64,000 nt of DNA from Candidatus Binatia bacterium. GTDB lineage: Bacteria; Desulfobacterota; Binatia; HRBIN30. A model generated the notes under the pieces. That model worked only from the letters and a program-made list of their open reading frames with translations. It made no database searches and was not told where the DNA came from. The stretch covers positions 62,001-126,000 of the forward strand of contig JAOAHD010000007.1 in assembly GCA_026415395.1 (NCBI GenBank). Direction: 5' to 3'. A program made the position numbers and the translations under genes. This document shows, in pieces, positions 1 through 64,000 of this stretch (positions are counted from its first letter, which is position 1; every line of letters begins with the position of its first letter).

Positions 1-399
1 ATGGGGCGCGGCTTGGTTGAAGTACTTCAACGTGGACGCGGGGATATTTTTCTCGATTCCCGGCGCCATGCGGTGGGCGGCTTGGAGCAGGCCGAGAGGA
101 CCGCCTCCGTACTTGCTGTGCTCGGTCAAAAACGCCGTCAGCGAAGAAGGCCACTTGTCCTGCAGGATGAGGCCTCAGGAACGGTCCGTCAGCTTCTTCA
201 ATTTGTCGCTCCAAGGAAAGGGCGGGTGCTCGCGCTCGTGCCAACGAAGATCCTCGTACTGAACTCCGGTGCCTCCGTGCGCTTTTAAAAAGTCCGGGTA
301 CGCCTTGCCCGTCATGTGAAACCAGCCGATGGCCTCGCAGGCCAGGAGCAGCGGCCGGTGGCTGTGGAGAATCTGGAGCATTTGGGCGCTGTCGTTCAT
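1..399 (-). pseudogene. csx11: Csx11-type Cas10-like protein, N-terminal part, interrupted by in-frame TGA
   Basis: Runs from ATG at 399 to the left window edge, so the 3' end is missing. The first 74 codons encode a Csx11/Cas10-like N-terminus with an HD-domain-like segment whose metal motif is degenerate (HMTGK where HDxGK is usual). TGA at 175-177 then interrupts the frame. The same frame stays open for 58 more codons to the edge and still looks coding (ILQDKWPSS..., GPLGLLQAAHRM). I read this as one gene with a nonsense codon, which CGA to TGA would explain. Its ATG overlaps the stop of the upstream RAMP gene (CCATGA, 396-401), so it is the third gene of a type III operon. In family members the protein is the large effector subunit. 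As it stands it would be a 74-residue peptide. The Csx11 name comes from recognising the N-terminal pattern and is moderately secure. Confidence 0.6.
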
Positions 400-1336
400 G
401 GCGAGCCTCCAGCGGCTGGAAAGAGCTGGTCGCGCAAGCTCTGTCGATCGGTCGCCTGGATGGGATGATCTCTCCGCAAGGCCTGCCAGCTCTTAATTTC
501 CGCCGTGCCCCCACCCCACGGTGCGCTTGGCTGAGACGCCGTAAGCAGTCAGCATCTCCTCAATAGCTTTCAGCAGTGGGGGGCAACAGTTCCTTGGGTT
601 CCGGTGCGGCTTTCATTCCTGGCCAGGGGGCGTACAGCAAACGAAGCGCGCCTTTTGCGCCCTCCTCCTATCCATCTTGGCCCGCAGGCCGGGGCCGACG
701 GCCGGGCACAACCTCGTAATAAATCGGCTGCCTACCCGTCCGATGGCTGCGGTCGTGCGGGTTGATCACCTCGAAGTCGATCTTGTCGAACCACGTCGGG
801 TGAAAGACTAGGGCGCCATGTTTGAAGTCGTTCCTGTCACCGTACTCGCTGCCGAAGAGGTGCAGGATCCAGGCAGGGTCGGTCCAGTCGTCGAAGCGCT
901 TGCCTTGTGCCAAGTGTTCCCGCAGTCGTGCCTGCATGCGGCAAGCCCAGCATAGCATCCCCTTCCAGCTTGCTGCGGACATGTACGGCAAGCCGAACAC
1001 GCGATCCTTGCGCACGGGATTGTCGAGCACGTGGAAGATTCGGTCGTCCTTCGAGTACCAGTGTGTGAGCAGCTCGAACTCGGCCTCGAGAGCGAGCCAC
1101 GTGCTATGGAGGACCTGCGGTGGCCACCGGTCGAGTTGGAGATCGGCTGGGAGGCAGAGCGTTTTTTGAGCCGCTGGTTTGACGTAAGAGTTGCGGGCCT
1201 AGTTCTTCTGGCTGTTGCCTTTAGTGCTCCAGACCGCGCAGCCGTCCACGAAGCCCCAAGCGAGACCGGAGTGAAGCGGTCCGTCCGTGGGGCAGGCCTA
1301 AATAGACGCGAGGTCGGCGTAGAAGTCGAACGTCAT
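396..1336 (-). pseudogene. RAMP-superfamily type III CRISPR subunit, decayed (three in-frame TAG, two frameshifts)
   Basis: Starts at ATG 1336, overlapping the stop of the cmr1-like gene (ATGA), and ends at TGA 396-398, overlapping csx11. The intact core (668-1030) reads KDRVFGLPYMSAASWKGML, then LHLFGSEYG, FEVINPHDR and PIYYEVVP, which I recognise as a Cmr-type RAMP. TAG codons in frame lie at 1298-1300, 1199-1201 and 668-670. Near the 3' end a six-C run on the coding strand (578-583) and a five-G run (508-512) each shift the frame by one. Removing one base from each restores LLKAIEEMLTAYG, AKRTVGWG (RAMP glycine-rich loop region) and a continuous frame to the overlapping stop, 313 codons in all. 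That exact restoration shows the family length and operon structure were ancestral and that inactivation is secondary. The backbone subunit number (Cmr4/6-like) cannot be assigned. Confidence 0.72.
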
Positions 1337-2283
1337 GGTTTGTCCCCTCCCCCGCCCGCGAGAATACGCTCCCGGATGGCAGCGCCCGTAAGAAACTCCT
1401 CATCCTTCAGATTTGGCCAAACATCCTTCAATCGCTGACGCATCTCTTCCAGCGTGAGTGAGTCAGGGTATACAAAGCCGAACGCGCGGCGGGCGGTTTC
1501 GGGCTCCTTGAAGCTGAACACCTTGTTGCCCTCCGAAGGCTCCGGGTCGGCCCCTCTGCGTGCGTGCCGTCCGGCTAGCCACGAATCCCCGTGGTGTGAA
1601 TTTTGCTTTTTCTCTGGCCTGGCGATGATGCGGTTAAAGATGCTCGTTTTCGCATCCTGACGCGCAAGATAACGCCCTCTGACGCACCAAAAGTCCCCCA
1701 GCGATGCCCAGGCAAAGCCGTCGAGAGCTGGACTGTGCCAGCGTTGTTGGCGGACTTAACCCTGCAGTAGCTCCCGGTGGCAGGACCACAGGTCTTCCGG
1801 AAAGTCCGAGATGTTTATCAGCCCGTAATCGCGGTGATGAGCAGCGTTGGTGCGGCTCACTTCATTGCTCGGTTTGAGCACCGTCTTCCCGCCGAGTGCA
1901 CCGTACTCGGCGACGAAACGCAACGTCAGGTCGAGCAGGGCCCACTCCTCGCGAGCCATCGGGCGGAGCTCGGTGAAACGTAGGGTGAACGTGTCGCCTT
2001 GCTTGATCCGCGCGGCTTTGACCCGCCTGCTTTCGTTGAGAACCTCCAAGCGAAACTTCCGCGCCCAGCCGGTGCAGCCGAACAGCTCGCAGACGACGCA
2101 ATGCGAGTTACGCTGAGACTGGCGGCCTGTGGGGTCGCACGCCGTTCCGCCTAATCCGCGTACCAGCACTTCGAACCACCACCGGATGGATCCGAGCAGG
2201 CCGGTCGTAATTGTGCGATCTCCGCGTCGGTCGGCGTCACCGGTCCAAACGTCGGTGCGGGCTTCGAGGATGTAGTCGCTCAT
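1333..2283 (-). pseudogene. cmr1-like: Cmr1-like RAMP protein, interrupted by in-frame TAA
   Basis: A 317-codon frame from ATG 2283 to TGA 1333, broken once by TAA at 1756-1758. Before the stop it carries Cmr1-type features: WTGDADRRG near the N-terminus, GLLGSIRWWFEVLVRGLGG and ACDPTGRQ, a CVVCELFGCTGWARKF segment, and GGKTVLKPS. After the stop the same frame continues as FAWASLGDFWC, GRYLARQDAKTSIFNRIIA and SLTLEEMRQRLKDVWPNL up to the overlapping ATG of the next RAMP gene. CAA to TAA would restore it. A better ribosome site (GGAGGG, 2306-2311) precedes an earlier in-frame ATG at 2301, but codon 4 from that ATG is TAG (2290-2292), so even the start appears damaged. In Cmr complexes Cmr1 caps the crRNA 3' side. 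Here only a 175-residue fragment could be made. Confidence 0.7.
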
Positions 2284-2301
2284 ACTTGTCTACTCGGTCA
2301 T

Positions 2302-2928
2302 CGTTCCCTCCAAGGGTTCCACAACGGTAGTTCCTCTGGCTCCTACGACGTTCGTGCATTGAACGCACCGGTGCTGGCAATGCATCCCGGCCACCACCGC
2401 TGCCCCGTGCCTTTTCGCTGTGCGGAAGTAAATGTCCGTGCTGTGGGACCAACAGAATTCCCTTACGGTCTTGTGTGGATAACCGTTTGATCTGCAAGCA
2501 GTGCTCAAAATTCTCATGCTGTCAAATCATGGCGGGAGATTCCTGCCGACATGCCGGTTCCGTTGCGCGCCGCCGGCGGTACCACGGTGCAGGAGTGTGC
2601 TCGGCGGAGCGGCAACCTTACCTGCTGTTGCCCTTTACCCCGCCAGACAAGAGAGCGTCGTGTCTCCTGGGCGGACGCGGTCAAAAATTACAACTCGTAG
2701 AGCGATATTTAATGCGGTTGCCACCGCTGAGGATGGGTGTGGCATTAGCTGCGGTTGAGGGATGCTCGGGTGGGCAGTGCGGGTTAGGCAAGAGGGCAGC
2801 GAGCGGTAGGGGAAGAGGTAAGTTGACTAACGGCCTCCAGCTCGTGGACTGTGAGTCTCGGTTGCATTCGGAGATGCCCTTATGCAATCGCTCGGAAATC
2901 AATCTCTTGCCGGGACAGGAGTCCGCAC
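2302..2928. other. Gene-free stretch between the cas operon and the TMTC-like gene
   Basis: No convincing gene. The reading frame upstream of the cmr1-like gene is open on the minus strand to 2517 but lacks any recognisable domain. The stretch separates two divergent transcription units, so promoters for both should lie here. It carries one perfect DnaA box (2474-2482). No CRISPR repeat is visible. Confidence 0.5.
2474..2482 (-). promoter_or_regulatory. Perfect DnaA-box 9-mer
   Basis: TGTGGATAA on the plus strand, TTATCCACA on the minus strand, an exact match to the DnaA consensus. It stands alone: I saw no second good box between 2300 and 2930. It lies 2.2 kb from parB in an origin-proximal type neighbourhood, so it may be a remnant or outlier of the origin, or chance. 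Confidence 0.3.
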
Positions 2929-4647
2929 TTGGCAACGCCACGGAGGCAAAAGCCTCATTCGCGCAAAAACCGCCAGGCAGTCCGCGAAACCTCGCATGCT
3001 CAGGAGCCTACTCCGTTAACGCCTGCCGGTCAGCCTTCAGCTTCGGAGCGAAGCCGAGCTTGGCCGTGGCTATTTGTGCTTTTGGCTTTGGTGCTCGTGG
3101 CCTACTGGCCGGCGCTCGGCGGCGATTTCGTCCGTTGGGACGACCAGTTTTACGTGTTTGAGAACGAACTCCTTCGCGAGCCCTCCGGTTGGAAGGCGTT
3201 TTGGAACCCGACGGAGCGGCGGACACCACAATTCTATCCCTTGGTGTTTTCCAGCTACTGGCTCGAGTACCGCCTCTGGGGGCTCGATGCGCGCGGCTAC
3301 CATGCGGTAAACGCGGCGCTACATGCTGCCAACACGGCGCTGGCATTTTGCCTCGTCCGGCAGTGGGGTTTCGCTACTGTCACCGCATTTTCTGCCGCAG
3401 CCGTGTTTGCCCTGCACCCGGTACAAGTTGCTTCCGTGGCCTGGATTTCCGAGCGGAAAAATGTTCTCAGCGGATTTTTCTTGCTGCTGGCGTTCACGAG
3501 CTACTGGCGGGCGGAACGGCGTCGGCCAGGATGGTATGTGGCGAGCTTTGCGAGTTTTGTGGCAAGCCTCCTGAGCAAGACGCAGGGAGTCGCGCTGCCC
3601 CTGTCGTTTCTTATTGCCGAGTGGGCTGCGGCTCGTTGCCGCGGCCGGCGCGTTGCGTGGTCTTTCTGGCGCGATGGCGTGCTGTACCTGTTGCCGTTCT
3701 TTGCCGCGAGTGCTGTCATGGCGCTGATTACCGTCCACTTCGAGCATGACCGCTGGCCACCGTTGCCGTACACAGGGGCAGAGCGATTCCTGATCGCGAC
3801 CAACGCCTTGCTGTCTTATCTACGCACCATCCTGTGGCCCGCGGATTTATCGCCGATTTATCCGAAATGGGAATTATCGACCGACAATCTCGGCTGGTGG
3901 TTAGCTCCGGTAGGCTTGTCGCTGGCGTTGGCGGCCTTGTGGTTGTGGCGGAACCGCGTGCCACCGTGGATGTGGTGGGGCCTCGTTCACTTTTGCCTTG
4001 GCCTCCTACCTGTGCTCGGCATCGTTCCTTTCAACTTCTTTACGTACGCGTTCGTTGCCGACCACTTCCTCTATTTGTCCATGCTCGGCGCCGGGGTGGC
4101 TCTTGCGGTCGCCCTGCAAGCCGCAAGGACATGGTACCGAACAGGGGTTCGCGTGGTTGCTCTCGGTCTCGCGGTAGGGCTGGCGATTCTATCGTGGCAC
4201 GAGGCATGGCATTGGCGCGACAATCTCTCCTTTTGGCTGCACGTGCGCGAGCGGGATCCGCGCGGGTTTCTTGCCAATTTCAACTTGGGGTTGCACTTCC
4301 GCCGCGAAGGCCGTTGGGAGGACGCTGCTCGCTACTTTCGGCTGGCGGCTGAGGCACGGCCCGAGGCGGACTTTCCGTTTCGGCGTTACGCCGAGGCGCT
4401 GCGCTTGGCGCGGGGTGAGCAGGCAGTGATCGAAATGGCCACGGCCTGGCTGGGAAGGGCCCCGAACTTCGCCCCTGGCTATCTCGAGCGCGGGATCTCC
4501 CAGGAGCGAAGCGGAGAGAAGGAACAGGCGCTCAGCGATTACGAGCGCGCGCGCCGCCTGGCCCCCCTGGGGAGTTCGGTCGCTGCCGAGGCGCAGCAAC
4601 GACTCCTGGACCTCCGCGCGCGCAGCGGCTCCGCGACTGGCCCGTGA
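2929..4647 (+). CDS. TMTC-like polytopic membrane protein with C-terminal TPR repeats
   Basis: I chose TTG 2929 because AGGAG (2917-2921) sits 7 bases upstream. The frame is open further back to GTG 2851. The 572-residue product has a basic cytoplasmic N-terminus, a first membrane helix at about residues 45-63 and then an acidic pair in FVRWDDQFYV, as in GT-C glycosyltransferases. It also has the TMTC/DUF1736-like stretch HPVQVASVAWISERKNVLSG and roughly ten hydrophobic segments. The last 150 residues form about three TPR units (NFNLGLHFRREGRWEDAARY onward). TMTC-like bacterial proteins are thought to transfer sugars from lipid carriers to exported proteins. The exact donor and acceptor are unknown. 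It is transcribed alone, towards parB (convergent). Confidence 0.7.
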   Translation: MATPRRQKPHSRKNRQAVRETSHAQEPTPLTPAGQPSASERSRAWPWLFVLLALVLVAYWPALGGDFVRWDDQFYVFENELLREPSGWKAFWNPTERRTPQFYPLVFSSYWLEYRLWGLDARGYHAVNAALHAANTALAFCLVRQWGFATVTAFSAAAVFALHPVQVASVAWISERKNVLSGFFLLLAFTSYWRAERRRPGWYVASFASFVASLLSKTQGVALPLSFLIAEWAAARCRGRRVAWSFWRDGVLYLLPFFAASAVMALITVHFEHDRWPPLPYTGAERFLIATNALLSYLRTILWPADLSPIYPKWELSTDNLGWWLAPVGLSLALAALWLWRNRVPPWMWWGLVHFCLGLLPVLGIVPFNFFTYAFVADHFLYLSMLGAGVALAVALQAARTWYRTGVRVVALGLAVGLAILSWHEAWHWRDNLSFWLHVRERDPRGFLANFNLGLHFRREGRWEDAARYFRLAAEARPEADFPFRRYAEALRLARGEQAVIEMATAWLGRAPNFAPGYLERGISQERSGEKEQALSDYERARRLAPLGSSVAAEAQQRLLDLRARSGSATGP

Positions 4648-4708
4648 CGCTGACTGATGCTTTTTCCTGGGGAAGACTCAGGGCCAGTACGCAGCCCCTA
4701 GGCGTTGG

Positions 4709-5569
4709 TCACTCGACGCGCAGTCCTAGACGAAACAGTAAGGCGTGAAGCTGTTCGAGGGAGTAGTACTCGATTTCAAGTTTGCCTCCGCCGGTGCGGC
4801 GCGGCAGCAGCCGGACCTTCGTGCCGAGGAGCCGGCGAAGCTGGTCTTCCACCGCCTGCCAATCTGCGTCCAACCCTGTTCGCGCCGTGGGTTGTGAGCG
4901 CCGTTCCGCGTCGCGCACGCTCACGCCCTGCTGCAGGAACTCGCGCGCTAGGCGGCGCTGCTCCTCTGGAGAACGGACGGCGAGCAACGCCCGAGCGTGA
5001 CCGGCCGTGAGTCGGCCAGCGGAGATCTCGCGCTGAATGTCCTCGGGCAGGCGCAACAAGCGCAAGGCGTTGGCTACTGTCGAGCGATGCTTCCCCACCC
5101 GACTGGCAATTTCGTCCTGAGTCAAACCAAACTGCGTGCGCAGGCGCTCGTACGCCTGCGCTTCCTCGATCGGGTCGAGGTCCGCGCGCTGCAGGTTTTC
5201 GATCAGCGCTAGTTCGAGCGCTGTACGATCGTCCACCTCGCGAACCGTGGCTGGGATTTCAGTGAGCCCAGCGCGCTGCGCAGCTCGCAAGCGGCGCTCG
5301 CCTGCCACCAGCTCGTAACCGCTGCCGGCCGGGCGCACGACCACAGGCTGCAGCAGGCCCTGCTCGCGGATTGACTCAGCCAAAGCCTCGAGTTCTTCCG
5401 CCGAAAAGTTCTGCCGGGGTTGAAACGGGTTCGGACGAATCTGGTCGATCGGGATGCGCAGCAGCGAACCTGCAGCCCCCAATTCGGTGCCCCGCGCTGA
5501 CCCAGCGGCAGCTGGAATCAGCGCGTCCAGTCCCCGCCCCAATGCCCGCCGTTTGATCGAGCCATCCAT
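4709..5569 (-). CDS. parB: Chromosome-partitioning protein ParB
   Basis: 286 residues, the usual length. The N-terminus carries the ParA-contacting stretch ALGRGLDALIPAA. The CTP-binding ParB/Srx domain follows, with PNPFQPRQ, the GERRLRAAQRAG motif and ENLQRADLDPIEEAQAYERL. A KorB-type helix-turn-helix (FGLTQDEIASRVGKHRSTV) reads parS, and the C-terminus is a dimerisation region ending in LHALLFRLGL. ParB loads at parS and spreads as a CTP-dependent clamp, stimulating ParA. The start is 3 bases from the parA stop, so the two genes are co-transcribed. Two cognate parS sites lie at 6442-6457 and 9182-9197. Confidence 0.95.
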   Translation of the reverse strand: MDGSIKRRALGRGLDALIPAAAGSARGTELGAAGSLLRIPIDQIRPNPFQPRQNFSAEELEALAESIREQGLLQPVVVRPAGSGYELVAGERRLRAAQRAGLTEIPATVREVDDRTALELALIENLQRADLDPIEEAQAYERLRTQFGLTQDEIASRVGKHRSTVANALRLLRLPEDIQREISAGRLTAGHARALLAVRSPEEQRRLAREFLQQGVSVRDAERRSQPTARTGLDADWQAVEDQLRRLLGTKVRLLPRRTGGGKLEIEYYSLEQLHALLFRLGLRVE

Positions 5570-5572
5570 CGC

Positions 5573-6430
5573 TCACTCCCTCCTCTCCGTTCCACCGGCT
5601 GGGAGCTCCTCTGCACCCTGCCCTCCGAGGAACTCCTCACAGAACTGTTGGTAGGCAACCGCCCCCTTCGAGCTCGGATCGTACACGATAATTGGCTGAC
5701 CATGACTCGGCGCTTCGCTGAGGCGGACATTGCGCGGAATCACCGTCGCATAGACCTGCCCGGGGAAATGCTGGCGTACTTCCTCGGCCACTTGGTGTGA
5801 AAGCGTGTTTCGGGTGTCGAACATGGTGAGAAGCAGGCCCTCAATTTTCAGGCCAGGGTTGAGGCGGCGCCGGACCAGCGCGATTGTGTGTTGCAAGCTA
5901 CTCAGTCCCTCCAAAGCAAAGTACTCACACTGAACGGGGATCAATACCGAATCTGCCGCGGTGAGGCCGTTCAATGTGAGCAAGCCCAGGGATGGTGGGC
6001 AGTCGACGAGGATGAACGCAAACTGGTCGCGAATCGGACGCAGCGCCTCGCTGAGGCGATGCTCTCGGGCGAGCAACGGCACAAGCTCGATTTCCGCTCC
6101 AACCAAGTCGCGGGAAGCCGGCACGACCTGCAAGAGATCTGCTCCCGGAACCGAAACAGCCGCACCAGCGATAGGCTGTTCCTGCAACAAGACTTCGTAA
6201 CTCGACGCCTGGCCTACTTGGGCAGTGACCCCCAAAGCGCTGGTTGCGCTCGCTTGGGGGTCGAGGTCGACCACCAGGGTGCGCAAACCGCGTGTGGCCA
6301 AGCATGCTGCCAGATTGACCGCAGTCGTGGTTTTGCCCACTCCGCCTTTTTGGTTGGCAATGCAAACAATCCGGCCCAAGCCTAAGCTACCGCCCTGCAA
6401 AAGGTACTCCGCTCTTACCACGCAAGACAT
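5573..6430 (-). CDS. parA: Chromosome-partitioning ATPase ParA (Soj)
   Basis: Deviant Walker A ATPase with [18 protein letters not shown], the A' motif [13 protein letters not shown] and Walker [19 protein letters not shown]. It binds DNA as an ATP dimer and moves ParB-parS complexes. ATG 6430 gives 285 residues. A TTG at 6379 would give the family-typical start [13 protein letters not shown], so the first 17 residues may not be translated. The parS site at 6442-6457 lies only 12 bases before ATG 6430, on the leader of this gene, so ParB binding could repress parAB. It is third in the mnmG-rsmG-parA-parB series. Confidence 0.95.
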
Positions 6431-6441
6431 TCCCTGGAAAG

Positions 6442-6457
6442 TGTTTCACGTGAAACA
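6442..6457. promoter_or_regulatory. parS: parS centromere site 1
   Basis: TGTTTCACGTGAAACA, an exact match to the bacterial parS consensus. The palindrome extends to 18 bp (6441-6458). It sits between rsmG and parA, directly in front of the parA reading frame, where ParB binding would nucleate and could also block parA expression. Confidence 0.95.
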
Positions 6458-6479
6458 CTGGACCCGATCCAGAACTCGT

Positions 6480-6540
6480 CTTGGCGCCAAGCATGGAGGG
6501 CGCCTCGACCTTGGTCGGCCCCCCTTGCTGTGGACCAAGG
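6480..6540. other. Inverted repeats in the rsmG-parA spacer
   Basis: CTTGGCGCCAAG (6480-6491) is a perfect 12-bp palindrome. CCTTGGTC (6509-6516) pairs with GACCAAGG (6533-6540) around a 16-base loop. Neither is followed by a T run on the minus strand, so these are better read as protein sites or an attenuator-like fold than as an intrinsic terminator. Confidence 0.4.
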
Positions 6541-6580
6541 CGGCGGAGTAGGCAGTCTGCGCACTGTACGTGCTGATTGA

Positions 6581-7294
6581 TCAACTGTGGACTTTGGGTC
6601 CTCGACTGCGGGCTTCGTGCTGGCGCTCGATCGATCCTTCAGGGGCTCGTTCGAGGACCACCAAGGTCCGTTCGCCCCATTGTCGCGGCAACTGGTAGCG
6701 GCGCACTTCCAGAACCTTGAATCCTTCCGGGATGTCGCGAAGCTCGGGCTCTGGATGCGGTCCTTTCATCGCCACGAGCTTCCCAGTGGGTGCGACTAGC
6801 GGGGCCGCCAAGCGGACAAAGGTGGCGAGGTCAGCTAAAGCCCGCGACAGAACCACGTCGAATGCGGACTCGAGTCGCGCCTGCAGGTCCTCGACACGCG
6901 CTTCTTCAACGTGCACCCAGACCAGTCCGAGTTCGCGTGTGCAATGGCGGAGGAAGTTTGCGCGCTTGCGGCGGGGTTCGATCAGAGCGAACCCACAATC
7001 GGGGCGAGCGATCGCGAGAGGAATGCCAGGAAACCCGGCGCCGCTGCCGACGTCCGTGACGCGCTGCCCCTCGGCCAGCAAAGGGAGGACGTGCAACGAG
7101 TCGAATATATGGTGCAAGGAAATTTCTTCAGCCGTCTTTGCTCCCGTGAGGGAGATCCGCTCGTTCCACAACAGCAGGAGTGCGACATACTTTTCGAATT
7201 GGGCGGCAGCCTCGGGCGGTAAGCGTAGCCCCTCGGTTGCGCAATGCTGGAGGAGTTCCGCTATCGCGGTTTGAATCTCGCCCTGTTCACGCAA
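6581..7294 (-). CDS. rsmG: 16S rRNA (guanine-N7)-methyltransferase RsmG
   Basis: 237 residues. It methylates N7 of G527 (E. coli numbering) in 16S rRNA using SAM. The family signature is clear: [16 protein letters not shown] then LHHIFDSL, the SAM loop [19 protein letters not shown], and [18 protein letters not shown] with the catalytic region GKLVAMKG. The start overlaps the 3' end of mnmG by 8 bases, the classic gidA-gidB arrangement, so translation is coupled. It is followed by parA after a spacer holding parS. Confidence 0.95.
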
Positions 7295-9167
7295 CGCCAG
7301 CCCTTCGTAGGTGTACGGACAGCAGTGCTAATGCGGCCGGTGTGAGGCCGGGTACCCGCGCCGCTTGGCCCAACGAGCGCGGGCGCACGCGCGAGAGTTT
7401 TTCTTGAACCTCGCGGGAAAGACCGGGGATCGTGGTGAAATCCAGGTCCGCCGGGATGGGTGTTTCCTCCATTTTACGCAGTCGCTCGATTTGTTCCTCT
7501 TGGCGACGCACGTACCCGGCGTACTTGATGTCAACCTCTACTTGAGCGACCGCGTCCGGTGGAAGTTCCGCAAGGGGCGGCGCGAGTTGGCACACGGATT
7601 CGTAGGACAACTCTGGGCGCCGGAGCAGTTGGGCAAGGGTTGTCGGATTGACGATTTCCGCCGTTCCCAAAGCCCGCAATCGCTCATTGGTCTCCCGTGT
7701 GGGGTAAAGGATCGTTTGTTCCAGTCGCTCGATCTCGCGCTCCACGGCACAGCGCTTCGCTTCCACGCGCCGCCACTCCTCGTCGCCCACCACGCCAATG
7801 TCCCGGCCGAGAGGCGCGAGTCGCGTGTCGGCATTGTCCTCGCGCAGAAGCAAACGGTACTCGGCCCGCGAGGTAAACATCCGGTAGGGCTCGCCGCCAA
7901 CGCCTTTCGTTACAAGGTCATCGACGAGAACGCCCATATAAGCCTGGTTCCGGCGCAACACGAACGGTTCCCGACCCTGCACTTTCAATGCGGCGTTGAT
8001 CCCGGCCAAGAGTCCTTGGGCGGCTGCTTCCTCGTAGCCCGTCGTCCCGTTGATTTGTCCGGCATGAAACAGGCCCTGAATCAGTTTCGTCTCCAACCAC
8101 GGGAAGAGCTGAGTTGGATCGACGAAATCGTATTCAATGGCATACCCTGGGCGCATGATTCTGGCCTCCTCGAGGCCGGGGATCGAACGCACCATGGCTA
8201 ATTGTACGTCGAGCGGGAGACTCGTGGAGAGTCCGTTCGGGTAGATTTCCACCGTGTCTCGCCCCTCAGGCTCGAGAAAAATTTGATGCCGCTCCTTGTC
8301 GGCAAAACGCACAACCTTGTCCTCAATCGAAGGACAATACCGGGGCCCTCGTCCACGGATTTGGCCTGAAAACAGGGGTGAACGGTGGAGCGCCCCACGA
8401 ATGATTTCATGCGTGCGCGCAGTCGTGTAGGTGATGAAACAAGGCACCTGTGGCTGGGTGATGGCTGTCGTGGAGAAGGAAAAAGGCTTGGGGGGATCGT
8501 CCCCGTACTGCGGTTCGAGGCGGGAAAAATCAATCGTGCGGCGATCGAGCCGGGGGCAAGTGCCGGTCTTTAGACGTCCTACAGTGAAGCCCAACGAAGC
8601 GAGCTGCTCGCTTAAGCCATGAGCCGCAAAGTCCCCCGCCCGGCCTGCGGACATCTGCCGCTCTCCCACGTGAATAAGGCCATTGAGGAATGTTCCCGTG
8701 GTAAGCACTACGGTTCGGCCCTCGATTTGCTCACCCATTTGCGTTTGCACACCGACCACGCTGCTTCCGTGCAACAACAACCGCTCCACGCTGGCCTGGT
8801 ACAGCGTGAGCCCAGGAGTATTTTCCAGGCGGGCTTTCATGCGTTGCCGGTACGAGGCCTTGTCAGCCTGTGCCCGTGAGGCGCGGACCGCTGGGCCCTT
8901 TTTGGTGTTGAGCTGGCGGAATTGAATTCCGGTCTCGTCGATCGCCTTAGCCATCTCCCCACCGAGGGCGTCGATCTCTTTCACTAAATGGCCTTTGCCA
9001 ATGCCGCCGATGGCTGGGTTGCAGGACATCTGGCCGATGTGGTCGAGATTGAGCGTCAGCAAAAGCACATCCGCCCCCAAACGCACCGCTGCGAGCGCAG
9101 CTTCGATGCCAGCGTGGCCTGCGCCGACGACGATGACATCAAAGGTACGGTCAAACGGACCCATCAT
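7287..9167 (-). CDS. mnmG: tRNA uridine-5-carboxymethylaminomethyl modification enzyme MnmG (GidA)
   Basis: 626 residues, full length. With MnmE it installs the cmnm5 group on U34 of certain tRNAs, using FAD and methylene-THF. The N-terminal FAD dinucleotide fold is [20 protein letters not shown], followed by the GidA signatures [20 protein letters not shown] and [15 protein letters not shown]. Near the C-terminus [13 protein letters not shown] and [16 protein letters not shown] match the second signature, and a helical tRNA/MnmE-binding tail follows. AGGAG precedes the start. A parS site (9182-9197) lies just upstream in the leader. No mnmE is visible in the window. Confidence 0.96.
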
Positions 9168-9181
9168 TGAACTCCTGCGCT

Positions 9182-9197
9182 TGTTTCACGTGAAACA
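9182..9197. promoter_or_regulatory. parS: parS centromere site 2
   Basis: Second exact TGTTTCACGTGAAACA, 2.74 kb from the first. It sits 15 bases upstream of the mnmG start, immediately before the AGGAG ribosome site, so ParB occupancy could affect mnmG expression. Two sites in one cluster make this the likely centromere region of the chromosome. Confidence 0.95.
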
Positions 9198-9304
9198 GTG
9201 CCGGCCGCAATTAGCGTAGGAACCAAGGCGAGGAAAGAAGCGATGAAACCGTGCAGTCGCGTTGTGGCGTGGATGAAATGCAAGCAGGAACGGAGTGTGC
9301 CCCG

Positions 9305-10003
9305 CTATTTGCCCTGTCTCCTCTGTTCATGTTTCCGCCGAATGAGGCGCTCCGCTAGCCGCAGCAGGATTTCTAAATCCTCCGCATCCAGCTCGGCGAC
9401 GGCGTGTAACAAGAGCTCCAGGGCACGATATGCGCGTTCCTCGGAGCGCAGGCTTCCGCGCAAGCGCTTCCAGAGCATCAGAATGTCGTCGTAACTCAAG
9501 GGCTTCCATGGACGACGCGAAAAAGCCGCATCCTGGGGGGGCTCATGCCAATAGAAGAATGTGCCGGGTTTCAAAGCTTCGCCCCCAGTATCTGGCTTTC
9601 CCAGGGGGCTGCGCCCTGGAAGGTACATCGGCTTGCCGTAGCGCTCCAAAGGCCACTCCTCGGGTGTACGCCGGACCGTATACGGCTTGCCTTCCCGGAC
9701 GCCTCCGACCTGCCGCCGCGGTAACTCCTCCACTCGCCGCAGCAAGTCGCTCGGCAACATCCCCATTGCGGCTGCCAGCTTCGCCAAGACGTCGCCGGAC
9801 GGCCTCTTGGCGCCGCGCTCGACCTCGCTCAGGTACGAGTAAGAAACGCCGGACTTCAGGGCCAAGTCCTGGCGCGTCATCCCACGCTCTTCTCGCAAGC
9901 GCTTAATCGCGGTCGCGTAATCTAAATGATCCTCGATCGCCCGCCGCTGATCGGGAAGTTCGCCGCTGAAGAAATGGCCTGGCGGCCCCTTGCTTTCGCC
10001 CAT
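9305..10003 (-). CDS. XRE-family transcriptional regulator with unusual C-terminal extension
   Basis: 232 residues. A helix-turn-helix of the XRE/Cro type covers about residues 28-82 (AIKRLREERGMTRQDLALKS, SYSYLSEVERGAKRPSGDVL). The remaining 150 residues match no domain I know. They hold a Pro/Gly-rich middle (RRTPEEWPLERYGKPMYLPG, FFYWHEPPQD) and a helical end (ELLLHAVAELDAEDLEILLR) closing in a basic tail. No ImmA-type protease follows. It diverges from the ARPP-1 gene with 82 bases between them, so it may repress itself and that gene. Its own start lacks a clear ribosome site. Confidence 0.75.
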   Translation of the reverse strand: MGESKGPPGHFFSGELPDQRRAIEDHLDYATAIKRLREERGMTRQDLALKSGVSYSYLSEVERGAKRPSGDVLAKLAAAMGMLPSDLLRRVEELPRRQVGGVREGKPYTVRRTPEEWPLERYGKPMYLPGRSPLGKPDTGGEALKPGTFFYWHEPPQDAAFSRRPWKPLSYDDILMLWKRLRGSLRSEERAYRALELLLHAVAELDAEDLEILLRLAERLIRRKHEQRRQGK

Positions 10004-10070
10004 GGCGTTACGCTAAAGAGTGCACGCTATCGCGCGCAACGGGTAGTTGTCGGGATAGTGAGCAACGGCC

Positions 10071-10078
10071 AAGGAGGT
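10071..10078 (+). promoter_or_regulatory. Strong Shine-Dalgarno for the ARPP-1 gene
   Basis: AAGGAGGT, a full anti-SD match 7 bases before ATG 10086. It fixes that start and suggests high translation of the gene. Confidence 0.8.
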
Positions 10079-10085
10079 ACAACGG

Positions 10086-11216
10086 ATGGCAACAAGAAGG
10101 GTTTCTTCGAGGGCCCATGGGTTCCTTCAGTCCCTGCTCGAGGGACAAAGGTTACACTATCACCGGCCGCAGGAGTTTGGCAAGTTCGCAGTAGTTCCTG
10201 TGAGCTTGGCGAATGTCGCGGCGGTTCCACCGCGGGGGTACCAAGTTCTGGCTGAACTTTCGCGGGGTGTTCGCATCGAGGAAACAGGTTCGGTTCCGCG
10301 CCTACGGATCACAAATTCACTTGCGGAACCCCTTCTCGTGGTCGAGGGGCAGCTGCTTGTCGGCGGGCTGCAAAACCGAGTGGCCACGGTGACAGTGTTA
10401 ATCGGCCCTGGGGATACAGTAGAGATTCCGGTCGCGTGCGTGGAAGCCGGCAGGTGGCATCCTCGGATGCACCAAACGGAGCGTCCTGAGGAGTGGGCTC
10501 AGCCGCACACCGGCCGTCGCCGGCGGCGCGAAACTGCACCACAGCCACCGTGGGGTGAGTCGGCGGACCCAAAGCAGGATTGGAAAACCACCGATTTTCT
10601 GTTCGCGCGCGCGAAGGCACGGTCGGTGATGGCGATCAATGCTTCGGTCCGCGAGTGGGGAACCTTGAACACCGACCAAGGTGGGATCTGGGAGGAGGTT
10701 GCGGCCAAGCTCCACCGGCTCCGCTCGCACTCACCGACGAGCGACGTGACCAGCGCTTACCGCAAGGCCGAGCGAGAGCTCGATGAATACCTGCGCAACT
10801 TGCGCTCCGAACCCGGGCAGGTCGGCTTCGTTGCTGCCATCGCCAATCGGATCGTCGGCGCCGAGCTGTTCGACCATCCCGATACGCTAGCGTCTCTCTA
10901 CTCGCGCCTGCTGCGCGGTTACGCACTCGACGCACTCACAGCGGACGATGAACCTGCCCATCCCCCCGCCGAAACGAACGCAAAATGCGAGAGCGAAACA
11001 GCCGCACCGTTTACCGACCAAGTCGCACGCAGATTCGTCCAGAATGCTCTCGAGGCCGAGTCCATCGCCGCGCCGGCCATCGGGCTCGGTGAGCAAGTGC
11101 GCATCCAGGGCACGGCCGTTGCCGGTTCTGCCCTGGTCGCGCTCGACCGCGTCATCCACCTCTCTCTCTTCGAACAACAAAGATCTCGAGTCGGCCGCCC
11201 GTGGCCCCGCTCCTAA
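10086..11216 (+). CDS. ARPP-1 domain protein
   Basis: 376 residues. The first 230 residues resemble the ARPP-1 (DUF6569-type) domain: VPVSLANVAAVPPRGYQVLAE, ITNSLAEPLLVVEGQLLVGG followed by LQNR, then IPVACVEAGRW. A charged insertion (residues about 125-160) interrupts the fold before AKARSVMAINASVREWG. The C-terminal part (FVAAIANRIVGAELFDHPD then LYSRLLRGYALDAL) continues the same family. ARPP-1 domains were defined by association with ADP-ribosylation and phosphatase-like genes, but their biochemical role is unproven. The gene stands alone here, divergent from the XRE regulator and followed by strong hairpins. Family assignment is from motif memory, not a search. Confidence 0.65.
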   Translation: MATRRVSSRAHGFLQSLLEGQRLHYHRPQEFGKFAVVPVSLANVAAVPPRGYQVLAELSRGVRIEETGSVPRLRITNSLAEPLLVVEGQLLVGGLQNRVATVTVLIGPGDTVEIPVACVEAGRWHPRMHQTERPEEWAQPHTGRRRRRETAPQPPWGESADPKQDWKTTDFLFARAKARSVMAINASVREWGTLNTDQGGIWEEVAAKLHRLRSHSPTSDVTSAYRKAERELDEYLRNLRSEPGQVGFVAAIANRIVGAELFDHPDTLASLYSRLLRGYALDALTADDEPAHPPAETNAKCESETAAPFTDQVARRFVQNALEAESIAAPAIGLGEQVRIQGTAVAGSALVALDRVIHLSLFEQQRSRVGRPWPRS

Positions 11217-11249
11217 TTGACGAGCGGTTGCTGCTGGGCGGTGAGGGGG

Positions 11250-11277
11250 CCACGGCGTCCCATCCTCGGGACGCCGT
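11250..11277. terminator. Strong hairpin after the ARPP-1 gene
   Basis: CACGGCGTCCC (11250-11260) pairs perfectly with GGGACGCCGTG (11267-11277) around a 6-base loop, 34 bases after the ARPP-1 stop. There is no T run, so an ordinary intrinsic terminator is not proven. It may protect the transcript end or be part of a structured RNA together with the next hairpin. Confidence 0.4.
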
Positions 11278-11294
11278 GACGCGGGGCGCCGGCA

Positions 11295-11320
11295 GAGGGC
11301 GCGGGAACTCCCGCGCCCTC
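11295..11320. terminator. Second strong hairpin in tandem
   Basis: GAGGGCGCGGG (11295-11305) pairs with CCCGCGCCCTC (11310-11320) around a 4-base loop, and CCGG/CCGG arms lie just outside. It follows the hairpin at 11250 by 17 bases. Again no U tract follows. Confidence 0.4.
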
Positions 11321-12189
11321 TCGCCGGTAGTTCTTATCGAACCGTCGTGGCGTAGTTCCCGTTCCAAACCCCCGTTGACTATCACCCGCGGAGACGCCCG
11401 CCGCCGCGTTCCGCCCGGATGATGCGGCCATGGGAGAATGCCTTGGGGGCGCGAGCGCAAACGCGGACGAGATCCTGCCCGTTCCCCGAATGCTACGTGT
11501 CCCGTTCGCACGACTGACCGATTGCCCGGGTCAGGCGGGGTAATCGGCAACGCGGCCGGGTGAGCCTTTGGTTTGGAGGTCGTTTGTAGCGAAAGCGGCA
11601 GGGGGGCATCTGAAACCGCCCCTGACGTTCGTGCCGAATCGCCCCTGGTCCCTCCTCCACGCCGGAGGCAATCAGCCGGTCGCTCCTAACGCTTCGCCAG
11701 CCGCCACTCGTAACGCGCCACTCGCACTCTAGACGCGGCTTGTTGTTGTCCGTGCGATCCTCGGGTCGTGAGGGGCACTGTGCCTCGCTGGTAACGCAGG
11801 GCGACGAGCAGGTCTCCCTCCGCTCAACGACTTTCTAGTTGCGAGCCGTCGGCGCTCGGCCTCACCGGGGGTGAACGCCGCACCTTGCTCCCTGCGTGGC
11901 GAGGGCGGATGCACATCGTGAAGCGAGCCCATACGTAGTAAGCTGCGATCACCAGCCAGCAGGCGTTTTTCCTCCCTGCGCACGAACAGGAACAAAGGGG
12001 GAGGCGCGCTTGTCGGGCGCAAGCTGTTGCAAGCGAAGTGCTAAGCCACGGGCGATGACGGCTGCCGCGTCTCGCCGAGGCCTTGCCGCGCGACCAGAGG
12101 GGCTCGTCTGACACGCGGGTGCGGGCGCCTGCTCATATGCAGTCAGGCAGTACGAGTCTTAACAAAACTGTTTGATTAGTGTATGCGAT

Positions 12190-12876
12190 ATGCGTATGTC
12201 AGGAACAATTAAAGCGTGGCCGGAGGACGACCGACCACGGGAAAAGTTGCTGCGGCAGGGCCCTCAAGCACTTTCCGATGCGGAACTTTTGGCGGTGGTG
12301 CTGCGTCACGGAGGGCGGGGGCACAGCGCGGTGGACTTAGGCCGAGAGGTGTTACGCCGCTTTGGTCACTTGCGCGCTTTGGCGAGTGCGGCTGTCGGGG
12401 AGTTCCAGCAGGTCCCTGGGCTGGGTCCAGCGAAGGCGGCGCAATTGATGGCACTGGTGGAGCTGTGCAAGCGCTTCGGCGAGCAGCGCTGGCATACGGG
12501 CGAACCGTTTCACGACCCAGCCATGGTATACGCCCATTTTCGGGAGCGGCTGGCGGCAGAGAAGCGCGAGTTCTTCTATGCTGTTTTATTGGACAATCGG
12601 CACCGCAAAATTCGCGATGTGCGGGTGTCCCAAGGCTCACTGACGACCACGATTGTGTGCCCACGCGATGTGTTCGAACCGGTGGTGCGCGAGGCGGCTG
12701 CCGCGGTGGTCTTTGTCCACAACCACCCGAGTGGGGACCCGACGCCCAGCCCAGAAGACGTGGCAATTACCCGCCGCTTGCGCGAGGTGGGAGAGCTGAT
12801 GGGAGTGCGTGTGCTCGATCACATTGTGATCGGCCACGGGCGGTATGTCAGCTTTGCGCGGGACGGGTACTGGTAA
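12190..12876 (+). CDS. radC: RadC family JAB-domain protein
   Basis: 228 residues from ATG 12190 (ATG 12196 equally possible; the frame is open back to TTG 12172). The N-terminus has the UPF0758 pattern RPREKLLRQGPQALSDAELL and a helix-hairpin-helix (VPGLGPAKAAQLMALVEL). The C-terminal MPN/JAB domain has the metal motif VFVHNHPSGDPTPSPEDV, including HxHPSG and the distal Asp, and ends in DHIVIGHGRYVSF. RadC proteins are metal-dependent JAB-fold proteins linked to DNA processing, and their substrate is unsettled. No ribosome site precedes the start, and TTAACA at 12159 could be a -35 element, so a leaderless transcript is possible. A dprA-like gene lies 1 kb away. Confidence 0.9.
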   Translation: MRMSGTIKAWPEDDRPREKLLRQGPQALSDAELLAVVLRHGGRGHSAVDLGREVLRRFGHLRALASAAVGEFQQVPGLGPAKAAQLMALVELCKRFGEQRWHTGEPFHDPAMVYAHFRERLAAEKREFFYAVLLDNRHRKIRDVRVSQGSLTTTIVCPRDVFEPVVREAAAAVVFVHNHPSGDPTPSPEDVAITRRLREVGELMGVRVLDHIVIGHGRYVSFARDGYW

Positions 12877-12929
12877 GGCGCCTTAGAGAGCTCTGTCGAA
12901 TGAACTCGGGTGAGCCGCGCCCGGTGGGC

Positions 12930-13772
12930 TCAAGTCAAGCCGGTAAGAAAATCGCGTGTCGCTTGCACGAACGCTGCTGGATTGTCCCCCATAACGGAAT
13001 GGCCCGCTCCGGAAATCACCGCAAGCTTGCTGCCCGGAATGGCCGTTTGCAGCCGTGCGGCGGCCGCGGGGGAAAGGATGTCGCTCTCTTCGCCTTTCAC
13101 GATCAAGGTCGGGCAACGAATCGCTTTGACGTCCTCCCACAGGCCGAGCAAAGCGCTCGCCGCAAAACCGCGTGCCGGGGAACGCAGGTGTGGGTCGTAC
13201 TTCCAAGTCCAGCGGCCGTCGGGAAGTTGCTTCAAGTTGTAACGCAGCCGGCTGCGAATGTTTTCGAGCGAACGCCGCGGGTTAAATGCATGTGCTCGCG
13301 CGACGAAATCCTCGAAACTCGGCAAGATGTCCTCTTGCTGAATAAACTGCCGAATGTTTTCCACGCCGCGGGCTTCAATCTCCGGGCTGACGTCGACGAT
13401 AATCAGCGCCCGCACGCGCTCCGGGTGGCGAGCGGTGTAAGTGATTGCGTTGATCCCGCCCATGGACATCCCGGCGAGCACGAATTGCTCGAGGCCAAGG
13501 GCCGAACGGATTGCCTCCAGGTCTTCCGCTTGGGTGTGCCGGGAATAGTCACCATCCGGAGCCCAGTCAGAGTCACCGTGGCCCCGTTGATCGATGCACA
13601 GGAGCCGATACTCGCGGGCCAGTTCGCTTGCAACCTCGTCCCAACTATGGGCCGTCTGGGTGATGCCGTGCAAGCAAACCACCGCGGGTTGGTGGCGAGC
13701 ACCCCATTCGAGGTAATGAAATTTGAGCCCGCGGGCGTGGACGCTTGCGTCCCGCACTTGTGCTTCGGTCAC
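12930..13772 (-). CDS. Alpha/beta hydrolase fold protein
   Basis: 280 residues from GTG 13772. The frame extends to 13979 but that would cross the divergent dprA-like start at 13802. Hydrolase features are the oxyanion-side HG in VVCLHGITQTAHSWDEVA, LLCIDQRGHGDSDWAPDG, the nucleophile elbow AGMSMGGINA (Ser), ILSPAAAARL carrying the acid region and ISGAGHSVMGDNP with the catalytic His. The layout fits haloalkane-dehalogenase/epoxide-hydrolase relatives, but the cap-domain residues do not point to a substrate. It converges with radC and diverges from the dprA-like gene with only 29 bases between starts. Confidence 0.85.
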   Translation of the reverse strand: MTEAQVRDASVHARGLKFHYLEWGARHQPAVVCLHGITQTAHSWDEVASELAREYRLLCIDQRGHGDSDWAPDGDYSRHTQAEDLEAIRSALGLEQFVLAGMSMGGINAITYTARHPERVRALIIVDVSPEIEARGVENIRQFIQQEDILPSFEDFVARAHAFNPRRSLENIRSRLRYNLKQLPDGRWTWKYDPHLRSPARGFAASALLGLWEDVKAIRCPTLIVKGEESDILSPAAAARLQTAIPGSKLAVISGAGHSVMGDNPAAFVQATRDFLTGLT

Positions 13773-13801
13773 AGCGAAAGCTCCGCGTAACACGGCGAGA
13801 C

Positions 13802-14716
13802 ATGCAAAACAAGGAATCGTTGCTGTATGCAGTGATGCTCTCGGAGTTGCCGCAAGTGGGGGAGCGGATTGCAAGCGCAATTCTTGCTCGCAGTGCCGAG
13901 CGCGGGCACGGGCTCGCCTCGTTCTTCCGCTTACCTGCTGCGGTGCTTCGGCGCGACTATTCGTTGCCATTAGCGGCATTGCGCTGTCTGGAGCACCATG
14001 CCGAGGCCCATCGCCGCCGTTGCGAGTGGCTGTCCGCTAACTTGCACGAGAGCGGCGGTTGGGCGTGTACGCTGCTGGACCCCGACTACCCGCGCCGGCT
14101 TCGTCACCGGGCGGATGCTCCGCCCGTGCTCTTTTTCTTCGGGGACCCTACATGTGCTGCTCAGCCTACAATCGCACCGTTGCACTCGCGGACACCGACC
14201 GAGGGTACCGTGGGGTGCATCCGTGCAGTGGTCGAAGCGGCGGCCAGAGCAGGGTTTGCGGTGGTCACCAGCACGGGTAAAGCAGCCTATCGCCTGGTCG
14301 GCGTCACGGCTCGTGCGCTTTCCGTGCCGCGCCTCGTTGTGCTCGACCGCGGTTTGTTTTCCGCCCTCGGAGTAGAGCTCCGTGCCGATCCCTTTGCGTA
14401 CAGGGGCGCGGCGCACCCTTGCGCGCCAACGGAGCACGGACAGTTGGTCTGCTCGCCCTTTCGCTTGTTGGACCACGCCCTACCCCGCAGCGGGCGGCGG
14501 CGGGATGCACTGGTTGCGGCACTCGCGGACGTCATCTTCGCGCTGCACGCTCGCCCGGGCGGCGAGATCGAGCGGCTTTGCCTCGCGGCTTTGGAGCAAG
14601 GCCAACCGGTGCTCTCGTGGCACGGGGAGAATCCTGCTTTGCTGAGTGCTGGCGCCATCCCCATCTCGGGGGACGACCTACGTCATCTCCACCGTTTCGT
14701 GCCGATCTCCCGTTAG
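13802..14716 (+). CDS. dprA-like: Divergent DprA/Smf-like DNA-processing protein
   Basis: 304 residues from ATG 13802. The N-terminus is SAM-like (LLYAVMLSELPQVGERIASA), followed by the DprA hallmark LLDPDYPRRLRHRADAPPVL then FFFGDP. The Rossmann part is aberrant: where DprA has a GTRxxSxYG loop this reads HSRTPTEGTVGCIRAVVEAA. The later FPxRN-like and SGSL segments are reduced to SPFRLLDHALPRSGRRRDAL and ADVIFALHARPGGEIERL. DprA loads RecA on incoming single strands during transformation. This copy may be a diverged or non-canonical member. Its position next to radC is common for dprA/radC-like genes. Confidence 0.7.
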   Translation: MQNKESLLYAVMLSELPQVGERIASAILARSAERGHGLASFFRLPAAVLRRDYSLPLAALRCLEHHAEAHRRRCEWLSANLHESGGWACTLLDPDYPRRLRHRADAPPVLFFFGDPTCAAQPTIAPLHSRTPTEGTVGCIRAVVEAAARAGFAVVTSTGKAAYRLVGVTARALSVPRLVVLDRGLFSALGVELRADPFAYRGAAHPCAPTEHGQLVCSPFRLLDHALPRSGRRRDALVAALADVIFALHARPGGEIERLCLAALEQGQPVLSWHGENPALLSAGAIPISGDDLRHLHRFVPISR

Positions 14717-15441
14717 CCGTCGTCCCACATGGTTCGAGCGGCTGGGTGGAAAAAGCACCGGAACTCAAGGGCTGAGGGTCACCGAGAGCCGCAAAAATTG
14801 GCCCAAAGGATGCGAGTAGGGGCATCTGTTGGAACGAATTGTCGTAGCCTTGGACGTCGCGAACGCCGGTGCTCGCCTGGTCGTGGGCGGCCCACTGCGG
14901 GGCGCTTTTCTAACGATCGCGCGGGCTATAGGTACGGCTCGAGTGGTTGCACGGCCTGGCCATGCAGCGGATCGTGAGAGAGGCCTCGAGGGGCGCAAGC
15001 GCAATCTCACCGCAGCTCGCCAGTGAGCGCGGCGTCCGTTCCGAGACCTCGTTCGCCAGTTTGCGGGAGTTAGGCCGTTGGTATTCGCCAGAGCACCCGA
15101 ATCGCGAGTTCGTAAGGCCTTCCACTTGTCACAACCGGCTGCTCCTCTTGACGCTCCATTCCGCGCGGAAAAGATTTTTGTGTGCGTTACGACCTTCGTT
15201 AGCCGGTGTCCACAGAGCCTTCGTCTCTACCCACAGCCTCGTTGCCCCGGCGCGCGCACTTTGCGAGCGGCTGAACTCGGTGGGCTTGCGAGCGTAGGCT
15301 GAGCTTGCGTCAAGCGATGCGAGCGCTCAATGGTTCTTCGAAAGCATTGTTCCCAGCAAGTGGTGGAGTGCCGTGAGTCCAGAGCCTCCGCAGTAACATG
15401 GCCGCTCGTGACCACCGTCTGCCTGTGTTAGGCAGAAAAAC
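14717..15441. other. 725-bp stretch without a recognisable gene
   Basis: All open frames here are short and show no domain. I found no tRNA. TCTGCC (15418-15423) and GGCAGA (15431-15436) form a small stem directly before the arsC start and could mask or frame its initiation region. Nothing else stands out. Confidence 0.4.
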
Positions 15442-15870
15442 ATGGACCCTGTGCGGATCTTGTTTCTGTGCGTTGCCAACTCGGCCCGCAGCCAAATGGC
15501 CGAAGGGCTGGCACGGGCGCGTTTCGGCGAACGTGCCGTGGTTGCCAGTGCGGGCTCAGTGCCCAGATCCGTGCACCCGCTGGCGGTGCGGGCCATGAGC
15601 GAGCTGGGCATCGATATTTCCAAGCACGAGTCCAAGCATGTCGACGCATTTGCCGATCAGGAGTTCGACTTGGTGGTAACCTTGTGCGCTGAGGAAGTTT
15701 GCCCTGTACACTTGCGGGCCCGCCGCCGCTTGCATTGGCCGATTGCAGATCCTGCCCAAGATCTCGCCTTGTTGAGCGAAGAAGAAGCTCTCGAACAGTT
15801 CCGTCAGGCGCGGGATGAAATTGCTCGCCGGCTCGAGGAACTGGCGGATACGCTCGCCGGCGCTCGCTGA
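15442..15870 (+). CDS. arsC: Low-molecular-weight phosphatase family protein / thioredoxin-type arsenate reductase
   Basis: 142 residues. The P-loop [13 protein letters not shown] (Cx5R) at residues 10-16 is the LMW-PTP/ArsC active site. [12 protein letters not shown] matches the distal segment that in ArsC carries the second redox cysteine, and [11 protein letters not shown] adds Cys residues typical of thioredoxin-linked arsenate reductases. HWPIADPAQ matches the general-acid DP loop. It would reduce arsenate to arsenite, or dephosphorylate a protein tyrosine. No arsenic operon partners (arsR, arsB) are nearby, so the physiological role is open. The arsenate reductase reading is favoured by the Cys pattern. 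Confidence 0.8.
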
Positions 15871-16290
15871 GGTTTGCTTGGTCGGACCTGGAGTCTCAAG
15901 AGTGGCCCAACGCGCAAACGCCGCGGGGCGCCCTATGCCGCACAAGGAAGATCAGCTTCTCGTTGCTGGGAAGTGTGTGGCCCGCGCTCTGGTGTGAAGG
16001 GCGTTACGCGGGCGGCCGTCCCCTTCCGGTGCGGTGACGCAGTTGCTCCTGAAGCTTGACGACGGGTCGTAGGTTTTGGCTCCATGCCTGCAGGGGGTTG
16101 TGCCCTCGAGCACATATGCGGCGCTGGGAGTTCAAAAGCGCGCCCGGTTTCACGGCATCGCGCAATGCGGCGGTGTGCCCGGACCCTGGGGGAACCAGCC
16201 TTTGCAAACGCGGAGTAGCGCGTCCTCCAGCGGGTGGTGCGGCGGAGTTGTTCGGTTGTTCTCTGGCAACCAGGCGGGTACGGTCGGGCT
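15871..16290. other. 420-bp spacer upstream of the rRNA methyltransferase
   Basis: Frames here are shadows and no domain is visible on either strand. The methyltransferase frame is open back to 16234, but without conserved sequence before 16291. Confidence 0.4.
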
Positions 16291-17559
16291 GTGCGTCCGG
16301 TGGTAACTGTTGAACGGATGGCGTACGGGCCGCATGGGGTTGCCCACCTCGATGGGCGCACAATTTTTGTGCGCGGCGCGGCACCTGGTGACGTGGTGCG
16401 CGTTGCGATCGACGAAGAACACGGTAGTTACGCCTATGCACATGTAGAGGAAGTGTTGGAACCATCGCCACACCGGCGCATCCCACCTTGCCCTTACCTA
16501 CCCCGCTGCGGTGGTTGTCCGTGGCAACATTTGCAGTACGATGTCCAGCTCGCGGCCAAGCAAGCGAACGTTCGCGATCACTTGCAACGCTTGGGCAAAA
16601 TCGCCGCCCCTCCGCTTTCTGCTCCTATTCCCTCTCCTGCGGAATTTTCTTATCGCAACCGCTTATCCTTGCGCGTGGAGCAAGGGCAAATTGGCTTTTA
16701 CGCTGGCGGTTCACACGAACTCGTGCCCATCGAGCGCTGCTTACTCGGCAACGAGGCGGTGAACTCCCTACTTCCGGAGGTTGCCTCACTCGTGGGCCGG
16801 CTCCACAGCCGCGTGCGCCGCGTGGAGGTGATTGCCGACGCGTTCGAACCGAGCGGCGCGCTAGCGTTGGCAGTAGAAGGCCACTGGCGAGCGGCGGACG
16901 ATCGGCAGTTGCTCGAGTGGTTCGGCAGGACCTCGAGTGTGCGTGGCGTCGCCTTGCGAGGCAAGCGCTGGCAGCGGACACACGGAAACCCGCGGGTCAC
17001 CATCGTACCCGCCCCGGGCGTGAGCCTCGAGGTAACAGCGGGTGCATTTTCCCAAGTGAACGCCATGGCCAACCAGATTCTCGTAGAGATGGTTTCACGG
17101 CTGCTCGCCCCGGATCATCGGGGAGTGACCGTAGACGCCTATGCGGGCGCGGGAAATTTTTCTTTTCCCCTTGCGCAACAAAGTGGGACGGTCGTGGCGA
17201 TTGAGGCCGACCCTCGTGCGGTGCGAGATTTTCGGGCCAATGCCGAGCGCTTGCACGCCGAAAATGTCGAGCTCGTGCACGACACGGCGGAGCGCGCCTT
17301 AAAGAGCATCGCGGAGCGAGGGATCCTCGTGGCGCGCGTGGTTCTCGATCCCCCGCGCTCCGGTGCTCGTGCTGTGTTGCCCTACCTCTTGCACTTGCGG
17401 CCCGAGCGGATCGTGTACGTGTCCTGCAACTCAGCCACGCTGGCGCGGGACTTGGCAGTGCTTTCCGGCACCTATCGCCTCGAGCAAGTGCAGATCGTCG
17501 ACCTCTTTCCGCAGACGTACCACACGGAGACTGTGGCGTTACTCGTATTGACTTGCTGA
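16291..17559 (+). CDS. rlmD: 23S rRNA (uracil-5-)-methyltransferase, RlmD/RumA type with TRAM domain
   Basis: 422 residues from GTG 16291, chosen because the TRAM domain begins right after it (VTVERMAYGPHGVAHLDGRT, PGDVVRVAI). An iron-sulfur cluster site follows (PCPYLPRCGGCPWQHLQYDV). The SAM domain carries VDAYAGAGNFSFPLA, and the catalytic end has VLDPPRSGARA and RIVYVSCNSATLARDLA, where the Cys is the nucleophile. The final Glu region is TYHTETVALLVL. These enzymes make m5U in 23S rRNA (U1939 or U747 in E. coli) or tRNA. Which uridine is modified cannot be read from sequence. It stands alone. Confidence 0.9.
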   Translation: MRPVVTVERMAYGPHGVAHLDGRTIFVRGAAPGDVVRVAIDEEHGSYAYAHVEEVLEPSPHRRIPPCPYLPRCGGCPWQHLQYDVQLAAKQANVRDHLQRLGKIAAPPLSAPIPSPAEFSYRNRLSLRVEQGQIGFYAGGSHELVPIERCLLGNEAVNSLLPEVASLVGRLHSRVRRVEVIADAFEPSGALALAVEGHWRAADDRQLLEWFGRTSSVRGVALRGKRWQRTHGNPRVTIVPAPGVSLEVTAGAFSQVNAMANQILVEMVSRLLAPDHRGVTVDAYAGAGNFSFPLAQQSGTVVAIEADPRAVRDFRANAERLHAENVELVHDTAERALKSIAERGILVARVVLDPPRSGARAVLPYLLHLRPERIVYVSCNSATLARDLAVLSGTYRLEQVQIVDLFPQTYHTETVALLVLTC

Positions 17560-17671
17560 GGCGCTGCCCTTAAGAGTTTTTTTCCGTGGCGGACGACAAC
17601 CGATCACGAACGCCCCAACGGGACACCGAGCCAGCTCCCGGTGCGCGCATGTCCGCGTGGGAGAAAATAGA

Positions 17672-17914
17672 ATGAAACAACACAAACCAGCGAAGCCGAA
17701 GGTCACCATCATCCCTGCCAAAGGGGTGTCGCAAACCTTGAACTACCTGCTTGAGGACCGCGATCAGCTCGAATGGCTGGTCGCCATTGGGCGGACGAAA
17801 AGTGGGGACATTCTGTTTTACGATACCGGAGGGGATATCCTCGAAGATCTGGGTTCCCTTGAATACTTGAAACAGCGGATCGTGCGGGCCCACTTCGGCG
17901 AGGATTACGAGTAG
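17672..17914 (+). CDS. Small conserved-looking hypothetical protein
   Basis: 80 residues from ATG 17672. An alternative in-frame start at 17657 adds five residues. The product is charged and compact: a basic start (MKQHKPAKPKVTIIPAKGVS), a middle reading YLLEDRDQLEWLVAIGRTKS, then GDILFYDTGGDILEDLGSL and an acidic end. There is no signal peptide, membrane segment or known domain. Balanced codon use, alternating strands and helices and a proper TAG stop make it likely to be real. It lies between rlmD and ggt and is separated by over 100 bases from both. Confidence 0.6.
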   Translation: MKQHKPAKPKVTIIPAKGVSQTLNYLLEDRDQLEWLVAIGRTKSGDILFYDTGGDILEDLGSLEYLKQRIVRAHFGEDYE

Positions 17915-18117
17915 GGGCCCTCGTCGCGAGCCTTCATCAGCGTGCACCGTTGGCTGTCGCGCAACTCCTATTCACCGGTCGGTGCACGCTCCCGCTTGCC
18001 GTACCTGAAGAGGGAAACGTGCTGTACCTGCTAGGCGCCCTGAACGCAGCATTCGCTTGTAGCCGCCTAGCTAGTCCCTCGTTTAGGTGAGCGGGTGTTA
18101 GTTCAGCATCAGCGGAC

Positions 18118-19806
18118 ATGCAGCGTCTTGCACACGTCTTCGTGGTTGTGCTCCTCGCGTTGGCCTTTTGGATGCGCGAGGTGTCGGCGGAGTGGGCGAG
18201 GCGCGCCATGGTGGCGGCGGAGCATCCGCTTGCCGCGCGCGCCGGCAGCGAAGTGTTGCGAGAAGGGGGCAACGTGGTCGATGCGGCGGTGGCGACAGCG
18301 TTTGCAGTGTGCGTGGTCAACCCCTCCTCGTGCGGCATCGGCGGCGGAGGCTTTCTCGTGTATTACCGAGCGAGTGACGGGCAGGCGTTCGCTCTCGATT
18401 TCCGTGAAACCGCGCCGGCGAAACTCCGTCCCGATGCGTTTCTGGTTGACGGCAAGCCGGATCCAAGACGCAGTCAGCGCGGCGGTTTAGCCGTAGGGGT
18501 TCCCGGTGAGGTTGCGGGCTTGACCTTGGCGCACGCGCGCTTTGGCAGGTTGCCGCTGCGTGCCGTGCTCGATCCAGCCATCCGTTTGGCGCGCGATGGC
18601 TTTCCGGTGGGTGATCATCTCGCCAAGGAGATTGCCAAGAATCGAGACGAGCTTGCCGCGGACTCCCGCCTTAGGGGCTGGTTCCTTAAACCCGACGGAA
18701 GCCCGCGCCAGCGGGGCGAGACGATCCGCTTTCCGGAACTTGCGGCAACCCTCGTGCAGATTGCTGAGCACGGGCCCGACGCCTTTTATCGTGGCCCGAT
18801 TGCCGCTGAGATCGTCCGGGCCGTACAAGCGAGTGGCGGAGCGATGACGGAAGAAGACCTCGCCTCGTATGCGCCGAGGTGGCGTGAGCCGCTGGTGGGC
18901 AGTTATCGAGGTCTCCGCATCGTGACCATGCCGCCGCCCAGCTCGGGCGGGGGCGTGCTGCTGGCAGCGTTGGGTATCCTCCGGAGCGACAACTTGCGCA
19001 AGCTCGGGCACAACTCCCCAGAGTATTTGCACCTGCTTGCGGAAACTATGAAACACGTGTTTGCCGATCGCGCGCGGTATTACGGGGACCCGGACTTCGT
19101 TGCGGTGCCACTGTCGCAACTGCTGGATCCCAACCTCACGACGAGCTTGCGGCGGCGGATCGCAGCTACTCACGTCTTGCCGCTCGAGGAATATGGAAGC
19201 CACTTGGGCCAAGCAGCCTCGCCAGCGAGCGACTCGGGCACGGCGCATCTCTCGGTGATCGATGCTGAGGGCAACGCGGTGGCTTGCACGACGACGATCA
19301 ATACCGCATTCGGAGCGATGCTCGTCGCTGGATCGACTGGGATTCTGCTCAACAACGAGATTGACGACTTTGCCGTGGCCCCGAATGCGCCCAATGCCTA
19401 CGGATTGGTGGGTACGGCAGCGAACGCGTTGGCAGGAGGCAAGAGGCCTCTTAGCAGCATGACGCCGACCATTGTGTTGGAAGGAGATCGTGCGGTAGCG
19501 GCGCTCGGGGGGTCGGGCGGACCGATGATCACCAGCGGAGCGCTGCAAGTGTTGCTCAATGTATTCGCGTTTGGTTACAGCGCCGATGCTGCGGTGGCCG
19601 CAGCGCGGATTCACCATCAGTGGCAGCCGCCCGTGCTGCTGGTGGAGCCGCAAATTCGCGCAAGCACGCGCAAGGTGCTTGCACAAAAGGGTCACAGCGT
19701 GAAAGAAGTGCCGACAATGGGAGCTATTCAACTTGTGCGCCGTACCACCCGGGGCTTGGAAGGCGCGGCGGATCCGCGCAAGGGTGGTGCGGCTAGCGGT
19801 TGGTGA
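18118..19806 (+). CDS. ggt: Gamma-glutamyltransferase (exported)
   Basis: 562 residues. A signal peptide (HVFVVVLLALAFW, cleavage near VSA-EW) sends it across the membrane. It cleaves the gamma-glutamyl bond of glutathione and related compounds. Family features are MVAAEHPLAARAGSEVLREG, VVDAAVATAF, the CGIGGGGFLVYY loop and FRETAPA. The autoprocessing site is SGTAHLSVIDAEGN, where Thr375 becomes the N-terminal nucleophile of the small subunit. GSGGPMI binds the glutamyl group. The next gene begins 2 bases after its stop, so they are co-transcribed. A glutamate-cysteine ligase lies at 59.8 kb, consistent with gamma-glutamyl thiol turnover. Confidence 0.94.
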   Translation: MQRLAHVFVVVLLALAFWMREVSAEWARRAMVAAEHPLAARAGSEVLREGGNVVDAAVATAFAVCVVNPSSCGIGGGGFLVYYRASDGQAFALDFRETAPAKLRPDAFLVDGKPDPRRSQRGGLAVGVPGEVAGLTLAHARFGRLPLRAVLDPAIRLARDGFPVGDHLAKEIAKNRDELAADSRLRGWFLKPDGSPRQRGETIRFPELAATLVQIAEHGPDAFYRGPIAAEIVRAVQASGGAMTEEDLASYAPRWREPLVGSYRGLRIVTMPPPSSGGGVLLAALGILRSDNLRKLGHNSPEYLHLLAETMKHVFADRARYYGDPDFVAVPLSQLLDPNLTTSLRRRIAATHVLPLEEYGSHLGQAASPASDSGTAHLSVIDAEGNAVACTTTINTAFGAMLVAGSTGILLNNEIDDFAVAPNAPNAYGLVGTAANALAGGKRPLSSMTPTIVLEGDRAVAALGGSGGPMITSGALQVLLNVFAFGYSADAAVAAARIHHQWQPPVLLVEPQIRASTRKVLAQKGHSVKEVPTMGAIQLVRRTTRGLEGAADPRKGGAASGW

Positions 19807-19808
19807 GC

Positions 19809-20810
19809 ATGGCAAACGGGCTGCAAACACCACCATTGTGGTCGCGCTGGTGGTTTAAAGCTGGGATTAGCGCCGCCGTTCTGGCCTTGTTGTTTTACAA
19901 GGTCGACACCCGCGAACTCGGTGCTGCCCTAAAAGAAATCGACGGAGTGTGGCTTGGGGCGGCGCTCGGCACTTACCTGCTCAGCATGGTGGTAAGCTGC
20001 GTGCGCTGGACCATGCTGGCCCGCCCGCTCGGCTTCAACCAACCATATTCACACTTCTTCGGCTCGTACTTCACAGGCATGTACATGAACCTCTTTGGCG
20101 TCAGCACTGTAGCTGGTGACATTGGCCGTGCGCTGTTCCTTGCCGGCGGACCCGGACGGCGTGCGCTGGCGCTGACTACGGTGCTTGCCGATCGCGGGCT
20201 CGGATTTGTCGTGCTGGTTTGGATCGGAGCGGGGGCCATTATCTTTCAGCCACAGTACAAGATGCCGCTTCCTCTTTACTGGTCGGCGTGGCTGGTGCCG
20301 CCGATTACGTTGCTCGGCTGGCTGTTTGGCCCGCAGCTCGCTGTGCGCGTGCTACCGCCCGGAAACCGCTGGCGTCGGATGGTTGAGGTGGATCTCGTGC
20401 CCTATTGGAACGATGCCAAGTTGTTGCTGGTCACGAGCTTGGTCGCGGCAGTGTTTCACACTCTCCAGATCGTCTCGCAGGTGTTTCTCGGCTTGGGGCT
20501 CGGGCTCAAGCTCCCTTGGTCGTACTACTTTATCTTCGTTCCGGTGGTGAACATTGCTGGCATGGCGCCCGTAACCTTCAGTGGGATCGGGATTCGCGAA
20601 GCGGGATACATTTTCTTTTTGCATCGCATGCGGGTGGACCAGCACGCCGCCATGGCGCTCGGATTGCTGGCAAGCGCGATTGTGCTCGCGTCCGGCCTAG
20701 TCGGCGGTTTGGTCTATTTGTTTTGGTCGGGCCCGCAGCGACCAGCCGCGGAAACCGTGGAAAATGCCGAGGCAGTACCCACACGGCGCGGTGGCTCCGC
20801 CGTGGGATAG
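19809..20810 (+). CDS. LPG-synthase-TM (UPF0104/YbhN) family membrane protein
   Basis: 333 residues from ATG 19809. The GTG and TTG just before it would overlap ggt. About eight membrane helices are evident. The family pattern is present: FYKVDTRELGAALKEID, VVSCVRWTMLARPLG, GMYMNLFGVSTVAGDIGRA, LADRGLGFVVLVW and APVTFSGIGIREAGYIFFL. These proteins share the flippase-like half of MprF and are thought to handle lipid-linked substrates, with no specific substrate known. A polar C-terminal tail (about 35 residues) is variable. It shares a transcription unit with ggt upstream and, probably, the lipocalin-like gene downstream. Confidence 0.88.
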   Translation: MANGLQTPPLWSRWWFKAGISAAVLALLFYKVDTRELGAALKEIDGVWLGAALGTYLLSMVVSCVRWTMLARPLGFNQPYSHFFGSYFTGMYMNLFGVSTVAGDIGRALFLAGGPGRRALALTTVLADRGLGFVVLVWIGAGAIIFQPQYKMPLPLYWSAWLVPPITLLGWLFGPQLAVRVLPPGNRWRRMVEVDLVPYWNDAKLLLVTSLVAAVFHTLQIVSQVFLGLGLGLKLPWSYYFIFVPVVNIAGMAPVTFSGIGIREAGYIFFLHRMRVDQHAAMALGLLASAIVLASGLVGGLVYLFWSGPQRPAAETVENAEAVPTRRGGSAVG

Positions 20811-20833
20811 GAGAGGAACACGGGAGCACCATC

Positions 20834-21850
20834 TTGGCGAGCGACGGCGGAAATCGCGGCATTGAACGGTACCTGGTTGCGCAATACCGGCCTGGCCAGC
20901 GACAGGGACACTACGAGAGCTTCTTCTTTCGAGCGAACCACGCGGAGCGCCCGTTGGCATTCTGGATCCGCTACACGCTGTTTAGTCCCGACGGTGCGCC
21001 TGAACGGGCCATTGGCGAGCTGTGGGGGATTTGGTTCGACGGGGAGCGCGGCCAGCATGTCGCCGTGAAGCGCGAGCTTCCCATTACCGAGTGCCACTTT
21101 GCTCGCGACGACTTCGAAGTCCGCATCGGCGAGGCAGGCTGTCGCACCGGCGCACTTTGGGGCGAGGCAGAGAGTGCGGATGGCCAGTTGCGCTGGCAGC
21201 TTTCCTATTCCGACGGGCAGCCGCCCCTTTTGCTGCTCCCCGCGGCTGCGTACCGGGCGCGGCTCCCACGGGCGAAAAGCCTGGTCGGGGTTCCCCTGGC
21301 TCACTTCGACGGGTGGATCGAGGTCAACAACACTCGTTACGCGATTGCCGACTGGGTCGGAAGCCAAAACCACAATTGGGGTTCCCGACACACCGACAGC
21401 TATGCGTGGGGCCAAGTCGCGGGTTTCGACAACGCGCCGGAATCTTTCCTCGAGGTGGCAACCGCACGCCTAAAGATCGGGGGATTGTGGACACCGGCAT
21501 TCACACCACTGGTGCTGCGCCACGAAGGCAAGGAGTACGCGTTCAGCGGCGCCTGGCAAACCGTCAAGGCACGGGGTGAGTGGGGCTTCTTTCATTGGAG
21601 CTTCACCACGGGCGACGATGCAGTGGCGATTGAGGGCACCATCGAAGCCCCACCGTTGTTGTTTGTCGCTCTGCGATACTATAATCCGCCAGGCGGCGAG
21701 AAGCACTGTCTCAATAGCAAGCTCGCCCGCTGCGAACTCACGCTCACCGAACGTGCTACCGGGGCGCGTCGGGTGTTGCACACGCAGCACCGCGCCGCCT
21801 TCGAAATCCTCACCGACCGGCGCGACCACGGCTTGCGCGTTCGCGTGTGA
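20834..21850 (+). CDS. Lipocalin-like protein (AttH/CrtC-type fold suspected)
   Basis: 338 residues from TTG 20834, with GGGAG 7 bases upstream. The text is rich in beta-strand patterns and paired Trp residues: YESFFFRANHAERPLAFWIR, IGELWGIWFDGERG, PLAHFDGWIEVNN, ADWVGSQNHNWGSRHTDSYA then WGQVAGFD, and GFFHWSFTTGDD. The SQNHNWG-type loop is reminiscent of AttH/hydroxyneurosporene-dehydratase-like lipocalins, which act on hydrophobic substrates such as carotenoids. No carotenoid genes are in the window and there is no signal peptide. The fold assignment is inference. It could equally be a hydroxysteroid or terpene-binding protein. It follows the LPG-synthase-type gene by 23 bases. Confidence 0.55.
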   Translation: MASDGGNRGIERYLVAQYRPGQRQGHYESFFFRANHAERPLAFWIRYTLFSPDGAPERAIGELWGIWFDGERGQHVAVKRELPITECHFARDDFEVRIGEAGCRTGALWGEAESADGQLRWQLSYSDGQPPLLLLPAAAYRARLPRAKSLVGVPLAHFDGWIEVNNTRYAIADWVGSQNHNWGSRHTDSYAWGQVAGFDNAPESFLEVATARLKIGGLWTPAFTPLVLRHEGKEYAFSGAWQTVKARGEWGFFHWSFTTGDDAVAIEGTIEAPPLLFVALRYYNPPGGEKHCLNSKLARCELTLTERATGARRVLHTQHRAAFEILTDRRDHGLRVRV

Positions 21851-22100
21851 TCCGAGCGGGCGCGCTCGCCCCGAGATTCGCTGATGAGAATTCGCGGGGA
21901 TACAATCCTCCGTCGCCGGAGCGATGGGGAGGTCGTTCCCGTGGGGCAGCTCAGGTTGCGCTGGCGTCGGGGAAAGCGCGCCTGCATCGAGGTTCGGTGA
22001 GGGATTGCACAGCCAGTTTAGGGGTACGCTGGACTGCCGTGCCAGGGCGCGCCGGTACCGTTGGCTTTACGCACGGCCTGGCGCATTTTATAAGCGCCGC

Positions 22101-22742
22101 ATGGTCAGTCACCGCCGGCAGCGCCGCACCCAGGCACAACGGCGGGCCGAAGCCCGCGAGCGCTTGTTGCAGGCAACCATCGAGTGTCTGTACGAACTCG
22201 GCTATCGCCGCACGAGTACGACCGAGATTGCCCGCCGGGCTGGTCTCTCCCACGGGGGGCGGCTCCATCACTTCCCGACGAAAATCTCTCTGGTCACCAC
22301 GGCTGTCGAGCACCTCATTCACCGCCGGCGTGACGATCTAGTGGCTGCCATTCAAGCCTTGCCCGCCGGGGCAGACCCCCTCGATGCCGCGATCGACGTC
22401 ATTTGGCAGCTCTTCCAGGGGCCCGAGTTCTTTGCGTGGCTCGAGCTCGCGGTGGCTGCTCGCACGGATGCAGAGCTTCGCCCAGTGGTCGGTGACTTGT
22501 CGCGCCGGTTTGCGGAAACGATCGAGGCCACGTTTCTACAGCTCTTTCCACCGCGCCACGCCCCCGAGACACTCTATTCGGCGGTCCCCGCGTTTGTGGT
22601 CGCATTTTTCCAAGGGCTCGCGCTGGACAACGAAATTCTCGGCCACAACCAACGCACCGAAGCCACGCTGCAACTGCTGAAGGAGATTTCCCGCTCTCTC
22701 GCGCCCCGCTTCCTCGGTTGGACAACGCGCAGCGGGTACTGA
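22101..22742 (+). CDS. TetR/AcrR-family transcriptional regulator
   Basis: 213 residues from ATG 22101. The frame is open to 21924 but the domain begins here. The N-terminal helix-turn-helix reads ATIECLYELGYRRTSTTEIA and RRAGLSHGGRLHHFPTKISL, the standard TetR layout with HFPTK in the recognition helix region. The C-terminal part (FFAWLELAVAARTDAELRPV, FFQGLALDNEILG) is a ligand/dimer domain of unknown specificity. No drug pump lies next to it. The closest candidate targets are the membrane/lipocalin genes upstream or the acyl-CoA synthetase at 24.2 kb. Confidence 0.9.
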   Translation: MVSHRRQRRTQAQRRAEARERLLQATIECLYELGYRRTSTTEIARRAGLSHGGRLHHFPTKISLVTTAVEHLIHRRRDDLVAAIQALPAGADPLDAAIDVIWQLFQGPEFFAWLELAVAARTDAELRPVVGDLSRRFAETIEATFLQLFPPRHAPETLYSAVPAFVVAFFQGLALDNEILGHNQRTEATLQLLKEISRSLAPRFLGWTTRSGY

Positions 22743-23073
22743 TCCGAAAAGAATGCAGGCTGCGGCCAAAATCTGGAAACGGGAGCCGTCAAGGACAGCT
22801 TGACCTGTAGCGCTGAGAGAAGAACCCTTGAAGGCGCGATGGTTTTCGCCGGAGCCGTTGGGCTTCGTCTTTCCCTCCAGGCGTGAGCGTGTGTCGTGAA
22901 CACGGTTTTCGCTCCCGAGAGGTCGCAGTCCTAGGCGAGGAAAGAGCGCCGCCGGCGCATCCTGGCCATGAACATGAGCGAGCCAACCGCAGCCCCGGCG
23001 TTTCGTTGTGGAGAGTTCCCGCGGATGGTTCCGAGGCCACCCGATTTGTGGATTGAATAGGTTTCGGAAGGGG
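22743..23073. other. 330-bp spacer after tetR
   Basis: No gene supported. A minus-strand frame ending near 22930 reads VGSLMFMARMRRRRSFLA, which superficially resembles a membrane-anchor tail, but a stop lies about 45 codons upstream with nothing recognisable between. Confidence 0.4.
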
Positions 23074-23783
23074 GTGGTTATTGAAAAACGGGATCTGGCT
23101 AAGTGTGAGCGCTCGCTCTTTTGTTTGGGATACGGCTTTGGCCCAAGCGTGGCGATGATGGGCTGTGCGGAACTATTCCAGTTGAGCCAGGGGGGGCCGG
23201 TTCAAACCCAGAGCAGAAGAACCTGACGGGGCATTCGCTTCACCCAAAATGAATTTCTCGGAAATCGCCGCTGTTTGTACATTTCCGTTCTTCACGAAAA
23301 GTAGTGAAAATGATCAATTTGCAGATTTGATTAACAGGGGCTTTGCCAGCGCCGTGCAAAGCCGCCAAGGGAGCGCCTGGAGGGTTCACACGCGCCGCGA
23401 TGTCCTTACTTTGATTAATTTTGGAGGCCACGGCCAAGCGTACAAACAGCTTCAGGCAGACCACAGCATTTGGACCCATCTTGACTGCCCCGACGAAACA
23501 ATTCCTTAGGGAGCGTCAAAGCAAGCATGGAATCGACACGGTTCTGATCGGCTCGTATCACATTGGCGTTCAGCGGCAACCTCAGACACTTGCCACTGGA
23601 CAGATGATCATTGTGGAGATTCCAGTGTACACGGTGCGCATGCACCTGTACTCGGTCGAAGCTGATGACTTGTGGTGGCGCGCAAAAATTACTCGGATGG
23701 GCACAATGCAGCGAGCCTCGCGGGTGATTATTACTGAGAGTTTGGCCGCGCACATTGGGAAAGGCCGATTGCTCAATCTATGA
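23074..23783 (+). pseudogene. Lipoprotein of FlgO/CsgG/GNA1162-like type, broken by two frameshifts
   Basis: Three consecutive frames read as one protein. Frame 1 gives a short signal-like segment ending in a lipobox-like VAMMGC. After a seven-G run (23190-23196) the coding text moves one frame (EEPDGAFASPKMNFSEIAA, DQFADLINRGFASAV, HTRRDVLTLINFGG). At a four-C run (23488-23491) it moves again (QFLRERQSKHGIDTVLIGSY, VEIPVYTVRMHLYSVEADDL, ASRVIITESLAAHIGKGRLL). Removing one base from each run gives a single open frame to TGA 23783. The GxDTVLIGSY and YxVRMxLY patterns resemble lipoproteins of outer-membrane assembly families, a tentative match. GTG 23074 as start is a guess. Either a recent pseudogene or two homopolymer overcalls. 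Confidence 0.5.
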
Positions 23784-24175
23784 AGCGACGTTTTCGGGCC
23801 GCGCCCAGGGCGTTCTAGCAACGCAGGTCTTGGGGCGGACGCAAGGTGTAGCCTCTCAACTTGCATCCTGACGTTTGCCAAAAGTTGCTGGATACCCATA
23901 TATTTTGCGGGGGCTTTTAAAGAGGTTTCTCTCCTCGCCAACGGCACCCTTCGTGCCCGGGTGCTCCGAGACGACCATTCGCGGGGGCCGTTCAGCAAAG
24001 GGGGCGCGGCAAGTTGCCCGCCCCCAGCCGTGGCCACAACTCTTCTAGTGCTTCCTACGATGGCAGAACTTTGCTGGTCCGGCCGTGGCTGCTGCCGGAC
24101 ATTAGAGGGGCATCTGCGCTGCGTAGGCTCCGACCTTTCGATCACGCTCGTGGGGATGTCGAGATCGCGGAGGCG
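23784..24175. other. 390-bp spacer between the broken lipoprotein and the acyl-CoA synthetase
   Basis: No gene supported on either strand. It holds the candidate terminator at 24000-24025. The remainder is unremarkable. Confidence 0.4.
24000..24025 (-). terminator. Candidate terminator of the acyl-CoA synthetase gene
   Basis: GGGGGCG (24000-24006) pairs with CGCCCCC (24019-24025), with GGCAA/TTGCC inside and one bulged C. On the minus strand the stem is followed by TTT. It lies about 150 bases beyond the stop of the minus-strand gene. Confidence 0.4.
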
Positions 24176-25954
24176 TCACAATTTCCGTTCGCCACGGAGG
24201 ATCGCTTCGTAGATGTCTGCCGTGAGGGGCACATACGCGCGCGCATCGTCGTCACGCACGAACAAGGGATCAGTGACCTCGCGCGGATTGAAGCCTTGGC
24301 GTTGCAGTTCGAGTTTGCGTTGTTTGAGGGTGCCGGTCACGTCCATTTCCGCCACCAGCCGTACGAAGAGCGGGCGCGCGTACGGAGGCAACACTTCCGC
24401 GGTGGCATAAAAGGCGCGGCCATCGAACGACTCACCGGGAAACAAGACCACTGCTGCCATTCCGGCTCGGCCTTCGCGGCCAGGGACCGCCACGCCGTAC
24501 ACGTTGGTTTCGCTCACTCCGGGAGCACGGTTGAGGATGAGGGCGACCTCTTGCGTGGCAACGTTTTCTCCCTTCCAGCGGAAGGTGTCTCCGATGCGGT
24601 CGACAAAGTAATAGTAGTAGTCCTCGTCGCGGCGCAGCAGATCCCCACTGCGGAAGTAGGCATCCCCGGCCTCGAAGGCATCGCGCACGATTTTGCGTTC
24701 GCTGGCCTCGCGGTCGGTGTAGCCGTCGTACGGCATGGGCCCGCCGCGAGCGATGCGGCCGAGGAGCTCGCCGGGTTCGTGGGGGCTGCACTCGACGAGG
24801 AAGCCATCCGGACCACGCACGAGTTCCCCGCGCTCTACGTCGTAGCGTGCAAGCTTGTAGCGATGATGCTGAAAGGGATGGGCGCGCCCCACCGAGCCGA
24901 CCCGGCCGCGTAGGTTGATGAGGGCAATGTTGCCCTCGGTTGCGCCGTACATCTCCACGATGCGAGGAATTCCAAAGCGCTGCTGGAAGGCCTCCCAAAT
25001 GTCCGGGCGCAATCCTGCTCCGACCGCAAGTCGCAGGCGGTGTTGCCGGTCTTCCGGCCGTTCTGGTTGCCGCAGCAGGTAGCGACAGAGCTCGCCGACG
25101 TACACGAACGCTGTGGCGTCGTGGCGGATCACATCGTCGAGGAAAGCGCTCGCGCTAAAGCGACGGCGGGAAGCGAAGCCGGCTCCAGCACGAAGTGCGA
25201 CAGAAAAACCCACAAAGTTGCTCTCGCCGTGATAAAGCGGCAGCGGCGCATAGATCACATCGTCGGAGCCGATGGCGAGGAGTGCCGACAGTCCGAGACC
25301 GCCCATCATAAAGCGGGAATGTCGGACCACCGCAGCCTTGGGAAATCCTGTCGTCCCCGATGTGTAGATGTAGAGGAAAACGTCCTTTCCGCGGACGTTG
25401 GCCAGTTGGGGTTCGTGCGTGTCTGCGGCCTGCAGTGCCTTTTCCAAAGGCTCGACATGGGGCGGCAGCGCAGGTGCTCTTCCTAGTGCCCAGATTGTGT
25501 ACTGTGCGGCCTCGGGGAGATCCACCAGAGCTGGCAAACAGGCCTCGTCGACAAGCACGTGCCGCGCACCGGACACGCGCAGCACATGCGCAAGCGGCTC
25601 TCCACGCAAGTGTGTGTTCAGCAACGCACCAATGGCGCCGCGCTTGGCCACTGCTCCTTCGGCAAACAAAAACGCCGGGCTGTTTTCCATCAAAATGCAC
25701 ACCGGTTCCCCCACCGACACGCCTGCCTCTCGCAGGACCCAAGTCCAGCGATTTACCTGCTCGTTGTATTCCGCAAACGAGACGAGCTCGCGTTCAAAGC
25801 GGAGAAACACCCGCTCCCCGTGCTGCTCCGCCTGCTCGCGCGCCAACACACCGAGGGTTTCCCGTCCTTCAGGCCCGCAGCGTCGCAACGCCCGCCCAAG
25901 GCGGAAGAGCACTGGGAGCTCGCGCAGATCCTCCCACAGCAGGCGCCAGTTCAT
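24176..25954 (-). CDS. Long/very-long-chain acyl-CoA synthetase (FATP-like AMP-binding)
   Basis: 592 residues from ATG 25954. The frame extends 65 codons further without conservation. ANL-superfamily signatures: the P-loop YIYTSGTTGFPKAAVV, EMYGATEGN, YFRSGDLLRRDEDYYYYFVD, RIGDTFRWKGENVAT and the C-terminal catalytic-lysine region DVTGTLKQRKLELQRQGF. The N-terminus LREAGVSVGEPVCILMENSP and FLFAEGAVAKRGAIGALLNT match fatty-acid transport protein types, which activate long or very long chain acids, or bile-acid/steroid-like acids, to CoA thioesters. No beta-oxidation genes are next to it. It is monocistronic and divergent from def. Confidence 0.88.
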   Translation of the reverse strand: MNWRLLWEDLRELPVLFRLGRALRRCGPEGRETLGVLAREQAEQHGERVFLRFERELVSFAEYNEQVNRWTWVLREAGVSVGEPVCILMENSPAFLFAEGAVAKRGAIGALLNTHLRGEPLAHVLRVSGARHVLVDEACLPALVDLPEAAQYTIWALGRAPALPPHVEPLEKALQAADTHEPQLANVRGKDVFLYIYTSGTTGFPKAAVVRHSRFMMGGLGLSALLAIGSDDVIYAPLPLYHGESNFVGFSVALRAGAGFASRRRFSASAFLDDVIRHDATAFVYVGELCRYLLRQPERPEDRQHRLRLAVGAGLRPDIWEAFQQRFGIPRIVEMYGATEGNIALINLRGRVGSVGRAHPFQHHRYKLARYDVERGELVRGPDGFLVECSPHEPGELLGRIARGGPMPYDGYTDREASERKIVRDAFEAGDAYFRSGDLLRRDEDYYYYFVDRIGDTFRWKGENVATQEVALILNRAPGVSETNVYGVAVPGREGRAGMAAVVLFPGESFDGRAFYATAEVLPPYARPLFVRLVAEMDVTGTLKQRKLELQRQGFNPREVTDPLFVRDDDARAYVPLTADIYEAILRGERKL

Positions 25955-26152
25955 GTGCGCGCGCTTACCTAGGGCAGATGGCAACCGCAAGCCGGAGCCA
26001 ACGACGAGAGGACGCCAGTCCGCTCCCCTCGAGCCGGCCCTGGTCTGCCGTTTCGGCACATTGTGTTCCGGGCGTGTGCTCAAGGCCGCGCTCCCGAGCT
26101 CTACAGCGTCAGTGTGCTGGCACACGGTTGCCGCCTGCGGTATGGCCAAGTC

Positions 26153-26701
26153 ATGGCCATTCTCAAAGTTGCGCGCTTAGGGCACCCAGTGTTGCGGCAA
26201 GTCGCCGCCGCTGTAACCAGTGCAGAGATTGCCCGGCCAGAAACCCAACGACTGATCGACGACATGGTGGAGACCATGATTGAGTACGACGGGGTCGGGC
26301 TCGCAGCACCGCAAGTGCACGTCAGTAAACAAATCGCGGTTTATGCCGTGGAATCGAATCCGCGCTACCCGCACGCGCCCTCGATCCCATTAACGGTGCT
26401 CATCAATCCGCGCGTCACGCCGCTGGGTGAGGAGCAAGAGGAGGATTGGGAAGGATGCCTCAGCATTCCCGAGCTGCGGGGCAGAGTGCCGCGTTTTGCC
26501 CGGCTGCGCGTGGAGGCGTTTGACCGCCACGGGAAGCGAATCGAGTATACGGCCGAAGGCTTTCATGCGCGGGTGCTCCAACACGAAATGGATCATTTGC
26601 TCGGCCGGGTGTACCTGGATCGCATGCGCTCATTCGAGTCGCTGTCCTTTCTCCGCGAGTTTTTTCGCTACCATGCGGGGCGCGGTTCCACGAGCGAGTG
26701 A
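26153..26701 (+). CDS. def: Peptide deformylase
   Basis: 182 residues from ATG 26153. All three deformylase motifs are intact: GVGLAAPQ (motif 1), EGCLSIPE (motif 2, Cys metal ligand) and LQHEMDHLLG (motif 3, HExxH). The enzyme removes formyl groups from nascent protein N-termini and is Fe2+-dependent in most bacteria. The insert between motifs 1 and 2 (SNPRYPHAPSIPLTVLINP) marks a type 1-like but slightly extended variant. No fmt gene adjoins. The upstream frame (to 26063) overlaps the divergent region and is not needed. Confidence 0.96.
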   Translation: MAILKVARLGHPVLRQVAAAVTSAEIARPETQRLIDDMVETMIEYDGVGLAAPQVHVSKQIAVYAVESNPRYPHAPSIPLTVLINPRVTPLGEEQEEDWEGCLSIPELRGRVPRFARLRVEAFDRHGKRIEYTAEGFHARVLQHEMDHLLGRVYLDRMRSFESLSFLREFFRYHAGRGSTSE

Positions 26702-26852
26702 AGCCAGCAGCGCAGGCCTTCCGCAGTGCCTTGCGCTCTGCTGTGCAGTATAACACCCAGTGGTCAAAGCACTGCGTGCCGGAAATGACAGCGCTGATTT
26801 TGGTTGCAGCGGAGACGGCCCTGCCTCGAGTGCGTCAGGAAGCTCAGTAATG

Positions 26853-26866
26853 GTCACGAACGTGAC
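26853..26866. promoter_or_regulatory. Candidate operator upstream of the pilin operon
   Basis: GTCACG-AA-CGTGAC, a perfect 6+6 inverted repeat with a 2-bp centre, 87 bases before the first prepilin gene. A dimeric regulator could bind here, and CRP-like and other families use such spacing. No evidence names the protein. Confidence 0.4.
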
Positions 26867-26892
26867 ACGAAGACCCCTCGAGCGGTACGCGA

Positions 26893-26920
26893 GCTTTCTG
26901 AAACCGTGATTTCAGAAGGC
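26893..26920. other. Stem-loop in the leader of the pilin operon
   Basis: GCTTTCTGAAA (26893-26903) pairs with TTTCAGAAGGC (26910-26920), 11 pairs including one G-T, around a 6-base loop. It ends 32 bases before the FimT-type start and lacks a T run, so a leader RNA structure or a protein site is more likely than termination. Confidence 0.4.
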
Positions 26921-26952
26921 GTAGCCCGTTTTCTGCATGGGCTGATGCTGTC

Positions 26953-27459
26953 ATGAAGTGCGCCAGGCGTTGGAGCTCTACGAAGTGGGCAGCACGGTGC
27001 TTCCGGGAAGCCAGCGGTTACTCGTTGATCGAGCTGCTGACCGCGCTAGGTGTCGTATCTGTCGTTGCGGCCGTCAGTGTCCCGCAGCTTAGCGCGTATG
27101 CGGTCCGGTACCGGCTGAGCAGTGCAGCCAACCAGCTAGCAGTCGACCTCGCGCGTGCGCGCATGAAGGCCATCGGCGAGAACCTGTACGTTCGTGTCCA
27201 GTTTGGCGCGCAAAACATTGGCACCCTTGGATACGGCTCGACCTATCAACTGAGCACGAGCAATGATGGGGTAACGTTTACGAACGTTGGCCCCCCCACG
27301 TCGATACCTTCGGGTGTTTCGTTTTACGCCTCCCCGCAGACGGTCACCTTTAACCGGCAAGGTATGGCTGGTGGCCCGGTAACGGTGTGGGCATACAACC
27401 AAGCTTACCAGTGGCAGGTGATCACCATGAACTCCATCGGCAAGGTGTGGGTACAATGA
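26953..27459 (+). CDS. Minor pseudopilin, GspH/FimT type
   Basis: 168 residues. A basic leader ends in the type IV prepilin cleavage site SG-YSLIELLTALGV, with Glu at +5 of the mature protein, then a hydrophobic alpha1 helix (VVSVVAAVSVPQLSAYAVRY). The globular part, QLAVDLARARMKAIGENLYV then VRFNRQG-like TVTFNRQGMAGGPVTV, is the GspH/FimT pattern. It would be processed by PilD and placed at the tip of a type IV pilus or type II secretion pseudopilus. First of four overlapping prepilin genes (stop overlaps the next ATG). Confidence 0.88.
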   Translation: MKCARRWSSTKWAARCFREASGYSLIELLTALGVVSVVAAVSVPQLSAYAVRYRLSSAANQLAVDLARARMKAIGENLYVRVQFGAQNIGTLGYGSTYQLSTSNDGVTFTNVGPPTSIPSGVSFYASPQTVTFNRQGMAGGPVTVWAYNQAYQWQVITMNSIGKVWVQ

Positions 27460-27875
27460 ACAAGCTACGGTCCGCAGCCGGGATCAGTACCCTCGAGGTG
27501 GTGGTGGCGCTCGCGCTGTTTGCCATCACCGCTGCTGGTCTTGCCGCAACCACGATCAACGTCACGAATCAAACAGCGCGAAGCAAGATTGCCACTGCAG
27601 CAAATGCCCTGGTCGAAGACCTGATGGAGCAACTGCGCGCCTTAGATCCCGCTACAAAGCCGTGGCAGCTCCAGGCGGGCACCTACAATGACCCAAACAA
27701 CCCGATCACCGCTGGGGGAGTGAGCGGTGGTAAGTTTATGCGCTCTTGGACGGTAACGCCCGACACTCCGGGCTTGGGCCTCGCACGGGTGGAAGTGCGC
27801 GTGGTGTTTTCTGGCCCGGCAAATTTCACCGCTCTAGGGGTAACGTATCTATGTACCACGGCCACGTGCAGTTGA
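27456..27875 (+). CDS. Minor prepilin, PilV type
   Basis: 139 residues from ATG 27456 (ATGA overlap with the previous stop). The leader MNKLRSAAG is cut before ISTLEVVVALALFAITAAGL. Mature position 5 is Glu, as required for assembly. The remaining text (NALVEDLMEQLRALDPATKP, YNDPNNPITAGG, LARVEVRVVFSG) is the short PilV/GspI-like domain, and two Cys near the C-terminus (LCTTATC) could form a disulfide. It acts with the other minor pilins to prime pilus assembly. Confidence 0.85.
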   Translation: MNKLRSAAGISTLEVVVALALFAITAAGLAATTINVTNQTARSKIATAANALVEDLMEQLRALDPATKPWQLQAGTYNDPNNPITAGGVSGGKFMRSWTVTPDTPGLGLARVEVRVVFSGPANFTALGVTYLCTTATCS

Positions 27876-28513
27876 AGACCAGAACAGCGAGGATTCGCCA
27901 CAACCAGCGCGGATACTCCTTGGCCGATGCCCTGGTGGGGACTGTTTTGGGTCTTACGACGATGGCTGCGGTTCTTGGCCTCTACCGCGTGCAGTTGTAC
28001 GGCCTACGTGGCCAAACAGCTCAGCTCGATGTGCAAACCACGGCGAGGAACATTGTACAACTGGTGGTTAGCGAGATCCGGCGTGCTGGTGGTGACCCGC
28101 GGTGTGTCAAAACCTTCGAGGGGCTACCCGAAGCAAAGCGGGATCGACTGCGCATCGTGAGCGACCTCGACGGCTCCGGCGCAATCGACGCAGCCGGCGA
28201 GGACGTAACGTACAGCCTGGCCTCTGGCGTGCTGTCTCGCACCGCGGGCGGCAACATGGAACCGCTATCCGATAGCACGGTAAAGGTGACGGATTTGCAA
28301 TTTCGTTACTATGATGCGAACGGCACCGAGCTGAATCCGGGAACCAGCGGCTTGACGGCAACCCAGCGTGCTCAGGTGCAGCGCATTCGTGTGACGATCA
28401 CCGTGCAACGTGCTGCCGTGGATCCGACTAGCCCGCTTGCGCTCGCGGCAACTGCAGCGTCGAGCGCGGATTTGCGCAATCGGTTCTTCGTCAACAAGGT
28501 TGGCTGCACATGA
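27851..28513 (+). CDS. Minor prepilin, PilW type
   Basis: 220 residues from ATG 27851, inside the end of the PilV-type gene (25-base overlap). The leader is long and basic, then RG-YSLADALVGTVLGLTTMA. Mature +5 is Asp rather than Glu, a variation seen in minor pilins. NIVQLVVSEIRRAGGDPRC, DLDGSGAIDAAGEDVTYSL and DLQFRYYDANGTEL match PilW/GspJ-like proteins. It ends VNKVGCT with a Cys that may pair with Cys in GGDPRC. The stop overlaps the next ATG. Confidence 0.85.
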   Translation: MYHGHVQLKTRTARIRHNQRGYSLADALVGTVLGLTTMAAVLGLYRVQLYGLRGQTAQLDVQTTARNIVQLVVSEIRRAGGDPRCVKTFEGLPEAKRDRLRIVSDLDGSGAIDAAGEDVTYSLASGVLSRTAGGNMEPLSDSTVKVTDLQFRYYDANGTELNPGTSGLTATQRAQVQRIRVTITVQRAAVDPTSPLALAATAASSADLRNRFFVNKVGCT

Positions 28514-29673
28514 ATCCGCGATCGTGCTGCAAACAGGCTGAGTCTGGTTTTGCTTTGCCGAGCACTCTCATGCTGCTCCTGTTGCTGATGACCATGGGAG
28601 GGGCAGCGGCTTTGTACGCGGGCCTGGAATTCCGTGCCCTCAACCACTTTCAATCTGGCAATCAGGCTTTGCTCTCTGCCGAAGCCGGGGCGCTGCGCGC
28701 GGTGAACGTGATGAACCAAACAGGGGTGACCCACTTCGGCAATGACATTGTGGCTCGCTGGCACACGCTGTTTAACCCGAGCGTGCAATCGATCGCCGGC
28801 TACTCGCAGTTTACCTTCTCGGCCAGCGTGCAAGCAGACCCCGCAAACCCAGCCGACCGCGGCTGGATTACGGCTACAGGCTGGGCACCGTACAATGCCC
28901 GCCGCAGCGTGCGCATTGGCGTCAAACGCGGGCCGATCGGACGTGGCAGCGGTGCCATATACCTTGCTGCCGACAGTGTGAGCCCGAGCTTTTCCGGCAA
29001 CGCATTCGACATCGACGGCAATAACCACGATCCGTACGGTAACTTGCTGGCCGGCACGGTGGCGCCCGGGATTGCAACGCGGAATGATACCGTGACGAAC
29101 GCGGTAAAGTCAGCCCTGAACACGCAACAGAAGGATAACGTGCGGGGCTCAGAATTTTCCTTGAGCCCACTGAACCCAAGCGTGGTCACCACCGGCGGTC
29201 CCGATTGGCAAGATCTAAACCGTATCGTCAACCAGGTGTTGCAGGATCCACGAGTGGTGAGGAACAACAGCAGCCGGATCAACGGCAACGTAACCTTCGG
29301 CACCCTCGCTGCGCCGCAAATTACTTATTTGACGGCCTCGCAGGTGACCATTCACGCCAACGGCAATGCGTCGGGTGCGGGAATCTTAGTTGTCGACGGC
29401 TCTCTCACGATCAATGGGAACTTGAACTTCGTTGGCTGGATTATCGTCCGGGGAAGCACGGTAATCAGCGGCCCGAATTCTGACGACGAAACGACGGTTC
29501 TGGGCAACGCCACGGTGATGGGATCGCTTTGGACCGCCCATATGACCATTCGTGTCGGCGGCAGTGCGATTGTGAATTTTTGTGAGTCCTGCTTAAATAT
29601 GATCGTTCCACCAAGCGGCGGGGGCTACATGCCCAAGGCGATGATGATCACTTCCTGGCAAGAGGTACTGTAA
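28510..29673 (+). CDS. PilX-like minor pilin with C-terminal beta-solenoid-like region
   Basis: 387 residues, far longer than classical PilX. The N-terminus (AESGFALPSTLMLLLLLMTM then GGAALYAGLEFRALNHFQSG) is a prepilin-like anchor of the PilX type, where FALP replaces FTLIE. Residues about 150-210 form a linker with Asn/Asp-rich text (DIDGNNHDPYGNLLAG). From about 250 on, short strand repeats appear: SSRINGNVTFGTLA, QVTIHANGNASGAGILVVDG, SLTINGNLNFVGWIIVRGST, TTVLGNATVMGSLWTAHMTI. These resemble a beta-solenoid or bactofilin-like coil. It may expose a binding tip on the pilus. CESC near the end could form a disulfide. Confidence 0.75.
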   Translation: MNPRSCCKQAESGFALPSTLMLLLLLMTMGGAAALYAGLEFRALNHFQSGNQALLSAEAGALRAVNVMNQTGVTHFGNDIVARWHTLFNPSVQSIAGYSQFTFSASVQADPANPADRGWITATGWAPYNARRSVRIGVKRGPIGRGSGAIYLAADSVSPSFSGNAFDIDGNNHDPYGNLLAGTVAPGIATRNDTVTNAVKSALNTQQKDNVRGSEFSLSPLNPSVVTTGGPDWQDLNRIVNQVLQDPRVVRNNSSRINGNVTFGTLAAPQITYLTASQVTIHANGNASGAGILVVDGSLTINGNLNFVGWIIVRGSTVISGPNSDDETTVLGNATVMGSLWTAHMTIRVGGSAIVNFCESCLNMIVPPSGGGYMPKAMMITSWQEVL

Positions 29674-29957
29674 TGCGAAGAAGCTTGTTTGCCGTGCCGA
29701 TGGTACTTGGGCTTTTTGTTTCGGCTGGGTTCATCCCCGGCGCAGTGGCCGAGGGAGATCCACCGGCCTTCGAACAACCGGAGGACCCGCAAGCCAAGCT
29801 GCGAGAGTTGGACGACGTGGTGTTGCAGAAGCAACGAGCACTGTTTGCGGCCCGCATGCGCGGTAACCCCGAGGAGATCAAGAAAGCACAAGAAGAGTTC
29901 GAGGCGGTGCAAAAACAGCGCAGCAAGACCGTGCGGGCGATCGAAAACCCACGCTGA
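29673..29957 (+). CDS. Small exported coiled-coil protein
   Basis: 94 residues, start overlapping the preceding stop (TAATG). A signal peptide (SLFAVPMVLGLFVSAGF, cleavage near VAEGD) is followed by a short acidic linker and a single amphipathic helix (QAKLRELDDVVLQKQRALFA, EEIKKAQEEFEAVQKQRSKT). No known domain. Its place at the end of the minor-pilin genes suggests a periplasmic accessory of the pilus system. I do not recognise the family. Confidence 0.7.
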   Translation: MRRSLFAVPMVLGLFVSAGFIPGAVAEGDPPAFEQPEDPQAKLRELDDVVLQKQRALFAARMRGNPEEIKKAQEEFEAVQKQRSKTVRAIENPR

Positions 29958-30248
29958 TTTTCTTGCGTTCCCGCCGAGTTCTGGTCCAGGAGCGCGCCGC
30001 GTTCTCGTGCATCCTTGAATCGCCAAATGGAGACTCTGGAAGCAGGCTGCACGAATGGTTGGCAAATGCCACGATTCTGACTCTGCTTGCGGCAAACTTG
30101 CGCCACTCGAGGTGCACACAGCTCGAGCCGGCTGTTAGAGGCCCTGCGGTCCTTCACGCTCTGGTTGGTGGCCACAGGCGTTTGCGTGGGCCGGGTGGCT
30201 CCCACGACCCCGCGCTCCTGCTAGAAGCAGGTGCGTTCAGGAGTGTCG

Positions 30249-31616
30249 ATGCGGAAGGCCGGTTTGCCGCGGGCCCCGATTGCACGAGCCGTACTTCTTG
30301 GTTTCGCGGCTGGCGCTGCCATTCTTTGGCTGCTTGGCATCGTGCTGCCTCGGGCTCCGTGGCGCCTGCCGCCTGCAGCTTCGCACCCCGAGTTGTTGGC
30401 ACTGGCAACCCCGGCGTTCGATGTCGTCGCGGCCGCACAGAATGACCTGGCTGACGCTGTGTCCGGTCCGGCGGTCGCTGCCGTGCAGCACAACAATGCG
30501 GGTGTGGCCGCGGCTCGCGAGCGCGATTGGGCGAGAGCAGCCGAACAGTTGCGGGAGGCTTTGGGGCTCGATCCGCAAAGTGAGGCAATCCGGCGCAATT
30601 TGCAGCAAGTCTTGCTTGCGTGGGGCGTGGAACAACTGCGCGCGGGAAAGCGATCGGCGGCAGAGGGGCTCCTCGCCGAAGCATCCCAACTGCGTCGTGA
30701 TGCCGATGTCGACTATTGGCTCGGCAAGTGTAGGTTGCAGCAAGGAAACCGCTTGGAGGCGGAAAGAATTTGGCAGCAAGCCCTTGAGCAGTTTCCTGAG
30801 CACCCTTATTTGCTCTTCGGCTTAGGAGAAGCCGCCGAGCAGCGCGACGATCGGGTGCAAGCTTTGGATTACTTCCTGCGCGCCCGCAAGGCGGGGCTCA
30901 ACGTGCCCGGCCTGGACGAGAAGATCGAACGCCTCGGGCGCGAAGTTGACGCCGAGTGGGAATACACGATCAGCCGCAGCGCTCGCTTCGACTTCCGCCA
31001 TCCCGCCTTCGATCGTCGCGAGGTTTTGGACCTAGTCGTAGCCAGTTTCGAAGCAGCATACGACCACCTGCTGGCAACCTTCGGTGTCGGACCTACTGCT
31101 CCAGTGCGCGTCGTCCTCTATCCGTCAGCGGACTTTTATGCGGTAACGCGTTCGCCTGATTGGGCAGGTGGCGCTTATAGCGGCCGCATCCAATTGCCGG
31201 TGGGCGGCCTGGTCGAAACCGACCGCGACCAACTCGAACGTGTGGCGCGCCACGAGCTGGTGCATGCGCTGGTCTCTGAATGGAGTCGCGGGCAGGCGCC
31301 AGGCTGGCTGCAAGAAGGGCTAGCGATGTGGGGCGAGCGCAATCGACCAGATGAGCGCCGATCCTGGGCAGAAACCCTAGTCTCGCAGGCTCACGGGGTG
31401 TCGCTCGAGCGCTTGCCCCAATCGCTTGCCACGTTGGAGCAGGCTCAGGCCGAGGTGGCCTATGCGTTGAGCTACCTCGCGGTCCTCTCGCTTGTCGAGC
31501 GATACGGCATCCATCGTGTTCTCAGCTTCGTGCAAGCGACCGGCGAACAACCTTGGCGCAACGCTTTTGCCAGCAGCTTCGGGAGCAACTTCGAGGAATT
31601 CGCTGGCGACCTTTAG
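30249..31616 (+). CDS. TPR-repeat protein with peptidase-MA-like metallopeptidase domain
   Basis: 455 residues from ATG 30249, which has AGGAG 6 bases upstream. One N-terminal membrane segment (ARAVLLGFAAGAAILWLLGI) anchors it facing the periplasm. TPR units follow (VQHNNAGVAAARERDWARAA, YWLGKCRLQQGNRLEAERIW, YLLFGLGEAAEQRDDRVQAL). The C-terminal gluzincin-like domain has VRVVLYPSADFYAVT, RVARHELVHALVSEW with the zinc HExxH at residues 335-339, and WLQEGLAMWGE with the third ligand Glu. Peptidase-MA proteins are often in envelope biogenesis contexts. The target is unknown. It lies 290 bases after the pilin operon. Confidence 0.85.
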   Translation: MRKAGLPRAPIARAVLLGFAAGAAILWLLGIVLPRAPWRLPPAASHPELLALATPAFDVVAAAQNDLADAVSGPAVAAVQHNNAGVAAARERDWARAAEQLREALGLDPQSEAIRRNLQQVLLAWGVEQLRAGKRSAAEGLLAEASQLRRDADVDYWLGKCRLQQGNRLEAERIWQQALEQFPEHPYLLFGLGEAAEQRDDRVQALDYFLRARKAGLNVPGLDEKIERLGREVDAEWEYTISRSARFDFRHPAFDRREVLDLVVASFEAAYDHLLATFGVGPTAPVRVVLYPSADFYAVTRSPDWAGGAYSGRIQLPVGGLVETDRDQLERVARHELVHALVSEWSRGQAPGWLQEGLAMWGERNRPDERRSWAETLVSQAHGVSLERLPQSLATLEQAQAEVAYALSYLAVLSLVERYGIHRVLSFVQATGEQPWRNAFASSFGSNFEEFAGDL

Positions 31617-31731
31617 CGGGCGCCCGCGGTACGGAACGCACGAAGCTCCTGCGGCAGGGACGTGCCGGTACGACCCCGAGGGGCAGTTGCCGGAAGTAGC
31701 AAGCCTCTGGCTCAAACAGCAACAAAACGAT

Positions 31732-32934
31732 TCACAACACGAGCACGATCGGCTGTTCGAGGGTGTGCTTCAAGTCTTCTAAAAAGCGGCCCGCTTCAAC
31801 ACCGTTCAGCACACGGTGATCGGCGGATAGCGTGACCCTCATGGTCTTGGCCACCGCGAGTTGGCCAGCGCGCACAACCGGGCGCTCCCGGATACTCCCC
31901 ACCGCCAAGATTGCCGATTGGGGCGGAGTGATCACCGCAGCGAAAGAGTCGATATCCAACATCCCCATGTTGGAGATCGTAAACGTGGCACCCACGAGCT
32001 CTGCTCCAGTGAATTTTCCCGCTTGTGCTTTTTCCACCAAACCTTGGGTCGCCTGCGCGATTTCGCGGAGACCCAGGTGTTGGCAGCGGTGGATCACCGG
32101 AGCCACGAGCCCGTCCTCCACCGCCACCGCGATCCCGATGTTGATATCCTCATGGACTTCCACCGTGCCATCTATCCAAGAGGCGTTTGCTCGAGGATGG
32201 CGTGGCAGCACGAGCGCGAGGGCACGAATTAGCAAGTGTGTGTAGGTGATGCGCTCTGGGAACACATTGGCGGCCAGAAGCTGCTCGCGGAGGCGCGCCG
32301 CTTCGGTCATGTCGATTTCCGAGGTCACGTAAAAATGCGGAATTTCCCGCTTGGATTGCGCCATTTGTTTGGCCACCGTTTGGCGCAACCGGCTCTCCGG
32401 GTGCCGCCCAGGATGGAGACCGCTTGTCGGCGCGAGCCGGGGCTTCCAGCGAAGGGACGACGGCGGCAGTGGTGGTGCCGGAGCTGGCGCGGGTGACTCG
32501 GCCGCCTCGGTTCGCGGCTGCGCCGCCCCGGTGCGTCGCTCCGGCGCTGGCTCGGCGGCCGGTCCCGCCGGTTTTGCCGCCGGTTTGGCGGCCGTTTTCC
32601 CTACTGCGGCAGCTTCCCCGCGTGGCGCTGCGGTCGGCTCGCGCACTGGCGGCGGAGCCGATTCGCGCGTCGGGGCTGCCGTCTGTACGCCAGCCTGCAC
32701 TTCTTCAAGAATGGCCAACACGGCGCCGACCGGTGCGCTTTCCCCTTCGGGCACGCGGATTTCCCGCACAATCCCGCTGGCCTCGGCCTCGACCTCCATA
32801 TCGGCCTTGTCGGTTTCCACTTCGGCAATGACCTCACCGCGCTGGACCATTTCCCCCACTCGCTTGTACCAGCGCAAAATGGTGCCCTCCTCCATGGTAT
32901 CGCTCAGCTTGGGCATGCGGATTTCAATCGCCAT
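31732..32934 (-). CDS. 2-oxoacid dehydrogenase E2-type acyltransferase, no E3/E1-binding domain
   Basis: 400 residues from ATG 32934, with GGAG just upstream. An N-terminal lipoyl domain (residues 1-78) includes VETDKADMEVEAEASG with the lipoylated Lys. An Ala/Pro-rich linker (about 80-165) follows. The peripheral subunit-binding domain usual between linker and catalytic core is absent: the text goes from KPRLAPTSGLHPGRHPESRL straight to RQTVAKQMAQSKREIPHFYV. The catalytic domain is complete, but the acyltransferase motif reads DHRVLNG, with Asn where HxxxD has Asp. No E1 or E3 genes are nearby. It may act without a standard complex, or use a different partner. Confidence 0.85.
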   Translation of the reverse strand: MAIEIRMPKLSDTMEEGTILRWYKRVGEMVQRGEVIAEVETDKADMEVEAEASGIVREIRVPEGESAPVGAVLAILEEVQAGVQTAAPTRESAPPPVREPTAAPRGEAAAVGKTAAKPAAKPAGPAAEPAPERRTGAAQPRTEAAESPAPAPAPPLPPSSLRWKPRLAPTSGLHPGRHPESRLRQTVAKQMAQSKREIPHFYVTSEIDMTEAARLREQLLAANVFPERITYTHLLIRALALVLPRHPRANASWIDGTVEVHEDINIGIAVAVEDGLVAPVIHRCQHLGLREIAQATQGLVEKAQAGKFTGAELVGATFTISNMGMLDIDSFAAVITPPQSAILAVGSIRERPVVRAGQLAVAKTMRVTLSADHRVLNGVEAGRFLEDLKHTLEQPIVLVL

Positions 32935-33056
32935 CGTTCCAGCTCCTTCACAGCCGCGCCACTCCAACCATTTGCCTTCTAGGAGAGATTCTCACTCACT
33001 TCCAAATCGGATAATCTCGGGAGCGCCTGAGCTCCTCCGTGAGAAGCAGTAGACCT

Positions 33057-34235
33057 ATGTCTTGGCGAGTGTTGGTTTTCAACACCGGTTCCTCGAGTGT
33101 GAAGTTCGGGGTTTATCGTTGCAACGACGAGGTCGCGCTCGAGTACACGGGCGCGGTGTCCGGTCTCGATGGGCAGACCGAAGTGGAAATTTACGCCGCA
33201 GCCGCACGGTCACGCCACACTGTGGCGCTCGGCTGCCTCGGGAGCGAGGCGGCGATTCGTTGGGTGGCCAACTGGTATGCAGAACAATACGCGGGCGTTG
33301 CGCCTGTTGCCGTCGGCCATCGCGTGGTGCACGGAGGTCATCGCTTTTTCGCTGCGGCCGTGGTGACGCCTGCAGTGCGCGACGTCATCGCGGAGTTCTC
33401 TTGTTTTGCGCCGCTGCACCAACCACGCTGTGTCGAGGCCTTGGATCTTGCCCGCGAGCTTTGGCCGCAAGCCATCCAGGTGGCTTGCTTCGACACCGCC
33501 TTCCACGCGGCGCAGCCGCGCGTCGCGCGCTTATTCGCTTTGCCGCGGCGGTGGGCCGAAGCGGGCCTGATCCGCTACGGCTTTCATGGGCTTTCGTTCG
33601 CCTCTATCGTGCGGCAACTCGCTGAGCGCCAGCCAGAATTGCGCGAGCGCAAGTGGGTGGTGGCACATCTCGGGAGCGGCGTGAGCCTGTGCGCCATCGC
33701 GGATGGGCGCTCGGTCGCGACGACGATGGGGCTCACTCCACTCGACGGCGTGCCGATGTCGACTCGCTGCGGGAGCATCGATCCGGGCGTGCTCGTTTAC
33801 CTTCTCCGTCATGCGGAGCTGGACTTGGACGAGGTAGAGCACATGCTGTACTACGAGTCTGGCCTCAAGGGACTCTCGATGCTCTCCGGTGACATGCGCG
33901 AGCTCCTTGCCAGCGATGCCCGCGAAGCGCAGGAAGCAGTCGAATTGTTTGCTTACCGCGTGCAACGCGAAGTCGCATCCTTGGCTGGGGCTCTCCAGGG
34001 CCTCGACGTACTCGTGTTCACGGGGGGAATTGGCGAGCATTCACCCGTGATCCGGGAGCGGATTGCATCCGGACTGGAGTGGCTCGGGGTGAGGCTCGAT
34101 GCCGCGGCGAATCGGACCGGCAAAGCGTTGATCTCCCGTGCCGACAGTGGCGTGGCTGTGTGGGTTATTCCGAGCGACGAAAATGGCGAAATTGCCCGCG
34201 AGACCTATGCCCAACTGCGGGCGCTCGGAGGGTAA
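33057..34235 (+). CDS. ackA: Acetate kinase family protein
   Basis: 392 residues from ATG 33057. Interconverts acetate plus ATP with acetyl phosphate (or the propionate equivalents). Features: VLVFNTGSSSVKFGVYR at the N-terminus, VGHRVVHGGHRF, CFDTAFHAAQPRVARLFALP, RYGFHGLSF, AHLGSGVSLCAIADGRSVAT (usual form GNGAS), MSTRCGSIDPGVLVYLLR (usual TRSGDIDP) and VFTGGIGEHSP, then ENGEIARET with the conserved Glu. Small departures from the consensus suggest a divergent subfamily. No pta or phosphoketolase neighbour is present, so direction and partner are unknown. Confidence 0.9.
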   Translation: MSWRVLVFNTGSSSVKFGVYRCNDEVALEYTGAVSGLDGQTEVEIYAAAARSRHTVALGCLGSEAAIRWVANWYAEQYAGVAPVAVGHRVVHGGHRFFAAAVVTPAVRDVIAEFSCFAPLHQPRCVEALDLARELWPQAIQVACFDTAFHAAQPRVARLFALPRRWAEAGLIRYGFHGLSFASIVRQLAERQPELRERKWVVAHLGSGVSLCAIADGRSVATTMGLTPLDGVPMSTRCGSIDPGVLVYLLRHAELDLDEVEHMLYYESGLKGLSMLSGDMRELLASDAREAQEAVELFAYRVQREVASLAGALQGLDVLVFTGGIGEHSPVIRERIASGLEWLGVRLDAAANRTGKALISRADSGVAVWVIPSDENGEIARETYAQLRALGG

Positions 34236-34261
34236 CAACCTTTGGAAGCAGGAGGTAGGGC

Positions 34262-34588
34262 ATGCGTTTAGAGTTGCATCCTTGGCCCGGAGGCCCGGTC
34301 GACGAGGAAACTTTGCGTGCTCAACTGGTCGAAGAGGGCTTCGACCCGTTCCGCTGGCAAGATCCGGCGGGCACCACCTACGAGCCGCACGCCCACGCGC
34401 ACGACGAGAGCATTTGGGTTGTGGCAGGAGAAATCACCTTTCAGGCTAGTGGGCAGACCTTCCGTTTGCGACCCGGGGACCGGCTCATGCTTCCCGCAGG
34501 TACACTGCACACCGCCCATGTGGGCAATTCCGGCGCGGTGTACTTGATCGGCCAGCGACCTCCCGGAGGGCAGCACCGGCAAGCATGA
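34262..34588 (+). CDS. Single-domain cupin protein
   Basis: 108 residues. AGGAGG precedes the ATG. A small beta-barrel with cupin motif 1 (EPHAHAHDESIWVVAGEITF, two or three His plus Glu) and motif 2 (LRPGDRLMLPAGTLHTAHVG, PGDxxxxPxxxxH). All four typical metal ligands appear present. Its substrate is unknown. It begins 27 bases after ackA, so the two are probably co-transcribed. Confidence 0.85.
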   Translation: MRLELHPWPGGPVDEETLRAQLVEEGFDPFRWQDPAGTTYEPHAHAHDESIWVVAGEITFQASGQTFRLRPGDRLMLPAGTLHTAHVGNSGAVYLIGQRPPGGQHRQA

Positions 34589-34713
34589 GCCGGGTGGCGG
34601 AGAACAAGTTTCCGGATGGATTTGCTCGGCCGATGGGTTCTCGGCCCCTACCGTGGCATGCGGGAACGTCGGTAGCTGGTTGCGCTGTACCGCTCGCCCT
34701 GAACTGCGTTGCC

Positions 34714-34992
34714 TCAGGATTCGGGTCGCCCGAGCAGAAACCACAGACCGAGGAGCAAGAAAGACACGCCTGCCAGACGCCGGAGCAAACTCGGCGACAC
34801 CCAGCGCGTCACCGCCTCGCCCGCTAGCACGGCCACTGCCGAGGTGGCGACCAAGGCTAACGCAGCACCGAGAAACACCGCCCACCGGCTTTGCCCGCCG
34901 ACTGCCAGGGACAACGTGGCCAACTGAGTCTTGTCGCCGATTTCCGCGAGGAAGATGGCGACAAAGGTTGAGAGGAATAACTTCCAGTCCAT
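34714..34992 (-). CDS. Half-size GDT1/TMEM165-family (UPF0016) cation transporter
   Basis: 92 residues from ATG 34992. Two to three membrane helices with one copy of the family signature AEIGDKTQLATLSLAVGG. Full-length members (about 190-200 residues) carry the ExGDKTQ motif twice in an inverted repeat and export Mn2+ or Ca2+. Single-motif proteins usually occur as pairs or homodimers. Only one copy is visible here, so it either dimerises or pairs with a gene elsewhere. It ends in a short polar tail (GRPES). Confidence 0.85.
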   Translation of the reverse strand: MDWKLFLSTFVAIFLAEIGDKTQLATLSLAVGGQSRWAVFLGAALALVATSAVAVLAGEAVTRWVSPSLLRRLAGVSFLLLGLWFLLGRPES

Positions 34993-35025
34993 GCTCGCTA
35001 TCTCCTTAGGCCGAGCCAACAAACG

Positions 35026-35946
35026 TTATGCCTGTGCTCTTTGCGCAACTCGTTCCCCTTGCGATTCTTCGAGTAGGAACTCGCGAATAGCGAGTACCAA
35101 CTCGCGCGGGCGATCGAAGTGTACCATGTGCCCAGCGCCGGGAATTTCCACAAAGCGATGATTGCGAAAACAGGCTAAACGCCGCTCGAGATCCCACGGC
35201 TCCAGATAAACGGCCCCGGGCTGGTCCCGCCAAAATTCGCCGGATTCTGCACCGTGAATGATCAACGTCGGCGCGGTAATGCGCCGCCAGAGCGCCATAT
35301 TGTACTCGAGGTGGTAGGGGCCGGTGATGGCCATGGTGGCAAGCATGGGATCGAACTTCCACTCCAGGGTGCCATCCTCCCGTGCCCTGGTGCCGAGCAG
35401 TGCGAGTTCGCGTGCCTTGGCCTCGGGCAGCCGCGGGTTGCGCTCGCGCAGGCGCTTGTACGCCGCTTCTAAGTCCGGCAGCCCAGGGTGACCTGCAAAC
35501 GCACGATCGACGCGCGCAAATCCCTCCAATGTGCGGCGTACCGCTTGATCCATATCGATGGGCGGAGGGCCGAGACCTTCGATGATGACGATCTTCGAAG
35601 GCACGTCGGGAAAACATCCGCTGTAATTTGCCACTACCTCGCCCCCCATCGAATGCCCCACCAGCACGGGCTTTCGTAGCCGCAACGCCCGAACGAGGTT
35701 GTGTAGGTCCAGGACAAAATGCCCGAACGCGTAGTAGGGTGTGGTTTCACTGTCGCCGTGTCCGCGCAGGTCGATCGCTAATACCCGAAAACGATCGATG
35801 AGGCTTCGCGCCAAATCATCGAAGGAATGGGAGTGATCGCGCAAGCCGTGCACAATCACGAGCGGGGGAAAATGTGGGCGTCCCCAGTCGCGAAAGTGAA
35901 TGCGCAGGGTGCCGCTGCGAAAAAATCGTTCTGAGTACTCTGGCAT
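35026..35946 (-). CDS. Alpha/beta hydrolase fold protein
   Basis: 306 residues from ATG 35946, with AGGAGG spaced 6. Canonical features: PPLVIVHGLRDHSHSFDDLA, LAIDLRGHGDSETTPYYAFG, nucleophile elbow LVGHSMGGEVVANYSG (Ser), TLIIHGAESGEFW for the acid side and EIPGAGHMVHFDRP with the catalytic His. The LEYNMALWRRITAP cap region is typical of esterase/epoxide-hydrolase/haloalkane-dehalogenase-like enzymes. The substrate cannot be predicted. The gene lies 33 bases before the half-size GDT1 start on the same strand. The repeat-rich spacer at 36 kb lies upstream. Confidence 0.88.
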   Translation of the reverse strand: MPEYSERFFRSGTLRIHFRDWGRPHFPPLVIVHGLRDHSHSFDDLARSLIDRFRVLAIDLRGHGDSETTPYYAFGHFVLDLHNLVRALRLRKPVLVGHSMGGEVVANYSGCFPDVPSKIVIIEGLGPPPIDMDQAVRRTLEGFARVDRAFAGHPGLPDLEAAYKRLRERNPRLPEAKARELALLGTRAREDGTLEWKFDPMLATMAITGPYHLEYNMALWRRITAPTLIIHGAESGEFWRDQPGAVYLEPWDLERRLACFRNHRFVEIPGAGHMVHFDRPRELVLAIREFLLEESQGERVAQRAQA

Positions 35947-36093
35947 GGCGTTCCTCCTCGCATGGGCGCAGCCGGTCGTTGTAAGTGACGGCGCTCTTTT
36001 CCCTGGCCGTCTCGTGAACCGTGCCGTAACCGTAGCCACAATGTGGCCTTTGTGCACGGTCCCACCGAGGGGCTCCCGTCGGCGTGGATCATT

Positions 36094-36135
36094 GGCGAGT
36101 GGCGAGTAGTGAGCAGCGAGTAGCGAGTGGCGAGT
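36094..36135. repeat. Six tandem 7-bp units (RGCGAGT type), left array
   Basis: GGCGAGT, GGCGAGT, AGTGAGC, AGCGAGT, AGCGAGT, GGCGAGT in exact head-to-tail register, with a diverged third unit. The 7-bp phase is not a codon multiple and does not belong to any gene. Related units recur at 36307-36348 and, reverse-complemented, near 51977-52030 and 52340-52380. Confidence 0.75.
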
Positions 36136-36243
36136 GGGTGGAATTGACGAACGGCGAATGGGGGAACATGTCGATTCCCGATGGTGGTGCCAGCTGTGCT
36201 ACGCGCGTTGCCGCCTCGGCACGTGGCACCAGCACCATCGTAG

Positions 36244-36263
36244 GGGCGACTCATGCGTCGCCC
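36244..36263. repeat. 20-bp palindrome, copy A of the family
   Basis: GGGCGACTCATGCGTCGCCC, one mismatch from a perfect palindrome, preceded by CGTAGG. Same sequence family as copies at 51866-51885 and 52233-52252. Flanked on both sides by 7-bp arrays. Confidence 0.75.
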
Positions 36264-36306
36264 TTGGCGCCGGCGAGCGACATGCATAGGGAATGGCGAA
36301 TGGATC

Positions 36307-36348
36307 GGCGAGTAGCGAGTGGCGAGTGGCGAGTGGTGAGTAGGGAGT
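36307..36348. repeat. Six tandem 7-bp units, right array
   Basis: GGCGAGT, AGCGAGT, GGCGAGT, GGCGAGT, GGTGAGT, AGGGAGT. Same orientation and unit count as the left array, with the palindrome between them. Confidence 0.75.
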
Positions 36349-36577
36349 GGCCGTACGCTCTGTGACTGCTAGGCGCACACGCGCCCATTGCTGGGGTTCC
36401 GGTCGCGCTCACTAGGGGGTGGGCGAGGTTCCTCTACCGCTGGTACGACCACGCGCTCGCGGCAGCCGCGCAAACTCGCCCAGCTTCATCAGCCGGCAGC
36501 GCGATTCGCATCGCAGCTCGAACTGGTGGGAACGGAGCAAAAACGAACGAGTCCGCAAGCTCTCAGCCGCGGGAGGC

Positions 36578-37609
36578 TCAGCTGCGGTCCGGTCGGACGA
36601 TAATTTTCGCGTGGCGGTCGGGCTGAGAGAGTTCGTGAAAAGCTGCGGGAACTTCGGCAAGACCCACTTGGCCAGTGACTAGCGGGGCAACCTCAATCTC
36701 GCCCTCGGCGATATGGCGCAATGTTTGAGCGAACTCTTCCGGCGTGTACCCGAGCACAAATTGCACCGCAAGTTCCTTGTTGATGCCATAAATGGGTGAG
36801 ATACGATCCGGCTCCATGCACACGCCAGCCACAATCACACGCGCGCCGTGCGGGGCCTGACGAAAGATGTCTTGCAAGATTCCCGGCACACCGACGCACT
36901 CGAAAACCACGGCCGGCCGTCCGGCGGCGGCCTGCCGATAGGCGGCAAAGGGCGACTGCTCTCGCGGGTCGACCACCACGTGGGCCCCCATCCGTTCCGC
37001 TAAGGCGCGGCGTGTCGGCGAGAAGTCCGCGGCAACGATGGGTTCCGCTCCGCGCAACTTTAACGCCGCAATGACAGCAAGCCCCACCGGACCGCAACCA
37101 ATGACAATTGGGCAATCCCAGGACTGCATGTGTGCCTTCGCCACAGCGTGAACACCCACAGCCATGGGCTCGGTCAGGGCAGCGTGTTCCGCGGCGAGCC
37201 CATTCGGCACTGCCAGCAGCAACGCGGCCGATAGTATCATGAGTTCCCCGTAGCCGCCTGGAACCTCGTTCGAATAGCCAACTCCGAGGATGCCCCCGCC
37301 GCGAAACACGAGCGGCATCGATACAACGCGTTGGCCTCGTGGAAACGTCACTGCCGTGCGCGGCCCGTAGTCGAGCACTTCGCAGCAAAACTCGTGGCCC
37401 ATCACCACGTCACGTTCCAGGTCGAGGGAAAACGGCGTGCCCGTTTCTCGTGCCGCCTCCACGAGCTTGTCAGCATGCTGGAGAGCGTGCAGGTCGGACC
37501 CGCAAATTCCGCACGCGAGCGTGCGCACGAGCACTTCGCCTTCCTGCGGTTCGGGATCTGGAACCTCGTCGACCACCAACCGTTGCTTTCGCATCACCAC
37601 TGCTCGCAT
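36578..37609 (-). CDS. Zinc-type medium-chain dehydrogenase/reductase
   Basis: 343 residues from ATG 37609, with AGAGGT 5 bases upstream. Catalytic-zinc residues appear in ACGICGSDLHAL and VMGHEFCCEVLDYG. The four-Cys structural-zinc lobe of ordinary alcohol dehydrogenases is missing (FRGGGILGVGYSNEVPGGYG in its place). NAD(P) fold: IVIGCGPVGLAVIAALKLRG. TEPMAVGVHAV and EVPAAFHELSQPDRHAKIIV complete the MDR pattern. Many such enzymes oxidise polyols or secondary alcohols. The substrate is not readable. It is monocistronic, upstream of the repeat-rich spacer and downstream of mutS2. Confidence 0.88.
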   Translation of the reverse strand: MRAVVMRKQRLVVDEVPDPEPQEGEVLVRTLACGICGSDLHALQHADKLVEAARETGTPFSLDLERDVVMGHEFCCEVLDYGPRTAVTFPRGQRVVSMPLVFRGGGILGVGYSNEVPGGYGELMILSAALLLAVPNGLAAEHAALTEPMAVGVHAVAKAHMQSWDCPIVIGCGPVGLAVIAALKLRGAEPIVAADFSPTRRALAERMGAHVVVDPREQSPFAAYRQAAAGRPAVVFECVGVPGILQDIFRQAPHGARVIVAGVCMEPDRISPIYGINKELAVQFVLGYTPEEFAQTLRHIAEGEIEVAPLVTGQVGLAEVPAAFHELSQPDRHAKIIVRPDRS

Positions 37610-37682
37610 CACGTACCTCTTCGCCTGTTCGTTTTGCTCATCCCCAACTCGGGCAAAGGGGGCTGCCGGCCGTGTAGGGGAT

Positions 37683-40019
37683 CTAAGTCGTTTCTTCTAG
37701 GTCGACGATGGTAACGCCGGCACCGCCCTCGCCACTCTCGCCTGCACGAAACTTCACGCAATAGGGTGATTGCTCCAAGTACTCGCTCACGGCGCGCTTG
37801 AGGGCACCGCTGCCAATGCCGTGGATCACGCGGACCCGCACCACCCCAGCCCGCGTGGCGGCATCGAGGAATTGGTCTAAGCGCTCGATCGCCTCGCGGG
37901 TACGGAAGCCGAGCAAGCTGATTTCCCGCAACTCCTCTACCGGCGCCGCGGGGGTAGTTTCCGGCTCGCGCGTGCGCGGCTGGGTTTCGCCGCCGGCCAC
38001 GGCCCGCAACCGATCGCGCGGCACCTCGAAGCGCATACTGCCGCGCTCGATCCAAGCCCGCTCGCCCGATATTTTGGCGAGCCGGCCACGCACGCCCTGG
38101 CCAACCACCTCCACCCAATCCCCCACGGCCGCCTCCCGCGCAATCGCCGGTGGCGGCCATTGCCGTCCGGCGAGCTCCACCGCCTCGTGTTCTTCTCGCA
38201 AGAAACGCCGCAGCGCCGCACGGTCGGCTTCGCCGCGCCGCACCTGCTCCAACAGCTCCTCGCCGCGCTCGCGTAAGCCGCGTAAAAATTCTCGGGCTTC
38301 TTGCAACTCGGTAGCCCATTGGCGCCGCTTTTTCTCGCGCAAGTCGGCGGTGAGCCGCTCCGCTTCGCGACGAGCCTCTTCAGCCCGCGCGCGCGCCTCC
38401 TCAGTGGCCGCGAACTTTTCCTCGTAGGCGCGACGCGCGGATTCCAAGCGGGCGAGCGCTTCGGCTAGCTCCCTTCCTTGTCGCGAGCGAGCTTGGGCTG
38501 CCGCCTCGAGGACCTCGGAGGGCAGCCCTAAACGGGCGGCGATGGGAAAGGCCAGACTTTCGCCGATGCTGTGGTACACCAGGTGATACCTGGGCTCGAG
38601 CGACTCCACATCGAAGTCCACGGCGGCAGCCAAACATGCCTCCTCGGCCAGCGCGAACAATTTCACGGGCGAGTAGTGGGAAGTAGCGACCAGGCGAATT
38701 CCGGGTCGATTCAGGGTGCGGAGCAAGCCGATCGCCAAGGCTGCCCCTTCTTCTGGATCGGTGCCTACGCCGGGTTCATCCAGCAAGACAAGCGCGGGCG
38801 GCGTGACCGAACGGAAGATTTCTGTCAGGTTGGCGATGTGGGCAGAGAAGGTCGATAAGTTCCGCGCCAAACTTTGCTCATCCCCAATGTCCGCAAACAC
38901 GCCCGAGAACAGCGGGAGCTGGCTGCCTTCTGCTGCGGGCAGCAGGAAGCCGGACTGGGCCATGAGGGCGAGGAGTCCCAGGGTCTTCAACGCAACTGTT
39001 TTTCCTCCGGTGTTCGGGCCGGTAATGACCAAAATGCTCTTGCCCTGTGGGAGCATGAGGTCCACCGGTACGACCGTTCGCTGTTGCGCTAGGAGGAGCG
39101 GGTGACGCGCACCAGGCAAACGAATTTCCTCAGCCCCCAGCTTGGGCACCGTGCCTTGATAAGAACGGCCGTAGCGCACCAGGGCTGACAAGCGGTCGAG
39201 CTCGGTCAGGGCTTCGAACGTGGCGACTAAGGCCGGCTGCTCACTGTGCACCATCTCGGTCAGGTCAGCCAAAATTCGCTGGACGAGCCGTTCCTCTTCC
39301 TTGGCGGCCATCATTAGGCGGTTGTTGGCCTCGACGGCAAAGAGCGGCTCGATGAAGGCAGTTTCCCCGGAAGCAGAGCGGTCCTGCACGACACCCTCGA
39401 AGCGGGCGGCGTAGCTGCTGCGCACCGGGATCACGTAACGGTTGTGGCGTATGGTGACGAAGTGGTCGGCCAGGACCTCTTGCATATGCGGCTCGTAAAG
39501 CAGCGCTTGCAAGCGGCGCTCGAGGCGGGATCTGAGGTGGCGAATTTCGCGCCGCACCTGAGCAAGCTCGTCGCTGGCGTCGTCGCTCACTTGCCCGTGT
39601 TCGTCGAGCGCGCGATGGAGTGTAGCGCGGAGCTCGAGCAAAGGGGCGATGCGCTCGAGCCAAGGGTGTAACGCAGGGTACGGCCGGCCGTGCTGGCGCA
39701 AAAAGCGACGCGTGTCCTCCGCGACGTCGAGAACCTGGCGCACGGTAAGCAGGCTTGCTCCGTCCAGCGTCGCTCCCGGCCGCGCCGCCAGGAGAAGCAC
39801 CGCACGAATGTCAGGGAACTCGCCGATCGGCAAGTCGCCATGCGCGGCGCTCAGTTCAGCAAGCTCCTTCGTGACCGTAAGGGCAGCGTCGGCCTCGCGG
39901 AGCTGCACGTGTGGCCGCAACTCCAGGCAGGCCTTTTTTCCCGCGGGCGAGCGCGCAAAGGCAGCAAGCTGCTCGAGAACGCGCGGGAACTCCAATGCCT
40001 CGAGGTCGCGGTCGCGCAC
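37683..40019 (-). CDS. mutS2: Endonuclease MutS2
   Basis: 778 residues, full length. Helical core start (LEFPRVLEQLAAFARSPAGK), MutS ATPase with Walker A VITGPNTGGKTVALKTLGLL, FADIGDEQSLARNLSTFSAH, Walker B PALVLLDEPGVGTDPEEGAA and the TSHYSPVKLFA trans segment. A long charged coiled coil (about 520-610) and a KOW-like region follow, then a C-terminal Smr nuclease domain (DQFLDAATRAGVVRVRVIHG, IGSGALKRAVSEYLEQSPYC). It lacks the mismatch-recognition domain of MutS1. MutS2 suppresses recombination and rescues collided ribosomes in some bacteria. It follows the small gene at 40027 closely. Confidence 0.95.
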   Translation of the reverse strand: MRDRDLEALEFPRVLEQLAAFARSPAGKKACLELRPHVQLREADAALTVTKELAELSAAHGDLPIGEFPDIRAVLLLAARPGATLDGASLLTVRQVLDVAEDTRRFLRQHGRPYPALHPWLERIAPLLELRATLHRALDEHGQVSDDASDELAQVRREIRHLRSRLERRLQALLYEPHMQEVLADHFVTIRHNRYVIPVRSSYAARFEGVVQDRSASGETAFIEPLFAVEANNRLMMAAKEEERLVQRILADLTEMVHSEQPALVATFEALTELDRLSALVRYGRSYQGTVPKLGAEEIRLPGARHPLLLAQQRTVVPVDLMLPQGKSILVITGPNTGGKTVALKTLGLLALMAQSGFLLPAAEGSQLPLFSGVFADIGDEQSLARNLSTFSAHIANLTEIFRSVTPPALVLLDEPGVGTDPEEGAALAIGLLRTLNRPGIRLVATSHYSPVKLFALAEEACLAAAVDFDVESLEPRYHLVYHSIGESLAFPIAARLGLPSEVLEAAAQARSRQGRELAEALARLESARRAYEEKFAATEEARARAEEARREAERLTADLREKKRRQWATELQEAREFLRGLRERGEELLEQVRRGEADRAALRRFLREEHEAVELAGRQWPPPAIAREAAVGDWVEVVGQGVRGRLAKISGERAWIERGSMRFEVPRDRLRAVAGGETQPRTREPETTPAAPVEELREISLLGFRTREAIERLDQFLDAATRAGVVRVRVIHGIGSGALKRAVSEYLEQSPYCVKFRAGESGEGGAGVTIVDLEETT

Positions 40020-40026
40020 AGCTCTC

Positions 40027-40332
40027 TTACTTCTGCCCGGCGTTGCGCAGGCGATCGCGCGGCTGAAGCACGATCACACGCGCGCCCGCCACATTGGCCT
40101 GCGGCAGTTCAGGCTGATCACCCGGGCTGGGAGGCCCAAGGCGGGTGCGCACGAGTCGCCCCGGGTTCCGCAAAATCACCTCGGCCTCCGCGACGGTAAT
40201 GGGCCGGCCGAAGAGATGCGTCGGCCGGTCGAACGGTTCTTCCCGATAGGTGTTGGCCCAGGCGGCAAATTCTTCCGGCGACGGATCATGCCCGATCGCG
40301 TGCGCGCAGCGCCGCACCACAAAGCCGAGCAT
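40027..40332 (-). CDS. Conserved-looking hypothetical protein between ispG and mutS2
   Basis: 101 residues from ATG 40332. An in-frame start at 40392 would overlap the end region of ispG. The text has a structured first half (VVRRCAHAIGHDPSPEEFAA, WANTYREEPFDRPTHLFGRP, TVAEAEVILRNPGRLVRTR) and a Pro-rich tail. No signal peptide or membrane helix. I do not recognise the family. It is 7 bases from mutS2 and 72 bases from ispG, all on the same strand, so it is probably part of one transcript. Confidence 0.65.
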   Translation of the reverse strand: MLGFVVRRCAHAIGHDPSPEEFAAWANTYREEPFDRPTHLFGRPITVAEAEVILRNPGRLVRTRLGPPSPGDQPELPQANVAGARVIVLQPRDRLRNAGQK

Positions 40333-40404
40333 GATCTTACCTCCGTTTCGCTCTGCCACAGCAACCTGCTCCCAGTCAGACTCGACGCTCACTCTCCACC
40401 CGTT

Positions 40405-41574
40405 TTACGCCTCGACCGGCTGCTCTCCCTGGCCACGCTCTGCAATGAGGCGGTCGACTTCCGCCTTAAGCCGCGGGAGCACCTCCGCGTAAGAAAAAGT
40501 GCCAAGCTTCCGGTGGCCGCGCTTGAGGTTCACGGTGGTCGGACCACACCACAAGCCGAGGTCGGCGTCATCGGTTTCACCCGGGCCGTTTACCCGACAG
40601 CCCATCACCGCAATCGTGATCCGGTAATTGGCCGCATAGCGGGTGAGTTCCCGCACTTGCTCCGCCAGCTCCACAAAGCGCTCGTTTTCCACCCGCGAGC
40701 AGCTCGGGCATGAAATGATGTTTAAGCCGCGATCGAAGTCGGGCGCCGAGATGAAACGATTTGCAGCGACGTCCGCCAAAATTTGCTTGCCGGCAATCAC
40801 CTCTTCGTGCTTGCGCGCGTTGGGCAGAGTCAACGACACCCGAATCGTTTCCCCGATCCCTTTGGCCAGCAAGGGCTCGAACGCCAAGCGAGTTTTGATC
40901 ACGCCTTCGGGCGGCATCCCTGCCTCGGTCACGCCCAGATGCAGGGGAACCTGTGGTCGCAGCGCCGCAAAGCGCTTGTTCGACACCACCACTTTACGCG
41001 GATCCGAGTCCTTGAGCGAAACCACGAAGCGCTCGAAGCCGAGCTCTTCCATCAAGTCGGCATGATACACGGCCGACTGCACGGAGGCCTCGAGCTGGTC
41101 CTGCGGATATTTCTCGGTGAATTCAGGAGCGAGGGAGCCACAATTCACGCCAATGCGCAAAGCGATGCCGTGCTCGCGGGCGACGGCAACGAGCCAAGCA
41201 ACTTTGTCTTTGATGCTTTTGTGTCGCTCCAGGTGGTGGAGATGGCCAGGGTTGTAGCGCACCTTATCCACATACGGCGCCACGCGCGCCGCCAGGCGGT
41301 AGTTTTCCTGGAGGTCGACGGAAAGCACGATCCCCGGCGTTTGCCGGCGGATTTCTTTTAACGCTTCGACCTCTAAATCGTTGTCGACGGCAATGCGGAC
41401 CACACCGGCGCCAGCCGCATGAAGTTGCTGCACTTGCGCAACGGTTGCGTCCACATCGCGGGTTTTTGTGGCGCACATGCTTTGCACAACCACGGGCGCA
41501 CCACCGCCGATGACGATGCCCCCCACCGGCACCGCCCGCGTCCTCCGCTGTCGTTCCTGGTTCTGGTGCGCCAT
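40405..41574 (-). CDS. ispG: 4-hydroxy-3-methylbut-2-enyl-diphosphate synthase IspG (GcpE)
   Basis: 389 residues from ATG 41574. An upstream in-frame start adds 12 unconserved residues. It makes HMBPP from MEcPP in the non-mevalonate isoprenoid pathway. TIM-barrel start: [76 protein letters not shown]. The 4Fe-4S domain carries [12 protein letters not shown] and a third Cys in [18 protein letters not shown], with the GPGE catalytic Glu. No other MEP genes are adjacent. Confidence 0.96.
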
Positions 41575-41680
41575 GGGCGCGAGGCTAGCCCAAGGCATTT
41601 CGCTGCTCAACCAAACAGCGCGTGCAGCGAACGTGGCGGCTTGACACAGCGGCTACACCTGCTCAGCATCACGGGCTTGC

Positions 41681-42553
41681 ATGGCGAGGACGATGGACAC
41701 ACACCAAACCTGGCGGTGGTTCCGATGGGTCTGGCTCCTTTCCAGCGTGGTCTTTGCGACCCAGGCATCAGCGTATTCCACCGGGATCACAGGAGTGTCG
41801 GGCAGGCAAGGGCCTATCTGCAACCAACCTTTCTGCCATGGTGGCGGGGTGGCGCCGACAGTGAGCCTCGAAGGTCCGAGGGAACTCGCCCCTGGTGCGA
41901 TTGCCACGTTTCGTTTCGTCATTCAGTCAAATAGCCCGCAGCAAATTGCCGCCGGCCTGAACGTGGCGGCATCAGCCGGGACGCTCATGTCCCTGCCGGG
42001 ACAAGGTACGCGCCTCATGGCTGGCGAGATCACCCACACGATGCCGAAGGCCAACGACAGCAGTGGGCAGGCGGCCTTCGAGTTTCAATGGCAGGCGCCT
42101 TCGCAACCCGGCTCTTACACTTTATTTGCAGCCGGGAACAGCGTGAACCGTAACGGCACAAACCAAGGCGATTTGGCCGCAGCAACCACTCGGGTGGTTC
42201 AGGTTGTCGCTGAAGCAACGACAGCCACCTCGACACCCTCGCCGACGTCCACCTTGGCTCCCTCACCCACAGCCACGGTGACGCCCGAGCCGATTCCGCC
42301 CTCACCAACTGCCTCTCCCACGCCATCCCCAACGGCCACAATGACCCCGGAAGCCACCCTTTGTCCGGGTGACTGCAATGACGACCGTGAGGTCACAGTG
42401 GACGAGCTCGTAACCGGGGTGAGCATCGCCTTGGAATTGGCCCCGGTCGACCGCTGCGCGGCCATGGACTCGAGTGGCGATGGGCAAGTGACCATTGACG
42501 AACTGCTGCGAGCTGTGAACGTAGCTTTGTCTGGCTGCCCAGCGGCGCCATAA
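41681..42553 (+). CDS. Exported choice-of-anchor/reelin-like protein with Thr-Pro linker and paired dockerin-like motifs
   Basis: 290 residues. ATG 41681 and 41693 are both usable. A signal peptide (WLLSSVVFATQASA) precedes a beta-rich domain with CNQPFCHGGGVAP, PTVSLEGPRELAPGAIATFR, VAASAGTLMSLPGQ and QAPSQPGSYTLFAAGNSVNR, similar to the choice-of-anchor V/MXAN-type domain. A Thr/Ser/Pro-rich linker (about residues 172-222) follows. The C-terminus holds two Ca2+-loop-like units, GDCNDDREVTVDELVTGV and DSSGDGQVTIDELLRAVNVA, in a Cys-framed pair. These resemble dockerin type I repeats and are abundant in Binatia-like genomes. It is probably surface-exposed. Confidence 0.8.
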   Translation: MARTMDTHQTWRWFRWVWLLSSVVFATQASAYSTGITGVSGRQGPICNQPFCHGGGVAPTVSLEGPRELAPGAIATFRFVIQSNSPQQIAAGLNVAASAGTLMSLPGQGTRLMAGEITHTMPKANDSSGQAAFEFQWQAPSQPGSYTLFAAGNSVNRNGTNQGDLAAATTRVVQVVAEATTATSTPSPTSTLAPSPTATVTPEPIPPSPTASPTPSPTATMTPEATLCPGDCNDDREVTVDELVTGVSIALELAPVDRCAAMDSSGDGQVTIDELLRAVNVALSGCPAAP

Positions 42554-42634
42554 AGCGTACGCAAACCAACGCTGCGCGGGTGTTTGTGGACGCACGCCTG
42601 CCGTCGAGTCCGATCGAGTTGTCGAGCAGCGGAG

Positions 42635-45268
42635 CTAGCGGGAACGAGTCCGCAAAAGCTTGCGAGCGGCGACATCGCCCACAAAGGCAAACATCGCCAA
42701 GGGTAATAGCACCCAGTCGAGGGACTTCGCTGCCGTTTGCCCGCCCGTCTGCGATCGGGTTACGACGTCGCTGGCTTTCGCATCCAGCCGGCCGCCGGTT
42801 GCTTGCGTGAGCACTTCCAATAGCGGCCGATTGGGTTCGCGCACCTCCTCGCCACGAGCGCGGCCTGCTGCGCTGGGGAAGTAAAGCGAGTAACGCCGCT
42901 CTTCGAGCGAGCGTCCTTGCCAACGGACTAACAGAGTCAGCTCTCCCTTAGATCCGGGCACAGCTTGTACCCGGCCGATGAGTTTCCGCTTCCCGGCTAG
43001 CGAAAAACGTGGTTCCTGCACCTGTTCCCCGAGCACAAGGCGACCGAGGACTTCTGCGGGGCCGCGTTCTGCAAAGCTTTCAATCCACAGTTGCCAGGCG
43101 CCAGCTCCCTCAGCCTCCAAGCCCACGGCGAAGTCGCGTGGAGAAATCTCGCGTGCGGTCCAGCGCAGGAGTTGCGCCCAAAATTGGGAATTTTCCGGCC
43201 ACGCCAGCCACGGCTCTGCGCCTTCGCTCCACGCCGCGGTAAACACGACCACACGGCCCGCACCGTAGTTCCAAGCTGCAAGCAACGGGTCGGAGCGATC
43301 CGCTTGGTCGATGCGAAGCCAGAGCTCAGCATTCGGCTTGAGTTGCGTGTATGCATACCCGCTTAACGGTGGAGCGCTATCCCATGCGATGGCCTGCGTC
43401 ACCTGACTGGGCCGGCCCGCGCGCACGGCAAAGGTACTGCCGCCACGCGGTTTTTGGGTAATGGTGCGGCTTGTATCCTGCAGCAGCAGTTGCGGGAGTT
43501 CGCTGGCATCGCGCACGTGGTAAAACTTCCCGCCGGTGCGGTTCGAGATCGACTGCAAGAATTCGAGGTTTACGGTATCGTCGCCGATGCGGATCGTGGT
43601 GACACTCACGCCCGACTCTTCCAGCCTTCGCAGTACGGGTTCGTGTTCGATGGCGGAGCGGTTGGTGTCGCCATCCGTCAGCAGGATAATGTGGCCCCCA
43701 CGCGCGTGTTGGCGGCTGAGTTCCGCGCTGGCCCGTTGCAAGGCTTCGTAAAAATCGGTTCCGCCGCCGGGCTGGAGCCGCGCGATGTTGTGCTCGAGCA
43801 GCCCGCGGTTTTCGGCAAGCGGGGCGAGGGGTGCCACCTCGTACATTTGCGAGTCGAAGGCGAGAACCCCGACACGATCCGTGTCCCGCAGTTGCTCGAT
43901 CAGGGCCAGGGCCGCGCGGCGCGCGTACGCAAGCTTCGATTCGTCATCGCTGCGGCGCATGCGGTCGTAGATGTGGTATCCCATGCTGTTGGAACGATCG
44001 ATGAGGAGAAAGAGCGACAGAGGCTCCCGCTCCGGGCGAGGCGGGCGTCGGACCTCGAAAGTTACCGGCAGCAGTTCTGCGAGCCCGCTGGCCTTTAACC
44101 GCGCGTCGCCAAAGGTCGATTCACCACCCACGACAACCAGGCCCCCACCGCTGGCGACATATTGGCTCAGCTCGGACCAGATCCGCGGCGGGAACTTTCC
44201 CGTGGGCTCTTCCAAGATCACGAGATGGTAAGCCTCCCACTCGATCGCACCTGCACGCAGCCCCTCGGGCGTGACGCGCCGCAATTCGAGTTGCTGCGCC
44301 CGCGCCACGGCAGCGAGCGGGGAGTTCGTGCGCGCCGACACCAGCAGGAGCCGCAGTGGGGAGGTCAGAGACACTTGGGTGTCTCTGCTCGCTCCGGTCG
44401 ACGAGTAGCCGCTGCTGTGCGGTTGCACTTCCAAGCGCACCAGATGCGTGCCAGGATCGCTGGCATGCCAAAGAAGGTTGAGGGGTGTGGTTCCTGGTTC
44501 TAGTTTCATGGTGCTCGCTTCGACCAAAGCATCGTCGACCCACAACCGTACGGCAGCCGTTTCTGCGGCTCCGCGATGCATAACCACGCCGCGCACGGGG
44601 AGGATCGTCCAGGCCGGCGCCACTTGTGGGACGAAAAGCTGCGTGACCTGCGTTGGCGCTTCCTCCGCGCGCGGCGGAATGGCGGCGTGAATCACTGTGC
44701 CCATTGCACGCAACGCCGGGAGCAAGCTGCGCGCATCGCCGCGCGTTTCATTGCCATCGGTCAGCAACACGAGCTTCGCCTCCCGGCCGGCTGGCAACAG
44801 CCCGCGCGCCGCATCCAAAGCCGCCGCTAAGTTTGTCTCCCACGCATTTGGCGCGGGCACGAGCGGAGTGCTGAGCGGCGCGGCGTGGGGCCAGCGCACC
44901 ACACGGGCTTCGCCAGCAAAGACAACTACGCCAATTTCATCCGTGGGGCTGCGCCGGCGATCGAGCTCCGCAAGGAACTGGTCCTGCCAGCGGCGCCCCA
45001 CCTCGTCGATACTCGCCGAGCGATCCACGAGCGCCACAATGGTTGCCGGCGACTCGGGAAGCGGCACGCGCAGGTGTAGCCCAGCCAAGCCAGCAACAGC
45101 CGCAATCCACGCCACGGAGCGAAGTACGGCCGCCAACGCTGGCCATCGCGCGCGGTGCCGTCCCCAGTACAAAAACCAGCCCAGCGCGAGCACAGCCAGT
45201 AGCCACAACGGCTCTTCGATCCCGAGCCGAACGTCCGCGGCGCGCGACCAGACGTAACTCCAAGTCAT
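42635..45268 (-). CDS. Large membrane protein with two VWA domains
   Basis: 877 residues. Membrane helices near the N-terminus (EPLWLLAVLALGWFLYWG, SVAWIAAVAGLAGL). The first VWA has VALVDRSASIDEVG (MIDAS DxSxS) and VLLTDGNETRGD. The middle reads VILEEPTGKFPPRIWSELSQ then ASGGGLVVVGGESTFGD, a glutamine-amidotransferase-like beta segment. The second VWA has LSLFLLIDRSNSMGYHIYD and IILLTDGDTNRSAIEHE. The C-terminus ends in one helix (SLDWVLLPLAMFAFVGDVAA). Last gene of the MoxR operon, start overlapping the stop of the previous one. Such proteins are linked to complex assembly by MoxR chaperones. Substrate unknown. Confidence 0.85.
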   Translation of the reverse strand: MTWSYVWSRAADVRLGIEEPLWLLAVLALGWFLYWGRHRARWPALAAVLRSVAWIAAVAGLAGLHLRVPLPESPATIVALVDRSASIDEVGRRWQDQFLAELDRRRSPTDEIGVVVFAGEARVVRWPHAAPLSTPLVPAPNAWETNLAAALDAARGLLPAGREAKLVLLTDGNETRGDARSLLPALRAMGTVIHAAIPPRAEEAPTQVTQLFVPQVAPAWTILPVRGVVMHRGAAETAAVRLWVDDALVEASTMKLEPGTTPLNLLWHASDPGTHLVRLEVQPHSSGYSSTGASRDTQVSLTSPLRLLLVSARTNSPLAAVARAQQLELRRVTPEGLRAGAIEWEAYHLVILEEPTGKFPPRIWSELSQYVASGGGLVVVGGESTFGDARLKASGLAELLPVTFEVRRPPRPEREPLSLFLLIDRSNSMGYHIYDRMRRSDDESKLAYARRAALALIEQLRDTDRVGVLAFDSQMYEVAPLAPLAENRGLLEHNIARLQPGGGTDFYEALQRASAELSRQHARGGHIILLTDGDTNRSAIEHEPVLRRLEESGVSVTTIRIGDDTVNLEFLQSISNRTGGKFYHVRDASELPQLLLQDTSRTITQKPRGGSTFAVRAGRPSQVTQAIAWDSAPPLSGYAYTQLKPNAELWLRIDQADRSDPLLAAWNYGAGRVVVFTAAWSEGAEPWLAWPENSQFWAQLLRWTAREISPRDFAVGLEAEGAGAWQLWIESFAERGPAEVLGRLVLGEQVQEPRFSLAGKRKLIGRVQAVPGSKGELTLLVRWQGRSLEERRYSLYFPSAAGRARGEEVREPNRPLLEVLTQATGGRLDAKASDVVTRSQTGGQTAAKSLDWVLLPLAMFAFVGDVAARKLLRTRSR

Positions 45269-47073
45269 CTGCGCCCCTCCGCGGCCAGTCGGCCCGACGC
45301 CCAGGCTTCCAGCAACAACAGCACGAGGGCGGTGGTGAGCACTGCGCTTCCCCAGGGAATCCGCGTACGTGTTGGTTGCTCGGGCAGGCTGCGCGTGTGC
45401 GCGGCCGGGAGTGCTAGCTTGGGAGCAATGTCACTTTCGCGGGCATCCATGGCGACAGCGACAAACGACGCTTCGCCCCCGGGGCCGCGAACCTCATAGT
45501 GGCCGCGCCAATGGGGCGTGAAACTTCCCTCGGCCAGCAGCGTGTGTTCGCTGCCGTTCGGCAGACGCACGACAGCCGGTGTGCCCACGTTTAATGGATA
45601 CGGCTTGCCGACACTCCAGAACTCTTGTGCTGCCGGGACCGGCCGAAGCCACGAGAGACTCTCCAGCAGGAAAACGGCAAGGGGAAAACCCTCCACGGAG
45701 AGGGCGGGCTCGTGCGCCAGATCGAAGCCAAGCCAAACTTGGCGGGCGGGACGCTCGGCCGCCCAAGCTACGGGCACCAACTCTTGCCGGTCTCGGCCCC
45801 ACAAAATTGGCACCGCCCCTGTAGGAGGGGCGAGTTCGCCCACGGCCTTGACTGGAGAGGGAAACGCGGGTGTCCAGTGAGAAAAAATCGGGTGTTGCAC
45901 ATCCCAGGCAACGAGGGCCAACTCTCGAACCGAGCGCTGTCCAGCTCCATGTTGTTGCGGCGGTGGATCGATGACCAGCGCCGGATAGCGAAATTCCTCC
46001 GGAGGCCGTGCGCGGTGAAACAAGTAAATGTCGGCGGGCGAGGTGCCCGTCGCGCAGTCCTTGCGTCCCAATCGTAAGCCGGGCACTGCCTGCGCGAGCG
46101 TTTGTAACTCCGGCCAGGGCTGCGCCGAGGTAACGCACAATCGTAACGGCTGAGGCTCGGGTACCCAAATCGCTGCTTCATTGTCCGTCGCCAGTAGATC
46201 ATCCGCCGTAAGCTTGATCGACAGCATTCCCGCGCCGGGCAAACGCTCGACAATCACCGTGTCACTCTCGCGTGGCGGCAGTGTGATTCCTTGCCGAAGG
46301 AGAGGGCGGCCTTGCCACTCCACAGCCAACAAACCATGCTCCAAATGGCTCCCGTAATTGCGCACGCGGATGGTAAGTTCGCTGTCGCGAATGGTTTGCC
46401 AGGGCCGCTGCGCCAGGGTCAACTCCGTGATGCCGACGTTTCGATCGCTCCTGCCAATGGGAAACGAAGCGGCGCCGGCAAGCAAGCTCGGCGGCACGTC
46501 GGCATCGGCAAAGTCGCTGAACACGGCAATGCGCCCCTGCGGCTCGGATGCATTGGCCAATGTTTGCGCGAGCGCTAACGCCTGCGCGAGACTGCCCGCA
46601 CTGTCGTACGGCTCGAGGGCGGTTAATTGCGCTGCCACGCGATCATGGTCCGTGGAAAACGGTACAATGATTTCCGGCTGCTCGCTGACGGCCACCACGG
46701 CCACACGGTCTCCGGGCCGCAGCGCGTTTAGGTAGTCCAGAGCTTGGACTTTGGCAGCCGCAAAGCGCGTGCCCTGTGCGTCGGTTGCCTGCATGCTCGC
46801 ACTGCGATCGAGCACCAGCACGTGCGACTTTGGGGCCGTGGGGGAAACGTGCTCCCGATAAGGGCCGGCTAAGGCCGCGACCAGAGAACCGAGCGCGAGA
46901 AGCTGCAAGAGCAGCAAAGGATCCCACCGTCGTTGCTGTCGGGGCGGCGAGTCGGGCCACAAAAACACTGCTGGAACGACGATCGCTCTGCGCGGGCGCG
47001 GGCGGAAATATAGGTAAAGGAGCACGAGTGCCAAACTGGCGAAGGTCCAAGCAATGGGTTCGGAAAACCTCAC
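45265..47073 (-). CDS. BatA-like VWA membrane protein
   Basis: 602 residues. Aerotolerance-type N-terminus: two helices (WTFASLALVLLYLYFRPRPR, LLLLQLLALGSLVAALAGPY) around a VPAVFLW loop. The VWA follows, with HVLVLDRSASMQATDAQGTR (MIDAS) and GRIAVFSDFADADVPPSLLA. After that come beta-rich repeats without a known name (IRVRNYGSHLEHGLLAVEWQ), and a C-terminal helix (SAVLTTALVLLLLEAWASG). The stop overlaps the next gene. The BatA family name comes from Bacteroides aerotolerance operons, where similar genes occur together. Confidence 0.85.
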   Translation of the reverse strand: MRFSEPIAWTFASLALVLLYLYFRPRPRRAIVVPAVFLWPDSPPRQQRRWDPLLLLQLLALGSLVAALAGPYREHVSPTAPKSHVLVLDRSASMQATDAQGTRFAAAKVQALDYLNALRPGDRVAVVAVSEQPEIIVPFSTDHDRVAAQLTALEPYDSAGSLAQALALAQTLANASEPQGRIAVFSDFADADVPPSLLAGAASFPIGRSDRNVGITELTLAQRPWQTIRDSELTIRVRNYGSHLEHGLLAVEWQGRPLLRQGITLPPRESDTVIVERLPGAGMLSIKLTADDLLATDNEAAIWVPEPQPLRLCVTSAQPWPELQTLAQAVPGLRLGRKDCATGTSPADIYLFHRARPPEEFRYPALVIDPPPQQHGAGQRSVRELALVAWDVQHPIFSHWTPAFPSPVKAVGELAPPTGAVPILWGRDRQELVPVAWAAERPARQVWLGFDLAHEPALSVEGFPLAVFLLESLSWLRPVPAAQEFWSVGKPYPLNVGTPAVVRLPNGSEHTLLAEGSFTPHWRGHYEVRGPGGEASFVAVAMDARESDIAPKLALPAAHTRSLPEQPTRTRIPWGSAVLTTALVLLLLEAWASGRLAAEGRR

Positions 47074-47095
47074 GGCACTTGTCTCTCCGGGATCG

Positions 47096-48049
47096 TTACC
47101 CGAGCACGCCGGCCTGCACCAACGAACCGAGGACGCACGTCTCTAAGCCGGCCTCCGGATCGAGGCGTGCGTAATAGAACCCTCGCTCGTGACACCCAGC
47201 GCGCAACGCGGCGAGATGGCGCTCCAACGCTTGCTGATACGCAGTGCGGCTTGCGGCATCCCACTGCAACGTGCGCTCTTCCCCGGTTTCCGCGTCGCGC
47301 ACGGTAAGCACGCCGTTTGGCACCGGCGGCGAGAGGTGGCTGCTCGGCAACAGGTGGAGAGCCACCACCGTGAGCCGTCGGGCGGCTAACCACGCCAGGG
47401 CCCGCAGCGACTCCTCGGGTGGGTAATAGAAGTCGGAGAGTATAAGGACCGTACCGGGAAGGAGTGGATGGGAGAGAAAACTGGCCACTGCTGCGGTTAG
47501 GTCCAGGCGGCCCCTGGGACTTAGCGCCTCGAGGAAGCGACACGCCTCTAAGGCGCGCTCGCGCTGGCGCCACCGGGGAGAAATTCGGCAGTGGGGTGGC
47601 GATGCCGCCAGTGCAGCCAGCGCCACCGGCTCGTTTCGCCGCAAGCAAACGTAAGCGAGCGCGGCTGCAAGTCGGCAGGCAAAGTTATGGACGCTGTTGT
47701 CCGCGTGCGCAACAGCCATCGAGGCGGAAGTGTCGAGCAGAAGATAGGCAGCACTTTCGCGCTCGGCACGGAAGACGCGAACCAGCAGCTCGCCCGTGCG
47801 CGCGTAAGCGTTCCAGTCGAGGTGGCGCAGGTCTTCACCCCAAGCGTACGGACGAAATCCGTGCACCTCGAAGCCTTGTGGGGCCGGGGAGCTGCGGGCT
47901 CGGACCTGCCCTTCGCGCAGCGAGGTCGGGCGCGGAACGATCAACTGCAAGCGGTCGAGCTTGTGGACAAACTCCCGGTCGAGCAAAACAGGTCGCTCCG
48001 TCGCCGACCGTAGTGGGGGCTGAGCACGGCTTCGACCAACGCGCAACAT
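47096..48049 (-). CDS. DUF58 domain protein
   Basis: 317 residues from ATG 48049, with GAGGCAGG directly upstream. DUF58 core: LLDREFVHKLDRLQLIVPRP, PQGFEVHGFRPYAWGEDLRH then LDWNAYARTGELLVRVF, and a VWA-like fold with YLLLDTSASMAVAHADNSVH, TVLILSDFYYPPEESLRALA. DUF58 proteins partner MoxR ATPases. The start lies 7 bases from the moxR stop. The C-terminal region with two Cys (CHERGFYY, ETCVLGS) carries no motif I know. Confidence 0.9.
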   Translation of the reverse strand: MLRVGRSRAQPPLRSATERPVLLDREFVHKLDRLQLIVPRPTSLREGQVRARSSPAPQGFEVHGFRPYAWGEDLRHLDWNAYARTGELLVRVFRAERESAAYLLLDTSASMAVAHADNSVHNFACRLAAALAYVCLRRNEPVALAALAASPPHCRISPRWRQRERALEACRFLEALSPRGRLDLTAAVASFLSHPLLPGTVLILSDFYYPPEESLRALAWLAARRLTVVALHLLPSSHLSPPVPNGVLTVRDAETGEERTLQWDAASRTAYQQALERHLAALRAGCHERGFYYARLDPEAGLETCVLGSLVQAGVLG

Positions 48050-48056
48050 ACCTGCC

Positions 48057-49088
48057 TCAAGCTCGCAAGCGCCGGGCCCGTTCCAAAATTCCCTCCACCA
48101 GCGATCCCGCTTCGATGCCTTCCGCCAGCGCGGCAAAGTTGACGACCATGCGATGGCTCAGTGCGGGCACCGCCACGGCGTCGATGTCGTCGTAGGTGAC
48201 GTGCACGCGACCATCGAGTAGGGCGCGCACCTTAGCCCCGAGCAACAGCGCTTGCCCTCCGCGCGGGCTTGCCCCGAAACTTACGTACCGATCGATTTTT
48301 TCATCCGGACCCAAAGGGGCGTCGCCGGCGGGCACGAACTTCGAAGTCGACGGCATGGTGGCCTGCACCAGTGCGGCCGCATACGACTCGATGCGGGGCG
48401 CTGCCATGACTTGCCGCACCAGCGCCCGCAGCCGTTCGATTTCCTGCGCCGCAACTGCCGCCTCGAACAACGGAGCGAGATGCACCTCGCTCTCTCCGGT
48501 GGTGCGGGCGAGAATGCGCCGGAGCTCATCGTGCGTCGGATAACGTAAGACCACTTTGAAGAAAAAGCGGTCGAGCTGAGCCTCTGGCAGCGGATAGGTG
48601 CCCTCCATTTCGATGGGGTTTAACGTTGCGAGAACGAAGAACGGTCGCGGCAGCGGATAGGATTGCCCCGCCACGGTGACTTGAAGCTCAGCCATGGCCT
48701 CGAGTAAGGCCGACTGGGTTTTCGGAGTGGCGCGGTTGATCTCGTCGGCCAGCAGCACGTGCGTGAACAATGGCCCGGGCTGAAAGCGGAACGTGCGCTG
48801 GCCGCCTTCGTCGATCAAAATGCGCGTGCCCGTGATGTCGGCGGGCATTAAGTCGATGGTGAACTGCACTCGAGCAAAGCTCAGGTTCAAGAGCTCTCCG
48901 AGGCTACGAACAATAAGGGTTTTGCCGGTTCCCGGCAGTCCCTCGATCAGCACATGCCCGCCAGCAAAGAAGGCAATGAGAATTAGCTCGAGGTGCTCCT
49001 CGTGCCCCACGATGACGCGCCCGAGCTCTGAGCGCATGCGGTTGAAGGTATCCACGAAAACCTGAATGCTGCGTTGCGGTGGGTTCAT
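48057..49088 (-). CDS. moxR: MoxR-family AAA+ ATPase
   Basis: 343 residues. Walker A GHVLIEGLPGTGKTLIVRSL, Walker B THVLLADEINRATPKTQSAL, sensor 1 VLATLNPIEMEGTYPLPEAQ and LDRFFFKV arginine-finger region, then the MoxR lid (YVSFGASPRGGQALLLGAKV, YDDIDAVAVPALSHRMVVNF). MoxR proteins act as chaperones that insert metals or assemble complexes with VWA partners. It follows the membrane gene by 4-base overlap and precedes DUF58 by 7 bases. Confidence 0.95.
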   Translation of the reverse strand: MNPPQRSIQVFVDTFNRMRSELGRVIVGHEEHLELILIAFFAGGHVLIEGLPGTGKTLIVRSLGELLNLSFARVQFTIDLMPADITGTRILIDEGGQRTFRFQPGPLFTHVLLADEINRATPKTQSALLEAMAELQVTVAGQSYPLPRPFFVLATLNPIEMEGTYPLPEAQLDRFFFKVVLRYPTHDELRRILARTTGESEVHLAPLFEAAVAAQEIERLRALVRQVMAAPRIESYAAALVQATMPSTSKFVPAGDAPLGPDEKIDRYVSFGASPRGGQALLLGAKVRALLDGRVHVTYDDIDAVAVPALSHRMVVNFAALAEGIEAGSLVEGILERARRLRA

Positions 49089-50434
49089 GGACGCTGCGAC
49101 CTGGAGAACAACTGCTTAGCCAGTGCCTCATATTCAGGCGGCAGAAGCGGTTTTTGTACGAACGCCGCGGCTGACCGGGCATCGCCTTCGGCTGCTGTGT
49201 CGCTGAATCCTGCCGCTCCGGCAGGGTTTCGCTGGCCCTGCTTTTGGCTGCCAAGGGAAAGCGAGTTTGCCACCGGGAGCTGAACGACGAGCGGCTCTCC
49301 GCGACGGCCACTGAACGAAGCTGCTGGATCAGCGCTTGCCGCATACAAGCTTGCGCCATCGGTGCCGCTGCCCGCCGAGCCCTGTGCACCCGAGCGCGGG
49401 GCCGGCGATTCGGGCCGCTGTCGAGGCTCGAGAGGGTTCGGTTGCGATTCCCGTTCACCTTGTTCCCGCGCACGCTCGCGCCCGGCGGATGCAAGCGCGC
49501 TAGGAGATTGCCGCTGCTCTTGCTCTCCCGCTGCCTGATCCCGAACTGGCTCGCGGCCCGCACCCGGCTCGCGCGCTCCAGCAAGCTTTTGTTGCGGGCT
49601 CTGCCCTTGCCTGGGGTTGCTCTCGAACAGCCGTTCGTGGCTCTCGCTTTGATCCTGGCCGTGGCCGCGAGAGCGATGAGCTTTGGCAATGCCCGGTGCT
49701 CGGCGTGCGTTGCTGGCGGAACGCGCAGTGCTGCTTTCGGCGGCGTGATTTACGGTGGTTGTATCGCTGCTCGCCTGAGAGCTTTGTTCCCCGGAGTCCG
49801 CGGAACCAACGCCCGTGTCGAACTCGCTAGGGGCTACCGGCTGCGACCCTGCGGCCTCTGCAGCATGATTGGAATCAGCCTGTGCCCGAATGGCAGGGGC
49901 TGGAGCGCTTGCAAGTTTTTCGCGCTCGGCGTGGATTGGGTTGCTGTGAGTCCACGCCCAGGTGAACAAAAGAAGTCCGCCCGCCAATACCAGCAAGGGT
50001 TTTTTCGGACGCCAAGGAACAAGTTTGGTGGGCTCGTAACGTGGCGCCAGCCGGAGCAGTTGCAGCAAGAGCACGGAAAATAGAGGCGAGCGTTGGGACA
50101 ACTCGGCCATCGCCACAAAAGTCGCTAAGCGCAAATCGAGTTGCGCTTGGCGGTCCACCCAGGCGGCGATGGCCTTGGGATCGAGCTCGCGCTCACCTAA
50201 CGCGCTGATGATGGCGGCGAGCAGTATTGTAAGAGCGCAAAAGAGCACCGCGAACCACACCCAGTGGTGGGCGAAGGCGCTGTGGTCGAAGTACCACACC
50301 GCCGCGCCGAAGCCCGCAAGTGTGGTTCCGAGCGCGTAGCCCAGGGCGTGCAATCGCACCCGCATTTGCAGGCGAATGACAATTGCCTGCAGGCGCTCTT
50401 CGATGTCGCGCGCGCTCAGAGAAATGGCGGCCAT
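49085..50434 (-). CDS. Membrane protein with long low-complexity periplasmic/cytoplasmic tail, MoxR operon leader
   Basis: 449 residues. Two close N-terminal helices (LHALGYALGTTLAGFGAAVW, WVWFAVLFCALTILLAAIIS), a soluble stretch and a third helix (KPLLVLAGGLLLFTWAW). Then about 200 residues rich in Gln, Ser, Gly and Arg (QDQSESHERL, QGQSPQQKLAG, EQEQRQSPSALAS) without domains. DUF4175-like proteins with a similar plan head many MoxR operons, so I infer the same role, but could not confirm it. The end SLGSQKQGQRNPAGAAGF and LLPPEYEALAKQLFSRSQ carries a helical tail often seen in these proteins. First gene of the operon. Confidence 0.65.
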   Translation of the reverse strand: MAAISLSARDIEERLQAIVIRLQMRVRLHALGYALGTTLAGFGAAVWYFDHSAFAHHWVWFAVLFCALTILLAAIISALGERELDPKAIAAWVDRQAQLDLRLATFVAMAELSQRSPLFSVLLLQLLRLAPRYEPTKLVPWRPKKPLLVLAGGLLLFTWAWTHSNPIHAEREKLASAPAPAIRAQADSNHAAEAAGSQPVAPSEFDTGVGSADSGEQSSQASSDTTTVNHAAESSTARSASNARRAPGIAKAHRSRGHGQDQSESHERLFESNPRQGQSPQQKLAGAREPGAGREPVRDQAAGEQEQRQSPSALASAGRERAREQGERESQPNPLEPRQRPESPAPRSGAQGSAGSGTDGASLYAASADPAASFSGRRGEPLVVQLPVANSLSLGSQKQGQRNPAGAAGFSDTAAEGDARSAAAFVQKPLLPPEYEALAKQLFSRSQRP

Positions 50435-50666
50435 GGTTCAACTCACGCACCGAACATAGTCGACGCCTTTTGGAGGGGTCAACGCACCGCCAGCCGATCC
50501 GCGGTTGGCGCCACGGTGAATTGGGCGTCGCCCTGGTTGGCCTACGTTCGCCGGAAGAGACGTTGCTCTCAGCAACGCGCGCGTGGTAGCCCTGGTAACC
50601 GTCGACTCGGGTGGTCGTGTTGTGGCTGAGCGAGGTAGAAACACTCCCAGGAGAGCTCCGCGGCTC

Positions 50667-51818
50667 ATGCTGCGTCGGATGGGCTCACGCCCCACAGCGG
50701 TTGCTCGGGTGAGGGTTGGTGGTGAGGAGCTTCTCGATCCGCTGAGTGAGGATTTTGTCGTTTGGCTTCGCCGCCGTTTGCTCCGCTGGTACCGGCAGCA
50801 GGCGCGGCCGTGGCCGTGGCGAGCGTCGTCCAACCCGTACCAGGTGTGGATTGCGGAGGTCATGTTGCAGCAAACTCGTGTGGAGGTTGTAGCCACGGCA
50901 TTTCCGCGGTTTGTTGCCCGGTTCCCTTCACTGGAAGGGTTGGCTGCAGCCGATACCGAAGAGGTTGTCGCCGCCTGGTCCGGCCTCGGGTATTACGCGC
51001 GGGCGCGGAACCTCCACCGCGCAGCGCGTTGGTTAGTGCAGCACGGCTATCGCGAGTTTCCGCGCGATCCGGCGGTTGCGCAGAAACTGCCCGGAGTGGG
51101 CTCGTACACTGCAGCCGCAGTGCTGTCGATTGCCTATGGGAAACCGATCCCCGCGCTCGACGCCAACGTGCGGCGGGTGCTGCGCAGGCTGCTGGGCCGC
51201 GAAAGCGCAACCGGCACCGCAATCATTCAACGCGCGGCAGCGCGGCTTCTTGCTCGACGTGCGCCCGGGAATTGGAACCAAGCGCTGATGGAACTCGGGC
51301 AGCGCATTTGCACCCCGCGCACCGCCCAGTGCGAGCGATGCCCGTGGAAGGCTCGTTGTCCGAGCGCAGGAAGCGCTGCGCAAATTTTGGCAGGGGCACC
51401 GCCAGTTGGTGTGCGCCGCTCCGAGCCGGTGATCGAACTTGTGGTCGATCTGGTATTTGCGCCGACCGGTCAGTTGCTCGTTGAGCGCGGGGCGTTCCCT
51501 TATCTCCGGCACCTGTGGATGCCCATCGTGCGTGAGCGTGGTCGAGACAATCGTGAGCAGGATGTCGGCCAGGCGTTGGTTCTCGGTTCCTTCCACCACG
51601 CCATTGTGAAGCGCCGCTTTCGCGCAGAGGTGCGGGCGCGGAGCGAATCGCCGAAGAAAATCGAGCGCTGGCTCCGTGCTGCGCCTCCGGGGAGCGAGCG
51701 CCGCCTCGTGACTGCGGGCGAGTTGCAACGCCTCGGCCGCTCATCGTTGCTTCTCAAGGCATGGCAGCTTTGGGAGCGATCCTCCGGCGAGGTGTTACTG
51801 CGTACCACGCTTGCCTAG
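50667..51818 (+). CDS. mutY: A/G-specific adenine glycosylase MutY
   Basis: 383 residues from ATG 50667; the frame extends back to 50583. HhH-GPD fold: WPWRASSNPYQVWIAEVMLQ, QTRVEVVATAFPRF, SGLGYYARARNLHRAARWL, the HhH LPGVGSYTAAAVLSIAYG, and the catalytic Asp in PALDANVRRVLRRLLG. The Fe-S loop is CTPRTAQCERCPWKARC. A Nudix-like C-terminal domain (VVDLVFAPTGQLLVERGAFP, LGSFHHAIVKRRFRAEVR) recognises 8-oxoG. It excises adenine mispaired with 8-oxoG. It diverges from the MoxR operon. The repeat elements lie just downstream. Confidence 0.92.
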   Translation: MLRRMGSRPTAVARVRVGGEELLDPLSEDFVVWLRRRLLRWYRQQARPWPWRASSNPYQVWIAEVMLQQTRVEVVATAFPRFVARFPSLEGLAAADTEEVVAAWSGLGYYARARNLHRAARWLVQHGYREFPRDPAVAQKLPGVGSYTAAAVLSIAYGKPIPALDANVRRVLRRLLGRESATGTAIIQRAAARLLARRAPGNWNQALMELGQRICTPRTAQCERCPWKARCPSAGSAAQILAGAPPVGVRRSEPVIELVVDLVFAPTGQLLVERGAFPYLRHLWMPIVRERGRDNREQDVGQALVLGSFHHAIVKRRFRAEVRARSESPKKIERWLRAAPPGSERRLVTAGELQRLGRSSLLLKAWQLWERSSGEVLLRTTLA

Positions 51819-51865
51819 GGTGACACGCAGCCGAAAGGAGGAGCGTGGCGGCGCTCGCGTTGTAG

Positions 51866-51885
51866 GGGCGACGCATGCTTCGCCC
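51866..51885. repeat. 20-bp palindrome, copy B
   Basis: GGGCGACGCATGCTTCGCCC, one mismatch from a perfect palindrome, preceded by TGTAGG as in the other copies. Sits 48 bases after the mutY stop. Confidence 0.75.
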
Positions 51886-52232
51886 CGACGATCGCGTTGG
51901 TCCCGGGTCCCCGGATGGCAACGCGCGTTGCACCGGTCGCCACACCATGGGGAATCCGCGTCTTCCCGGCCCGCCATTCACCATTCGCTATTTCCCACCG
52001 GTCGCCACTCGGTGCTCACTGCTCCCCGGTCGCCCCATCACCCGCGGCTAACGCCGTACTCTCTCCCGCTGGGGCGCGAGGGTGTAGGGTCATATCGCGG
52101 GGTGAGTACACGTGCGGCAAACGTGCAGAGCCCAGCAAGAGATCATCCCTTTCCCCCGTGAGGGGGGGAGGGAAACAGGGTGAAGGGGCGCCAGTGCTCG
52201 AATGGGCACGGTGCCGCGCTGTAGCACCGTAG

Positions 52233-52252
52233 GGGCGACGCATGCGTCGCCC
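52233..52252. repeat. 20-bp palindrome, copy C (perfect)
   Basis: GGGCGACGCATGCGTCGCCC, perfect, preceded by CGTAGG. It is 367 bp downstream of copy B and in the same orientation, both in one intergenic region. Confidence 0.8.
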
Positions 52253-52470
52253 TTACGACCATGTCGAAGGCGGGTGCCGCGATGGCCAGGCGCGTGGCAT
52301 CGGTCGCAGCACTACTGTGGATCCAAGTGGATCCAAACCACTCTCCATGCTCCGCTCGCCACTCGCACCTCACTCTCAGCACCGCGGAAGGAGTAGACGC
52401 GCTCCGGGATGGTGCCACCGTGTTGAGTTCCGCGCGACGATGCAGTAACGCCGAGCAGCGCGAGGTGCAC

Positions 52471-53547
52471 ATGCGGAAATACCGAGTCATTCAATGGGCC
52501 ACTGGGCATGTCGGCAAGCATGCTTTGCGTGCCATTGCCCAGCATCCCGAGCTGGAGCTCGTGGGGGTTTGGGTCTCCAGCCGAGAGAAAGTTGGGCGCG
52601 ACGCGGGCGAGCTCTGTGGCATTCCCCCAATCGGCATCAAGGCCACCAACGATGCAGAGGCGCTCATTGCCACACCGGCCGACTGTGTCTGTTACACCGG
52701 TGCGACGGACTACCGGCCGGCCGAGGCCATTGAAGATATGTGCCGGCTATTGGCCGCGGGAAAGAACGTCGTCACGAGTTCCTTCGTGCCGTTGATTTAC
52801 CCTTGGCAGGTCGTCCCCGCGTTTGCCGAGCAACTGGAAGAGGCCTGCCGTCGCGGGCAGACGAGTTTTTACTGCTCGGGCATCGATCCAGGCTTTTCCC
52901 CCGATGCGCTGCCGATCACGCTCTCGAGTTTGTGCGAGCGTATCGATTCCATCCGCGCACAGGAGATTTTCAATTACGCCACCTACGATCAGCCGCAAAC
53001 GCTTTTCGAGGTGATGGGCTTCGGTAAGCCACCGGGAACACCGGTGCCCTTGCTCATGCCGGGTGCTTTATCGATGGCGTGGGGTGCGTCGGTGCGCATG
53101 GTGGCGGATGCTTTGGGGGTCGAGCTGGACGGAATCGAGCAGCGCCATGAACTCGAAGTTGCGCCCGAGGACTTCGCGATTTCCTGCGGAACGATTCGCA
53201 AGGGTACGGTGGCGGCACTCCGCTTCGAAGTCATGGGGATGGTCGGTGGGGAGCCACGCATTGTGGTGGAACACGTCACCCGCCTGCGCGACGATTTGGC
53301 ACCGCACTGGCCACAAGGTGTCGGGCCAGGGACCTATCGGGTGACCATCGAAGGCATGCCTTCGCTACGGTGCGATTTGCAGGTGGGCTTCCACAGCGTC
53401 GACCACAACATCGACGGTTGCGTGGCGACGGCCATGCGTCTGGTGAACGCCATTCCTGCATTGTGCCAAGCAAGCCCGGGCGTGAAAACCTATCTTGACT
53501 TGCCGTTGACCCCGGGCCGTCATGCCTTGCGGGTGCGCGGCAACTGA
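52471..53547 (+). CDS. DapB-like / 2,4-diaminopentanoate dehydrogenase-like oxidoreductase
   Basis: 358 residues from ATG 52471. The Rossmann start is VIQWATGHVGKHALRAIAQH and PELELVGVWVSSREKVGRDA, with GAxGxxG-like ATGHVG. The middle reads GATDYRPAEAIEDMCRLLA and GIDPGFSPDALPITL, then FEVMGFGKPPGTPVPLL. This layout matches DapB-N-fold NAD(P) oxidoreductases of the diaminopentanoate-dehydrogenase/DUF-type group. Those with known activity oxidise 2,4-diaminopentanoate in ornithine breakdown. Many homologues are unstudied. A class III aminotransferase follows 296 bases downstream, so amino-acid metabolism is plausible. Confidence 0.75.
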   Translation: MRKYRVIQWATGHVGKHALRAIAQHPELELVGVWVSSREKVGRDAGELCGIPPIGIKATNDAEALIATPADCVCYTGATDYRPAEAIEDMCRLLAAGKNVVTSSFVPLIYPWQVVPAFAEQLEEACRRGQTSFYCSGIDPGFSPDALPITLSSLCERIDSIRAQEIFNYATYDQPQTLFEVMGFGKPPGTPVPLLMPGALSMAWGASVRMVADALGVELDGIEQRHELEVAPEDFAISCGTIRKGTVAALRFEVMGMVGGEPRIVVEHVTRLRDDLAPHWPQGVGPGTYRVTIEGMPSLRCDLQVGFHSVDHNIDGCVATAMRLVNAIPALCQASPGVKTYLDLPLTPGRHALRVRGN

Positions 53548-53842
53548 ACTCAGCGGAGCGAGGGCGAAGCGATGGTCGGCGTGCACGCCGCTTTAGCTTT
53601 CGACCCACATGCCCTGAGTTTTTCGCGCGCAATGCGCAGGCCCGGTTCTGCGCGGAGCCCTCGTTTCTTACGGCGGAGTTCGGTATAAGGGGCGCCGTGT
53701 CGCAACAGCCCACAACACACGTTTTCCGCCGTGGACGCGGAGATGAGCAGCGTCCGCGGCTTGTCGAATCGCACACAGGAGTTGTGTGGCGGAGCGGTGC
53801 GAGGGCGGTCTTCTCCTGTGCAATTGCTCGAGGAGAGACGCA

Positions 53843-55219
53843 ATGACAGACACCGTGCATCGTTTTGCCCCTCGCCACTTGGTGTGTGGCTTCGCATCAC
53901 CATACCATCTGATGCAGCAGGGCACGCTGAGGCTGGTGAAGGGGCGGGGAATTTACGTTTGGGACCAACATGGGCGCCGCTACATCGATGGGCTTGCCTC
54001 GCTCTGGAACGTGGCGGTCGGCCACGGGCAGTCGAGCATCGCCCGCGCGGTCGCGCGGCAAATGGATCTCATTGCCTATGCGCCCACCCTTCTGGGATTT
54101 TCCTCGCAACCGGCTGAAGAGCTTGCCCGCCGCATCGTGCGGCTTGCCCCGCGCGGCCTCACCCGCGTGCTGTTTACCTCCGGCGGGTCGGAAGCCAATG
54201 AGTCGATCATCCGCCTCGTGCGCCTTTATTGGCGGCTCAAAGGGCATCCAGAAAAATACCGGATTGTCACCCTGAACCGCGGCTACCACGGCTCATCGAC
54301 GGGCGCTGCGAGTCTGACCGGCCTGCCGTATTTCCACCAATACTACGAGCCGCTGATGGAGGGCGTGTTGCGGTTGCCGCGCCCGCACTGCAGCGCCTGC
54401 GAGCTCGAACTCGAGCACCCAGCCTGTGGCCTGGCTTGCGCCAACCAACTGGAGGAAACGATCGAGCGCGAGGGGGCGCACACCATCGGTGCCATTTTGG
54501 TGGAACCTGTTCAAGGCGTGGGCGGAGTTATCGTGCCGCCAGACGGGTACCACCAGCGCCTGCGCGAGATTTGTACGCGACACAACATCTTGTTTGCCTG
54601 CGACGAGGTGATCACGGGCTTTGGTCGGCTGGGTTACCCGTTCGGAATCCAGCGTTGGCGGGTGACACCGGACTTAATCTCGTTCGCGAAAGGTGTCACC
54701 AGTGGGTACCTGCCGCTGGGTGGTGTTTTGCTGAGCGAAGAGATTTATCGCACCTTGGTGGAGGCCGGCCCGGATTTTTCTCTCCACCACGGCTTTACTT
54801 ATTCGGGACACCCAGCGGTGTGTGCGGCGGCCTTGGCCAACTTGAATCTCATGCGCCGCCGCCGGTTGATGTCGCGAGCACGCCGCCTGGAGGTTTACTT
54901 CGCAAAATTGTTGGAACCGGTGCGACGCCATCCGACCGTGCGCGAAACCCGCGTGATTGGCCTGATGGCTGCGGTTGAGTTCCACGAAGGAGTCGCGCCG
55001 GGAGGTGGGCAGTGGCCCTTTGCGGTGCGGGTCCGGCAAGCGTGCTTGGAACGCGGCCTGATCGTGCGTGCGAGTGGAAATGTGGTCGCCCTGTGCCCGC
55101 CGCTCGTGGTGAAGACGGCCGAACTTCGCCAGATCGTCGACACGCTGGACCAGGCAATTGCAGCGGTGAGTTCGGAGCAGGCGACCGCGGGGACGCGCGC
55201 CAGTCGGGCAAACGGTTGA
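53843..55219 (+). CDS. Class III pyridoxal-phosphate aminotransferase (omega-type)
   Basis: 458 residues from ATG 53843, with GAGGAG upstream. Fold type I signatures: GIYVWDQHGRRYIDGLASLW, LFTSGGSEANESIIRLVRLY, AILVEPVQGVGGVIVPPDGY, ILFACDEVITGFGRLGYPFG and DLISFAKGVTSGYLPLGG with the PLP Lys. The insert CSACELELEHPACGLACANQ is Cys-rich and unusual. The family includes beta-alanine/pyruvate and other omega-transaminases. Substrate unknown. argC follows 34 bases later, so the two are likely co-transcribed, yet this sequence is not a typical ArgD. Confidence 0.88.
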   Translation: MTDTVHRFAPRHLVCGFASPYHLMQQGTLRLVKGRGIYVWDQHGRRYIDGLASLWNVAVGHGQSSIARAVARQMDLIAYAPTLLGFSSQPAEELARRIVRLAPRGLTRVLFTSGGSEANESIIRLVRLYWRLKGHPEKYRIVTLNRGYHGSSTGAASLTGLPYFHQYYEPLMEGVLRLPRPHCSACELELEHPACGLACANQLEETIEREGAHTIGAILVEPVQGVGGVIVPPDGYHQRLREICTRHNILFACDEVITGFGRLGYPFGIQRWRVTPDLISFAKGVTSGYLPLGGVLLSEEIYRTLVEAGPDFSLHHGFTYSGHPAVCAAALANLNLMRRRRLMSRARRLEVYFAKLLEPVRRHPTVRETRVIGLMAAVEFHEGVAPGGGQWPFAVRVRQACLERGLIVRASGNVVALCPPLVVKTAELRQIVDTLDQAIAAVSSEQATAGTRASRANG

Positions 55220-55252
55220 GCCCTCGGCAGCGAGCCCCTACACGTAAGCCCC

Positions 55253-56203
55253 ATGCGACCGAAAATTTACGTGGATGGCCAGGAGGGTACCACCGGTCTG
55301 AGAATCCGGGACTGGCTGTCGTGGCGCGGCGATCTCGACCTCATTGTGCTGCCGCACGCCCAAAGGAAAGATCCGGAAGCCCGCTACGAAGCCATGGCCG
55401 CCGCGGACGTGGTGATTCTCTGCCTACCCGACGAGGCTGCGCGCGAAGCGGCGCAGTGGGCGGCAAAGGCAGGCACGCGCCTAATCGACGCCAGCACAGC
55501 CCACCGCGTACATCCGGACTGGGTGTATGGCCTCCCGGAACTCAGCCCAGAACAGGAAGCTGCGATTCGTGGCGCCACGCGGGTCGCGAATCCTGGCTGC
55601 TATGCATCCGCGTTTATCCTTTTGGTTCGTCCGTTAATCGATGCTGGTCTCGTGGAGCCCGAGGCTCCGCTGGTTTGCCATGCTCTCTCCGGCTACTCGG
55701 GTGGCGGTCGGGCACTGATCGAGCGCTGGGAAGACCCCGAAGCGGGGCTTGCCCAACTGCCCTACGAGGCACCCTACGCCCTGCAGCGTGTTCATAAGCA
55801 TATCCCGGAGATGATGCGCTACACGGGGCTCGTTACGGAACCGTACTTCGAACCCGCAGTGGGGCCGTTTCGCTGCGGGATGCGGGTGCAAATTCCCCTG
55901 CACGCGCGACACCTGCGCGGCACGCCGCGGCAAGTGTGGGATACCCTGGCGGAGCGGTACGACGGGCAGGCTTTCGTGCGTCTCCATCGTTACAGCGAAA
56001 ACGGCGAGCTGGCCGAAGACGCGCTGAGCCCGCTTGCTTGCAACGACACCAACCGCATGGAGTTGCACGCGATCCCTCATCCTTCGGGGCACGTGCTCCT
56101 CGTTGCCGTGCTGGATAACTTGGGCAAGGGTGCCGCCGGCAGCGCGATTCAAAATCTGAACCTCATGTTGGGTTTGCCGGCGCACACTGGGTTGCCTGCG
56201 TGA
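55253..56203 (+). CDS. argC: N-acetyl-gamma-glutamyl-phosphate reductase, type 2
   Basis: 316 residues, the short (type 2) form. Reduces N-acetylglutamyl phosphate in arginine synthesis. Start KIYVDGQEGTTGLRIRDWLS (GxEGxTG dinucleotide motif), ADVVILCLPDEAAREAAQW, STAHRVHPDWVYGLPEL, catalytic Cys in ATRVANPGCYASAFILLVRP, His region GYSGGGRALIERWEDPE and HIPEMM. The end is DNLGKGAAGSAIQNLNLMLG. No other arginine genes are near. Confidence 0.94.
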   Translation: MRPKIYVDGQEGTTGLRIRDWLSWRGDLDLIVLPHAQRKDPEARYEAMAAADVVILCLPDEAAREAAQWAAKAGTRLIDASTAHRVHPDWVYGLPELSPEQEAAIRGATRVANPGCYASAFILLVRPLIDAGLVEPEAPLVCHALSGYSGGGRALIERWEDPEAGLAQLPYEAPYALQRVHKHIPEMMRYTGLVTEPYFEPAVGPFRCGMRVQIPLHARHLRGTPRQVWDTLAERYDGQAFVRLHRYSENGELAEDALSPLACNDTNRMELHAIPHPSGHVLLVAVLDNLGKGAAGSAIQNLNLMLGLPAHTGLPA

Positions 56204-56355
56204 AGTCGCGCACGGCTGGGCGGGCCCTTCTTTGAGAGCGCCGGAGCTAGCTGACAAGTGAGCTCAGCGGGCTCGTAGTCGGGGTGGACGCGCCGCTAGC
56301 GCTGGGCGCCTTTGTGTGTCGAGGGGCGGTTCCTCCGCGCGCTGCAAGGGCGCGG

Positions 56356-57357
56356 CTATGCCATTACCAACACGCCCGTGCCCTCGAGCCCGTCGAACTT
56401 GAGCCGCCGGAGGACCTCGTTGGCCTCGTGCAGCGGAAACACCCGGACGCGTGCCCGGATCGGAATGGCTGCGGCGAGGGCGAGCAGCTCTTCCGCATCA
56501 GCGCGGGTGTTGGCAGTGACGCTGCGCAGGTTTTTTTCATAAAACACATGGCGCTCGTAATTGAGCGGAGGAATGTCGGTCAGGTAAATTCCGGCAATCG
56601 CTAGCGTGCCGCCGCGATCGAGCGCTTCCAGAGCGGGGTGTACGAGGTGGCCCACGGGAGCGAACAAAATGGCCGAGTCGAGTGGCACGGGCGGCTTGTC
56701 CTGGGAGTCCCCTACCCACACCGCACCCAAGGCGAGTGCGAGCTCGCGGTGCTTTGACTCGCGCGTCATGACGTACACTTCGCACCCCCAGTGACGCGCT
56801 ACTTGGATGGCAATGTGGGCCGAGGAACCGAAGCCGTACATTCCTAAACGGCAACCCGGACGCGTTTCGGCGCGGCGCAGTGCGCGGTAGCCAATGATGC
56901 CAGCGCAAAGCAGCGGTGTGGCCTCGGCAGCACCAAGTTCAGGCGGGATCGGGTGGGCAAATTCTTCTGGTACGACGGTGTACTCGGCGTAGCCGCCGTC
57001 CGCGTGGTAACCGGTAAAGCGCGCGTTCGGGCATAAGTTCTCCTGTCCGGTGCTGCAGTACCGGCAAGTTCCGCAGGTCCACCGAAGCCAAGCAATCCCC
57101 ACACGATCGCCGACACGAAAACGCCTGGCTCCCAGACCCAATTGCGCCACTGTGCCTACCACTTGGTGGCCCGGCACAACGGAGTCGCGAACCGGCGGCA
57201 AGTCGCCTTCCACTACATGCAAGTCAGTGCGGCAAACGCCACAAGCTTCGACCCGCACGAGGAGTTCTCCCTCTCCAGGCTGAGGCTCGGGCAGCTCAGC
57301 GAGCTCGAGCGGCAGCTCTTCGATGGGCTTTGGTTGTCGCAGGACCATTGCCTTCAT
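56356..57357 (-). CDS. Zinc-dependent alcohol dehydrogenase (structural-zinc type)
   Basis: 333 residues from ATG 57357. Catalytic zinc: ACGVCRTDLHVVEGDLPP and VVPGHQVVGTV. Structural zinc lobe: CGTCRYCSTGQENLC, four cysteines intact. NAD(P) fold MYGFGSSAHIAIQVARHWGC. The DGGYAEYTVVPEEFAHPIPP region and CRLGMYG suggest the AdhP-like/zinc-binding MDR group acting on primary alcohols or aldehydes. The frame runs 110 codons further upstream but lacks conservation. It converges on argC. Confidence 0.9.
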   Translation of the reverse strand: MKAMVLRQPKPIEELPLELAELPEPQPGEGELLVRVEACGVCRTDLHVVEGDLPPVRDSVVPGHQVVGTVAQLGLGARRFRVGDRVGIAWLRWTCGTCRYCSTGQENLCPNARFTGYHADGGYAEYTVVPEEFAHPIPPELGAAEATPLLCAGIIGYRALRRAETRPGCRLGMYGFGSSAHIAIQVARHWGCEVYVMTRESKHRELALALGAVWVGDSQDKPPVPLDSAILFAPVGHLVHPALEALDRGGTLAIAGIYLTDIPPLNYERHVFYEKNLRSVTANTRADAEELLALAAAIPIRARVRVFPLHEANEVLRRLKFDGLEGTGVLVMA

Positions 57358-57551
57358 GTCGCACTCTCCAACATGCTTGTTCGCTAGAAGAAGAGCGCTG
57401 GCAAGCCCCAGCCCACTTGCTGCTCTCGCTGATCCAAGGGCCTCTGGGAGGGTGTTGGAGAAAGCCGCGACACTATCCGCTCGATTGATTCGAGGTGTTT
57501 CGGAGCTCGCAGCGCCATGCCCGGCAAGCCGCAAGAACCCGTGATGCGGGT

Positions 57552-58013
57552 TTAGAGCTCGACTTTGTGCAGGCGCACGTGCGGTGCGTACTCGAGAAAG
57601 GGGGCGAGCGTGTGCAGCTTGTATTCCTTTTCGTAGCAGATGCGCACGATGCCGGTGTTCACGAGAACCTTGAAGCAGTGGATGCACGGGGTGTGGGTGA
57701 TGTAAATCGTTGCATCGCGGATCGAGGTGCCGTTTTTCGCCGCCTGCGCAATGGCGTTGATTTCTGCATGGATCGTGCGGAAGCAGTTCTCTTCCACCTC
57801 TCCAGTGGGGGTGGTTGAACGGTAGATGAGGCAGCCAACGTCCAGGCAGTGCGGCAGGCCAGACGGCGCGCCATTGTAGCCGGTGGCGAGGATGTTTTTG
57901 TCGCGCACGATTACTGCCCCCACCTTTGCCCGTAAACAGGTGGAACGCTCAGCAACGGTGCGCGTGATGGTGAGAAAATACTGGTCCCAGCTCGGACGCA
58001 CGAGATTGGCCAT
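57552..58013 (-). CDS. Deoxycytidylate (dCMP) deaminase family protein
   Basis: 153 residues from ATG 58013. Zinc site: IHAEINAIAQAAKNG (HAE) and HTPCIHCFKVLVNTG (PCxxC), with a third pattern GYNGAPSGLPHCLDVGC typical of dCMP deaminases (ComEB-like). It converts dCMP to dUMP for thymidylate synthesis. GAVIVRDKNILATGYNG and YEKEYKLHTLAPFLEYAPHV complete the fold. It is 2 bases from the M50 protease stop, the two genes transcribed together. Confidence 0.92.
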   Translation of the reverse strand: MANLVRPSWDQYFLTITRTVAERSTCLRAKVGAVIVRDKNILATGYNGAPSGLPHCLDVGCLIYRSTTPTGEVEENCFRTIHAEINAIAQAAKNGTSIRDATIYITHTPCIHCFKVLVNTGIVRICYEKEYKLHTLAPFLEYAPHVRLHKVEL

Positions 58014-58015
58014 GG

Positions 58016-59032
58016 TTACGCTTCCTGCAAACCAAGTTCTCGCAGATTTTCCCGTTCTCGCTCCATCGGCACACCCTCGCGCTGCATCGATTGTGGAGAT
58101 TGCATGGGAGCGATTGGCTTCGGCACGAACAGCACCACGAACAATAAGCAAGTCAGGAGAAACCCAAGCCGCCGCCAGCCGCGCAGCGGGATCCAGTCGG
58201 TGCGGGTCGGCGGATGGTCGAAACCGAGTAACAAGGGAAATAGCGCCCAGAAGTACCAACCAGGCCAGAAGAACAAGGCGCAGGCCACCACCGCCACCCA
58301 CGCGATGCGTGCCCACAGGGCATGCCGGCGACCGAAAAAGGCGTAAGTTACGTGCCCGCCGTCGAGCTGCCCCATGGGAAGCAAATTCAACACGGTGACG
58401 AAGAAGCCCACCCAGCCGGCAAAGGCGACGGGACTAAAGTAGAGCGCGTAGCCGTCGGGCACCGTGCCGTGCACCCACTGCACGAGCGCTTTGGTGAGCA
58501 AGGAATCGCCCAGCTCGATCCCCAAGCCATCTGCAGGAAGCGGTTCGATGCGGGATTGCTGCAAGCCAATGACAAAGGCCACCACGGCGGCAACAAACCC
58601 AGCCCATGGCCCGGCGGCTCCGACGTCGAACAGCGCAGCGCGACTATACGGAATTGCCTCCATGCGAATGAAGGCGCCGAACGTCCCGATAAAAAATGGC
58701 GGTGCGGGCAAGAAATACGGCAAGCTAGCCGGCACGCGGTGATAGCGGGCGGTGAAATAGTGACCGAGTTCGTGAATGGTAAGGATCGACATGAGCGCAA
58801 TTGCAAAGGGCAGTCCTGCCCAAATGCCGCTCGGATTTTGCAATAAATCCACACCTTCGAGCAGAGCACCATTGATGGTCACGGTGCCGAAGGTGACGAG
58901 AAACAGAACTAAGTGCAGCCAGAGTCGCGGTCGTCGCGCCGGCGGTGCCGGCGGGGTCAAGACGCGGTACCGATCATCGACACGGGGCGTGATCGGTTCC
59001 ACGCCTTCCCTAGTTGCCGGTGGCGTGGGCAT
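58016..59032 (-). CDS. Site-2-protease-type (M50) intramembrane metallopeptidase
   Basis: 338 residues from ATG 59032, overlapping the end of the SAM-hydrolase gene by 23 bases. Zinc motif SILTIHELGHYFTARYHRVP on a membrane helix, and the second site NLLPMGQLDGGHVTYAFFG with NxxPxxxLDGGH. About six membrane segments. Pattern matches plant/bacterial EGY-like or S2P proteins, which cut membrane-bound regulators. The target is unknown. Its place between SAM hydrolase and dCMP deaminase carries no obvious functional clue. Confidence 0.9.
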   Translation of the reverse strand: MPTPPATREGVEPITPRVDDRYRVLTPPAPPARRPRLWLHLVLFLVTFGTVTINGALLEGVDLLQNPSGIWAGLPFAIALMSILTIHELGHYFTARYHRVPASLPYFLPAPPFFIGTFGAFIRMEAIPYSRAALFDVGAAGPWAGFVAAVVAFVIGLQQSRIEPLPADGLGIELGDSLLTKALVQWVHGTVPDGYALYFSPVAFAGWVGFFVTVLNLLPMGQLDGGHVTYAFFGRRHALWARIAWVAVVACALFFWPGWYFWALFPLLLGFDHPPTRTDWIPLRGWRRLGFLLTCLLFVVLFVPKPIAPMQSPQSMQREGVPMERERENLRELGLQEA

Positions 59033-59822
59033 CCCGTTCTGTTGCCACCACCTCATCGCCGACACCTGCTTGCAGCAAGCGTTGCGCGTTGCCGTTTCGC
59101 TGGGCGATCTCCACGAGCTCCCAACTGCCAAATAGCGCCCCCAAGCCCCCGGCGGGCAAGCTGGCGTACGTGGGCACGAGTCCGTGAATCCATGAGTTGC
59201 GGATCCTAAACCAAAGCCGCTCGGGAGCAAAGTGCGCCAGGCTGGCTGCATCGAAGTTGGTAATCAAATTGCCGAAGCGGTCGACATACAAAACGCGGCC
59301 AACCAGCGCACTGCCCGCAGGCGCCGGTCTCGGGAGGTCCAGTTCGATCGGGTCTTGTACTTCCGGACCAAGCTCACTGAAGTCCACCCCAGCGAGCAAG
59401 TGGCCAGCCACCGCGGCAAAGATGTCTCGACCGTGGAAGGTGTTCGACACGGGATGCAAGAACAGCGACCGGTTTGCCAGCACGCGCACTTGCTCGCGCT
59501 GATTGCGGGCAGCCGCCAAGGTGAGGAGCCCATTGTCCGGACCGAGAAACACTTGCCCGCCGCTGGCAATGGCGAGCGCTCTCCGTTCTGAGCCCACCCC
59601 TGGATCGACCACTGCCACGTGAATTGTGCCGGCGGGAAAAAAACGCACCGCGCTCCGCAACGCTAGGGCACCGAGCAGCACTTGCTGCGGGGGGATTTCG
59701 TGGGTCAAGTCGACAATGGCAGCGTCGCGCGCCCGCGCTAGGATCACACCTTTCATGATGCCGACGTAGGGGTCAGCCGAGCCGAAATCCGTCAGTAACG
59801 TTACGATCCCCGCGCGCGGCAT
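59010..59822 (-). CDS. SAM hydroxide adenosyltransferase (DUF62 family)
   Basis: 270 residues. The signature begins IVTLLTDFGSADPYVGIMKG, then DLTHEIPPQQVLLGALALRS, HVAVVDPGVGSERRALAIAS, FLGPDNGLLTLAAARN, FHGRDIFAAVAGHLLAGVDF and DRFGNLITNF. These enzymes hydrolyse SAM to adenosine and methionine, and the fluorinase/chlorinase relatives share the fold. The extra loop of true fluorinases is not evident. It is 12 bases from the glutamate-cysteine ligase stop. Confidence 0.92.
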   Translation of the reverse strand: MPRAGIVTLLTDFGSADPYVGIMKGVILARARDAAIVDLTHEIPPQQVLLGALALRSAVRFFPAGTIHVAVVDPGVGSERRALAIASGGQVFLGPDNGLLTLAAARNQREQVRVLANRSLFLHPVSNTFHGRDIFAAVAGHLLAGVDFSELGPEVQDPIELDLPRPAPAGSALVGRVLYVDRFGNLITNFDAASLAHFAPERLWFRIRNSWIHGLVPTYASLPAGGLGALFGSWELVEIAQRNGNAQRLLQAGVGDEVVATERDAHATGN

Positions 59823-59834
59823 AGACGCCGACCG

Positions 59835-61208
59835 TTAACCTTCAGCAGCATCCGCTCGGTATGCGAGCCCTTCCACCAAGCGGTGCGGTTCGCGATTCCA
59901 AGCCCCGATCCATTTCTCGATCACCCGCTCCGCAGGGCAGCTGCCTTTGCGCGTCCAGTCGCGCACCGGTTCGAGGTACATCGCTTCGCTTTCTTCGCCG
60001 GGCGGCCGTTGCCGATCGAGGCCGTACTCGGCAATCGCCACTAGCTCGCGGGCAAGTTCGCGTAACTCCACGCGGCGAAAGCGCGCGTGCAGTCCTTGCC
60101 GGTGAGCGTGGTGGTACACCTCGAGCCGCTCTTCCCAACGCCAATGTTTCACCAAGTCCCACGCGGCCAGCAGTGCATCGCTATCGTAAAACACGCCTTT
60201 CACCAGTGCCGGCACGGCCAGCATGAACTCCGGTGGCTGGCTGTCAACCGAGCGAATTTCGATGTACCGCTTCATCCGTGCCTCGGGGAACAACGTCGTG
60301 AGATGCGAGTTCCAATCGGCCAATGTGGCACGTTCCCCCTGGTAACCGTGTTGCCAAAACTCGCGGAAGGTCAGATGAGTCATGTCGACCCATCGGTCGC
60401 CACGAACGATGAAATACATAGGCACGTCGAGTGCGTATTCGACGTAGTCCGCGAACCCCGCCGCCGCCGAAAATACGAAGGGCAAGAGACCACAGCGAGC
60501 CGGGTCGGTATCGGTCCAGATGTGGCCGCGATAGCTCAAAAAGCCATTTAAATCGCCGTCACTGAGCGGCGAGTTCGCGAACATGGCGTTCAGGATGGGC
60601 GCCAGGGCATTGCCGAGGCGCAGCTTCGCCATGGCGTCTGACTCGCTGGCAAAATCGATGTTCACTTGCACCGTGGCGGTTTGTTTCATCATCCGGTGTC
60701 CGAGTGTGCCCACCCTTTCCATGTAGGGGGCCATGATGCGGTAGCGGCGCTTCGGGACCCATTCGATTTCCTCGACACGACTGAGGGGCTGCATGCCGAG
60801 TCCGATGAAGGCGATGTCCAACTCGCGCGCGACGGTCACGATCTGGCGCACGTGTTCGCGAAACTCTCTCCCTGCTTCGTGTACGTTTCGCCACTGTTCT
60901 CCACTGAGTTCCAACTGGCCACCAGGCTCCAACGTGATCGAGGCGCGCTCGCCAGCGAGGGCAATCACCCGGCCGTCTTCGACCACAGGGGTCCAGCCGA
61001 AGCGGTCGGCCATGCGGCGGAGAATTTCTTCGATTCCGCCGGTAAACGGAGCTGCGGTGCCATCAGCAACGCGCACGCCTACCTTCTCGTACTCGGTACC
61101 GATGCGCCACTGCTCGCGCGGCTTGCAGGCCGCCTCGAAGTAGCGCACCAAGTCGTCGTACGACTCGACGGGCACCTCTTCAGACACATTGGCCACATAT
61201 TGAGACAT
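59835..61208 (-). CDS. gshA: Glutamate-cysteine ligase, plant/alphaproteobacterial type
   Basis: 457 residues, standard for the second GCL class. WRIGTEYEKVGVRVADGTAA is the N-terminal ATP/glutamate region. LEPGGQLELSGEQWRNVHEA, FIGLGMQPLSRVEEIEWVPK and RRYRIMAPYMERVG follow, then MMKQTATVQVNIDFASESDA, MFANSPLSDGDLNGFLSYRG and HIWTDTDPARCGLLPFVF, all conserved in this class. It makes gamma-glutamylcysteine, the first step to glutathione. No gshB (glutathione synthase) is in the window. Together with the exported gamma-glutamyltransferase at 18 kb it supports gamma-glutamyl thiol metabolism. Confidence 0.92.
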   Translation of the reverse strand: MSQYVANVSEEVPVESYDDLVRYFEAACKPREQWRIGTEYEKVGVRVADGTAAPFTGGIEEILRRMADRFGWTPVVEDGRVIALAGERASITLEPGGQLELSGEQWRNVHEAGREFREHVRQIVTVARELDIAFIGLGMQPLSRVEEIEWVPKRRYRIMAPYMERVGTLGHRMMKQTATVQVNIDFASESDAMAKLRLGNALAPILNAMFANSPLSDGDLNGFLSYRGHIWTDTDPARCGLLPFVFSAAAGFADYVEYALDVPMYFIVRGDRWVDMTHLTFREFWQHGYQGERATLADWNSHLTTLFPEARMKRYIEIRSVDSQPPEFMLAVPALVKGVFYDSDALLAAWDLVKHWRWEERLEVYHHAHRQGLHARFRRVELRELARELVAIAEYGLDRQRPPGEESEAMYLEPVRDWTRKGSCPAERVIEKWIGAWNREPHRLVEGLAYRADAAEG

Positions 61209-61362
61209 CGCGGTTCCGCCCAGCGTGAAACGGCTCCAAATTACCCGTGTTGTTTGCGTTGGCGCAAGCCAGAGGCGGCTGGGGCCCCCTTGCGCGCCGC
61301 GGGGCCGACGGCGCTCGTTTCAAGGCTGCGGCCTGTGCGGGATGCGGTGCTTCTCCGCAACC

Positions 61363-63858
61363 TCAGTGCACCGCGGACAATCCCTGGTGATGGAAAAAGC
61401 GCTGCTTCGCGATTTCGACGAGGAGCAAGTAGCTGAACAGGATTGCGGCCAAGGCAACGAAGAACAGCGGCGGAAGCGGAGCAAAGCCGAGGTACGGGGC
61501 CAAGGGAGAAAACGGCAGTAGTGCGGCAGTGGCAACCACAGCCATGGCGGCTGCGGCCAGCGTCGGATGTGGGCGGCTGCGGAACGGGTTGCGGCGCGTG
61601 CGGATTACGAAAATCACCAGGACTTGCGTGGCCATCGATTCCACAAACCAGCCGGTGTGGAATAGGGTTTCATTGGCGGCAAACCAAGCGAGCAACAGGT
61701 AGAAGGTGAGGAAATCGAAGATCGAGCTGATGGGGCCGATGCGCACCATGAAGTCGCGCACGAAGCGCATATCCCAGCGGCGTGGCTGGCGCAGGTCTTC
61801 CTCGTCCACTTCGTCGAGCGGCAAGGGAATTTCCGAGAAGTCGTACAGCAGGTTGTTGAGCAAGATTTGCATCGGCAGCATGGGCAAAAAGGGCAGGAAC
61901 AACGTGGCGCCCGCCATGCTGAACATGTTTCCGAAGTTGGAGCTGGTAGCCATCATGATGTACTTCATCACGTTGCCGAAGGTGCGGCGCCCTTCACGAA
62001 TGCCCGCGTAGAGGACGCCGAGGTCTTGCTGTAAGAGCACGAGTGTGGCGGCGTGTTTGGCCACGTCGACAGCCGTGTCGACGGAGATCCCGACATCCGC
62101 AGTGTGCAGCGACGGAGCGTCATTGATGCCGTCGCCGAGGTAGGCGACGACGTGCCCGCGCGCTTTGAGTGCCGACAAGACGCGATTTTTTTGCATCGGA
62201 TCGAGGCGGCAAAACAGGTTGCACTCTTCCGCCCGAGCCTGGAGGGCTTCTTCGCTGAGGTGGGCAATGTCGGCGCCGGTCAGGACCCCAGTGACCGGCA
62301 GCCCGAGTTGGGCGCACACGTGGCGGGTGACGGCTTCGTTGTCGCCGGTAAGGACTTTGACCGCGACGCCGCTCTCGCCCAGAGCCCGAATCGCGCCCGC
62401 GGCCGAGGCCTTGGGCGGATCGAGAAACGCGGCAAAGCCAGCGAAGACCAACTCGCTTTCGTCGCTCACACCGGCGTGGTCGCGGGTGGGCTCGGTTGCA
62501 CGCCACGCGATCCCGAGCACGCGGAAGCCCTCGCTGCTCAGTTGCTCGAAGAGCGCTGCCGCACGTTCCCGATGGGCATCGTCGAGCGGCAGCGTGTCGC
62601 CGGAGGTTGCCTCGTACGCCGCGCACAAGCGGAGAATTTCTTCCGGCGCGCCCTTGACCACAAGCACGCGCTGGTGGTCGCGCTCGAGCAACACCGACAC
62701 CCGGCGCCGGTCGAAGTCGAACGGCACTTCGTCAATCTTACGCCACGAGGAGGCATTAATCTCCCGATGCTCGAGGATGGCTTCGTCGAGCGGGCTTTTG
62801 AGCCCGGTTTCGAAGAAGCTGTTGAGGTAAGCAAGCTCCAATACCCGTTCGCTTTCATTGCCGTCGATATCCACGTGCCGCTCCAAGCGAATCTTCGCCT
62901 CGGTGAGCGTGCCCGTTTTGTCGGTGCACAACACGTCGACGGCGCCGAGATCCTGGATCGCCGAGAGTCGCTTCACAATTACTTTTTCTCGTGCCATGCG
63001 CAGCGCGCCGCGGGCGAGGGTGACCGACACGATCATCGGCAAGAGCTCGGGAGTGAGGCCGACGGATAACGCCACAGCGAACAGAAACGATTCGAGCAGC
63101 GGCCGTTCAAAGAGGAGATTCACCAGCAGCACGAACAGCACCAAGCCGGCCGTGAAGCGCATGATCAACAGCCCGAACTGGCGCGTGCCCATTTCGAACG
63201 CGGTCGGCGGAGCGGGGCGTTGCAGCGTGCCGGCAATGCGACCGAGCAACGTGCGCGGGCCAGTGCGCAACACCAGCAACCGGGCCGTGCCGCTAATGAC
63301 GGAACTGCCCAGGAACACGGCGGAAGCCGAGTCCGGCGTGAGCTCTTCTGTGGCGGCTGCGGGCAGAGCCGCACTCGCTTGTTTTTCCACTGGATACGGC
63401 TCCCCAGTGAGCCGCGCTTGGTGCACGAACACATCCCGGGCCTCGATGAGCTCACCGTCGGCCGGCACCAGGTCGCCGGCGGCGAGCAGCACGACGTCGC
63501 CGGGGACGATGGCGGAGAAGGGGAGCTCACGTACCACGCCATCGCGCAGCACATGCGCGGTGAGCGCCACGCGCGCTGCCAAGGCTTCAGCCGCGCGCTC
63601 GGCGCGGTACTCCTGGACGAAGTCCAGGGTGACACTCAGCAACACAATCACTGCAATAATGCCAGCGCCGGTAACGTCCCCCACCGCAGCCGAGAGGGTG
63701 CTGGCAAACAGCAACACCAACACGAGTGGGTTGCTGAAGCGGGAGAGAAACTGGCGTAGCGGCCCGCCACGATGAACAGCACCGAGTTCGTTGGGCCCAT
63801 AGTGTTCGAGGCGTTGTTCCGCTTCATGGCTCGATAAGCCCAAACGCGCGTCCGGCAC
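61363..63858 (-). CDS. mgtA: Magnesium-type P-type ATPase (MgtA/MgtB-like)
   Basis: 831 residues. P-type architecture: cation ATPase N-terminus (GLSSHEAEQRLEHYGPNELG), actuator TGEPYPVEKQ, phosphorylation site VLCTDKTGTLTEAKIRLERH, nucleotide-binding VVKGAPEEI, and hinge GHVVAYLGDGINDAPSLHTA. The C-terminal set of helices ends ILFSYLLLVEIAKQRFFHHQ. MgtA-type enzymes import Mg2+. The region DFMVRIGPISSIFDFLTFYL then WFVESMATQVLVIFVIRTRR is typical of this group. The start lies 142 bases from the right edge. The upstream bases hold no riboswitch I could recognise. Confidence 0.9.
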   Translation of the reverse strand: MPDARLGLSSHEAEQRLEHYGPNELGAVHRGGPLRQFLSRFSNPLVLVLLFASTLSAAVGDVTGAGIIAVIVLLSVTLDFVQEYRAERAAEALAARVALTAHVLRDGVVRELPFSAIVPGDVVLLAAGDLVPADGELIEARDVFVHQARLTGEPYPVEKQASAALPAAATEELTPDSASAVFLGSSVISGTARLLVLRTGPRTLLGRIAGTLQRPAPPTAFEMGTRQFGLLIMRFTAGLVLFVLLVNLLFERPLLESFLFAVALSVGLTPELLPMIVSVTLARGALRMAREKVIVKRLSAIQDLGAVDVLCTDKTGTLTEAKIRLERHVDIDGNESERVLELAYLNSFFETGLKSPLDEAILEHREINASSWRKIDEVPFDFDRRRVSVLLERDHQRVLVVKGAPEEILRLCAAYEATSGDTLPLDDAHRERAAALFEQLSSEGFRVLGIAWRATEPTRDHAGVSDESELVFAGFAAFLDPPKASAAGAIRALGESGVAVKVLTGDNEAVTRHVCAQLGLPVTGVLTGADIAHLSEEALQARAEECNLFCRLDPMQKNRVLSALKARGHVVAYLGDGINDAPSLHTADVGISVDTAVDVAKHAATLVLLQQDLGVLYAGIREGRRTFGNVMKYIMMATSSNFGNMFSMAGATLFLPFLPMLPMQILLNNLLYDFSEIPLPLDEVDEEDLRQPRRWDMRFVRDFMVRIGPISSIFDFLTFYLLLAWFAANETLFHTGWFVESMATQVLVIFVIRTRRNPFRSRPHPTLAAAAMAVVATAALLPFSPLAPYLGFAPLPPLFFVALAAILFSYLLLVEIAKQRFFHHQGLSAVH

Positions 63859-64000
63859 GGCAGGTGTTGCTTATCACGACGGTGCGGCGGATTTCGACCG
63901 GAATCATGGCGCCCCGAGGGATCCGGTGCGGCGTCAGAGCGGAAGCTCGCGGAACACGAGTGCCGCAGCCGGGGAAGCGGACCTCACGGGCCGGCGCTCC

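Follow-up and report, generated by a model that had tools for sequence, protein, structure and literature searches.

An E2 acyltransferase without a subunit-binding domain (PSBD) is encoded in the analysed window (i.e. the whole stretch of 64,000 nucleotides, G000:C7:62001-126000, from a genome of 3.69 Mb in 25 contigs, 95.8% complete), and we judge it slightly better than an even bet that this protein is the E2 of a pyruvate dehydrogenase system (E2p), in the HRbin30 family (Binatota), that lost its E1-E2 docking and has a single AceE as its partner. Both halves of the E1-E2 clasp, the PSBD of the E2 and the N-terminal arm of the E1, seem to have been lost, and this pattern (read from sequence comparisons) suggests a pyruvate dehydrogenase that runs without the usual tether. 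As the defining docking part was looked for in both the E2 and the E1 and found in neither, we set the system apart from ordinary pyruvate dehydrogenases. The genomes compared appear to be metagenome bins, and HRBin30 is described, in the available part of PMC8262859, as an order of Binatota from thermal settings.

Domain content of the E2 and its catalytic motif

The sequence-only reading had described an E2 with intact lipoyl and catalytic domains that lacks the subunit-binding domain between them, and this description held: both domains are matched in Pfam (E values in Table 1), and the PSBD (PF02817, E3_binding) gave no match in the window E2 even at E values up to 1, an absence common to relatives (see below). 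In the AlphaFold prediction the protein consists of two confident domains separated by a disordered stretch (residues ~81-170, block means of pLDDT 35-52, no helix), whereas the PSBD-bearing relative L005, modelled as a control by the same procedure and with the same 25 sequences, shows a confident PSBD at residues 181-220 (block means of pLDDT 94-95). A cryptic PSBD inside the linker is thus not supported, neither by a PF02817 match at E<=1 nor by a predicted fold, and with the domain absent here and in relatives the usual PSBD contact would be unusable for assembly. Foldseek searches with the window E2 led to E2 structures, and the closest solved structures by sequence are those of the mammalian pyruvate dehydrogenase E2p. 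The best E2p equivalog model (TIGR01349) scores the protein at 307.1 bits, below its cut-off of 445, for which the absent PSBD may partly account. Its closest relative is found in Bacterium HR30 (HRbin30; 75% identity in tblastn, 81% in global alignment), and many other matches in the same search come from Candidatus Binatia or Binatota.

Table 1. Position of the E2 gene and of its parts in the window.
Feature	Position	Strand	Basis
E2 acyltransferase CDS, PSBD-less pyruvate dehydrogenase type, 400 aa	31732..32934	-	Start ATG at 32934, last base of the stop codon at 31732
Lipoyl domain, residues 4-76, with its lipoyl-lysine motif ETDKADME (Lys43) preserved	32707..32925	-	PF00364, E 4.8e-21
Pro/Ala-rich linker, residues 77-177, PSBD position in relatives, none here	32404..32706	-	PF02817 absent, AlphaFold disorder
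WKPR tetrapeptide, linker residues 163-166	32437..32448	-	Found in 3 of 27 sequences, the E2s of the arm-less clade
Catalytic (2-oxoacid_dh) domain, residues 178-399	31738..32403	-	PF00198, E 1.8e-75; Foldseek matches to E2 cores
Catalytic motif DHRVLNG, Asn at the HxxxD position, residues 372-378	31801..31821	-	Sequence reading and alignment

The gene is flanked by an acetate kinase gene on the other strand and by a TPR/peptidase gene. Elsewhere in the window, a run of type IV prepilin-like genes was recognised by eye (26953-29673); of the three scanned against Pfam, one has GspH/N-methylation matches and two have no Pfam match.

The same reading had also singled out the catalytic motif, HRVLNG with Asn in place of Asp. 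The motif is present as read, but on comparison the Asn proved not to be odd. The DH of the motif is invariant in a 25-row alignment, as is Lys43 of the lipoyl domain; in the window E2 the catalytic His is present, the Asp preceding it is kept, and Asn377 stands four places after the His, a place at which an E2p bears Asp or Asn. Of the 50 tblastn loci, two (L050 and L051) are without a catalytic domain; the remaining 48 have a readable motif, which bears Asp in 46 and Asn in two, L004 and L012. In a wider set of 27 E2s, Asn was found in nine (window, L004, L012, L127, L138, L140, L142, L143 and L144), His in one (L145) and Asp in 17, and among the 11 E2s of this type that belong to the window's order Asn is the rule (nine, besides one with His and one, L137, with Asp). 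The PSBD is kept in four of the nine Asn-bearing E2s (L138, L140, L143 and L144). The solved core of the Azotobacter vinelandii E2p (1eaa, 1dpb-1dpd) belongs to an ordinary PSBD-bearing complex. Like the window E2, this enzyme has Asn at the HxxxD position (Asn614, four residues after His610; titles of entries 1dpb, 1dpc and 1dpd), and the available part of PMC8421416 speaks of its 'catalytic His and Asn'; the motif is thus proven to work in a component of a proven complex, albeit one that is not a close homologue. In the E. coli E2o, the Asp379Ala variant (Asp379 being matched to the window Asn by its numbering relative to His375) retains about 9.5% activity and Asp374Ala 2.1%, the Asp before the His weighing more than Asp379, as reported in the accessible part of PMC5986005. 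Since Asn is native in the Azotobacter E2p and the rule in the order, and since Asp379Ala is partly active, no special explanation is needed for it, and these points, together with the PSBD-bearing relatives that carry Asn, led us to discard it as a mark of altered chemistry. One PSBD-bearing E2 (L145, G024:C15) has His instead of Asp or Asn (HRILHG).

Distribution of the subunit-binding domain among relatives

The presence of the PSBD was scanned in 20 E2s of this type, comprising the window E2, 11 of the 50 tblastn loci and 8 of 20 further stretches (the others carry a different type of E2 or duplicate L012); L019 (with a run of N in its E2), L022, L030, L032, L044 and others were left out, as was a fragment at a contig edge in G025. 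The domain was present in 14 E2s and absent in six (window, L004, L012, L127, L142 and L015). Within the window's family the PSBD-less E2s (G000, G013/L004, G015/L012 and G014/L127) form one clade (support 96/91), and all four family members in which this E2 type was found are without the domain; in G014, what appear to be the first PSBD residues (ASPAARR) stand just before the catalytic domain. An independent loss is seen in G021 (L142), beside the PSBD-bearing E2 of G019 (L138; support 99/99). On the best tree L015 constitutes a third loss, but it sits on a long branch with the deep forks open, and the well-supported branches force only two changes.

Two further family members, G016 and G017, were found without an E2 of the window's type, and their AceE gene adjoins a different E2 (motif HRLIDG; L130 and L133) whose PSBD was confirmed. 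Their AceE branches apart from that of the family, which suggests a replacement by transfer.

The location of the gene has changed as well. In relatives such as L005, L007, L017, L018 and L021 (gene names from Pfam for L005 and from clustering for the other four) the E2 gene stands in a row of RNase HII, E2, Lpd, LipB and LipA. This row is retained by G018 within the window's order, and G019-G024 have RNase HII, E2, LipB and LipA with no Lpd between. In the window and in HRbin30 the E2 gene lies away from the lipB-lipA neighbourhood of the relatives, beside the acetate kinase gene. In the course of these comparisons we noted that the E2 of L144 (G023:C8, about 8724-10056) changes frame between its lipoyl part and its PSBD-catalytic part, through either a sequencing error or a real break. 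Furthermore, L020 (CAMBFS010000015.1), although titled Klebsiella pneumoniae, carries an E2 and a gene order like those of Binatota-like loci such as L018, and is probably a mislabelled metagenome bin.

Partners in the genome and the N-terminal arm of AceE

Searches of the genome G000 for 2-oxoacid dehydrogenase components recovered two E2 catalytic domains (PF00198), those of the window E2 and of SucB, and one PSBD (PF02817), that of SucB, so that no second PSBD-bearing adaptor was found by this model. Genes for E1 alpha and beta subunits of an acetoin-type or branched-chain complex were likewise not found in G000, where the only PF00676 protein is SucA and the two PF02779 proteins are transketolase and SucA. 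A search with the middle domain (PF17831) yielded a single AceE (C15:42561-43217), a full equivalog match (TIGR00759, 1336.9 bits against a cut-off of 859.9), which rules out an orphan E2 in a genome without any E1. SucA, SucB and an Lpd cluster together at C7 (sucA-sucB-lpd), and three further PF02852 proteins in G000 make another Lpd possible. The earlier statement that no E1 or E3 genes adjoin the E2 is thus true of the locus, where inspection of the neighbours found none, but misleading for the genome, which encodes an AceE-type E1p and an Lpd elsewhere. By elimination, the window E2 is the sole candidate partner for AceE in G000. As PFOR-like proteins (PF01855, two matches) are also encoded, the pyruvate dehydrogenase pathway may be a minor one in this genome. 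Across the 23 genomes searched, AceE was matched strongly in 17, weakly in three (E 1e-9 to 1e-11: G005, G006 and G011) and not at all in three (G003, G004 and G010). The weak matches (L163-L165, from G006, G005 and G011 respectively) are proteins of 833-842 aa with a weak, above-cut-off PDH_E1_M match, and represent a distant AceE-like family without an ordinary AceE match.

In E. coli, residues 1-45 of E1p are reported to contact the E2 and to be required for the activity of the complex, though reductive acetylation proceeds without them (Park 2004, as cited in the available part of PMC8146983), and NMR shows the N-terminal region of E1p to bind mainly the PSBD (PMC6270654, part available). 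This arm of about 45 residues is absent from four of 17 aligned AceEs (G000, G012, G013 and G015, i.e. the genome of the window, its two congeners and a member of one more genus) and present in the other 13. The alignment comprised 14 AceEs of the window's order, counting G000, plus those of G007-G009; the start Met was set manually for G007, G009, G012, G015, G018, G021 and G023, and for G018, whose AceE is broken in frame, only the N-terminal piece was aligned. In line with the shortening, the TIGR00759 match starts at model position 46 for the AceE of G000 and at position 5 for that of G014. An arm encoded just upstream of the shortened genes is not supported: in-frame stops precede the start Met by 11 codons in G000, 11 in G012 and one in G013 (the frame of G015 is open further upstream, with nothing arm-like there), and arm queries from G019, G023, G014 and E. 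coli gave only chance-level matches in the four arm-less regions of about 20 kb each (best E 0.048, none at the gene), while the same queries do find the arms of G014, G019 and G023. Moreover, each arm-less aceE (G000:C15/L166 at 8345, G012, G013 and G015) has a hexamer resembling a -10 element (TAGAAT/TACAAT) at a distance of 6-7 bases upstream of its ATG, as in leaderless genes, which also supports the shortened start. All 11 AceE positions checked, which we take to be catalytic or active-site residues, are conserved in G000. Among the other genomes, the AceE of L171 (G018:C4, about 768-3312) changes frame, through a sequencing error or a real break.

Both proteins are under strong purifying selection, as judged from codon comparisons between G000 and HRbin30. 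In the E2, pN amounts to 0.036 for the lipoyl domain, 0.052 for the catalytic domain and 0.403 for the linker, at a pS of 0.72-0.84 that is near or past saturation, and in AceE pN is 0.043 at a pS of 0.67. The low pN of the lipoyl and catalytic domains against a near-saturated pS shows the window E2 to be the product of neither chance nor decay. A pyruvate dehydrogenase in the course of being lost, its task taken over by PFOR, is for this reason hardly credible to us, even though the PFOR-like genes of G000, the altered gene neighbourhood and the lack of such an E2 in the assembly of G012 could be read that way; within the genus, AceE remains 92-93% identical and keeps its catalytic residues. 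The case of G012, a genus-mate with an arm-less AceE and no window-type E2 in its assembly, was discarded as evidence of loss, given that MutS2 and acetate kinase, which accompany the E2 in G000, are likewise absent from that assembly; the lack of the E2 in G012 is likely an assembly gap.

The sequence-only reading had also offered another acyl transfer role for the E2, away from pyruvate dehydrogenase, for which no positive support emerged. The departure of the gene from the lipB-lipA neighbourhood, in the window and in HRbin30, to a place beside acetate kinase might hint at such a role, for instance together with that kinase. We nevertheless regard it as very unlikely: AceE would then be left without an E2 in G000, and the divergent acetate kinase gene (window 33057-34235) evolves faster than the E2 gene (pN 0.236 against 0.129 in the same genomes). 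In G014 and G015 the nearest acetate kinase lies on a different contig than the E2, and a functional link drawn from the adjacency in G000 and HRbin30 was rejected on this ground. No enzyme that would carry acyl groups from an E2 to acetate kinase or back is known to us.

Probable order of the losses and possible modes of assembly

The states of both the PSBD and the arm are known for 16 genomes (G012 is left out, and G003 is without AceE). Of the five PSBD-less genomes, three have no arm (G000, G013 and G015), G014 has a strongly diverged one and G021 one that is near-normal; all 11 PSBD-bearing genomes possess the arm, including G016 and G017 with another E2 beside their AceE. In the AceE tree the arm-less proteins group into a single clade with G014 as its sister; the SH-aLRT support of this clade, 93, falls slightly short of the program's mark of 95. 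Since G014 is without the PSBD but has a diverged arm, the PSBD would have been lost first and the arm later. The arm of G014 shares 27% identity with those of PSBD-bearing genomes, for which the mean among themselves is 47-54% at equal core identity; this divergence (-3.5 sd) is only somewhat beyond that of the PSBD-bearing G016 (-2.1 sd; G021 and G017 deviate by -1.25 and -1.0 sd). One Arg of the arm, invariant in nine PSBD-bearing genomes, is lost in G014 and G021. As the arm was lost once on the tree, the co-loss counts as one event, and as PSBD-less lineages make up about 24% of the branch length of the AceE tree (tips of E. coli and G018 excluded), an arm loss would fall in a PSBD-less lineage by chance about one time in four. 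Furthermore, the two losses are not strictly coupled, since G021 keeps a near-normal arm without a PSBD; the PSBD-less L015 is silent on the matter, with no AceE detected in its genome (G003).

On these grounds we propose that the E2p lost its PSBD in the ancestor of those family members that hold this E2, and that a later branch, made up of the window's genus and the genus g3, went on to lose the N-terminal arm of its E1p, with which the E. coli enzyme contacts the PSBD. Free E1p dimers would then decarboxylate pyruvate and acetylate the lipoyl domains by collision, the lipoyl domains swinging on the Pro/Ala linker of about 100 residues that joins them to the E2 core. The core would make acetyl-CoA, with Asn377 standing where the Azotobacter E2p has Asn614, and the dihydrolipoyl groups would be re-oxidised by an Lpd. 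The simplest candidate is the one from the sucA-sucB-lpd cluster, to which the PSBD of SucB might give a hold. That the E1 and the E2 have no tether at all, the lipoyl domain meeting E1 and E3 by free collision or through a new short linker motif, is a proposition on which we stand evenly divided. Such a mode is chemically plausible, as the arm is reportedly dispensable for reductive acetylation, and if it holds the lineage would display a graded series, from an intact pair through a PSBD-less E2 with a diverging E1 arm to the loss of both.

The main rival to an untethered enzyme is a re-wired docking, in which E1p and E2p assemble through a new contact that replaces the PSBD and the arm and might involve the E2 core, a different surface of E1 or a motif in the linker, WKPR for example; we hold this to be possible, though rather doubtful. 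A partner recruited through the core, as the sequence-only reading had suggested, may exist, but the arm by which an E1 normally achieves such recruitment has gone as well. A precedent exists in the eukaryotic oxoglutarate dehydrogenase with MRPS36/KGD4, where, according to the accessible part of PMC9974300, the PSBD of E2o is replaced by a disordered Pro/Ala stretch, as in the window E2, and MRPS36 is proposed to bring the E3. That system differs from the present one in being an E2o rather than an E2p, in keeping the N-terminus of its E1o and in its proposed adaptor, as PF02817 matched nothing but SucB in G000. The human E1o was likewise reported to bind the core and linker of E2o (PMC8146983, part available), but the binding part is the N-terminal region of E1, which is the region gone here. 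The tetrapeptide WKPR occurs in the linkers of exactly three E2s, those of the arm-less clade, and in none of 24 other sequences (n=27, last 460 residues searched), and is the sole candidate contact motif, a weak one: it amounts to four residues in three sequences, it has no AlphaFold structure, and it may be due to chance or be part of the N-terminal elbow of the catalytic domain.

A further explanation is that of an ordinary E2p with harmless drift, in which the Asn and the missing PSBD mean little and E1 and E3 collide with it well enough. For the Asn this agrees with what was found in Azotobacter and across the order. For the PSBD, its retention in most of the scanned E2s and its occurrence in the E2p of all three kingdoms (PMC9974300, available part, in which the known PSBD-less E2 is the eukaryotic E2o) argue otherwise, and the loss of the matching arm in E1 exceeds drift in a single protein; we therefore consider this explanation unlikely.

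The untethered reading, which we prefer, is best seen against the system of E. coli (AceE-AceF-Lpd). The two share the lipoyl and catalytic domains of the E2, an Lpd in the genome and a homodimeric E1p of the AceE type, whose identity amounts to 55.9% across 841 aligned residues. They differ in docking, which in E. coli joins the N-terminal residues of E1p to the PSBD of E2p (both absent here), in the number of lipoyl domains (one in the window E2, three in the E. coli E2) and in gene order, with the genes scattered in G000 and united in one aceE-aceF-lpd row in E. coli. With the OdhA-AceF hybrid of Corynebacterium and Mycobacterium the system would have in common an E3 that serves both pyruvate and oxoglutarate dehydrogenases and, possibly, a functional mixing of the two; however, OdhA is an E1-E2 fusion that relies on the lipoyl groups of E2p (PMC8146983, part available), and SucA, SucB and E2p are separate in G000.

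A literature search on PSBD loss in E2s, with most subscription papers outside its scope, found no description of a bacterial PSBD-less E2p in the parts of the papers available: PMC6718150 presents a crystal without a visible E3-binding domain, PMC3570535 matches by the gene name psbD only, and PMC9958957, PMC10161378 and PMC6300248 have plants and picocyanobacteria as their subjects. A search for Binatota together with pyruvate dehydrogenase, of the same scope, found no paper that joins the two, and the word 'pyruvate' does not occur in the available part of PMC8262859, on Binatota. To what extent a 2-oxoacid dehydrogenase depends on its swinging, tethered architecture has long been asked, and engineered truncations have served to address it. 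A lineage in which first the PSBD and then the arm were deleted, with the catalytic parts kept under constraint, would be a natural experiment on substrate channelling, for which intermediates (G014 and G021) and related tethered controls (G019 and G023) are available.

A different arrangement was observed in three Ardenticatenia/Anaerolineae bins (L024, 5938-9035; L036, 5880-9057; L046, 5949-9040), where genes for E1 alpha and beta are followed by one for a stand-alone lipoyl protein of 85 aa and one for a separate, catalytic-only and PSBD-less E2 of ~250 aa. In L024, Pfam further identifies within this row an FGGY kinase along with a periplasmic sugar-binding protein and a sugar-binding regulator, and L036 and L046 share these clusters; the fully split E2 of the three loci apparently belongs to a sugar or polyol pathway.
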